A DNA stretch of 33,608 bases from assembly GCA_025350465.1 (NCBI GenBank), contig JANXXU010000010.1:1-33608 (forward strand), given 5' to 3'. The notes under the pieces are model-generated. The model was given only the letters and a program-made list of their open reading frames with translations. It was not told where the DNA came from and ran no database searches. Below, piece by piece: positions 1-33,608 of this stretch. Positions within the stretch are counted from its first letter, which is position 1. Each line of letters starts with the position of its first letter. The DNA comes from Alphaproteobacteria bacterium. GTDB lineage: Bacteria > Pseudomonadota > Alphaproteobacteria > Micropepsales > Micropepsaceae. The translations under genes were made by a program, and so were the position numbers.

Positions 1-1356
1 GTGTTTGGTCACCCCTTTCAACTCAACGCTACGGTTGAGGGGACGCGCGGTACGATCGACGGCACGAACGCTAGCAACAACCTGATCACACTCGCGCCTT
101 ACGATCGGATCGAGAATCTCAGCTTTGGTGGGAGCTTCAACGCGGCAATCTATGGGTCGAATACGGTTGCTACCGAATTGAAGAACATCTCTGTCGCGCC
201 AACTGCTGGTCAAATCGGCGCCCTGTTCTCGTCGGCGGCAACTGGCGGCGCAGCTGTTTCCACATATGTCCACATCGCCAACAGCAGCTTCACAGGACTG
301 GAGTCAGATGGAATCCAATTCGATGGCTCCGCTAGCGGCACCAACTCCTCCATCAGCTTTGGCGCGAACCTCGACAACGTGATTGCGTCATCAAATGGCG
401 GAAATGGCTTCTCCTTCAATCTGAGTGCATCTGGGAGCGGCGCTCACGCCACGGGAAATATTGCTGTTGATCCTTCGCACTTCGATGGCAATGGTCTCAC
501 TGGCATCAACCTCACGACCACTGCTGCCTCTGGGGCTCTTTTGGACACGAATGCTGCAATTGTGGGCACTACCTCGTCCCACACAACGGCAGATAACAAC
601 GGTACAATCGGTGTCAATATTTTTGAGAACGTATCGGCAGCGACAATCAATTCACTGTTTACGTTTGATAACCTCGATGTGAACGGCACGCTTGGAACGT
701 GCGGCTACGGATGCGGACTATTTGGGATAGTTGGTCTGCAATCGGGCTTCAAGAACTTAAACCTCGGGGATCAGGGTGGCGTCATCGTAGAAACATTGAA
801 CGCCGACAACGTAAGTGTCAGCAACGGTTTGGGATTAGGCTTCATAGCCGACAATACGCCATTTGGAACTGATCCGACCACCAATCTCACAGAGACCCTG
901 ACGCTTGACCATCTCTCGGTCGTGTCAAACGGCAATGACGGCGCTGGAATCGGTAACGGCACTCGCGGGAGCGGTGATGCGACAACCAATCTCGTGATTT
1001 CAAACAGCCAGTTCCTCAACAATCCAGATCGTCAGTTGGGAATGGGGAGCGACACGTCTTCGGGCGGCGCTGTTGGAAACAACCTCGTCATGAACTTCAC
1101 GATGACAAACACCACGATTACGGGCGGCAACCATGCTGGCATCGACCTTTCGGAGTTCGCGATTCCTGGAACGTCGACCAGTTACACGGTCAACATAACG
1201 AACAGCTATCTCTGCGGTAACGCTGCCTTCGATTTCACTGCATCGGTCTTCGGTGGCGGCAACACGACACGCAATATCCACGTGTCTGGGACGACCCTGT
1301 GCATCTTCGATCCACGTGGGGGGGCAACGACAGATTCGATAGTCATCACGCCGTGA
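1..1356 (+). CDS. Beta-helix-like surface protein, C-terminal part
   Basis: The reading frame is open from the first base, so the true start lies outside the window and only the last 451 residues are seen. The sequence is rich in Asn, Thr, Ser and Gly and repeats short blocks such as NSSFTG, NSQFLNN, NTTITGGNHAG and NSYLCGN. This is the rhythm of right-handed parallel beta-helix proteins, where each turn carries small and polar residues with an Asn ladder. Such proteins are usually secreted or displayed on the surface, as adhesins or polysaccharide-active enzymes. No catalytic motif or membrane anchor is visible, and it ends without an obvious autotransporter barrel. Two Cys pairs occur (GTCGYGCG, and LCGN with TLCIF). 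Base composition is clearly less GC-rich than the genes after 3000, which suggests transfer. The fold assignment is inference from composition and repeat pattern. Confidence 0.6.
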   Translation: MFGHPFQLNATVEGTRGTIDGTNASNNLITLAPYDRIENLSFGGSFNAAIYGSNTVATELKNISVAPTAGQIGALFSSAATGGAAVSTYVHIANSSFTGLESDGIQFDGSASGTNSSISFGANLDNVIASSNGGNGFSFNLSASGSGAHATGNIAVDPSHFDGNGLTGINLTTTAASGALLDTNAAIVGTTSSHTTADNNGTIGVNIFENVSAATINSLFTFDNLDVNGTLGTCGYGCGLFGIVGLQSGFKNLNLGDQGGVIVETLNADNVSVSNGLGLGFIADNTPFGTDPTTNLTETLTLDHLSVVSNGNDGAGIGNGTRGSGDATTNLVISNSQFLNNPDRQLGMGSDTSSGGAVGNNLVMNFTMTNTTITGGNHAGIDLSEFAIPGTSTSYTVNITNSYLCGNAAFDFTASVFGGGNTTRNIHVSGTTLCIFDPRGGATTDSIVITP

Positions 1357-1534
1357 CGTTCGAGTCGTTGCCGTCGTGAGTTGATAGCCCTGCAGACAAC
1401 AGGCAAGCGGCGCATTTGTCTCGTTCTAAATCTCATACGGAAAGTCGCGCGCACAACGCGTCGTCGGAAGCTCAAAGCCGCTCTGTGAGGGCTGGAGCCG
1501 AGTGCGGTCAAGTCGCGCCGCTATTGCGGAATCC

Positions 1535-1621
1535 TGGTGCCCGAGGTCGGACTCGAACCGACACGTTATCGCTAACGCGGGATTTTGAGTCCCGTGCGTC
1601 TACCAATTCCGCCACTCGGGC
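1535..1621 (-). tRNA. tRNA-Leu (anticodon CAA)
   Basis: Read on the minus strand it begins GCCCGAGTGGCGGAATTGG and ends with CTCGGGC, discriminator A and an encoded CCA. The seven acceptor pairs are perfect. The anticodon stem CGGGA/TCCCG encloses the loop CTCAAAA, giving anticodon CAA. A long variable arm and the T-arm sequence GGTTCGAGTCC are present, as in class II leucine tRNAs. All 87 bases are self-consistent, so the gene looks functional. It sits inside the low-GC region, 34 bases beyond the stop of the integrase gene. Confidence 0.95.
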
Positions 1622-1655
1622 AGGCGGCGTTTCTTACAAGACATTCGTCGCGGGC

Positions 1656-2852
1656 TCAACGCCAAATCTCGGCGGACTCTCGTACCTTTCGGACATTGAG
1701 TCCCTTCGTCAGCCTGGGTGACAACCACCGCGCATAGTGGTCTTGAATCATCTGCACGCTAGTGCGGCAGTTGTTGGCAACATCAAAGGCATTGGCGCCA
1801 TAAAGAAGTCGGAAGGAGATGTAGGTATGGCGCAACACGGTCAGGTCGCGCTTACGGGCAGGCAGCTCCTCCGTCCATTTCAGACCTGTCTCTTTCAATA
1901 CCGCATTGAACATGTCGCGGTGGTAGGCGAGGAATAGTTTTTCTGTTGAAGTTTTCGGGTCGCTGACGCCCCGTCGCGCGACGATGCGATTGAATGCTGC
2001 GACAGCGCCGTCCATCGTTCGGCATTCGCCAGTGCCACGTTTGCCGCGGATATTGCGAATCAGAAGATATTCCCGATTCACGCCATCGTTCATTTCTCGA
2101 TGGAACGAGACATCGCGAAAACAAGCGTTCTTTGCCTCACCCGTTCGCAAGCCCGAGTTCGCAATGAAAATCACATAATCATAGAGTTCTTTGCCGTCGC
2201 TCTCCCAGCGAGTGCCCTTCAGCGTCTTGATGTGTTTTCTGATTGCGGCAAGCAGTTTGGAATACTCGCTTGGCTCAAACCACACACGGGGAACTTTGAC
2301 CCGCCCGCTGCCATATTCATCTTTGATAACGGGCAACTGTTTGAGCCAGCCGTTGCGGTAAGCCTCGTTCAGCACCAACCGCAAGGCATTTTTGTACTGA
2401 TGAAAGGTGGCGCGCGAGATATTCGGTGATTGTGCGTAGGTGTGTGTCTTGAACTTTTCCCATTCCACGACGCCAATCTTCGTTACAGACTTGGTGCCGA
2501 AAAAAGGAAGTATCCGCTTTTCAAGATTCTGTTGGATTTGATCGAGATAGAACGGCGAACGTTCTCCCCGCTTTACCCTCGCCTCTAGGTTCTTGAGTGC
2601 AGATTTTGCAACGGTGGCTACCGTGCGACCGCCCAGCGTGTCGTTACCCGTTAGAATCTCGGCTCGCTGAAGCGTGAACCAGGTTTCGGCAAACGGTATT
2701 GCGCCTGTTAAGTCGATCTGCTTCGTGCTTCTGCGGACGTAGGAGCCCTTGTGGTGAAAGCCGCACCACCAGAACGGGGTGCCTGGACGCTGGAAAATAT
2801 GCAGCCGCCCATCGAAGCGCGTGATCTTCTTCAGACCCTGTTTTTCCACCAT
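1656..2852 (-). CDS. Tyrosine recombinase / phage-type integrase
   Basis: A 398-residue site-specific recombinase that would integrate or excise a mobile element. The N-terminal half (about 75-180) has the helical core-binding character of phage integrases. The C-terminal half has the catalytic residues: Arg236 in GLRTGE, a likely Lys271, Arg341 in LRHTYISF and the nucleophile Tyr373 in DHYARW. The usual first His of the HxLRHT box is replaced (TVLRHT), and the usual Gly-His before the Tyr reads CRTS; both are variants seen in integrase subfamilies. The ATG lies about 97 bases from a truncated tRNA-Leu at 2949 and the stop is next to an intact tRNA-Leu, the normal setting for a tRNA-targeting integrase. 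The upstream region is AT-rich. Length is normal and no frameshift is seen. Confidence 0.9.
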   Translation of the reverse strand: MVEKQGLKKITRFDGRLHIFQRPGTPFWWCGFHHKGSYVRRSTKQIDLTGAIPFAETWFTLQRAEILTGNDTLGGRTVATVAKSALKNLEARVKRGERSPFYLDQIQQNLEKRILPFFGTKSVTKIGVVEWEKFKTHTYAQSPNISRATFHQYKNALRLVLNEAYRNGWLKQLPVIKDEYGSGRVKVPRVWFEPSEYSKLLAAIRKHIKTLKGTRWESDGKELYDYVIFIANSGLRTGEAKNACFRDVSFHREMNDGVNREYLLIRNIRGKRGTGECRTMDGAVAAFNRIVARRGVSDPKTSTEKLFLAYHRDMFNAVLKETGLKWTEELPARKRDLTVLRHTYISFRLLYGANAFDVANNCRTSVQMIQDHYARWLSPRLTKGLNVRKVRESAEIWR

Positions 2853-2948
2853 AAATTACAGGTTAGCATTTTGTGTAGTCAATGTGTAGCTATATGTTTT
2901 CCGATAAATTGTAATTAAATCAACAACTTAGTTCTATCTTTAACAGCG
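2853..2948. promoter_or_regulatory. AT-rich integrase upstream / attachment region
   Basis: About 95 bases between the integrase start and the tRNA fragment are strongly AT-rich. They contain a direct repeat TGTGTAG at 2872-2878 and 2883-2889 (11 bases apart) and an inverted pair AAATTACA (2853-2860) with TGTAATT (2910-2916). Short repeats here are typical of arm-type integrase sites and the integrase promoter. The role is inferred from position only. Confidence 0.35.
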
Positions 2949-2987
2949 TTTTGAGTCTGCCGCGTCTACCAGTTCCGCCACAGGGGC
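2949..2987 (-). pseudogene. 5' half of a tRNA-Leu(CAA), truncated at the anticodon loop
   Basis: On the minus strand this reads as acceptor GCCCCTG, a D-arm (GGCGGAACTGGTAGACGC), the 5' strand of an anticodon stem and the loop CTCAAAA. It then stops resembling a tRNA, since the following CGCTG does not pair with GCAGA. Aligned without gaps to the intact tRNA-Leu at 1583-1621, 32 of 39 bases match. The two acceptor strands and anticodon stems differ in ways that keep each self-consistent, so the fragment comes from a different tRNA-Leu gene. It marks the boundary between low-GC and high-GC DNA and is the likely attachment site. Confidence 0.75.
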
Positions 2988-3145
2988 ACGTTCGGGCGTT
3001 CGAGGAAGGCGGCGAGCCGGTAGATCTCGCCTTCGAATGCGCGAAGGGCGCGCATAATAGGGACGCTTCTCTTGCCGTCAACCAAGAGCGGCATTGTGCC
3101 CCTAAGGGCGTGCGCAGACCGCGTCGCCGAGCTAGATTTGCGGCC

Positions 3146-3703
3146 ATGCAAAAGAGCGTCGCCGCGGCCGGCCCCAACAATCGCGCAAACCTGACCGCGC
3201 TGCTCGCCGAGCCGTTGGTATTCGCATCGACCCTTGCCGCGCTGGGCATCGGCCTCCTCCTCGGCGTATTCGCCTTCGAATATCTGGGGGGGATCAAGCC
3301 GTGCCATCTGTGCCTCGGCCAACGCCTGCCGTGGACCTTGATGACTGTGGTCGCGGGTCTCGCGATGCTGGGCCTTCGGCGCGGCGCGCATCCGGCGCTC
3401 GCACCGGCCGCCTTCGCGATCGCCGCGGCCATCGCGTTGTGGAGCATCTATCTCGCAGGTTTCCACGCCGGCGTCGAATGGAAGTGGTGGCCGGGGCCGC
3501 CGAGCTGCACTGGCACAGGCCTTTCGCCCAGTGGCGGTTTCTCGGCAAGTTTTGATCTGTCGCAGATCGTACGCTGCGACGAGATTGCCTGGTCGCTGTT
3601 CGGGTTGTCGCTCGCGGGTTATAATTTCCTCTTCTCGCTTGTGGCGCTGGCTGCGGCGGGCGCGGGTGCGACCTTGACGATGCGCCGGAACGGACGTTCA
3701 TGA
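3146..3703 (+). CDS. DsbB-family disulfide bond formation protein
   Basis: A 185-residue inner-membrane quinone reductase that would reoxidise DsbA-type thiol oxidases and pass electrons to ubiquinone. Four hydrophobic segments lie at about 20-40, 62-75, 85-105 and 146-175. The first Cys pair is in the family signature CHLCLGQR (Cys53, Cys56) and the second pair is Cys120 and Cys143 in the second periplasmic loop. The ATG at 3146 gives the expected DsbB length and a short N-terminus; the open frame runs further upstream but enters the tRNA fragment. The stop overlaps the next start as ATGA, so it is translationally coupled to the ubiquinone hydroxylase gene. The link to quinone chemistry is sensible because DsbB uses ubiquinone. 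Confidence 0.88.
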   Translation: MQKSVAAAGPNNRANLTALLAEPLVFASTLAALGIGLLLGVFAFEYLGGIKPCHLCLGQRLPWTLMTVVAGLAMLGLRRGAHPALAPAAFAIAAAIALWSIYLAGFHAGVEWKWWPGPPSCTGTGLSPSGGFSASFDLSQIVRCDEIAWSLFGLSLAGYNFLFSLVALAAAGAGATLTMRRNGRS

Positions 3704-4266
3704 GCGATAAGATCAAGCCGACGCCGCGTTTGCCGGGCGGTCATGCGCAAGAAAACGAAATCGCGCGCATGATTCGCGTCGACCATGCGGGCGAGCATGG
3801 CGCGGTCCAGATCTATGCAGGTCAGCTCGCCGTGCTCGGCCACACGAAATCCGGCGACACCATCCGCCAGATGGCGGCGCAAGAGGCCGAACATCTGGAG
3901 ACCTTCGACCGGCTGGTCGCCGAACATCATGTGCGCCCGACGGCGCTGTCGCCGATCTGGCATGTGGCGGGCTATGCGCTCGGTGCCGCGACTGCGCTGA
4001 TGGGCGAGAAGGCGGCGATGGCCTGCACGGCCGCCGTCGAAGAGGTGATCGACGAGCACTACGCCAAGCAAGCGGCAGCGCTCGAGCAAAGCGGCGAAGG
4101 CGACGCGCCGCTCAAGCGCACAATCGAAAAATTCCGCGCCGACGAGATCGCGCATCGCGACACGGCGCTGGCGCATGGCGCGGAAGAAGCCCCGGGCTAT
4201 CGTCTGCTTTCGGATACGATCAAAGCGGGTTGCCGTATCGCGATCCGCCTCTCGGAGCGATTTTGA
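3700..4266 (+). CDS. coq7: Demethoxyubiquinone hydroxylase (COQ7 family)
   Basis: A 188-residue di-iron monooxygenase that hydroxylates 3-demethoxyubiquinone in ubiquinone synthesis, acting at the inner membrane. Carboxylate and His ligands of the ferritin-like four-helix bundle are visible: Glu32 in the strongly conserved RVDHAGEHGA block, ExxH at 62-65 (EAEH), Glu115 and Glu119-His120 in AAVEEVIDEH, and ExxH at 149-152 (EIAH). Length matches bacterial COQ7. Its start overlaps the stop of the dsbB-like gene (ATGA), and its own stop overlaps the next ATG, so the three genes form a tightly coupled operon. Alphaproteobacteria often use COQ7 where enterobacteria use UbiF. Confidence 0.95.
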   Translation: MSDKIKPTPRLPGGHAQENEIARMIRVDHAGEHGAVQIYAGQLAVLGHTKSGDTIRQMAAQEAEHLETFDRLVAEHHVRPTALSPIWHVAGYALGAATALMGEKAAMACTAAVEEVIDEHYAKQAAALEQSGEGDAPLKRTIEKFRADEIAHRDTALAHGAEEAPGYRLLSDTIKAGCRIAIRLSERF

Positions 4267-4913
4267 TGAGCGTTGACGCGATCTTCGAACGCCGCCAGCG
4301 TGCCGGTGCACCGCGCCGTGCGACCAACGCCGACAGCGACAGTGTGATCGACGTGCTGACCGCCGCCTTCGCGACCGATCCGGTGATGTCGTGGATCGGG
4401 CGGCGCGACGCCAAGCGCGATCAAGGGCGGCGCGCGATGTTCAGCTATCTCGTGAAGAAGCTTGGGCTGCCGGGCAACGAGTTGTGGACGGCTGCCGACT
4501 TCAGCGCCGCCGCGCTCTGGGTGCCGCCGGAGCGCGCCGATTTGAAACAGCCGTGGTGGGACGAAGTCATCATGATCCCGACGATCGTGTCGTTCACGGG
4601 CTTGACCGGGCTCGCCCGCGTCGATGCGTTCCGCAAATCGGCCGACAAGCATCACCCGAAAGACAAGCCGCATTTTTATCTGATGACGATCGGCGTCGAT
4701 CCGCGCTTCCAGGGTCAAGGATTGGGATCGGCGATCCTGGACGCGACGCTTGCGTCGATCGACGCGAAGGGGCTGCCGACCTATCTGGAATCCTCGAACG
4801 AAAAGAACGTGCCGCTCTACAAGCGCCACGGCTATATCGTGACCAGCGAATTTCGCCCCGCGCCGGACGCGCCGCCGCTCTGGGGCATGTGGCGCGAAGC
4901 GAAGGCGCGGTAG
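4266..4913 (+). CDS. GNAT-family N-acetyltransferase
   Basis: A 215-residue protein with a C-terminal acetyl-CoA-binding core. The block LMTIGVDPRFQGQGLGSA (about 137-154) is the GNAT motif A, with the pyrophosphate loop Q-x-x-G-x-G. It is followed by LESSNEKNVPLYKRHGY, the usual motif B region ending in a Tyr that may serve as general acid. The first 60 residues resemble the N-termini of GNATs acting on small molecules, but the substrate cannot be read. The ATG at 4266 shares its A with the TGA of coq7; a longer frame from 4230 would overlap coq7 without reason. It converges on the HNH gene, with only four bases between the two stops. Confidence 0.85.
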   Translation: MSVDAIFERRQRAGAPRRATNADSDSVIDVLTAAFATDPVMSWIGRRDAKRDQGRRAMFSYLVKKLGLPGNELWTAADFSAAALWVPPERADLKQPWWDEVIMIPTIVSFTGLTGLARVDAFRKSADKHHPKDKPHFYLMTIGVDPRFQGQGLGSAILDATLASIDAKGLPTYLESSNEKNVPLYKRHGYIVTSEFRPAPDAPPLWGMWREAKAR

Positions 4914-4917
4914 AGCC

Positions 4918-5487
4918 TTACGGCTCGAGTTCGCTGTCCCAGTACAAATAGTCCTGCCACGACTGGTGCAGGTGGTTCGGCGGGAACCGGCGGCCGTTGA
5001 GGTGCAGCGTCTGCACCGTCGGGCGGTGCGGGCGGTGATACGGGTGCATACCGACGTGATGGGGCAGCTTGCCACCCTTCGTCAGGTTGCAGGGCGCGCA
5101 GGCAGTCACGACGTTCTCCCACGTCGTGCGTCCGCCGCGCGAGCGCGGGACCACGTGATCGAACGTCAGATCGTTGGCTACGCGTGTGACGCCGCAATAC
5201 TGGCACTGAAAGCGGTCACGCAGGAACACGTTGAAGCGGGTGAACGCCGGATGTCGCGAGGGCTTGACGAAGGTCTTGAGCGAGACGACCGAAGGCAGCC
5301 GCATTTCAAGCGTCGGGGAATGCACCACGCGCTCGTATTCTTGAACGATGTTCACACGATCCAGAAACACGGCCTTGATCGTGTCCTGCCAAGACCACAG
5401 CGACAACGGAAAATAAGACAGCGGCCGGAAATCGGCGTTCAAGACAAGAGCAGGAAACGCCTCAGGCGCGCGCTCAGCGGCTAACAC
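4918..5487 (-). CDS. HNH endonuclease family protein
   Basis: A 189-residue protein with a complete HNH fold at about 92-140. The zinc-binding pairs are Cys95/Cys98 in CQYCG and Cys130/Cys133 in CAPCN. The catalytic His is His111 in DHVVPRSRGG, with Asn125 in WENVV. The N-terminal 90 residues (VLNADFRPLSYFPLSLWSW) are typical of a stand-alone HNH family common in bacteria, whose cellular role is not established. The start is a GTG at 5487, supported by an AAGAGGA ribosome-binding site seven bases upstream. It is a single gene, convergent with the acetyltransferase. A 12-base tandem repeat lies directly upstream. Confidence 0.88.
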   Translation of the reverse strand: MLAAERAPEAFPALVLNADFRPLSYFPLSLWSWQDTIKAVFLDRVNIVQEYERVVHSPTLEMRLPSVVSLKTFVKPSRHPAFTRFNVFLRDRFQCQYCGVTRVANDLTFDHVVPRSRGGRTTWENVVTACAPCNLTKGGKLPHHVGMHPYHRPHRPTVQTLHLNGRRFPPNHLHQSWQDYLYWDSELEP

Positions 5488-5500
5488 AACACGATCCTCT

Positions 5501-5534
5501 TTTTTGGCCTCGTTTTTGGCCTCGTTTTGGGCTC
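5501..5534. repeat. 12-bp tandem repeat upstream of the HNH gene
   Basis: TTTTTGGCCTCG occurs twice in a row (5501-5512 and 5513-5524), followed by a partial third unit TTTTGGGCTC. On the minus strand each unit places a GAGG in the leader of the HNH gene, ahead of the real ribosome-binding site. The remaining sequence 5535-5711 shows no gene or clear structure. Confidence 0.7.
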
Positions 5535-5711
5535 AATCTCTGTAGCGCGACTGAAGGCTCGGTTTCCTCTGTCTGGGCGTGTAGATTTTCGCTCGTTAAC
5601 GCTTGACCCTAGCTTAAGGCGCGGGCGCACCGCAACGGTTGGGCGAAGCAGTCGCCATTCTACACGATCTAGTGTGACGCCGATGCGACGCGAACGATAT
5701 CGCGTGGCGCG

Positions 5712-6419
5712 TTAACCCGGTGCCCTGGCGGCGATCGGTGCCGCGCCGTCCTTCAGCGACAATTTTCCGGCGAAGGCATCCACAAGGAATTTTCCTGCGA
5801 GGTCCAATCCGTCGGGTGCAATGCCGTGGCCGACGCCGCGCGAAATGTGCCAGCGCACCGGCACGCCGGCGGCGGCCAATCCGTTTGCCGCCAGCGACAG
5901 CGCCTGCACCGGAATCCGGTCGTCGGCGTCGCCGTGGACGAGCAACACCGGCGGGCGGGATTGAATGTCGTTCAATAATTTTTCCGGCCCCGCCAGCGCG
6001 CCCGAAAAGCCTACGATCCCCGCCGGTGCGATCTTCCGGCGAAGGCCCACATGGAGCGCCATCATTGTGCCTTGGCTGAAACCGACAAGCGCAAGGCGCG
6101 AGCCGTCAAGACCGAGCCGCATCAATTCCGCATCAAGAAATGCATTCAAGCTCGGCGCCGCACTTTCGACACCGCGCATCATCTCGATCGGATCCATGCG
6201 GGTGATCGGAAACCACTGAAAGCCCGTCGGCGACATCTCGCAGCGCTGCGGCGCGTGCGGCGAGGCGAAGGCGGCACCCGGCATGGCGCGCTGCCATTCG
6301 GCGCCGAGGCCGATCAGATCGTTCCCGTCCGCGCCGAAGCCATGACAAAATACGATCAAGCGATCGGCTTTGGCCCCATGCGCCGCGGCCAAGCGCGGGC
6401 CGTTCAATTGCACCGTCAT
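5712..6419 (-). CDS. Phospholipase/carboxylesterase, alpha/beta hydrolase
   Basis: A 235-residue alpha/beta hydrolase of the carboxylesterase/lysophospholipase group. The oxyanion-hole sequence CHGFGADGND is near 25-34. The catalytic triad is readable: Ser115 in GFSQG, the Asp in HGDADDRIP (about 166-167) and His198 in GVGHGI. Members hydrolyse short-chain esters, lysophospholipids or acyl thioesters; the substrate here is open. There is no signal peptide, so it is cytoplasmic. The ATG at 6419 is preferred over an upstream TTG at 6431 because GGGGA lies at the right distance before it. It diverges from gluQ over a gap of 67 bases that must hold both promoters. Confidence 0.88.
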   Translation of the reverse strand: MTVQLNGPRLAAAHGAKADRLIVFCHGFGADGNDLIGLGAEWQRAMPGAAFASPHAPQRCEMSPTGFQWFPITRMDPIEMMRGVESAAPSLNAFLDAELMRLGLDGSRLALVGFSQGTMMALHVGLRRKIAPAGIVGFSGALAGPEKLLNDIQSRPPVLLVHGDADDRIPVQALSLAANGLAAAGVPVRWHISRGVGHGIAPDGLDLAGKFLVDAFAGKLSLKDGAAPIAARAPG

Positions 6420-6486
6420 TTCATTCCCCAACAGCGTTTCGCCGGCACTCTAGGCGGCGGTGCTCGATTCAGCTAGAGGCGGGCAT

Positions 6487-7350
6487 ATGTCGGAAATCAC
6501 GCGCTTTGCGCCCTCGCCCACCGGCCACCTGCATCTGGGCCACGCCTTCGGAGCGTTGCTCGCGGCCGATGCGGCGAGCGCCGGCGGAACATTCCTGCTG
6601 CGCATCGAAGACATCGATCGCACGCGCTGTCGCGGTGAATTCGAGACGGCGATTCTTGAGGATCTCGCCTGGCTCGGCCTGAAATGGGTGACGCCGGTGC
6701 GCCGGCAGTCGGAGCACTTCGCCGAATACGGCGCAGCGTTGGAGAAGCTCAAGGGATTGGGGCTGCTCTATCCCTGCTTCTGCACGCGCGCGGCGATCGC
6801 GGCCGAGATCCAGGCGAGCGCCGGCGCGCCGCAGGGCCCGGACGGACCCATCTACCCCGGTGCCTGTCGAACGCTAGCCGAGGAGGAACGTGCCGAACGG
6901 GTCGCGCGTGGCGACGCACACGCGTGGCGGCTCGACGTCGCCCGCGCCTGCGAGCACGTCGGCGACGATTTGAGTTTCGAGGAGACCGGTCAAGGCCCGA
7001 ACGGCGAGCACGGCCGCATCTGGACGACGCCTGAGGTTCTCGGCGACGTCGTCTTGGCCCGCAAAGAGACGCCCGCGAGTTATCATCTCGCTGTTGTCCT
7101 CGACGACGCCTTGCAGGGCGTGACGCTGGTGACGCGCGGCAACGATTTGTTCGCGGCGACGCATCTGCATCGCTTGCTGCAGGCGTTACTTAATGCGCGC
7201 GCGCCGCGCTATCGCCATCATCGGTTGATCACCGACGCCTCTGGGCGCCGCCTTGCCAAACGCGACGAAGACCAAACAGTGCGGGCGTTGCGCGCGCGTG
7301 GCGTCACGCCCAACGACATCCGCGAGCAGTTGGGCCTTACCAGTCGTTGA
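6487..7350 (+). CDS. gluQ: Glutamyl-Q tRNA(Asp) synthetase
   Basis: A 287-residue protein, the short paralogue of glutamyl-tRNA synthetase. It attaches glutamate to queuosine at position 34 of tRNA-Asp and lacks the anticodon-binding domain. The class I nucleotide-binding signature appears as PSPTGHLHLGH at about 9-19 and the second signature as RLAKRDED near 260. Its zinc site is visible as CFCTR with a downstream YPGAC. The ATG at 6487 follows an AGAGGCG ribosome-binding site. Presence implies that the organism makes queuosine-modified tRNA. The last 14 bases overlap the end of the convergent von Willebrand A gene. Confidence 0.93.
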   Translation: MSEITRFAPSPTGHLHLGHAFGALLAADAASAGGTFLLRIEDIDRTRCRGEFETAILEDLAWLGLKWVTPVRRQSEHFAEYGAALEKLKGLGLLYPCFCTRAAIAAEIQASAGAPQGPDGPIYPGACRTLAEEERAERVARGDAHAWRLDVARACEHVGDDLSFEETGQGPNGEHGRIWTTPEVLGDVVLARKETPASYHLAVVLDDALQGVTLVTRGNDLFAATHLHRLLQALLNARAPRYRHHRLITDASGRRLAKRDEDQTVRALRARGVTPNDIREQLGLTSR

Positions 7351-8032
7351 GACCGATGAAGCTTTTGAAGCCCGCGGCTTGCGCCCACGCGGCCCATTCG
7401 TCGCGCAAGCGCTGCGTCTCGCGTGGATCGTTGACGCCTTGCGCCAACCCCAAGATCACTAGCTGATCGCAGCCCTGATAGAGCGCACGCGTCGGCAACG
7501 GCAATTCGCCGCGCCGGTGAGACAGGTTGGCGAGCTTTGAGTCCTCTACCCCGTCGCTCGCCAAGATCACGGTCGCCGGCAACGCGCGGCAGTCGGTCGT
7601 CGCCGCCATGTTGTCGAGGAAAGCAATAATGTTCGTCGCGTTCTGCGCGTGCAATTTACCGTTTCTCACCAGTTTCGGCACGCTGGCGACGACCGAAGAG
7701 ACGAAGCGCGCGATGTCGTCCGGCCGTGCCGTCTTCGGTGCGATCGTGGTGTCGAAGGTCAACGCCGCGTTGGCGCCGGAATCGTAAGAGCCGAAGCTGC
7801 GCAGCGAAACGTGCGAATGGGGGGCCAGACCGTCGATCATCGATCCGATGCGTGCTGCAACCTTGCCGGCAAACGCGCTGTCCACGATCAACGGGTTGGA
7901 CGTGCTCAAATCGATGCCGACGATGATGGCGCGCGGCGGCGAGGGGGCATTGTAATAATCGTCGGCCCAAACGGCGCCGGCTGCAGCGGCACTTACGGCG
8001 AGCGCCACCGCAATGGTCGTGAACTTACGCAT
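7337..8032 (-). CDS. Secreted von Willebrand factor A-like protein
   Basis: A 231-residue exported protein. The signal peptide is clear (MRKFTTIAVALAVSAAAAGAVWA, cleavage near 23). A single vWA domain fills the rest: the MIDAS metal site DxSxS is Asp41-Ser43-Ser45, with likely partners Thr133 and Asp160 in ASDGVED. vWA domains bind protein ligands through this metal. No transmembrane helix follows the signal, so it is periplasmic or secreted. It lies 31 bases after a four-helix membrane protein on the same strand, which suggests an operon and perhaps a physical partner. Function beyond the domain is unknown. Confidence 0.75.
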   Translation of the reverse strand: MRKFTTIAVALAVSAAAAGAVWADDYYNAPSPPRAIIVGIDLSTSNPLIVDSAFAGKVAARIGSMIDGLAPHSHVSLRSFGSYDSGANAALTFDTTIAPKTARPDDIARFVSSVVASVPKLVRNGKLHAQNATNIIAFLDNMAATTDCRALPATVILASDGVEDSKLANLSHRRGELPLPTRALYQGCDQLVILGLAQGVNDPRETQRLRDEWAAWAQAAGFKSFIGLNDW

Positions 8033-8063
8033 AACTCTATTGCACCTCGTGAGGGATCAAACG

Positions 8064-9125
8064 TCAACCTGCGGCAGCTCGCCTGCGCCGCAAGGGTTCC
8101 ACGTTGTCAGCCTCCGAATCGCCATCCGTGCTGCTCGAGCCGGTCGCCAAATCCGAAATGTTACCTTCGACTTGTTCGGCCGCTTCCGTCGCTTTGTTGA
8201 TCAGATGATCGCTTCGCGAGGCGCTGAAATGGCCGTCGATGACCCCCTCGGTATAGGAGGACAGGAAGTCGCCGATCTTTCGCCGATAGAACGATTCTTG
8301 ATTGCTGTCGTGATGTTGCCGGTCGAGCTCGGCACGCCGCAGGTTGTCGCGCATCGCGTTGCCATGCACGGCTTCGCGATGGGTGTCGTAGAGCGCGCCG
8401 CCGGTGATGCCGGTGAAGCCGCGCATCGCCGTGTGCAGCGACATGGCGCCGATCGAGGCCACGACCAAGAAGATGACGCCCAGCGAGAACAGCCAGATGG
8501 GCGCTTCGTACTGTTTTAGCCAGGCGAGTTCGGACGTCGGCGCCTCGGTGTGCGCCGGGGTCGCGATACCCATCGACTTGGCAAAAGCGTCGATCGATTG
8601 CGCCGATTGATTGACGTCCACGCCGAAGACCTTTGCCCCAGGCGGCAGGCTGTTGTTCGCCCACAAGAGGCCGATGCCCATGACCATCGCCGCAGTCAAA
8701 GCGAAGATGAAGAGCGAGTAGGCGACGCGCCCGCCATGGCCGATGTGGCTAATCAGGTAATGAACAGCGAGCGTTGCGAACAACACTTGCATCGACTTGA
8801 AGGTCACCGAGGTCGCGAGCGCGGGCGGCACCTCCATGAATTCGTTGGCGAGGGCGCGGGTCCAGAACTCGTGAATGATGTTGTAGTCGACGAAGAGCGC
8901 GATAATGAAAACGCTCAACCCCAAAACTATGGCCGAAAGATGGTGCGTCGAGGCGCCCGAACCGTGAATGCGGCGATGCAAGGTCTCGGCGCGGTGGCGA
9001 AGCTCGGTCCCGTTGTGCTCGCGCAAGCGATTGCGCAGCAAGGTCGGCGTAACTTGAATGCCCCGCTTGCCCCAGCCGTATCCTTTTTCGTCTGCTACGG
9101 TGGACCCGCTTCGCGCAAATATCAT
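8064..9125 (-). CDS. Unrecognised four-helix membrane protein
   Basis: I do not recognise this 353-residue protein. It has a basic, charged N-terminus of about 60 residues, three membrane segments at about 62-80, 102-125 and 131-153, a roughly 50-residue loop, and a fourth helix at about 208-230 (WLFSLGVIFLVVASIGAM). The C-terminal 120 residues are polar and rich in Arg, His, Asp and Ser, ending in a low-complexity acidic-then-basic tail. The ATG at 9125 is chosen because GAAGGGG lies 8 bases upstream; the frame extends 15 codons further without a better signal. It precedes the secreted vWA protein by 31 bases, so the two are probably co-transcribed. Confidence 0.6.
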   Translation of the reverse strand: MIFARSGSTVADEKGYGWGKRGIQVTPTLLRNRLREHNGTELRHRAETLHRRIHGSGASTHHLSAIVLGLSVFIIALFVDYNIIHEFWTRALANEFMEVPPALATSVTFKSMQVLFATLAVHYLISHIGHGGRVAYSLFIFALTAAMVMGIGLLWANNSLPPGAKVFGVDVNQSAQSIDAFAKSMGIATPAHTEAPTSELAWLKQYEAPIWLFSLGVIFLVVASIGAMSLHTAMRGFTGITGGALYDTHREAVHGNAMRDNLRRAELDRQHHDSNQESFYRRKIGDFLSSYTEGVIDGHFSASRSDHLINKATEAAEQVEGNISDLATGSSSTDGDSEADNVEPLRRRRAAAG

Positions 9126-9305
9126 TTGGTTTGCCCCTTCGTAATTCTGCTGACGCGCCCGCGGTCCCATCGTGCGCGAGGCAGGATTGCCTCACGTTCA
9201 GACTTTCACCACAATTGTGATCAAATTCGGGCAGCACCTTGTGCGCAATGTGGCAACGCGCGATTTCCGAACACGCGATCGAACTCCGAGAAGCGAGAAT
9301 CATCG

Positions 9306-9389
9306 ATGGGGAAATTCAAAAACGCGGTGGCGACGACCGCGATCGTTATTTCGTTGCACCCAACTTATGCACAGACGATTCGAATGTAG
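9306..9389 (+). CDS. Tiny ORF with signal-peptide character
   Basis: A 27-codon frame beginning MGKFKNAVATTAIVISLHP and ending shortly after YAQ. It looks like a complete signal peptide with a possible A-x-A-like cleavage region, but almost no mature part. No strong ribosome-binding site precedes it. It may be a remnant of a small secreted protein or chance. The rest of the gap 9126-9409 shows nothing recognisable. Confidence 0.25.
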   Translation: MGKFKNAVATTAIVISLHPTYAQTIRM

Positions 9390-9409
9390 ACGCTAGGCTG
9401 TCGCGCAGG

Positions 9410-10111
9410 TCACGCGACGATGCCGAACAGGGTGCCGATCCCCGCCGTGACCGCGAGTGCGACCGCGCCCCAGAACATCACTCGAATGACGGGCTTGAGA
9501 ATCTTGGCACCGCCGGTGCGCGCGCCGACCGCTCCGAGTGCGCCTAGGAAGAAGAGCGAGGCGACGAACATGACCGGAACGACCGCGCCGACGGGCGTCG
9601 CGAGCACTGTCAGCATCGGCAGGATGGCGCCGACGGCAAACGACGAGGCCGAAGCCATCGCGGCCTGAATGGGTCGTGCCGTCGTGGTCTCGGAAATGCC
9701 GAGCTCGTCGCGGGCATGCGCGGCCAAGGCATCTTTTGCCATCAATTGCTTGGCGACTTGTCCCGCCAGGTCGGGATCGAGCCCGCGGGCGATGTAAATG
9801 TTCGTCAGCTCCTGCAATTCGAAGCGGGGATCGTTCGCCAGCTCGGCTTTCTCACGCGCGAGGTCGGCGTTCTCGGCGTCGGATTGCGAACTCACCGAGA
9901 CATATTCGCCCGCCGCCATCGACATCGCACCGCCGACGAGGCCGGCGACCCCGGCAACGATGATGTTGCCCTTGGTTGCGCCGGCGGCGGCGACACCCAC
10001 GATCAAGCTTGCGGTCGAGACGATGCCGTCGTTCGCGCCCAGCACGGCTGCGCGAATCCAACCGATTCGCCTGACGAAATGGCCTTCTTTGTGAAGATGC
10101 GATGGCCGCAT
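9410..10111 (-). CDS. VIT1/CCC1-family transporter
   Basis: A 233-residue membrane protein of the vacuolar iron transporter family, which moves Fe2+ or Mn2+. The family signature is clear: RIGWIRAAVLGANDGIVSTASLIVG in the first helix and GGAMSMAAGEYVSVSSQ in the second. A cytoplasmic helical metal-binding segment follows (about 75-135), and three hydrophobic helices end the protein (about 148-230). Its ATG shares one base with the TGA of the nitrilase gene (TGATG), so it is translationally coupled. The open frame runs further upstream into the nitrilase, but the family start is at 10111. Whether iron or manganese is moved, and in which direction, cannot be read. Confidence 0.9.
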   Translation of the reverse strand: MRPSHLHKEGHFVRRIGWIRAAVLGANDGIVSTASLIVGVAAAGATKGNIIVAGVAGLVGGAMSMAAGEYVSVSSQSDAENADLAREKAELANDPRFELQELTNIYIARGLDPDLAGQVAKQLMAKDALAAHARDELGISETTTARPIQAAMASASSFAVGAILPMLTVLATPVGAVVPVMFVASLFFLGALGAVGARTGGAKILKPVIRVMFWGAVALAVTAGIGTLFGIVA

Positions 10112-11049
10112 CAGGAGTCGAATTCGACGGGCTTCAGCGGCCGGCGGTCGACGTGCAGCTGAAAAATGTCGGGGCGCGCATAGTGGCCTGCGGTGTCGAG
10201 CGTGCGTCGCGCCACGCCGCACTCGGCGAGATCGATGTCCGCCGTCAGGACGCCGAACTCCTTGTGCAGCGGACCCGCCACGATCTTGCCGCCCGGTGCG
10301 ACGATCACCGAATCGCCCGGATTGATCCATTCCTCGCCGTCCGGAAAAAGCTCGGCCTTGCCCGGCAAGGCATCGGGAATGTCATGCCCGCGCAGAGCGA
10401 GACCGCTGCTCAAAACCCAACAACCGCCTTCGCGCGCGATGTGCTGCATGCTGGCAAGCCAGCGCTCGCCCGCGTCGTAGGTCGACGCGACGTAAATCTC
10501 AACGCCTTGCGCGTAGAGCGAATAGCGTGAGAGCGGCATGTAATTTTCCCAGCAAATGAGCGTGCCGACACGACCGCTCGGCGTCGCGACGACATTGAGT
10601 CCGGTCGCGTCGCCCAAGCCCCAGACCATGCGCTCGGGATTGGTCGGCATCAGCTTTCGGTGGCGGTTCAAAATCGCACCGTCAGGTCCGATCAAAACAA
10701 CGGTGCAGTAGATCGTGCCGCGCGAGAAGCTTCCGTCGCGCTCGTTCACGCCGCAAACGACGGTGACTTTGTTGCGACGGGCCGCTTCGCGCAACGGCGC
10801 CAAATCATCGCTTGCGAGATCGACGGCATTGGCCAGGAGTTGCGCGTGAATGCGCGCGCTCAAGGCAGCATCGCCGCCCGGGCGCAACCGCCAAATCCAC
10901 ACCGGATAGCCGGGGATGAAGGCCTCGGGAAATACGATCAGCTGCGCACCGCCTTGCGCCGCCTCACGTACCGCCGCAACGGCCGTTTCGATCGAAGCTG
11001 CGCGATCGAGCAGAACGGGCGGTTTTTGAACGATGGCGATGCGCGGCAT
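10111..11049 (-). CDS. Nitrilase-family hydrolase (carbon-nitrogen hydrolase)
   Basis: A 312-residue enzyme of the nitrilase branch that hydrolyses nitriles to carboxylic acids and ammonia. The catalytic triad is present: Glu42 in FPEAFIPGYP, Lys132 in RKLMPTNPER and Cys166 in ICWENYMPL. The WEN context and the 300-plus length favour true nitrilase or cyanide-hydrolysing types over amidases. There is no signal peptide. It lies nine bases after a PNPOx-like gene and shares one base with the VIT transporter gene, so these form a three-gene operon on the minus strand. The substrate is not readable. Confidence 0.92.
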   Translation of the reverse strand: MPRIAIVQKPPVLLDRAASIETAVAAVREAAQGGAQLIVFPEAFIPGYPVWIWRLRPGGDAALSARIHAQLLANAVDLASDDLAPLREAARRNKVTVVCGVNERDGSFSRGTIYCTVVLIGPDGAILNRHRKLMPTNPERMVWGLGDATGLNVVATPSGRVGTLICWENYMPLSRYSLYAQGVEIYVASTYDAGERWLASMQHIAREGGCWVLSSGLALRGHDIPDALPGKAELFPDGEEWINPGDSVIVAPGGKIVAGPLHKEFGVLTADIDLAECGVARRTLDTAGHYARPDIFQLHVDRRPLKPVEFDS

Positions 11050-11058
11050 GTTGCACCT

Positions 11059-11649
11059 CTAGGCTGTCGGTTTGCGCGGCGGTACCACGTCTTTGAAGTC
11101 GGCGAAACTTTTCCAGGCCGGCTCGACCGGCGCACAACCCTTTTCTGGTACATGGACCGACGGTTCGATGGTCTGAACGTTGTGGATGTAGCGCGGGCAG
11201 TTGGGAAAAATGTGCTCGGGCGTCACGCGCACGAGCATTTGCCCGCCAGGCAACTCCTTCAGCAGCGGATCGTCGAAGGAGAGCGACGCCGTACCGTTGA
11301 CGCGCAAGCGCTTGGGCTTCTCGCCCATCGAAATGAAGAGCAAACCGATACGCGAATTCGCCTTCACGTTGCCGAGGCTCTTGAACATGCCGTTGCCGTC
11401 GTAGTCGGGATAGACGAGCAGATCGGGCGCTAGAACGCGAACAAAGCCCGGCGCGCCGCCTTTGTAGGAACAATCGGGGCGCCCCTCAGCGTCGGCCGTG
11501 GCCAAGAAAAAGAAGCTACAGCCTTCGATAAATTCCTTGTCGCTATCCGTGAAGCGGCTGCGTGTCAGCTTTTCGGCAAGGCGATCGGCAAGCGCGACCG
11601 TACCGAAGCGCGCCTGCAATTCGCGATTGCCGTCGTGGTACATCGGCAT
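11059..11649 (-). CDS. Pyridoxamine 5'-phosphate oxidase-like flavoprotein
   Basis: A protein of about 196 residues with the split-barrel FMN-binding fold. The core runs from the helical start (ALADRLAEKLTRSRF) through FLATADAEGRPDCSYKGG and LLVYPDYDGNGMFKSLGN to RIGLLFI, the order seen in the PNPOx-like group often annotated as general stress or FMN-binding proteins. It lacks the full biosynthetic PdxH length and signature, so true pyridoxine oxidase activity is unlikely. The ATG at 11649 has GGAG five bases upstream; the next in-frame ATG at 11643 is also possible. It is the first gene of the operon with the nitrilase and VIT transporter. Confidence 0.82.
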   Translation of the reverse strand: MPMYHDGNRELQARFGTVALADRLAEKLTRSRFTDSDKEFIEGCSFFFLATADAEGRPDCSYKGGAPGFVRVLAPDLLVYPDYDGNGMFKSLGNVKANSRIGLLFISMGEKPKRLRVNGTASLSFDDPLLKELPGGQMLVRVTPEHIFPNCPRYIHNVQTIEPSVHVPEKGCAPVEPAWKSFADFKDVVPPRKPTA

Positions 11650-11871
11650 GGCAGCTCCGATCATCTGGTCCGGTCCGAGTTTACGGCAAACTCGAACAGG
11701 GATGCACAGTGGCCCAAAAGACAACCGCAATCCGATTCTTTACCTTGTCAACCGGGGGCGTCCTTCAGTTGTTTTATGGGGCCGCCGGAGCCTGGAACCG
11801 GACAGAGGGCGGGACAAAGCCGACGGGAGGCGCCTAAAATAGGTGGACCGCGTCTTGGTTTGGAGTTCGTG

Positions 11872-12162
11872 ATGAAAGTCGCAAACATTCTCGTTCTTGT
11901 TTTGGCGCTCACCGCATATGCCGAACCGCACGGCAATGCCGCACCGGCTTATCTTGCTGCGGTGACGACCTCAAGCTTACCGCCGCACCGGGTCGGAGAC
12001 TGCATCACCTATGTCTTGTTGGACGATAAATGCACGGCCGATTGGTATCGGTGCTCAGACGCCGGCGAGCATGGGCGTTGCCGGAGGGCTTGGGCGGATT
12101 GCTGCACATTGCCGGGCAACAAGGCGCGCACAACGATCGTCACGGCGCCGCAAATGCCTTAA
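11872..12162 (+). CDS. Small Cys-rich secreted protein
   Basis: A 96-residue protein of no family I recognise. The N-terminus MKVANILVLVLALTAYAEP is a short signal peptide. The mature part has six Cys residues (DCITY, KCTADWYRC, GRCRRAWADCC), compatible with disulfide bonds in the periplasm. A GGAG site lies before the ATG. It stands alone between the divergent PNPOx gene and the downstream oxidoreductase, with 74 bases to the latter. The gap 11650-11871 shows no other gene. Confidence 0.6.
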   Translation: MKVANILVLVLALTAYAEPHGNAAPAYLAAVTTSSLPPHRVGDCITYVLLDDKCTADWYRCSDAGEHGRCRRAWADCCTLPGNKARTTIVTAPQMP

Positions 12163-12236
12163 GGCGGCGGCGCGCCGGTGCTAAAGTCCGGCCGCGCCCG
12201 ACATTAAGATCAGATGGCGCCACGGGAGCGAGCGCC

Positions 12237-13412
12237 ATGAAATTCGGGATCTTCTACGAGCACCAATTGCCGCGGCCGTGGGCCGAAGATTCCGAATACC
12301 GGCTGCTGCAAAACAGTCTTACGCAAATCGAACTCGCCGACCGGCTGGGGTACGATTTCGCCTGGGAGGTCGAACATCATTTCCTCGAGGAATATTCGCA
12401 CTCCTCGGCACCGGAAGTGTTCTTGGCGGCGGCGAGCCAGCGCACGAAGAACATCCGTTTGGGCCACGGCATCATCCAGCTTACGACCAATCATCCCGCG
12501 CGCGTCGCCGAGCGGGTCTCGACGCTCGACCTTCTTTCGCACGGGCGCGTCGAATTCGGCATCGGCGAAGCGGCGTCGGTGACGGAGTTGCATCCATTCG
12601 ACCGGCGTTTCCGCGACAAGCGGGCGGTGTGGGAAGACGCGGTCAAGGCCTGTCTGCCGATGTTTTGGAGCGAGGGCTGGGAATACAAAGGCGAGTATTT
12701 CAATTTTCCCCTGCGCAATGTCTTGCCGAAGCCGAAGCAGAAACCTCATCCGCCGCTTTGGGTCGCGTGCTCGCAGCTCGAGACGATCCGCATGGCAGGC
12801 CGGCGCGGCATGGGCGCGCTCGGCTTCCAGTTTCTCTCGGCCGAAATGGCGCATAAGTGGGTGGGCGTCTATTACAACTCCTATGTGAAGCGCCTGGAAA
12901 AGCTTTGCGATTACGCGACCAATCCGAACATAGCGCTGGTCTCGGCGTTCATGTGCGCGCCGACCGACGAAGAGGCGCAGAAGAAGTCAGAAGGCTGGAC
13001 GTTCTTTGCCTTCGCGCTGCGCTTCTACAACATGCATGGACCGGTGGCGCCGGGCACCGTCAATCTTTGGAACGAGTATCAGGCATTTCGCGCGACACCG
13101 GAGGGGCAAAAGCTGATGACCGGCGGGCTGATCGGATCGCCCGAGACGATCCGCAAGCGCCTCGCGGCGTTCGAGGACTCCCACATCGATCAAGTGATCC
13201 TGCTCAACCAAGCGGGCAAGAACACGCACGAGGACATCTGCTCCTCGCTCGAACTCTTCGCCAAGGAAGTAATGCCGGAATTTCACGGGTACGAAGCGCG
13301 GCACCGGGAATGGAAGCGCGACGTGCTCGCCGGCAAGATCGAACTGCCCGACACCGATCCCGACCCCGAGCGCGAGAAGTTGGAGACGGCGCTGGCGCGC
13401 GGGCGGGACTAG
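12237..13412 (+). CDS. LLM-class flavin-dependent oxidoreductase
   Basis: A 391-residue luciferase-like monooxygenase with a TIM-barrel fold that uses reduced flavin from a partner reductase. The start MKFGIFYEHQLPRPW, the EHHF box in WEVEHHFLEEYSHSSAPEVFLAA (about 43-65) and IRLGHGIIQLTTNHPARVAERVSTLDLLSHGRVEFGIG (about 72-108) are standard for the family. GSPETIRKRL and the C-terminal barrel end are also present. The ATG is preceded by GGGAG. The substrate is unknown; relatives act on alkanes, sulfonates, aminoacetates and aromatic amines. No reductase partner is visible nearby. It converges on the permease gene with a ten-base gap. Confidence 0.9.
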   Translation: MKFGIFYEHQLPRPWAEDSEYRLLQNSLTQIELADRLGYDFAWEVEHHFLEEYSHSSAPEVFLAAASQRTKNIRLGHGIIQLTTNHPARVAERVSTLDLLSHGRVEFGIGEAASVTELHPFDRRFRDKRAVWEDAVKACLPMFWSEGWEYKGEYFNFPLRNVLPKPKQKPHPPLWVACSQLETIRMAGRRGMGALGFQFLSAEMAHKWVGVYYNSYVKRLEKLCDYATNPNIALVSAFMCAPTDEEAQKKSEGWTFFAFALRFYNMHGPVAPGTVNLWNEYQAFRATPEGQKLMTGGLIGSPETIRKRLAAFEDSHIDQVILLNQAGKNTHEDICSSLELFAKEVMPEFHGYEARHREWKRDVLAGKIELPDTDPDPEREKLETALARGRD

Positions 13413-13422
13413 ATGCGCTGAA

Positions 13423-14799
13423 CTATCCGCTCGAGGCAGGCTTGAAGAAGCCGAGGGCAGCGACGCCGACGGCGAGCCACGCAAGGCCCGCGATCTTGGC
13501 TGTCGAATCCAAATTGAAGAGCACGTAGGCGATGATGAGGAAGCCGAGTGCGGCCGAGATCATGCTGACAAATCCGGCGCGCAACGAGCGTTTGCGCGCC
13601 ACATAGGCAATCACCGATACGTGGAGCAGCAAGAAGCCGGTCAGCGCGCCGAAATTGACCATCGAGGTCAAAAGTTCTAGGCGCTCGGCCAGGGTGACGC
13701 CGAGCACCAAGGTGATGGCGGAAATCAAGAGCACGGCGCGGTCGGGGACCTTGCGCTTTTCGCTAACGTGGGCGAGCGCGCGCGGCAGCCTGCCGTCGCG
13801 CGACATGCTGTAGATGAGGCGTGCCGTCGCAACTTGCGCGGCGAGGGCGCCCGGAAGTCCCGCAAACAAGACGCCGGGCAGCGCCAGCATCGCCTTCAGC
13901 CAAGGACCGCCAACCGTGGTCGCGATGTTGTAGAAGGCGGCATCCGTTTGATCGCCGGGCGCGAACTGGGTGCGGTCGAGCACGAAGAGCGAGGCGGTGT
14001 AGGTCAGAATCACGAAGATCGTGGCGGTGAAGATGAGCGAGAGAAACGTGGCGCGGCCGACCGCTTGGCCGCCGCCCTTTGCTTCCTCTGCAAGCGTCGA
14101 GATGGCGTCGAAACCGAGAAAACTCAGCACAGCCAGCGAGAGCGCACCGAAGATCAAGCTTGGGCTGACAACCGCCGGATTGAAGAGGGGCTTGAGCGAG
14201 AGATGCGCGCCGGCGACGCCGTGCGAGAAGGCGAGCGCGGCCGCGACCATGAAGACGATCAGCCCGACGATCTGAAACGCCAGAAAGACCATGGCCGTGC
14301 GCGCCGTCGTTTCGATGCCGAAGAGACTGATGACCGTGTTGATCACGACGAAACCGACGATCCACGCCTCGCGCGGGAAATCCGGCACGATTGAATGTAC
14401 GGCGATGGCGCTCAGCACATAGATGAGCGTGGGCTGCAGCAAATAATCCAGCAACATCAGCCAACCGGCGAGGAAACCGACGTTCGCGTGGATCGCGCGC
14501 CCGGCGTAGGCGTAGACCGAGCCCGCAATCGGATAAGCGCGCGACATGGTGACATAGCTCGCGGCCGTGAACAGCATCGCGATGAGACCGACGAAATAGA
14601 CCAGCGGCACCATCCCGCCGCTCGCGTTGAAGACGATGCCGAAGACTGCGATGGGCGCGCCCGGCACGATGAACACGAGGCCGTAGACCAATAGGTCGAG
14701 CAGGCTGAGCGAGCGCTTCAGCTCCTGGCGGTAGCCGAAATCCTCAGCCGTCGCGGATTGCGCCGGCGCCTCGCGCGCGCCACCGACATCGTTGGCCAT
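13423..14799 (-). CDS. APC-family amino acid permease
   Basis: A 458-residue inner-membrane transporter with about 12 hydrophobic segments, the usual amino acid-polyamine-organocation size. The N-terminal cytoplasmic stretch leads into a first helix with GLVFIVPGAPIAVFG, and YPIAGSVYAYAGRAI marks the conserved region after helix 2. FLGFDAISTLAEEAKGG (about 230-246) is the characteristic helix 6 and loop. The ATG follows a strong AAGGGGGG site. It is divergent from the PLP-dependent dehydratase at 14950 over 150 bases, which suggests that it may import that enzyme's amino acid substrate; this is inference. Confidence 0.92.
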   Translation of the reverse strand: MANDVGGAREAPAQSATAEDFGYRQELKRSLSLLDLLVYGLVFIVPGAPIAVFGIVFNASGGMVPLVYFVGLIAMLFTAASYVTMSRAYPIAGSVYAYAGRAIHANVGFLAGWLMLLDYLLQPTLIYVLSAIAVHSIVPDFPREAWIVGFVVINTVISLFGIETTARTAMVFLAFQIVGLIVFMVAAALAFSHGVAGAHLSLKPLFNPAVVSPSLIFGALSLAVLSFLGFDAISTLAEEAKGGGQAVGRATFLSLIFTATIFVILTYTASLFVLDRTQFAPGDQTDAAFYNIATTVGGPWLKAMLALPGVLFAGLPGALAAQVATARLIYSMSRDGRLPRALAHVSEKRKVPDRAVLLISAITLVLGVTLAERLELLTSMVNFGALTGFLLLHVSVIAYVARKRSLRAGFVSMISAALGFLIIAYVLFNLDSTAKIAGLAWLAVGVAALGFFKPASSG

Positions 14800-14949
14800 C
14801 GTCCCCCCTTGTTGCTGCGAACCTGCTGCGGACTTGCAACGGGCGCAACGCCGTTTGCACCAAGAGCAAGCGTTGCATATCGTTCGCTCGATGTCTCGTG
14901 CCCGTGGCCCTTCCCTGAGGGGCGGACGCGCCGTTGAGGGGAAACAATC

Positions 14950-15927
14950 ATGTCAGCCACGCTCGACCCCGTCCGCCCGATCACGCTCGATGAAATCCGC
15001 GAAGCACGGCGGCGCATCGCTGATACGATCGTGCGCACGCCGCTCGTTCGGCTGCAGCTGGGAACCGGCTTTCCCGATATCCGCCTGAAGCTGGAGAATC
15101 TGCAACCGATCAACGCCTACAAATTGCGCGGCGCGGCGAACGCCGTCGCGATGCTAAGCGTTGCCGAACGCAAGCGCGGCGTGTGGACGATCAGCGCCGG
15201 CAACGCCGGGCAAGGCGTCGCCTATGCGGCGCGCCAAGCCGGCGTGCCGTGCACGGTGGTCGCAATCGAAACGGCGCCGGCATCCAAGCTCGAGCGCATG
15301 AAGGCGCTGGGCGCGAGGCTTGTGCCGGTGGCCTACGAAGTCGCCTGGAAGGCGCTCGAGGATCGTTCTTATCCCGGCGTCGAGGGCACGTTCGTGCATC
15401 CCTTCGACGATCACAACTTCATTGCCGGCCATGGAACGATGGGCTTGGAGATTCTCGAAGACCTACCGGACACGGCCGCCATCATCGGCAGCATCGGCGG
15501 CGGCGGGCTCGTCACCGGCGTCGCGAGTGCGGCCAAAGCGCTGAAGCCGTCGATCAAGATATTCGGCGCGGAGCCCGAGACGGCGGCACCAGCGGCGCTC
15601 TCATTCAAGATGGGGGCCCCGCAAAAATTCACGGCGTGGGAGTCGACGTTCGTCGACGGCGCCGGCGGACAAAGCATGTTTCCACGCATGTGGGAGCGCT
15701 TGAAACCGCTCGTCGACGGCTACATCGTCGTCAGCCTCGAGGAGACGAAAAAGGCGATGCGCCTGATGGCGGAGAAAGCGCGCATCATTTCGGAAGGCGC
15801 GGGCGCGCTGCCGCTCGCGGCGGCGCTGACGGGCAACGCCGGCAAGGGGCCGATCGTCGCCATCGTTTCGGGCGGCAATATCGATCTGAAGAAGTTTTGC
15901 GAGCTGATCGGATCGGTTACCGCTTAG
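14950..15927 (+). CDS. Threonine/serine dehydratase-like PLP enzyme
   Basis: A 325-residue fold-type II pyridoxal-phosphate enzyme. Lys58 in NAYKLRGAANA is the expected Schiff-base lysine, in a slightly altered box (the family usually has SFKxRGA). SAGNAGQGVAYAARQ is the substrate-loop region, where many family members have SSGNHAQG. IGGGGLVTGVASA (about 182-194) is the phosphate-binding glycine loop. There is no C-terminal ACT domain, so it resembles the catabolic, non-allosteric type. Threonine or serine deamination is the first guess; a racemase or hydroxy-amino-acid dehydratase is possible because the boxes deviate. A GAGGGG site lies upstream. It is paired head to head with an amino acid permease. 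Confidence 0.87.
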   Translation: MSATLDPVRPITLDEIREARRRIADTIVRTPLVRLQLGTGFPDIRLKLENLQPINAYKLRGAANAVAMLSVAERKRGVWTISAGNAGQGVAYAARQAGVPCTVVAIETAPASKLERMKALGARLVPVAYEVAWKALEDRSYPGVEGTFVHPFDDHNFIAGHGTMGLEILEDLPDTAAIIGSIGGGGLVTGVASAAKALKPSIKIFGAEPETAAPAALSFKMGAPQKFTAWESTFVDGAGGQSMFPRMWERLKPLVDGYIVVSLEETKKAMRLMAEKARIISEGAGALPLAAALTGNAGKGPIVAIVSGGNIDLKKFCELIGSVTA

Positions 15928-15930
15928 ACT

Positions 15931-16260
15931 TCAGCACTTGTCGTAGGGAATCGCCTGCTTGGCGATGCCGATGACGCATCCGGGCAATTGCTTGGCATCG
16001 GTGCCGCCGCCGACCGAAACTTTGTAGAGCGAGAACAAATAATAATTCGTGCGCTCGAGCTGCATTTCGCCTTGCATCTTGTCCGTCAGCGCCGAGGTAA
16101 CGGCCTGAGGCATGCCGGGTTGTGCGACCGGTGTTTGAACGTCGCCAACCGTCCCGCCCGTTGTTGCCGCCAATTTCGCGCGCACATCGTCCGTGGTCGG
16201 ATTGGTCAATGCCAAGCCGATTCCACCCAGCACCAAGACGACCAATAGAAATCTGAACAT
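15931..16260 (-). CDS. Small secreted/membrane protein, DUF4359-like
   Basis: A 109-residue protein starting MFRFLLVVLVLGGIGLALTNP, a hydrophobic leader immediately followed by the TNP motif. The C-terminal part has YYLFSLYKVSV and two Cys residues. The leader-TNP start and the tyrosine-rich FSLY strand resemble DUF4359 proteins, whose function is unknown. The ATG at 16260 has GGGGAG upstream, better than the upstream alternative at 16275. It converges on the dehydratase gene with three bases between stops. Confidence 0.65.
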   Translation of the reverse strand: MFRFLLVVLVLGGIGLALTNPTTDDVRAKLAATTGGTVGDVQTPVAQPGMPQAVTSALTDKMQGEMQLERTNYYLFSLYKVSVGGGTDAKQLPGCVIGIAKQAIPYDKC

Positions 16261-16356
16261 TTGTGGTCTCCCCAAAAAGCCGCGTCTTGGCCCACGGCCG
16301 GCGCGATTGGGGCAACGACTATCATATCGCGCATCATTTTGCGCGCGCTCCCTGCC

Positions 16357-17397
16357 TCACGCGTCGACACGGCCGACGGCGGCGATGCGGCTCACCGATT
16401 TCGCCTTCGCCCAATGCCCTTGCGAGCCGTTGACGAACCCCTTGGGGCGCGTCTTGAGATAACGCGTCGCGAGCCAGAGCCGCTTCAAGTGGCGCTTGTA
16501 GCCGTTGGCGACGTCGTCCTCGTAGGCCATCCGGCCGTGCAGCACATGATAGTTGTTGATGAACTGCATGCTGCCGGGCGGCAACTCCATATAGACGTTG
16601 AATTGCGGGTCGCGCGCCATCTCGCTCACTGCGTCGATCGCGTCGCGTGCGAGCGGCGACAGGCGCGGCGCCTCAGGGTGGCGTTGCGATGCTTTGATGT
16701 ATTGCGGCACGAAGAAATTGAAGAGGCGACCTTCGTGCTCGGTGAACACGGAGCGCATATAGAAATTCGGGCCGCCCGCCGGCTGCTCGCCGCGATAATC
16801 CCACGGCAGCGGTTCGTAGAGAGCGGCGGCGAGATCGGGACGCGTGCGCACGAGCTCATTGTAGATCGCGACGACGTTGGCGACGCAGGAGAGCCCGCCC
16901 GACTTCGCCTTGCGCAGGCACATGAGGCCGACGAGATCGGATCCGTCCGTGTGATAATCGAGGCCGACGAGGCCGAGTTCATTGCCTCTGACCGTCGGAT
17001 CGTCGAGCTTTTTGCCCTGATCGGTCACGTCGCCCATCATGTGGCCGTATTTGTTCTGCGGCCAGGGATCGCCGAGATGCATGCCGATCCCCCAGTAAAG
17101 CATCGTGAGATCGTCGTCAGAATAACGCGCCACGTCGAGTGCGCTGATCCGCACGAAGCCACGCCCGTCGATCAGCTCGCGCTCAACGCCGGCGAGTTTC
17201 GCGGCCAGGCCGTCAAGCGGAAACGACTCCCTGCCGATCTCGAGAAGATTGTCTGAGACCGATTTCGCGGTCTTCAGGGCGTGGTCGAGTTCGCGATGAT
17301 CGCCGGCGGTCAACTCGACCGTCCATTTTTTCGGATCGGCGACGTCGGACGAGCGCCAATCGATGTGCGTTTCAAGAGGCTTCGGCGTGAAGGACAT
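16357..17397 (-). CDS. TauD/TfdA-like Fe(II)/2-oxoglutarate dioxygenase
   Basis: A 346-residue oxygenase of the TauD/TfdA superfamily. The iron-binding triad is readable: His149 and Asp151 in LDYHTDGSD, and His287 in the NNYHVLHGR box. A downstream Arg in KRHLKRLWL would bind the 2-oxoglutarate carboxylate. Members cleave or hydroxylate small organic acids; the substrate here is unknown and the protein is longer than taurine dioxygenase. It lies 23 bases after the deacylase gene on the same strand and is preceded by GGAG. It is therefore likely the second gene of a MarR-controlled catabolic operon. Confidence 0.88.
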   Translation of the reverse strand: MSFTPKPLETHIDWRSSDVADPKKWTVELTAGDHRELDHALKTAKSVSDNLLEIGRESFPLDGLAAKLAGVERELIDGRGFVRISALDVARYSDDDLTMLYWGIGMHLGDPWPQNKYGHMMGDVTDQGKKLDDPTVRGNELGLVGLDYHTDGSDLVGLMCLRKAKSGGLSCVANVVAIYNELVRTRPDLAAALYEPLPWDYRGEQPAGGPNFYMRSVFTEHEGRLFNFFVPQYIKASQRHPEAPRLSPLARDAIDAVSEMARDPQFNVYMELPPGSMQFINNYHVLHGRMAYEDDVANGYKRHLKRLWLATRYLKTRPKGFVNGSQGHWAKAKSVSRIAAVGRVDA

Positions 17398-17420
17398 GAT
17401 CGTTTCTCCCGTGATTCAAA

Positions 17421-19148
17421 TCAGTTGATGGCCGGCCCGGCTTGCGGTCCGCGCACAAGGCGGCCCGGCAGCGCGCCGGTCGCTTCGCCGTCGCAATAGA
17501 TCGGTGCCCCGGAAACGATGGTCGCCCGATAACCGCGGGCGCGCTGCAACAGGCGCTTGCCGCCGGCAGGCAGATCGAACGCCATGATCGGCGCTTCGAG
17601 GGTCAGCTTGTCGAAATCGATGACGTTGATGTCCGCCTTCATGCCGGGCGCAATGATGCCGCGATCCAAGAGCCCGACGGCGCGGGCGGTATCGGCCGTC
17701 TGACGCTTGACGAGCCAGCTCAAATCGAAACGCCCCTGCGCGCGGTCGCGGCCCCAATGGCTCAGAAGGTAGGTCGGAAAGCTGCCATCCGAAATGAGTC
17801 CGACATGAGCGCCGCCGTCGCCTAGGCCCATGACCGTATGCGCATTGCCGATCATCTCCCCGCAGGCGTCGAGATTGAAATGCGCGTAGTTGGCGAACGG
17901 CGCGAAAAGGAATGTCTTGCCCTCGTCTTCCAGCAAATGATCGTAAGCGACCTCTGCCGGCTCTCGACTCTCGCGGGCGGCGATGCTCGCCATCGATTTC
18001 TCGCGCGCCGGCTCGTAGTCGGGTCGCGTGCCGAGCGCGAACATGCGATCGAACGCCATGAGGCGACGTGCCGATCCGCTCGCCGCCGCAGCCTCATCGA
18101 GAACGCGCCGGCGCAAGGCGGGATCGCGCAAGGCGACCAGACGCTCGGCGAGCGGCTTGTCGGCAATTGCGCGATAGCATGGCAGAAGGGAAAACGGATT
18201 GAGGCTCGCCTGCAATCCGTAGAGCACGCCGATCGGGCGCGGCGCGACCTGAGCGCGAATCGGCAGGCCCTGCGTCGCCGCTCCTTCAATCAGGCCGAGC
18301 AGCGAGCGCCAACCTTCCGGACCGCCATGGCTCTGCGCCAGCGACAACGACAGCGGACGGCCGGACGCTTCGATGAGCCGGCGGATCATGGCGAATTCGC
18401 TCGCCTGATCGGGTGTATCGAAATCCGAAATCATCTCGACGACGCCCGAGCCCGCATCCTTCAGACCAAGCGCAATGCCCATGAGCTCCGCTTCGGTCGC
18501 GCGCAACGACGGCGTCGGATCGCCTTTGACGGTGCGGTGATTGAGCGTGCGCGAGGTCGAAAAGCCGACGGCGCCGGCGCGAATGGCTTGCGATGCGAGG
18601 TTGCGCATTTCGGCGATGTCTTCCGGCATCGCCGGCTCGAGCTTGGCGCCACGCTCGCCCATGACGAAGACGCGCAGCGCGCCGTGCGGAAGCTGCGCGC
18701 AAAGATCGATGTCGTAGCGCCGCGCGGCGAGCGTATCGAGATAGTCGGGGAAGGACTGCCAATTCCAACGCAAACCCTCGTGCAGCGCGGCACCAGGGAT
18801 ATCCTCGACGCCCTCCATCAGTTCGATCAGACGGCCATGATCTTGCGGTTTGACCGGCGCGAAGCCGACGCCACAATTGCCCATCACCGCCGTCGTCACG
18901 CCGTGCCAACTCGACGGTGCGAGCCGTTCGTCCCAGGTTGCCTGACCATCGTAATGCGTATGGATATCGACGAATCCCGGCGTGACCAGGAGACCCTTGG
19001 CGGCGATTTCCTCGCGCCCCGAGCCGGCAATCGCACCGACTGCCGCGATCCGCCCGCCCTCGACCGCAATGTCGGCCTCGCGAACCGGCGCGCCCGTGCC
19101 GTCAGCAAGATTTCCGCCGCGAACGACGAGATCATAGCGATGCGCCAC
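17421..19148 (-). CDS. N-acyl-D-amino-acid deacylase-like amidohydrolase
   Basis: A 575-residue zinc amidohydrolase of the D-aminoacylase group (amidohydrolase family 3). The N-terminal strand YDLVVRGGNLADGTG, the metal motif VDIHTHYDGQATWD (about 62-75) and GNCGVGFAP are family hallmarks. A late Asp region GLGDGGAHVGLISDGSFPTYLL supplies a metal or catalytic Asp. The C-terminal beta domain includes GIIAPGMKADINVIDF. Such enzymes hydrolyse N-acyl-D-amino acids or related amides. A GTG at 19148 is chosen as start because it is preceded by GGAGA and because upstream frame residues do not fit the family. A perfect palindrome lies directly before it, and a MarR gene is upstream. Confidence 0.88.
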   Translation of the reverse strand: MAHRYDLVVRGGNLADGTGAPVREADIAVEGGRIAAVGAIAGSGREEIAAKGLLVTPGFVDIHTHYDGQATWDERLAPSSWHGVTTAVMGNCGVGFAPVKPQDHGRLIELMEGVEDIPGAALHEGLRWNWQSFPDYLDTLAARRYDIDLCAQLPHGALRVFVMGERGAKLEPAMPEDIAEMRNLASQAIRAGAVGFSTSRTLNHRTVKGDPTPSLRATEAELMGIALGLKDAGSGVVEMISDFDTPDQASEFAMIRRLIEASGRPLSLSLAQSHGGPEGWRSLLGLIEGAATQGLPIRAQVAPRPIGVLYGLQASLNPFSLLPCYRAIADKPLAERLVALRDPALRRRVLDEAAAASGSARRLMAFDRMFALGTRPDYEPAREKSMASIAARESREPAEVAYDHLLEDEGKTFLFAPFANYAHFNLDACGEMIGNAHTVMGLGDGGAHVGLISDGSFPTYLLSHWGRDRAQGRFDLSWLVKRQTADTARAVGLLDRGIIAPGMKADINVIDFDKLTLEAPIMAFDLPAGGKRLLQRARGYRATIVSGAPIYCDGEATGALPGRLVRGPQAGPAIN

Positions 19149-19156
19149 GGCGCTTC

Positions 19157-19192
19157 TCCATATAGTTAGTTCGATTGATCTAACTATATGGA
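19157..19192. promoter_or_regulatory. Perfect palindrome, likely MarR operator
   Basis: Arms of 13 bases (19157-19169 and 19180-19192) match perfectly around a 10-base spacer; the core is TATAGTTAG and CTAACTATA. It begins nine bases upstream of the deacylase GTG and lies between that gene and the MarR gene. MarR proteins bind AT-rich palindromes of this kind. One arm runs into the ribosome-binding site, so an RNA hairpin hiding it is an alternative. Confidence 0.7.
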
Positions 19193-19229
19193 CCTGGCGG
19201 CGGCGTGTCAAGGACGCGCTCGCGCACGT

Positions 19230-19682
19230 TCACCCGATGAATTGGCTTTCGATGTCTTTGAGGCGATCTTCCGCCGTCGCCGTGAGCGAAACGTAAGCGC
19301 CGGAGAGCGCGGCCAGAAGCTTGGTCAGTTTCGCGCTTGGAACGATTTCCGCGATCCGGTCGGCGAGCTTCTCCTCGAGCGCCGCGAGCCTCGCGCGGCC
19401 CTTCGCGGTGAGCGCGACCGACACCGCCCGGCCGTCCGCCGCATCGGCCTCGTCGGCGATCCAACCCTTGTCGCGCAAATTGCTCAGCATCGCCGAGATG
19501 GTCGGCTTTTTCACCGCACCTGCCGCCGCGATGGCACCCGCGCGCTTCGCCCCGCCCTTCAGGTAAAGCAAGGTCCGGTACTGGGCGAGGCTGATATCGG
19601 CGTCGCGGGTCATGCGCTCGAACTCGCGATAGAAAACGATGATCGCACGCACGCTTAGATGCCGGTCGTCGGACTTGCTCAT
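19230..19682 (-). CDS. MarR-family transcriptional regulator
   Basis: A 150-residue winged-helix regulator. The start has the dimerisation helix (VRAIIVFYREFERMTRDADISLAQYRTLLYL). The helix-turn-helix is at about 50-75 (AIAAAGAVKKPTISAMLSNLRDKGW) and the wing has DAADGRAVSVALTAKGR, the standard MarR DxRxxxxxLTxxG pattern. MarR proteins usually repress neighbouring catabolic or efflux genes and are released by small aromatic or acidic ligands. It precedes the deacylase by 81 bases on the same strand, and the palindrome in that gap is the natural operator candidate. The ligand is unknown. The gap 19683-19847 shows nothing else. Confidence 0.93.
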   Translation of the reverse strand: MSKSDDRHLSVRAIIVFYREFERMTRDADISLAQYRTLLYLKGGAKRAGAIAAAGAVKKPTISAMLSNLRDKGWIADEADAADGRAVSVALTAKGRARLAALEEKLADRIAEIVPSAKLTKLLAALSGAYVSLTATAEDRLKDIESQFIG

Positions 19683-19847
19683 GACAGTGGTTCAGATGGA
19701 TCGGTGAGCTTCATGCTCCGCGCGTATAGATGGCCAGCGCAGTTGCAGCAAGAAAATTGGGCGAGTAGATCGCCCAGATCGTTGCTTTCGCGCATAGGGG
19801 TGGAATGTTAGCCTTCAAGCCGATGCAAGGCATCGGGAGGATTCCAT

Positions 19848-20234
19848 TTGAAAACGATAGCACTCGGACTTTCGGTTTTGTGTGCCGGCGTGGCGCTCTT
19901 GACGAGCGAGCCGGCTCATGCGGGGCAGGTGTTTGCATCATGTTCCGTCGTCGACGTCGCGACATTCAGCAATCGTGTTCACATCCATTGCACGAAGCCG
20001 GTTTCGGGATGCGACTTCCAGTCCGGCGGCTGCGCGCAACAACAGCCAACCGCTCCAACCTATGTCGCGGTCGAGTCAACGAGCGTGATGGCGGCGACCG
20101 TCGTTCAGGTCGGGCTCTTCGCGCTGACCAGCAAGCATCTCGTAGACGTACTCTACGACGACAACGCCGGCGCGAATCCGGCCGGGTGCAACCAAAACGA
20201 CTGCCGCCGGCTCGTCGGCGTGGTGGCCCACTAG
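19848..20234 (+). CDS. Secreted Cys-containing hypothetical protein, TTG start
   Basis: A 128-residue protein of no family I recognise. The signal peptide is MKTIALGLSVLCAGVALLTSEPAHA with cleavage near 25. The mature part has Cys residues in ASCSVV, IHCTKP, SGCDF, GGCAQ, GCNQNDC, suggesting disulfides. The start codon is TTG, chosen because a strong GGGAGG lies seven bases before it and the signal peptide starts exactly there. Its last four bases overlap the convergent protease-like gene. Confidence 0.65.
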   Translation: MKTIALGLSVLCAGVALLTSEPAHAGQVFASCSVVDVATFSNRVHIHCTKPVSGCDFQSGGCAQQQPTAPTYVAVESTSVMAATVVQVGLFALTSKHLVDVLYDDNAGANPAGCNQNDCRRLVGVVAH

Positions 20235-21037
20235 CTAGAGTGACGAAGAGTACCGGGCGCCGGCGCCTCGGTGCCCGGTCGCGCGAAAGCCCAGATCGCG
20301 ACGAGAACCAGAACGGCAAGCAGCGCGTAGCCCGCTTCGATTTCGCCGCCGGTGAGCGGCAGCAATTTCTTCTGCGCCAGGGCGGCGGGAAAATCGAAGG
20401 CGAAGTGGAAGGCGACCGCCGCCAAATAAAAGACGATGCGGCGCGCGCGCACCGCTTCCCACACGAGCAGCGACAAGCCGACCTGAAGCACGAAGGCGGA
20501 GATGCGCTCAAAGCCACCGAACAAGCCCGACATAAAGCTCGCGCCCGTAAGCCCTTCGCGAATCTTTGCCGTCGTCGCTGCATCCAAATGAAGACTGTCG
20601 GCTTGGCCCGTCATCATCAGATAACCGAGCACGGCGACAACGCCGATGTTGAGACCGATCAGAGCGCATTCGGCGCCCGCGTGACCGATGCCGTAGGCGA
20701 CCGGCGTGCCGTTACCCGGAACGGCCTTGGCAAGGTAGCGCATGGCGACGTAGCGGCCCGTCTCTTCGAACAACGCAGCGGCCAGCGCGGCGTAGAGCGC
20801 GAAGCCGATCGCGTGCGCGTCGAACCAGGCTTTCGTCGTCGGATTGGCGGAAAGCAAATAGTAGTGCATCGCGCTTTCCAGCACGACCACCATCGCCACG
20901 AATACGCCGACGCCGATGAAAACGTTGCGCAAGCGCAGTTCCATGCGGCGGCGCAAGGCGAAGAAAACGATGAACGGCAAGGCGAGCGCAACAAGCGCGG
21001 AAAGCGATAGGCCGATCAGAGTCTCGTTGGTGATCAA
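20231..21037 (-). CDS. YhfC-like intramembrane metalloprotease family protein
   Basis: A 268-residue polytopic membrane protein with about seven hydrophobic segments. Conserved polar residues sit inside membrane helices: Glu-Glu in ALFEETGRYVAMR, Gly-x-Gly-His with Glu in YGIGHAGAECALIG, and a late His in AFHFAFDF. This layout matches the YhfC group of putative intramembrane proteases related to the CPBP/PrsW clan. Substrates are not established. A TTG at 21037 is taken as start because GGGAGG lies seven bases upstream and the longer open frame upstream has no protein-like character. The long AT-rich palindrome at 21072-21111 is directly upstream. Confidence 0.7.
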   Translation of the reverse strand: MITNETLIGLSLSALVALALPFIVFFALRRRMELRLRNVFIGVGVFVAMVVVLESAMHYYLLSANPTTKAWFDAHAIGFALYAALAAALFEETGRYVAMRYLAKAVPGNGTPVAYGIGHAGAECALIGLNIGVVAVLGYLMMTGQADSLHLDAATTAKIREGLTGASFMSGLFGGFERISAFVLQVGLSLLVWEAVRARRIVFYLAAVAFHFAFDFPAALAQKKLLPLTGGEIEAGYALLAVLVLVAIWAFARPGTEAPAPGTLRHSS

Positions 21038-21071
21038 GGTCGCTCCTCCCCCAAAGGCGCGCCCTCTTGAT

Positions 21072-21111
21072 ACTGCAATTTTGTTATTTAGGCAAATAAC
21101 AAAATTGCAGT
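21072..21111. promoter_or_regulatory. 40-bp AT-rich perfect palindrome
   Basis: Arms of 18 bases (21072-21089 and 21094-21111) are perfectly complementary around a central AGGC. The arm reads ACTGCAATTTTGTTATTT. It lies in the 143-base gap between the monooxygenase stop (21181) and the YhfC-like start (21037), both on the minus strand, 35 bases before the latter. It could be a repressor operator at the YhfC promoter or a transcription terminator for the monooxygenase; there is no GC-rich stem with a T run, so the operator reading is preferred. Confidence 0.6.
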
Positions 21112-21180
21112 TCGAGATTGAATCGCGAAACCTGCTCGTCCACTGTTGGCGCCGAGCTAATACCAGCCGCGGCGGGGGCG

Positions 21181-22722
21181 CTACGCCGCGCTTACCTGCT
21201 TGCCGGCGACGATCGCGCGGTCGCGGGCGTAGTGGAATTCCGGGCCGTCGAGGTCGATGGCGGGCAGTTGATCCTTCTCGGCCCAATAGTCCTGGGTGTG
21301 CTGCCATTCGGGCTTGTCGCCGCGCTTAGGCAGAAGATGCATGGCGCGCATCAGGTAACCCGGGTTGAAGTTTTCGGGATCCATCCAGGGGCTCAGCTTC
21401 ATGCCCTTGTCCTCGGGACGCAACGCGACCGTCACGCGGCGCTCGCCCTTCTTCTTCATGTGATTGAGCAGCCGGCAAACGAAATCGCCGAGGAGATCGA
21501 CGCGTAACGTCCAGCTCGCGCGGAAATAGCCGAAGATCCACACCATGTTCGGCACGCCGGTGAACATCATGCCGCGATAGGTGACAGTGTCGGCGAAGTC
21601 GAACTTCCGGCCGTCGATCGCGAAATCGATGTCGCCGAGCACGCTCAAGTTGAAGCCCGTCGCGGTGATGATGATGTCGGCTTCGAGTTCCTTGCCCGAC
21701 TTCAGGAGAATGCCTTTTTCGGTGAAGGTTTCGATTTCGCCGGTGACGACGCTCGCCTTGCCGGCCTTCACGCCCTGAAACAGATCGCCGTCCGGCACGA
21801 ACGCGATGCGCTGACGCCACGGGCGATAGGTCGGGGTAAAATTCTTCTCGACCTCGTCATCGCCGACGAAGGCGCGAACGCCATCGAGGAGCTCTTTCTT
21901 CACCACCTCCGGCTCGGCGAACGAGCGACGGGTGAAGAGCGCCTGGTCGTGCAAGACCTTTCGCCGAACGATTTCATGGATCCAGGTCTCGTCGATCTCC
22001 AATTCTCGCAAGACATTGGCGAGATCGTTTTCGTTGCGCGCCGGGATGAAATACGTCGGCGAGCGCTGCAACACGGTGACGTGCGCGCAGTCGGCGGCGA
22101 TTGCCGGCACGACCGTCGCGGTCGTCGCGCCCGAGCCGATGACGACGACTTTTTTGCCTTTGTAGTCGAGGTCTTCGGGCCAGGTTTGCGGATGGACGAT
22201 GCGGCCCTTGAATCGCTCCATGCCTTTCCATTCGGGCGTGTAACCTTGCGAATGGCGGTAATAGCCCTGACACATCCATAGGAAGTTCGCGGTGAAGCGG
22301 ACGGGCTCGCCGCTATCGCCGCGCGTACCTTCGAGCGTCCACAGATTTTGCTCGCTCGACCAGCGGGCGCTGGCGATCTTGTGGCGATAGCGGATGTGAG
22401 GGCCGAGATCGTTTTCCTCGATGACCTCGCCCATGTAACGGCGGATTTCGTCGGCGCTTGCGATCGGTGCGCCGGTCCACGGCTTGAAGCGGTAGCCGAA
22501 GGTGTAGAGATCGCTGTCGGAGCGGACGCCCGGATACCGATGCATCAGCCAGGTGCCGCCGAAGCTCTCCAAGGCCTCGAGCACGACAAAGCGCGTGCCC
22601 GGGCATTGCTTGGTCAGATGATAGGCGCCGCCGATACCGGATATTCCGGCGCCGACGATGACAACATCGAAGTGCTCGGCGCTGGAAGCGACGGGTTTGA
22701 TGAAAGGCGCTGCGTGGGCCAT
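21181..22722 (-). CDS. Flavin monooxygenase, Baeyer-Villiger type
   Basis: A 513-residue NADPH-dependent flavoprotein monooxygenase. The FAD Rossmann motif is VIVGAGISGIGGAYHL (GxGxxG at 24-29), followed by FGGTWLMHRYPGVRSD, typical of Baeyer-Villiger enzymes. The fingerprint FxGxxxHxxxW is intact at 171-181 (FKGRIVHPQTW). The NADPH motif VVVIGSGATTATV is at about 192-204. It would insert oxygen into ketones or oxidise heteroatoms; the substrate is unknown. The ATG at 22722 gives a family-like start; ATGs at 22731 or further upstream are possible. No signal peptide is present. It precedes the YhfC-like gene on the same strand. Confidence 0.92.
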   Translation of the reverse strand: MAHAAPFIKPVASSAEHFDVVIVGAGISGIGGAYHLTKQCPGTRFVVLEALESFGGTWLMHRYPGVRSDSDLYTFGYRFKPWTGAPIASADEIRRYMGEVIEENDLGPHIRYRHKIASARWSSEQNLWTLEGTRGDSGEPVRFTANFLWMCQGYYRHSQGYTPEWKGMERFKGRIVHPQTWPEDLDYKGKKVVVIGSGATTATVVPAIAADCAHVTVLQRSPTYFIPARNENDLANVLRELEIDETWIHEIVRRKVLHDQALFTRRSFAEPEVVKKELLDGVRAFVGDDEVEKNFTPTYRPWRQRIAFVPDGDLFQGVKAGKASVVTGEIETFTEKGILLKSGKELEADIIITATGFNLSVLGDIDFAIDGRKFDFADTVTYRGMMFTGVPNMVWIFGYFRASWTLRVDLLGDFVCRLLNHMKKKGERRVTVALRPEDKGMKLSPWMDPENFNPGYLMRAMHLLPKRGDKPEWQHTQDYWAEKDQLPAIDLDGPEFHYARDRAIVAGKQVSAA

Positions 22723-22923
22723 CTCGACCATCCAGGGCTTGCGGTGTCTCGGTGCGAGCATTGTTTCGCGCGCGCGATCCGGCGCTTTGATCGAGATCAA
22801 GGTCGGGCAGCGCGTTTTGGTCGCGGGCCCAAGCGCAGACCGGCGCGAGCCTTGAAGCCGGAAGCCCAGGGACCTTGCGTTCAGGCCGTATCGCCGCAGG
22901 GTCCCGGACGGCAGATGCGCCGC

Positions 22924-22942
22924 CCGAACGCATTGCGTTCGG
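22924..22942. terminator. 19-bp hairpin palindrome between the monooxygenase and DUF1761 genes
   Basis: CCGAACGCA and TGCGTTCGG form nine-base arms with one central base. It lies 34 bases after the DUF1761 stop on the minus strand and about 200 bases before the monooxygenase start. There is no clear T run, so it may be a weak terminator, an mRNA-stabilising hairpin or an operator. Nothing else is recognisable in 22723-22975. Confidence 0.35.
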
Positions 22943-22975
22943 ACCCATCCAGCTTCCGGGACGACATGTTAGGCG

Positions 22976-23374
22976 CTAATGCCAAAGACCCAGGATGATG
23001 CCGAAGACCAAGAACTGGGCGACGTGGTTGCCGATGTTGATCAGCATCAGTTCGAGCGGCAAACGCTGAAAGAGGCCGTTGGTGAGGATCGAGGTGCCGA
23101 TCCAACCGATGCCGGCCGCAAGCCCCGCGCCGACGGCAAAGCCGAACGACGGATGGGGTCCCAAGAAGATCGCGAAGATGATCGCGGCGACGACCGAGAG
23201 CGCGGCGGCACCGGCCATGGCGACGGGCATCGGATAGCCGCCCGGCGATTTCGGATCGAAGCCGACAAGCTTTGCCCACGGTTTGGCGAAGGCGAACGGG
23301 GAATACCACAAGCCGCCGACGCCGAAGCCGGCGAGCCCAGCCACGATCGCCGCCCAGAAATTGATGCCCGTCAT
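22976..23374 (-). CDS. DUF1761-like small membrane protein
   Basis: A 132-residue inner-membrane protein with four hydrophobic segments (about 5-24, 50-70, 74-97 and 108-130). The opening INFWAAIVAGLAGFGVGGLWYSPFAFAKPW, with its WYSP-like turn, matches the DUF1761 family, whose function is unknown. The ATG at 23374 follows an AGGAGG-like site (GAGGAGGATCGA). It begins 41 bases after the stop of ethylmalonyl-CoA mutase on the same strand, so the two are probably co-transcribed, though no functional link is known. Confidence 0.82.
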   Translation of the reverse strand: MTGINFWAAIVAGLAGFGVGGLWYSPFAFAKPWAKLVGFDPKSPGGYPMPVAMAGAAALSVVAAIIFAIFLGPHPSFGFAVGAGLAAGIGWIGTSILTNGLFQRLPLELMLINIGNHVAQFLVFGIILGLWH

Positions 23375-23415
23375 TCGATCCTCCTCGCGTTTTTCTTTTC
23401 GACCGGCGCGGGTCT

Positions 23416-25374
23416 TCACGAATCGCGCGCGGCAAGGCTCAGCATATCGCCCATGATGGCGTTGAGGTTGAAGTCCTTGGGCGTGTAGACGCCGGCAACG
23501 CCCGATTTCTTCAGCGCCGCCTCGTCCTCCGGCGGAATAATGCCGCCGACGATGACGGGCGTATCCTTCAATCCCGCCTTGGCGAGTTCGGCGAGCGTCT
23601 CTTGGACGAGCGCCTTGTGGCTGCCGGAGAGAATCGAAAGGCCGATGACGTGCGGGCGCTGCTTCTTGGCGGCGGCCGCGATCTCGACCGGCGTCAGGCG
23701 GATGCCGTCATACGACACCGCAAAGCCGCAATCGCGGGCACGCGAGGCGATTTGCTCGGCGCCGTTCGAGTGGCCGTCGAGCCCGGGCTTGGCGACGAGG
23801 AGCGCCGGAGCACGGCCGAGCTTGACGCCAAGCGCTTTCGCCTTCTCGCGCAGCGCGCCGATCGTCTCGTCATTGGAGAGGCGCGGGCCGCTCGCCACAC
23901 CGGTTGGCGCGCGGTACTCGCCAAACGCCGTGCGCAACACGCCGGCCCATTCGCCGGTGGTGACGCCGGCTTTGGCGCAGGCGATCGAGGGCGGCATGAT
24001 GTTGCGCTTTTCGCTCGCCGCTGCGCGAAGTTCGGCGAGTGCGCGATCGACGGCTTTGGCATCGCGCTTCGCACGCCAGGCATTGAGGCGATCGATCTGA
24101 TCGCGCTCGGCTTTCGGATCGACGGTGACGACGGCGCCCTCGCCCGAGACGAGCCCGGACTGCGCGCTCTCGCGATAGGCGTTGACGCCGACGACGATCT
24201 GCTCGCCGCTTTCGATCGCGGCGACGCGTGCGGCGTTGGCCTCGACGAGACGCTCTTTGAGGTAGCCGCTCTCGACCGCTTTCAGCGCACCGCCGAGCTG
24301 GTCGATGTGCGCGAGTTCGGCCTTGGTCTTGCGTTTCAGGTCTTCGACCTTGGCTGCGATCACCGGCGAGCCGTCGAAGATGTCGGCGAATTCGAGGATG
24401 TCGGTTTCATTGGCGAGGATCTGTTGCGCACGCAGCGACCACTGCTGATCCCACGGACGCGGCAGGCCGAGCGCTTCATTCCACGCCGGCAGCTGCACCG
24501 AACGGGCGCGCGCGTTCTTCGAGAGCGTCACCGCCAGCGTCTCCAAAAGAATGCGATAGACGTTGTTCTCCGGCTGTTGCTCGGTGAGGCCCAGCGAGTT
24601 CACCTGCACGCCGTAGCGGAAGAGGAGGTTCTTCGCGTCGCTGACGCCGTAGCGCGTGCGGCCGATTTCTTCCCACAAATCACCGAAGGCGCGCATCTTG
24701 CACATCTCGGTCAGGAAGCGGATGCCGGCGTTGACGAAGAAAGAGATACGCCCGAAGACGCGGCCGATGTCGCTCGCCGGCACTTGGCCGCCGTCGCGCA
24801 CGGCATCGAGAATGGCGATGGCGCTGGCGAGCGCGTAGCTCAGCTCCTGCACCGGCGTCGCGCCCGCTTCTTGCAGGTGATACGAGCAGACATTCACCGG
24901 ATTCCATTTCGGCAGCTCGCGATAGGTGAAGGCGATCGTGTCGGCGGTGAGGCGAAGCGACGGCGTCGGCGGAAAGATGTAGGTGCCGCGCGCGAGATAC
25001 TCCTTGATGATGTCGTTCTGGGTCGTGCCTTGCAGATCGGTGCGCGCGACGCCCTGCTCGTCGGCTACGGCAATGTAGAGCGCGAGCAGCCAGGGCGCCG
25101 TCGCGTTGATCGTCATCGAGGTGTTCATCGTCGAGAGCGGGATGGCGTCGAAGAGCATCCGCATGTCGCCCAGATGCGAAACGGGCACACCGACCTTGCC
25201 GACCTCACCCTTGGCGCGCGGATCGTCGCTGTCGTAACCGGTCTGCGTCGGCAGATCGAAGGCGACCGAAAGGCCGGTCTGGCCGCGGCTCAGATTCTCG
25301 CGATAGAGCGCGTTGGAGGCCTTGGCGGTCGAGTGGCCGGCGTAGGTGCGGAAGATCCAAGGTTTGTCGGCCAT
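23416..25374 (-). CDS. ecm: Ethylmalonyl-CoA mutase (B12-dependent)
   Basis: A 652-residue adenosylcobalamin-dependent mutase that converts (2R)-ethylmalonyl-CoA to (2S)-methylsuccinyl-CoA in the ethylmalonyl-CoA pathway. The N-terminal half is the acyl-CoA TIM barrel, beginning PWIFRTYAGHSTAKASNALYR, with GLSVAFDLPTQTGYDSD and MNTSMTINATAPWLLALY. The C-terminal B12 domain carries the base-off motif DxHxxG at 533-538 (DGHSNG), with His535 as the lower cobalt ligand, and SILSGSH and GGIIPPED further on. Similarity to the alphaproteobacterial enzymes (also called MeaA) is high along the whole length, which separates it from methylmalonyl-CoA mutase. The open frame upstream of 25374 is repeat-derived. 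The partner enzyme crotonyl-CoA carboxylase/reductase starts at 33011. Confidence 0.93.
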   Translation of the reverse strand: MADKPWIFRTYAGHSTAKASNALYRENLSRGQTGLSVAFDLPTQTGYDSDDPRAKGEVGKVGVPVSHLGDMRMLFDAIPLSTMNTSMTINATAPWLLALYIAVADEQGVARTDLQGTTQNDIIKEYLARGTYIFPPTPSLRLTADTIAFTYRELPKWNPVNVCSYHLQEAGATPVQELSYALASAIAILDAVRDGGQVPASDIGRVFGRISFFVNAGIRFLTEMCKMRAFGDLWEEIGRTRYGVSDAKNLLFRYGVQVNSLGLTEQQPENNVYRILLETLAVTLSKNARARSVQLPAWNEALGLPRPWDQQWSLRAQQILANETDILEFADIFDGSPVIAAKVEDLKRKTKAELAHIDQLGGALKAVESGYLKERLVEANAARVAAIESGEQIVVGVNAYRESAQSGLVSGEGAVVTVDPKAERDQIDRLNAWRAKRDAKAVDRALAELRAAASEKRNIMPPSIACAKAGVTTGEWAGVLRTAFGEYRAPTGVASGPRLSNDETIGALREKAKALGVKLGRAPALLVAKPGLDGHSNGAEQIASRARDCGFAVSYDGIRLTPVEIAAAAKKQRPHVIGLSILSGSHKALVQETLAELAKAGLKDTPVIVGGIIPPEDEAALKKSGVAGVYTPKDFNLNAIMGDMLSLAARDS

Positions 25375-25383
25375 TCGGCACTC

Positions 25384-25396
25384 GCTGCAATGCAGC
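25384..25396. promoter_or_regulatory. Short palindrome before ecm
   Basis: GCTGCA-A-TGCAGC is a perfect dyad 9 to 22 bases upstream of the ecm start. It may be an operator or a small leader hairpin. No cobalamin riboswitch is seen between here and the repeat at 25467. Confidence 0.25.
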
Positions 25397-25466
25397 AACG
25401 ATCTAACCGCAAGAGAGGGCTCGCCGCAATCAAGCGTCATGACGCGGGTTAACGCTGCCCTTCTAA

Positions 25467-25584
25467 CTGTCATCCCCGCGTAGGCGGGGATCCAGTTCTC
25501 TTCAGAAACACTCTTCCTATCGGAGCGCGTCACACGTACCAGTGCAAACTTCGTCCTGGGTCCCCGCCTTCGCGGGGATGACAG
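25467..25584. repeat. REP-like inverted pair, copy A
   Basis: Two palindromic units face each other: CTGTCATCCCCGCG at the left and CGCGGGGATGACAG at the right. Each has an internal GC-rich hairpin, with a spacer containing CTCTTCAGAAACACTCTTCCT. It is closely similar to the copy at 28165-28281. It lies in the 228-base gap between ecm and the alcohol dehydrogenase-like gene. Confidence 0.85.
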
Positions 25585-25602
25585 CTGAAGAGCGTATGAC
25601 TG

Positions 25603-26679
25603 TTACTTCACCCAGTCGTTGGTGAAGACGAGTTTGGGGCCCGAGTCGGTCATGGCCTCGGCGGCAGCTGAGAAGGGCACCACGCGCGACGTCACGTGTT
25701 CGGGATGGAAGTGGCCGGCGGCACAGGCGTCGAGCACGGCGGGGAGATTGCCGCGCGCTTCGACGCGGCCGGTGATGAAGGTGATGCCCTTGGAGTACAT
25801 CTTGACGAGCGGGAACGGCGTCGCCGGCGCGAAGTAGATCGCGACGCTGGTGCACACGCCGTTGGGCGCTGTCGATGAGATGACATAGTCGAGGGCGTCG
25901 GGATCGCCGCTGCCGTCGACGGTGATCTCGAACTGCTCGGGGCCACCGGTCGCGAGCGAGGTCGAGCGATTGGCTTTCGCCGTCTCGCGCCGCTCGGCCA
26001 AGTTCAACGGCTCGACCACGATGCCGAAGCGCGCGGCTGCGGCGCGGCGCACCGGGTCGTCGTCGAGATAGAGCACGCGCCCCGCGCCGAGGCATGCCGC
26101 AGCGCCGGCGGCATAAAGAGCGACGCTTTGCGCGAGGCCGCCGACGACGAGGACGTTGGCGCCGGGCCGCGCCTTCAAATGCGCAGCGACCGCGCGCCAG
26201 CCGTCGGGCACGTTGTCGGCGGCGCTGGCGACGGCGACGGGATGGAGGCCTTTCGGCAAACGCACCAGCATGTGGTCGGCGAACGGCACGTACATGAGGT
26301 CGGAAAGCGCGCCGCCGAATTCGCTGCCGCAGGCGGGCTTCAGGCCATAGGCGGCGCGAAAGGGAAAGGCCTCGCAGGTGTTCGTCCAGCCGCGCCGGCA
26401 GGTGGCACAACGGCCGCACGAGAGCTGGAAGGGAACGACGACGCGCTCGCCCGGCTTGACGCCGGCCTTGCTGCCCGCATCGACGACCTCGGCGACCGCT
26501 TCATGACCGAAGGCGAAGGGGCCCGCATAGGGCGCGAAGCCCGAGGCGATGTAGAGATCGAGGTCGCAGCGCGCGACGGCGAGCGGGCGCACGATCGCAT
26601 CGGTGTCGGCGTTGAGCTTCGGCGCGGGCACGTCCTGCAGTTCGAAGGTGTTGGGCTTGATGAAGGTGAGTTGGCGCAT
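25603..26679 (-). CDS. Zinc-dependent alcohol dehydrogenase-like protein
   Basis: A 358-residue medium-chain dehydrogenase/reductase. The catalytic zinc ligands are Cys38 in VARCDLD and His59-Glu60 in FGHEAVAEV. The structural zinc site is complete with Cys88, Cys91, Cys94 and Cys102 in CGRCATCRRGWTNTC. The nucleotide-binding turn is degenerate: VLVVGGLAQSVALYAAG replaces the usual GxGxxG. An Asp-rich LYLDDDPVRR follows, suggesting NAD preference. Its substrate is unknown. It starts three bases after the stop of a small membrane protein on the same strand, and a LysR gene is divergent from the pair, which points to LysR control. Confidence 0.87.
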   Translation of the reverse strand: MRQLTFIKPNTFELQDVPAPKLNADTDAIVRPLAVARCDLDLYIASGFAPYAGPFAFGHEAVAEVVDAGSKAGVKPGERVVVPFQLSCGRCATCRRGWTNTCEAFPFRAAYGLKPACGSEFGGALSDLMYVPFADHMLVRLPKGLHPVAVASAADNVPDGWRAVAAHLKARPGANVLVVGGLAQSVALYAAGAAACLGAGRVLYLDDDPVRRAAAARFGIVVEPLNLAERRETAKANRSTSLATGGPEQFEITVDGSGDPDALDYVISSTAPNGVCTSVAIYFAPATPFPLVKMYSKGITFITGRVEARGNLPAVLDACAAGHFHPEHVTSRVVPFSAAAEAMTDSGPKLVFTNDWVK

Positions 26680-26682
26680 GGC

Positions 26683-27102
26683 TTAGCTTTGGTCGGCGTT
26701 CGCGCGGACCCAGCGGCGCAAGAGAAACGCCGTGACGGCAAGGAATATCGCGGCGCCTAGGTGACGCGCGACGATGGCGATGGGCGCGCCCGATTTCGCC
26801 GTGACGATCGCATCGCCGAGCGGGATGACGACGGCGATAAGGGCGAACACCGCAAGCGTCTCGATATCGCGGCGAAGCAACATCGCCAGCGCGAAGAGAA
26901 CGAGGAACGCGGTGCGCGAGGCATAGACCAAGACGAAGCCGCTGTCGGCCGCATCGGCCAGCGGCAATCCGAGGCGCGTCGCAAAAGAAACCGGGTCGAG
27001 CACGGCGACGGCGGCGCTGAAGGCCAGATAGCCCGCCAAGGCCAGGACGGCCCACGCCCCGAAGGAAACCCAAGGATTGCGGCGCCAAACGGTCACGGCC
27101 AT
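26683..27102 (-). CDS. Small four-helix membrane protein, DUF4267-like
   Basis: A 139-residue protein with four hydrophobic segments (about 13-37, 58-80, 84-103, 113-132). The order of motifs GLPLADAADSGFVLVYASR, LLRRDIETLAVF and PLGDAIV resembles DUF4267 membrane proteins, whose function is unknown. The ATG at 27102 is preceded by GAAAGG at a somewhat long distance; the upstream frame is not protein-like. It is the first gene of the pair with the alcohol dehydrogenase-like gene and is divergent from the LysR regulator. Confidence 0.7.
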   Translation of the reverse strand: MAVTVWRRNPWVSFGAWAVLALAGYLAFSAAVAVLDPVSFATRLGLPLADAADSGFVLVYASRTAFLVLFALAMLLRRDIETLAVFALIAVVIPLGDAIVTAKSGAPIAIVARHLGAAIFLAVTAFLLRRWVRANADQS

Positions 27103-27194
27103 GATGATTATCGCCTTTCGTCCGCAGAACCCCGCGGGTAGCTGCAAGCGGACACCGGCGGGGGCGAAATCACAAACGCGCTTTTCTTTCGATG

Positions 27195-27211
27195 GATGAA
27201 ATGATTTCATC
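27195..27211. promoter_or_regulatory. LysR-type T-N11-A palindrome
   Basis: GATGAAAT-G-ATTTCATC is a perfect 17-base dyad containing the T-N11-A pattern (T27197 to A27209) that LysR regulators recognise. It sits between the LysR gene and the divergent membrane protein/dehydrogenase pair, ending seven bases before the LysR ATG. It is probably the site for autoregulation and control of the divergent operon. Confidence 0.65.
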
Positions 27212-27217
27212 TGTCGC

Positions 27218-28159
27218 ATGGCACGACCCGAACCCATGCCGCCCTTGACCGCCTTGCGCGCCTTCGTTGCGGCGGGGAGCCACGGCAGTTTTCAAGACGC
27301 GGCGCGCGAGCTCGGCGTCACGCCGTCGGCGATCAGCCATCAGGTGCGCGCGCTTGAGGCGTGGCTCGAAGCGCCGTTGTTCACGCGCACGGCGCGGCAA
27401 GTCACGCTGACGGCGAAGGGCCGGCGCTTTCTGAAAGATATCGAAGGCGCGTTCATGCGCATCCGTAAAGGTGCCGATCGCGTGCGCGGCGACGGGCGCA
27501 AGGCACGGCTGCGGGTCAGCGCCCTGCCCCTTTTCACCAGCGCGTGGTTGATCCCGCGCTTGGCCGATTTCGAGGAGCGCCATCCGGAGATCACGCTGGC
27601 GATCGAGACGTCGAACCGCATCGCCGATTTCGAGCGCGACGATATCGACGTCGGGATCCGCAATCTACGCGCGCCGACGCCGGGCCTCTCGGTGCGCAAA
27701 CTGCTCGACGTGCGCCCGGTGCCGTTGTGCGCCCGCAAGCTCACGATCGGTGCGAATGCGTTGCGCCGGCCGCGCGATCTGGCGAACCACGCGCTCATCC
27801 ATATCTCGGCGCGGCCGGAGTCGTGGCGCGATTGGCTCACCGCAATCGGCCTTGGCGATCTGAAACCGAAGCGCGACCTGACCTTCGATACAGTGCCCGC
27901 CGCACTCGAAGCAGCGGCGCGCGGGCACGGCGTGACGTTGGGCATGAGCCCGCTTGTCTGGGAGGCGCCGATCGCCGCCTCTCTCGTCGTGCCGTTCGCG
28001 CCGGCGGTCGATGTCGCCTCGTCCTATTACATCGTGCATCGCAAGGCCGACGCGGCGCGCCCCGAGGTGAAGGCCTTCGTCGATTGGCTGACGGCGGAGA
28101 TGGCGCGCTTCGTGCGCTCGCGCCCGCAAGTGCCGAAGACGGCGCTGGCGCGCGAGTGA
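27218..28159 (+). CDS. LysR-family regulator, GcvA-like
   Basis: A 313-residue LysR regulator. The N-terminal helix-turn-helix (about 10-68) reads LTALRAFVAAGSHGSFQDAARELGVTPSAISHQVRALEAWL, the standard form of the GcvA-like branch. The following LFTRTARQVTLTAKG is also typical. The effector domain fills residues about 95-300. The true start may be the ATG at 27218 or the one at 27236; neither has a good ribosome-binding site, and the palindrome ends close to the first, so a leaderless transcript is possible. It diverges from the DUF4267/alcohol dehydrogenase pair, its likely targets. The effector is unknown. Confidence 0.93.
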   Translation: MARPEPMPPLTALRAFVAAGSHGSFQDAARELGVTPSAISHQVRALEAWLEAPLFTRTARQVTLTAKGRRFLKDIEGAFMRIRKGADRVRGDGRKARLRVSALPLFTSAWLIPRLADFEERHPEITLAIETSNRIADFERDDIDVGIRNLRAPTPGLSVRKLLDVRPVPLCARKLTIGANALRRPRDLANHALIHISARPESWRDWLTAIGLGDLKPKRDLTFDTVPAALEAAARGHGVTLGMSPLVWEAPIAASLVVPFAPAVDVASSYYIVHRKADAARPEVKAFVDWLTAEMARFVRSRPQVPKTALARE

Positions 28160-28164
28160 CTCAG

Positions 28165-28281
28165 CTGTCATCCCCGCGGAGGCGGGGACCCAGTCCTCTT
28201 CAGAAAGACTCTTCCTGTCTGTGCGTGTCATACGCGCGGAGCAGACTTCGCCCTGGGTCCCCGCCTCCGCGGGGATGACAG
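28165..28281. repeat. REP-like inverted pair, copy B
   Basis: It has the same layout as copy A: CTGTCATCCCCGCG at the left, CGCGGGGATGACAG at the right, and the spacer CTCTTCAGAAAGACTCTTCCT. It fills the gap after the LysR stop. The remaining bases to 28399 hold the leader of the next gene. Confidence 0.85.
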
Positions 28282-28399
28282 GTGAGGATGTGTGGGTTCG
28301 CTGAGTTCTCAAACGAAGTGCAACACCAATAAGGGTGTGGCGGTTGACGCGACGCAAAGGGTCGGATCGAATTGGACCGGCATCGGAAGGATCATGCAG

Positions 28400-29305
28400 A
28401 TGAGACTGTTCAAGCTTGCGGTGGCGTTGGTGCTGGCGTGCGTCGCCGCGGCGGCGCCGGCGCTGAGCAAGGCGCATCTGACGCCGGCGCAGGAGTGGGA
28501 GGCGTGGCGCAAATCCGAGAACGCGGGCTGGTCGAGCGAGAAATACGCGCTCTTGAAGATCGACGATGCCGTCTATCTCAAGCCCGGCGAGACGGCGTCG
28601 CTCTCGAGCGGGCGCGAGCCGGTGCTGCACTACAAATTCACGCTTGGCGCGGCGGTGGCGCCGGCGACGCTGAGTGTCGCTTACGCCGAGCCGAATGCGA
28701 TCGTGACGCGGGGCGGCAAAGCAAAGACCTATAAGCTCAGCGAGAAGACCGTGCATATGCCGCTCGGCCATGGCATCGAGTTCGGGATGAAGCTCGCGCA
28801 AGTGACGCCGGGCAAAATGGGCCTGCGCGCCTTCGTCTATAATCAGGCCAATCCGCTCGCGAAGGAATTCAAAGGCCTCGACCATTTTCCGTTCGATCCG
28901 GCGTTCGTGATTACGGCCGCGTTCGAACCGGCGGCGAAAATCGAAGGCGTCGATTTCCAGACCTCGCGCGGCTGGTACAAGCGTTTCTATCGCGCCGGGT
29001 TTGCGGTCTTCACGCTGGAGGCCAAGAGCGTGCGCCTGCCGCTCTATTCCGACAGCGACGATCCGAAAAAGATCAAGGATCTCTCGGCGTTCTTCCTCGA
29101 CGATTTGACGGGCAAGGAGACTTACGGCGTCGGGCGCTATGTCAACATCGACCTCAAGTCGTTTCCGCCGCAGAAGCTGACGATCGATTTCAACCGCGCC
29201 TATAACCCGAACTGCGCGCGCTCGCCGCACTACAACTGCCCGGTGGCGACGGACACGATTCCGGTGGCGATTAGGGCGGGTGAAAAGAAACCGCCGGGGC
29301 ATTGA
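28400..29305 (+). CDS. DUF1684-family exported protein
   Basis: A 301-residue protein with a signal peptide (MRLFKLAVALVLACVAAAAPALSKA). The body matches DUF1684: an N-terminal EEWRKSE-like segment (EWEAWRKSENAGW), a central barrel-like domain and the C-terminal signature IDFNRAYNPNCARSPHYNCPV followed by PVAIRAGEK. Function of the family is unknown. The ATG at 28400 has GGAAGGA eight bases upstream; an ATG two codons earlier is too close to that site. Export is unusual for many DUF1684 proteins that I recall as cytoplasmic, so the leader deserves a check. Confidence 0.78.
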   Translation: MRLFKLAVALVLACVAAAAPALSKAHLTPAQEWEAWRKSENAGWSSEKYALLKIDDAVYLKPGETASLSSGREPVLHYKFTLGAAVAPATLSVAYAEPNAIVTRGGKAKTYKLSEKTVHMPLGHGIEFGMKLAQVTPGKMGLRAFVYNQANPLAKEFKGLDHFPFDPAFVITAAFEPAAKIEGVDFQTSRGWYKRFYRAGFAVFTLEAKSVRLPLYSDSDDPKKIKDLSAFFLDDLTGKETYGVGRYVNIDLKSFPPQKLTIDFNRAYNPNCARSPHYNCPVATDTIPVAIRAGEKKPPGH

Positions 29306-29317
29306 GGCTGCCCCCAA

Positions 29318-29331
29318 CTGTCATCCCCGCC
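29318..29331. repeat. REP-like half unit, copy C
   Basis: CTGTCATCCCCGCC matches the left end of copies A and B and then stops matching. It lies in the 40-base gap between the DUF1684 gene and the convergent cyclase gene and is a truncated copy. Confidence 0.6.
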
Positions 29332-29345
29332 CCCGGGTCGCGGCC

Positions 29346-30173
29346 TTACCCCAGTTCGACGCGGTGCACTTGCAGGGGTTCGTCGAAGCCCTTCAACGTC
29401 ACCGGGCCCATGCAGTGCAGGCGCAGCGTTTTGCCGGCGCAGAGTTCGGCGACGACGTTGGAGACCAGGATGTGGTCGGGCTCGGCGTAGGCGCACAGGC
29501 GCGCGGCCAGCTGCACGGTCGAGCCGAAGAAATCGTTGTGACGTTCGATCGGTTCGCCGGCGGCAATGCCGATGCGCACGTGCAGCGGCAGATCGGGGCG
29601 GGAGGCGCGATGGCGCGCCAGATCGTGCTGAACCTTGACGCCGCAGCGAATGCCCGAAGCGGCGGAGAAGAAGGCCGCCATGATGCCGTCGCCGGTGTGC
29701 TTCACTTCGTGCCCGCCCAAGCCGGCGAGCGCGTCGCGCACGATGCGATCGTGGGCTTCGACCATCTCCATCGCCGCGTCGTCGCCGAGGCGCTGCGTCA
29801 GGCTCGTCGAGCCGACGATGTCGGTGAAGAGCACGGTGCGGGTGCCTGGATCGAGCTCGCTGCTTCCCGGCGCGCGCACGGCGCCGCCTTCGTCGACTTC
29901 GGACGCGCCCATGAAGGCGTCGGCGACCTCCGGTGTCACCTCCATGACTTTCGACGCGACCATGCCGTGGGCCTCGCGATGCACCGCGATCGCCGCTTCG
30001 GCGCTCGGCGCCGTGCACATGCAGAAGCCTCTGCCGCTCTTCAGATTCAGCCAGTATTTGAGATATTCGACGCCGTGCTTGGCCTGAACTTGCACGTCGA
30101 GCTCATGAGCCTGGGCGAGGTTCGTGGCGGTCACGCCGTCGGGCAGCTCGTGAATGTCGATATAGGTCGGCAT
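29346..30173 (-). CDS. DUF4242 domain fused to class III adenylate/guanylate cyclase domain
   Basis: A 275-residue soluble protein of two parts. Residues 1-80 are a DUF4242 ferredoxin-like domain (YIDIHELPDGVTATNLAQAH, with EYLKYW and AAIAVHREAHG), a family that includes small nickel-binding proteins. Residues about 108-275 are a class III nucleotidyl cyclase domain. The two metal Asp residues are Asp118 in LFTDIVGST and Asp162 in HTGDGIMAAF, and Lys158 fits the purine-selecting position. The transition-state Arg225 is present in VQLAAR, but the usual Asn is Gln221. It probably makes cAMP or cGMP in response to something sensed by the first domain; activity is uncertain because of the Gln. 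A GC-rich hairpin lies in its leader. Confidence 0.85.
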   Translation of the reverse strand: MPTYIDIHELPDGVTATNLAQAHELDVQVQAKHGVEYLKYWLNLKSGRGFCMCTAPSAEAAIAVHREAHGMVASKVMEVTPEVADAFMGASEVDEGGAVRAPGSSELDPGTRTVLFTDIVGSTSLTQRLGDDAAMEMVEAHDRIVRDALAGLGGHEVKHTGDGIMAAFFSAASGIRCGVKVQHDLARHRASRPDLPLHVRIGIAAGEPIERHNDFFGSTVQLAARLCAYAEPDHILVSNVVAELCAGKTLRLHCMGPVTLKGFDEPLQVHRVELG

Positions 30174-30192
30174 CTGTCCATCTCTCGGGTCG

Positions 30193-30209
30193 CGCGGGGC
30201 CGCCCCGCG
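30193..30209. terminator. GC hairpin ahead of the cyclase gene
   Basis: CGCGGGG and CCCCGCG form a seven-pair stem with a three-base loop, 20 bases upstream of the cyclase start and downstream of the small secreted protein gene on the same strand. There is no T run. It could partly end transcription from upstream or modulate translation of the cyclase. Confidence 0.35.
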
Positions 30210-30247
30210 AGTATGCAACGTTTGGCGCCCGGTGAGAAATGCCGGCT

Positions 30248-30454
30248 CTAATGCGGCGCGGCGGTGCCCGGATCGGGCGGCGGCATGACGCAGACCTTGG
30301 TCTTGCCGTCGCTCTGGACGACGACCTTGCCGCCCATCTTGATGCACTGCGCCTCGTCGGCCGGCGTCAGCAGCACCCTGAGCGCGGCATTGGCGGTCGG
30401 ACCGCAAAGGCCGACGGCGGCGACGACAAAAAGGAACTCGCGAAGTCGCTTCAT
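30248..30454 (-). CDS. Small exported protein
   Basis: A 68-residue protein I do not recognise. It has a signal peptide (MKRLREFLFVVAAVGLCGPTANA) and a mature part of about 45 residues with two Cys residues (EAQCIKMGGK and TKVCVMPPP), able to form one disulfide, and a Pro-rich end. The ATG at 30454 fits the signal peptide. It lies 74 bases before the cyclase gene on the same strand. A longer frame to 30538 has no protein-like start. Confidence 0.55.
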   Translation of the reverse strand: MKRLREFLFVVAAVGLCGPTANAALRVLLTPADEAQCIKMGGKVVVQSDGKTKVCVMPPPDPGTAAPH

Positions 30455-30521
30455 CGAAACACCTACCGATTGAGCGGGCGATCGTAGCATAAGGCATGGG
30501 ACCAATTGTGGCGGCGTCAGA

Positions 30522-30635
30522 ATGGCGAAGAAACGCAAACCCTATTCCGGCGTGCTGGTGAAGCCGGTGGTGGTTCCGCCGTTCAAGCACACGCTCCTTT
30601 CCGACGGCCGCCGAACCAGAATACGGCTCGGTTAA
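30522..30635 (+). CDS. Small basic protein ORF, 37 codons
   Basis: ATG at 30522 opens MAKKRKPYSGVLVKPVVVPP and ends ...RRTRIRLG before TAA. It is very basic, with no signal peptide, and its codons favour G or C in the third position as the real genes here do. No strong ribosome-binding site is visible. It lies in the gap between two minus-strand genes. It could be a genuine small conserved protein; no family is recognised. Confidence 0.4.
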   Translation: MAKKRKPYSGVLVKPVVVPPFKHTLLSDGRRTRIRLG

Positions 30636-30691
30636 TTCGTCCTCGAAACATGCTTCGCGCCCGGATCGACCGCTAGTCTACCGGCGACGGC

Positions 30692-31174
30692 TTACGTCGG
30701 TAGTCCGCCCTTGAGTTTGAGGATCCAGCGCATGCACGTGTGTCCGAAGTCGACGCCGGCGCCGTACATCATCGGGCAGGCACCAGCGATCACGCTGATA
30801 TCATGTTGACGGCAGTACTCGACTGCCGCCGGCGAGACACTCGATCCCTTGCCTATGGATTGGTGCATCCAAACGCGGCGGACCCCGGCAGCGCTGCAGT
30901 CGCGCACGATCCGCTCGGTGGTCTCAGGTCGCGTGATGATCACAACGCCGTCGACCCCGCCCGTGATCGATTGCAGGTCGGGATAACAGCGATCGCCCTC
31001 GAAGGTCTGCATGTGGGGATTGACGGGGAATACGTCGTGCTCGGCCGTCTTCAATCGGCGATAGATCGCATTGCCGACCGGGTGGCGGCCGTTGTCGCTC
31101 GACACGCCCACAACGGCGATACGCTTCTGAGCCAGAAAGTCGTGTATTTTCGTTTCGAGGGTTGTCGTCTTCAT
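30692..31174 (-). CDS. CoA-binding domain protein (YccU-like)
   Basis: A 160-residue cytoplasmic protein made of one Rossmann-like CoA-binding domain. The nucleotide loop is RIAVVGVSSDNGRHPVGNAIYRRL (about 18-41), followed by VFPVNPH and DGVVIITRPE as in succinyl-CoA synthetase-like CoA-binding domains. RRVWMHQSIG and GACPMMYG are family blocks of the YccU type. The exact role is unknown. The upstream region holds a perfect TTGAT-N4-ATCAA site at 31267-31280, suggesting control by oxygen limitation. It is a single gene; the next gene upstream on the same strand ends at 31308. Confidence 0.87.
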   Translation of the reverse strand: MKTTTLETKIHDFLAQKRIAVVGVSSDNGRHPVGNAIYRRLKTAEHDVFPVNPHMQTFEGDRCYPDLQSITGGVDGVVIITRPETTERIVRDCSAAGVRRVWMHQSIGKGSSVSPAAVEYCRQHDISVIAGACPMMYGAGVDFGHTCMRWILKLKGGLPT

Positions 31175-31266
31175 CGCTTTTCACCAAAGAAGAGGAGCAA
31201 TCCCCGCCCGTTTGGCTATCCATTTGGCGCGCGATTTCAAGATCGTCTCACGCGGCCGACTGGTCA

Positions 31267-31280
31267 TTGATCCAAATCAA
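31267..31280. promoter_or_regulatory. FNR/FixK-type box
   Basis: TTGAT-CCAA-ATCAA matches the FNR/FixK/Anr consensus exactly. It is 92 bases upstream of the CoA-binding protein start on the minus strand, in the 133-base gap 31175-31307. At the usual class II spacing the transcript would begin near 31232. Confidence 0.65.
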
Positions 31281-31307
31281 CGTTCGCGAGGCTGGGCAGC
31301 GCCGTGC

Positions 31308-31964
31308 TTACTTCGCCGGCGTCAATTTGAACGTCCACGTCCAGCCCTTGCCGTCTTTGGTCACGATCGTGCTCGACTTCGCGTCGATGGAAACGATGTT
31401 GCCCTGCACCGCGGCCGGCATCGCCAGAAGGATCGCGCCGGGAAGGACGAAATCCGTCGGCTCGCGCACGGCTTTCGCGGGAACGGCGACGCGCGCGCCG
31501 GTGCAAAAAGTGGTGACGCTGGCGGCCGCATAATTTCGCGTCCCAGTCAGCTGCAGCGCGCCGCCGAGGCCGTTCTCCAACTTTTCGATCGTGAAGTGTT
31601 CGTACGCACTGCTCAGCACGGGCGGCGCGCATTTTGGTTCGGCGTTGCGCGGATTGACGACGTCCGATTTGTAGTTCTTGAACGTCGGCTCGCCGACCAG
31701 TTGCGCCGTCGTTTGATCCCACCGCAAATCGATTTCGACGCGATCCTTCACCGCCGCTTCGTCGGCGATGCCGCCGCCGCCGTTGACGATGCGGGTATGC
31801 GGGCCGTCGTATTCGCCGATGATCGCATAGTTGATCTGCGTAACGGTTGCCCACTTCATCATCACGCTTTGATCGATGTCGGCGCTTTGCGCCGGCACGG
31901 TCGCGAGCAAAGCGACGGCGCCGGCAGTCGCGAGTACATTCGAACGCACTTGACGAATTTTCAC
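31308..31964 (-). CDS. Exported hypothetical protein
   Basis: A 218-residue protein I do not recognise. A GTG at 31964 opens a good signal peptide (VKIRQVRSNVLATAGAVALLATVPAQSA) and is preceded by AGGAAA; the frame upstream has no leader character. The mature part (about 190 residues) has beta-rich, alternating sequence, two Cys residues (PKCAPP and TFCTGA) and ends in GWTWTFKLTPAK. It is probably periplasmic. It stands alone, with a terminator-bearing gap upstream. Confidence 0.65.
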   Translation of the reverse strand: MKIRQVRSNVLATAGAVALLATVPAQSADIDQSVMMKWATVTQINYAIIGEYDGPHTRIVNGGGGIADEAAVKDRVEIDLRWDQTTAQLVGEPTFKNYKSDVVNPRNAEPKCAPPVLSSAYEHFTIEKLENGLGGALQLTGTRNYAAASVTTFCTGARVAVPAKAVREPTDFVLPGAILLAMPAAVQGNIVSIDAKSSTIVTKDGKGWTWTFKLTPAK

Positions 31965-32097
31965 TGGGATTTTCCTCGCTCGATGAAGATGGACGCCAAC
32001 CGGCGCGCCCGGACGTAGCAAGGTAAGTGCGACAAGCCAAGAGGCGCAGACGATACTCGAAATACCGACTCTATCTTCGGTTTGCTCGACGGTGACA

Positions 32098-32129
32098 TTA
32101 AAAAGGAGCCGGTGGTTGGTCAGCTCCTT
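32098..32129 (-). terminator. Rho-independent terminator of the small secreted protein gene
   Basis: On the minus strand AAGGAGC and GCTCCTT form a seven-pair stem with a 13-base loop, followed by TTTAAT, giving a run of five T. It lies 76 bases after the stop at 32206. The rest of 31965-32205 holds no clear gene. Confidence 0.6.
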
Positions 32130-32205
32130 CACTCACGACTTCGGTGGCGCGGGACTGAAGTCAGCAGAACGTGCCATTGCCAAGGAGGTAGCCGTTCAGA
32201 TGAAA

Positions 32206-32550
32206 TCACTCCTCAGTGAAGCGGAACGATGAGATCTCGCAGACATTGATCCGGTGCTTCTCGACCTTGTCGCCGTCATCAAAGACGCCGAGGAAATCAT
32301 AGAGGCAATAATCATCCGTTGCGAAATTCACGACCACTGAATTCCCCACGCTTAGAGAATCTTGTCCGAGAATATCCTCTTCCCAATCATTCGTTCCGAC
32401 ACGCGAGGCGTGGAATTGAACCATCGTGTGACGGGTCTCATTGATGATCTTCACTTTTTTGTTCGCGTCTGCGAACGCCGTCGTCGCTAAAGACGCTGCC
32501 ATGACGCTCGCCGCCAAGGCAGCAAGAAGCGGTCGGATGATTTTGCGCAT
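32206..32550 (-). CDS. Small periplasmic protein
   Basis: A 114-residue exported protein. The signal peptide is MRKIIRPLLAALAASVMAASLATTAFA. The mature part has VKIINETRHTMVQFHAS, NDWEEDILGQDSLSVGNSV, CLYDFLGVFDDGD and a second Cys near the end. This arrangement (NxT, WxxDxLG, LxxGxS, CxYDxxxxFxDG) resembles a widespread small alphaproteobacterial periplasmic family of unknown function. The ATG at 32550 follows GAAAGGAAAG. The Cys pair could form a disulfide. Confidence 0.7.
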   Translation of the reverse strand: MRKIIRPLLAALAASVMAASLATTAFADANKKVKIINETRHTMVQFHASRVGTNDWEEDILGQDSLSVGNSVVVNFATDDYCLYDFLGVFDDGDKVEKHRINVCEISSFRFTEE

Positions 32551-33010
32551 GTCTTTCCTTTCAAGTGGGCCGTGATGCGTATACGGGCGGCTCCACGGGG
32601 GGAAGAGGTCGGGGTGCCACAAACAATGGAATGTGGATGCGAAAAGCTTGACCTCGATTAGATGCGACGTCTACGCGCCGGTGCCGTCTTGGGACTGGGT
32701 CCCCGCCGCAGTTTACCCTCGGGCAAGGCGAAGCCTCGACCCGGTGGCGGGGATGACAGTTGAGGGGGTGTGCGCGCAGCGAAGTGCAGCGTGCGGCGCA
32801 GCAGACGGCGTAATTTAATTGCGTTACACTGGCGACTCCGGCAGCAAATTTACCTAATCACACGCAATTTGTCGCATTGGTTGCGGCCGGGTCATATTGC
32901 GACGCACAAAATGCCGTGATACTGGCGGCTGATTCCCTTTGGAACCGCACCCGAACGGCGCCTCGAACGTTGAGGCTCGGGCAAGCGAACCGGGCAACGC
33001 GAGGACTTTC
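32551..33010. promoter_or_regulatory. Long intergenic region upstream of ccr
   Basis: These 460 bases separate two divergent genes. They hold the leader of the small periplasmic protein gene, a REP-like repeat at 32695-32759, and from 32820 an AT-richer stretch that should contain the ccr promoter. Within it GTCGCA (32871-32876) and TGCGAC (32898-32903) form an inverted pair. Near-direct repeats GCAAATTT and GCAATTTG also occur. GAGGA precedes the ccr ATG by six bases. No gene is seen. Confidence 0.4.
32695..32759. repeat. REP-like unit, copy D with an expanded loop
   Basis: CTGGGTCCCCGCC at the left and GGCGGGGATGACAG at the right match the right-hand unit of copies A and B, but about 40 bases are inserted at the loop. 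The insert itself contains an imperfect dyad (CGGGCAAGGC with GCCTCGACCCG). Confidence 0.65.
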
Positions 33011-33608
33011 ATGACCGTTACGGCAGTCAAGCGGACGCAGGACTCTTTGAAAGAGCTCTACGACATCGGCGAGATTCCGCCGCTCGGCTTCGTGCCGCCG
33101 AAGATGCATGCCTGGGTGATCCGCAAGGAACGTCACGGCGCGCCCGAGCAATCGATGAAGCTGGAGGTCGTGCCGACGTGGGAGCTCGACTCGCACGACG
33201 TCCTCATCCTCGTGATGGCGGCGGGCGTGAATTACAACGGCGTGTGGGCCGCGCTCGGCACCCCCATTTCACCCATGGACGCGCACAAGAACCCCTTCCA
33301 CATCGCCGGCTCCGACGCGTCCGGCATCGTGTGGGCGGTCGGCTCCAAGGTCACGCGCTGGAAGGTCGGCGACGAGGTGGTGGTCCACTGCAATCAGGAT
33401 GACGGCGACGACGAAGAGTGCAATGGCGGCGATCCGATGTTCTCGCCCAGCCAGCGCATCTGGGGCTATGAGACCCCCGACGGGTCATTCGCACAATTCG
33501 CGCGAGTGCAGGACCGTCAGCTCATGGAACGCCCGCGTCACCTGACCTGGGAAGAATCCGCCTGCTACACGCTCACCCTGGCCACGACCTATCGCATGTT
33601 CTTCGGCC
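33011..33608 (+). CDS. ccr: Crotonyl-CoA carboxylase/reductase, N-terminal part
   Basis: The first 199 codons of a longer gene that runs off the window. The start MTVTAVKRTQDSLKELYDIG followed by GEIPPLGFVPPKMHAW is characteristic of crotonyl-CoA carboxylase/reductase, an NADPH enzyme of the medium-chain dehydrogenase family that carboxylates crotonyl-CoA to ethylmalonyl-CoA. AAGVNYNGVWAALGTPIS and HIAGSDASGIVWAVG are family blocks, and CNQDDGDDEECNGGDPM with RIWGYETPDGSFAQFARV is specific to this enzyme. A GAGGA site lies before the ATG. It feeds the same pathway as the ethylmalonyl-CoA mutase at 23416-25374. Confidence 0.95.
   Translation, partial: MTVTAVKRTQDSLKELYDIGEIPPLGFVPPKMHAWVIRKERHGAPEQSMKLEVVPTWELDSHDVLILVMAAGVNYNGVWAALGTPISPMDAHKNPFHIAGSDASGIVWAVGSKVTRWKVGDEVVVHCNQDDGDDEECNGGDPMFSPSQRIWGYETPDGSFAQFARVQDRQLMERPRHLTWEESACYTLTLATTYRMFFG

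Follow-up and report, generated by a model that had tools for sequence, protein, structure and literature searches.

The tDNA islands described in the Islander work rebuild the tRNA gene that serves as their target (PMC4383910), and archaeal elements of the pTN3 type are described as supplying the 5' half of the gene (PMC8371274). A further relationship between element and target, tRNA-dependent lysogeny, was described for actinophages by Guerrero-Bustamante and Hatfull in 2024, in a work that assayed the tRNA dependence and that includes phage Gaia, with a tRNA-Leu-CAA site and a tRNA downstream of Int (PMC10865867). That account leaves open how frequent the arrangement is outside actinophages, and whether the replacement or the loss of reconstruction came first (PMC10865867). 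In addition, Sinorhizobium meliloti prophages similar to Mesorhizobium phage vB_MloP_Lo5R7ANS are described as inactivating a tRNA-Leu(UAG) and carrying a foreign one (PMC11476347). Finally, the group I introns of bacterial tRNA-Leu(UAA) genes sit in the anticodon, according to a review that places all phage introns then known in protein genes and speaks of scant evidence for movement between bacterial species (PMC3984707).

Here, we analyse a locus that brings these subjects together. The window, by which we mean the whole stretch of 33,608 bases under analysis, runs from the first base of contig C14 in a draft genome of 4.06 Mb (52 contigs, 98.3% complete). We consider it very probable that an element broke the only tRNA-Leu(CAA) gene of its host at the anticodon loop, by means of a tyrosine integrase, and that the foreign tRNA-Leu(CAA) carried by the element takes over. 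Four observations carry this reading: the two halves of the broken gene lie on two contigs, the gene is intact in relatives, the genome has a single complete CAA gene, and like layouts occur elsewhere. The features are collected in Table 1.

Table 1. Features of the insertion in the window and at its other end on contig C51
Feature	Position	Strand	Evidence and remarks
ORF of unknown family, 451 aa, presumed cargo	1..1356	+	Begins at contig end; in the lower-G+C part
Complete tRNA-Leu(CAA), element-carried replacement, CCA encoded	1535..1621	-	ARAGORN; Rfam RF00005 59.3 bits (cut-off 29)
Tyrosine integrase, 398 aa	1656..2852	-	PHROG 1 integrase, E 3.4e-14; stop 34 bases ahead of replacement tRNA
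CTACACA twice (2872-2878, 2883-2889), putative integrase arm sites	2872..2889	-	By eye
Host tRNA-Leu(CAA) 5' half, 39 nt, ends at anticodon loop	2949..2987	-	Identical in five congeners
11-bp core CAGACTCAAAA, common to the other insertion end (C51/L040)	2949..2959	-	Longest stretch shared by both junctions
Putative host tRNA promoter: TTGACG, ~17 bp, CTATTATG	3053..3082	-	By eye; function inferred
dsbB, chromosomal flank	3146..3703	+	Pfam DsbB, E 3.4e-27; adjoins intact tRNA in relatives
coq7, chromosomal flank	3700..4266	+	Pfam COQ7, E 6.3e-67; adjoins intact tRNA in relatives
Second, unrelated integrase, off contig edge	L040 (C51) 3-785	-	Arm-DNA-bind_3 and SAM-like domains

The original prediction had placed two tRNA-Leu(CAA) 5' halves in the same orientation around an integrase, one within a complete gene and one ending at its anticodon loop, and the locus agrees with this description: both are on the minus strand with the integrase ORF between them, ARAGORN and Rfam both call the first complete, and the other breaks off after CTCAAAA in the anticodon loop, beyond which the DNA is not tRNA. 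Read on the minus strand from the chromosome, the 5' half is followed after 96 bp by the integrase gene and, 34 bp further on, by the complete tRNA, beyond which an ORF reaches the contig end; this 451-aa ORF has no match in Pfam or PHROG. Counted by eye, the two copies share 32 of 39 bases and differ in the acceptor and anticodon stems. Separate origins had been proposed on these grounds, and indeed the host gene of relatives matches only the broken half: the same 39 nt start the intact tRNA-Leu(CAA) of five genomes of the same genus with no mismatch. The half scores 78 and shuffles of the region at most 27, a score in which the reference is this same half and only the relatives are independent; with both results, a chance origin of the 39-nt half is excluded. 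The complete copy was said to lie in low-GC DNA and the broken one at the junction with high-GC DNA, which matches a G+C content of 54-56% across 1-2000 and 65% across 3001-4000.

The window integrase shares 33-36% identity with six relatives, and an LRHTYI block is invariant in all seven aligned sequences. Repeats of the form TTACACA or TAGCACA, similar to the CTACACA of the window, also precede related integrases in the printed sequences. The putative host promoter now points at the 5' half and the integrase gene, and it resembles the TTGAC...CCCTAATATG found ahead of the intact genes of relatives. Upstream of the replacement tRNA itself, no convincing promoter box is present in the window (p 0.27).

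Since the window begins at the first base of C14, the left neighbourhood was sought on other contigs. A pattern search of the genome located the missing 3' half, for which an acceptor CAGGGGC had been predicted, at C51:898-956, where it ends in exactly this acceptor strand. Both junctions have the 11 bp CAGACTCAAAA in common, and the halves, joined in a script, give one ARAGORN tRNA-Leu(CAA) with 3-4 mismatches in 87 positions to the intact gene of five relatives, while ARAGORN calls no tRNA on either junction alone. With a shared core of only 11 bp, a working gene is restored at neither of the junctions, which leaves the host copy dead. By eye, two of the mismatches disrupt the pairing of the variable-arm stem in the displaced half, which is what a dead copy would be expected to show. 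All 46 tRNA hits of the assembly could be typed and, as anticipated, none besides the copy at 1535-1621 is CAA, in an assembly that is 98.3% complete and may have gaps; a tRNA-Leu(UAA) is retained.

The locus in other genomes of the genus points the same way. An intact GCCCCTG...CAGGGGC gene stands beside dsbB and coq7 in five of the ten (G002, G004, G005, G007 and G009), and a tRNA like that at 1535-1621 has no match in any of the ten, so the relatives bear out the view that the complete copy is not the chromosomal gene. The genes of C51 are found across the tRNA in G002 and G007, at distances of 5 and 9 kb on one contig, and in G004 about 9 kb past the distal end of an element; the roughly 6 kb available beyond the tRNA in G005 and G009 does not contain them. 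By this synteny, C14 and C51 are the two sides of one locus. Together, the 3' half on C51, the intact relatives and the single CAA gene among the typed hits support the central claim of the original prediction, namely that the element cuts a host tRNA without restoring it and brings a full tRNA with the same anticodon.

The remaining genomes of the genus are of several kinds. In G006 and G010 the CAA gene is likewise intact; its sequence differs from that of the congeners, and its upstream region is similar (L234, on G006:C124; L240, on G010:C183). The search for tRNA-Leu(CAA) found no match in G003 (64% complete) or G008 (86% complete). G001 also has its tRNA-Leu(CAA) gene interrupted at this loop, by different DNA and around a core of 7 bp (CTCAAAA); the break lies at the end of G001:C28 (L060/L112) and the start of G001:C13 (L236), and both contigs stop soon after. 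There, 39 of 40 tRNA hits were typed without a single CAA, so any replacement in G001 would be unassembled.

A second instance, complete on one contig, comes from another genus of the same family (G034). Its 5' half (C8:128088-128126) is followed by a related integrase and a complete tRNA-Leu(CAA), whose acceptor differs from that of the broken gene, and the 3' half lies at C8:156531, giving an element of about 28.4 kb with both ends in view. The cargo includes a DNA methylase, a Vsr-like nuclease, two HATPase proteins resembling type II restriction enzymes, a MobA/VirD2 relaxase, HipA, a Sel1 protein and a second integrase, the remaining scanned ORFs having no assignment. No phage structural family turned up in the 13 proteins that were scanned, ten with each of Pfam, PADLOC and PHROGs, and a tblastn search with the integrase against 50,697 phage records gave no match. 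From its gene content, the element looks like a mobilizable, relaxase-bearing island rather than a phage. Twelve of the 45 tRNA hits of this genome are at least 82 bases long, and the replacement is the only CAA among those 12 typed.

The layout extends to a large integrase family. An alignment of seven integrases drew 540 relatives from the genome collection, and the best 80 of these, together with seven from genome searches (seeds included), make up 87 loci in records of Pseudomonadota, Planctomycetota, Acidobacteriota and Verrucomicrobiota; because only the best 80 of 540 were used and several are near-duplicates (L202 and G035 are identical), the counts are neither unbiased nor independent. 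With integrases defined by the HMM, a complete tRNA lies upstream at 26 loci, a tRNA-Leu lies downstream in the same orientation at 55, and six have neither (G033, L163, L150, L154, L145 and L127); both together occur at none of the 87. An earlier classing by an ORF rule, which missed some genes, had given 24, 54 and 9. The upstream-complete layout is, by layout and displaced fragments aside, that of ordinary reconstruction, and the 24 tRNAs of the first classing are Met (9), Lys (5), Phe (4), Arg (4), Thr (1) and Gln (1).

At the loci with a downstream tRNA-Leu, the spare stands 18-318 bp behind the integrase (median 60, 50 measured loci). A broken tRNA-Leu half ending in the anticodon loop lies upstream at 40 of the 54 loci of the first classing, under a half-tRNA cut-off of 40 (accepted halves score 44-78, shuffles at 15 per locus at most 28, complete tRNA-Phe up to 39); the other 14, by eye, have contig edges, mis-set starts, the opposite orientation (L167) or a bare core without tRNA. 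Wherever both anticodons could be read, the broken gene and the spare agree (38 of 38 loci, 27 UAA and 11 CAA; Fisher p 8e-10). Five of the 27 UAA genes, labelled Phe or Ser by ARAGORN, were counted as Leu(UAA) by their 5' exons; leaving them out makes the agreement 33 of 33. The 385 genomes of the class, a less biased sample, gave 14 integrase matches above 500 bits: seven with a complete tRNA before the integrase (G044b included), five with a tRNA-Leu behind it (the window included) and two with a broken UAA half only. IMG/VR adds nine loci, three of them strong; of these three, a tRNA-Leu(CAA) lies downstream at L278, L277 shows a broken UAA half and L276 has neither. The family integrases have no match among solved structures or NCBIfam models. 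The idea that spare CAA genes avoid the anticodon stem of the broken gene finds no support in the ten usable of 11 pairs, with 2.8 mean identities out of five as against 2.99 in shuffles, 12.6% of which are as low.

Some loci of the family have a different appearance. By eye, the integrases of L167 and L150 each adjoin the 3' half of a tRNA that lies on the opposite strand and is broken at its anticodon loop; the tRNA is Leu(UAG) in L167 and apparently Thr in L150, which has no spare tRNA nearby. A bare anticodon-loop core without a recognisable half stands upstream at L128, L143, L149, L165, L186, L188, L147 and L200; we offer unintegrated attP, episomes or tandem copies as a reading of these. 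G044b (L050, G044:C1:2944052-2945182) has a complete tRNA-Met before the integrase and a second complete tRNA-Met 253 bp behind it, and is perhaps a Met version of the spare-tRNA layout.

How much of the locus belongs to one element is a separate matter. C14 and C51 both end inside the element of the window, whose interior between them is unassembled. The 3' half, expected as the other end of the element, was found, but the second integrase stands 112 bp from it, and the end may be that of a second element. This integrase is 52% identical to a similarly placed one in G004, which belongs to a reconstructing element of 18.4 kb at the same tRNA, complete at one end and with a spare 3' half at a distance; given this kinship, the gap may hide a further 3' half or a further element. 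Breakage and replacement could thus be refined to a composite locus, with the replacement element at the 5' half and a second, reconstructing element, that of the C51 integrase, at the 3' half. The 3' half on C51 would then be the outer end of the second element, and the right end of the replacement element would be unassembled. We give this refinement slightly less than even credence: the second integrase and its counterpart in G004 speak for it, whereas a third 3' half was not found in the assembly, although the gap could hold one, and in G034 a single element of this kind, bounded by one 5' and one 3' half, is enough.

Other readings would remove the replacement altogether. It is improbable that the tRNA at 1535-1621 is a passenger, or the relic of an earlier host, and compensates nothing. 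Mobile elements commonly carry tRNAs, the promoter signal in the window is weak, and CAA is perhaps non-essential here because tRNA-Leu(UAA), which the genome keeps, can probably also read UUG. A passenger, however, would hardly keep so close behind the integrase across the family, match the anticodon of the broken gene at every readable locus, UAA included, and be missing behind the integrase at all 26 loci with a complete upstream tRNA. Ordinary reconstruction in which the element gives the 5' half, as in pTN3, would join an element 5' half to a host 3' half at 1535-1621 and make 2949-2987 the displaced host half. It would account for a complete gene on one side of the integrase and a half gene on the other, on the same strand, but we reject it as exceedingly improbable, since the complete gene departs from the host gene of relatives in its acceptor, anticodon and variable arms, and the matching host 3' half is on C51. 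A reconstructing tDNA island was rejected for the window too, a complete target tRNA being present at neither junction. Just as hard to credit is an artefact of assembly or binning that sets unrelated contig ends side by side: the draft is in 52 contigs and both junction contigs end within the element, yet both junctions are internal to contigs, the synteny of relatives joins the flanks and the layout recurs in many assemblies.

For breakage and replacement, we propose the following mechanism. The integrase would exchange strands within the anticodon loop, and the resulting junction would kill the host gene, whose promoter may go on transcribing what is left of it together with the integrase gene. 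Lying just downstream of the integrase gene and oriented as the broken gene, the spare tRNA would keep the codon readable. Many spares are preceded by a box resembling TTGGCG-17-TATAGA, so they may have a promoter of their own; boxes with p up to 0.05 precede 24 of 53 spares and are suggestive only. The window integrase presumably made the window insertion, and the replacement tRNA is presumably transcribed and charged, with the cell dependent on it. To our knowledge, the UUA codon is read by no tRNA other than UAA. Since UAA cannot be spared and CAA may be, dependence should be strictest in the UAA elements.

Many of these spares are interrupted. Among 54, 30 are interrupted in the anticodon, 21 are uninterrupted (16 CAA, 3 UAG and 2 UAA), and three that ARAGORN leaves incomplete have a UAA-type 5' exon. 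About thirty are thus tRNA-Leu(UAA) genes with an insert of 204-271 nt (all 32 intron calls), placed by ARAGORN inside the anticodon after its first base, and the contiguous loop CTTAAAA is present in none of the 32 intron-called spares. Rfam finds the group I intron RF00028 at its cut-off in six of 16 submitted sources with an intron call and in none of four others, and two more group I introns fall below the cut-off. From their length, their position and the ARAGORN calls, the remaining inserts are probably group I introns as well.

A cut at CTTAAAA presupposes that no intron interrupted the loop of the broken gene; a spare with an intron thus lacks this core, and the intron may shield it from recombination. 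It is tempting to speculate that the spare tRNA is immune to the recombinase of its own element, most neatly by having its anticodon loop, the attachment core, interrupted by a group I intron, and that the islands spread intron-bearing tRNA-Leu(UAA) genes across phyla and lock the genome against elements using the same loop; we regard this as possible but put it forward tentatively. If true, a selfish intron would acquire a vehicle and the island an immune spare part. In the reverse direction, four of 30 RF00028 loci in the 385 genomes of the class have a family integrase in the fetched flank, directly before the intron, so most tRNA group I introns in the class lie outside these elements; G401 is an additional case, with about 2.1 kb between integrase and intron. 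RF00028 also matches within tRNAs that ARAGORN calls Arg, Thr, Lys and others (L207, L208, L218, L226, L231 and others), loci without a family integrase in the fetched flank. The family nevertheless suggests a vehicle for the patchy spread of bacterial tRNA group I introns.

The integrases also bear on the order of events. On a quick tree of the 87 integrases, the layout changes three times over 81 classed rows, as compared with at least 19 in 20 label shuffles, and intron presence changes 12 times over 52 rows. An earlier tree of 74 rows, which left out 13 of the 87, mostly upstream-complete, had two layout changes, and very long branches in it make the place of the window integrase and of L127 unsure. 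At L152 and G044a the left junction (L152 2774-2847; L043 2835-2764, minus strand) is chimeric, joining the 5' half of a tRNA-Leu(UAA) to an element-borne 3' half that has no long variable arm and whose acceptor does not match. These chimeras score 34-36 bits as tRNA, and an intron-bearing spare lies downstream of both. The rebuilt genes of L152 and G044 are apparently non-functional, and at L151 and L164 the decay seems to have gone further. This would fit a history in which reconstruction came first, then failed, and finally gave way to replacement, one of the orders considered by the authors of the actinophage work (PMC10865867). Because one integrase family holds both layouts plus chimeric intermediates, this order becomes testable.

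The original prediction presented the rescue as a strategy unlike the usual 3'-end reconstruction. This stands for the window, but not as a new strategy, since it was published for actinophages in 2024 (PMC10865867) and, with the two alphaproteobacterial prophages (PMC11476347), the principle is already in print. Like tRNA-dependent lysogeny as described there, the locus combines a tyrosine integrase, an attB overlapping a tRNA gene, no reconstruction and an element tRNA of the same isotype. The integrase is at the junction, the core of 11 bp is short, as are those of 8-17 bp in actinophages (PMC10865867), and the target is, as far as the assembly shows, the only host gene of its anticodon. 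In contrast to the actinophages, G034, the sole relative with the whole element on a contig, looks like a relaxase-bearing island, the family spans several phyla, the tRNA stands just behind the integrase gene, and many spares bear introns; we compare the two groups of integrases by description, and dependence in this family is inferred. The S. meliloti prophages resemble the window in that an alphaproteobacterial tRNA-Leu is broken and replaced by an element gene of other origin, in a description that covers two prophages only (PMC11476347).

Like Islander islands, the window has a tyrosine integrase, a tRNA target and a displaced fragment marking the far end; the Islander-type layout, a complete tRNA before the integrase gene, is that of 26 of the 87 family loci, whereas the junctions of the window have no working tRNA. 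Programs that recognise islands by a rebuilt tRNA would probably overlook elements of this kind. In the open-access literature we found no report of intron-bearing spares, of a mobilizable or relaxase-bearing island of this kind, or of a family-wide tRNA-Leu cassette behind the integrase gene. As far as we have searched, then, the relaxase-bearing island, the multi-phylum family, the intron-bearing spares and the chimeric intermediates are new. The spare-tRNA layout is thus common in a large integrase family and apparently reaches beyond phages and, unlike the tRNA-Leu(UAA) introns reviewed to date (PMC3984707), the interrupted gene is here the cargo of an integrative element.
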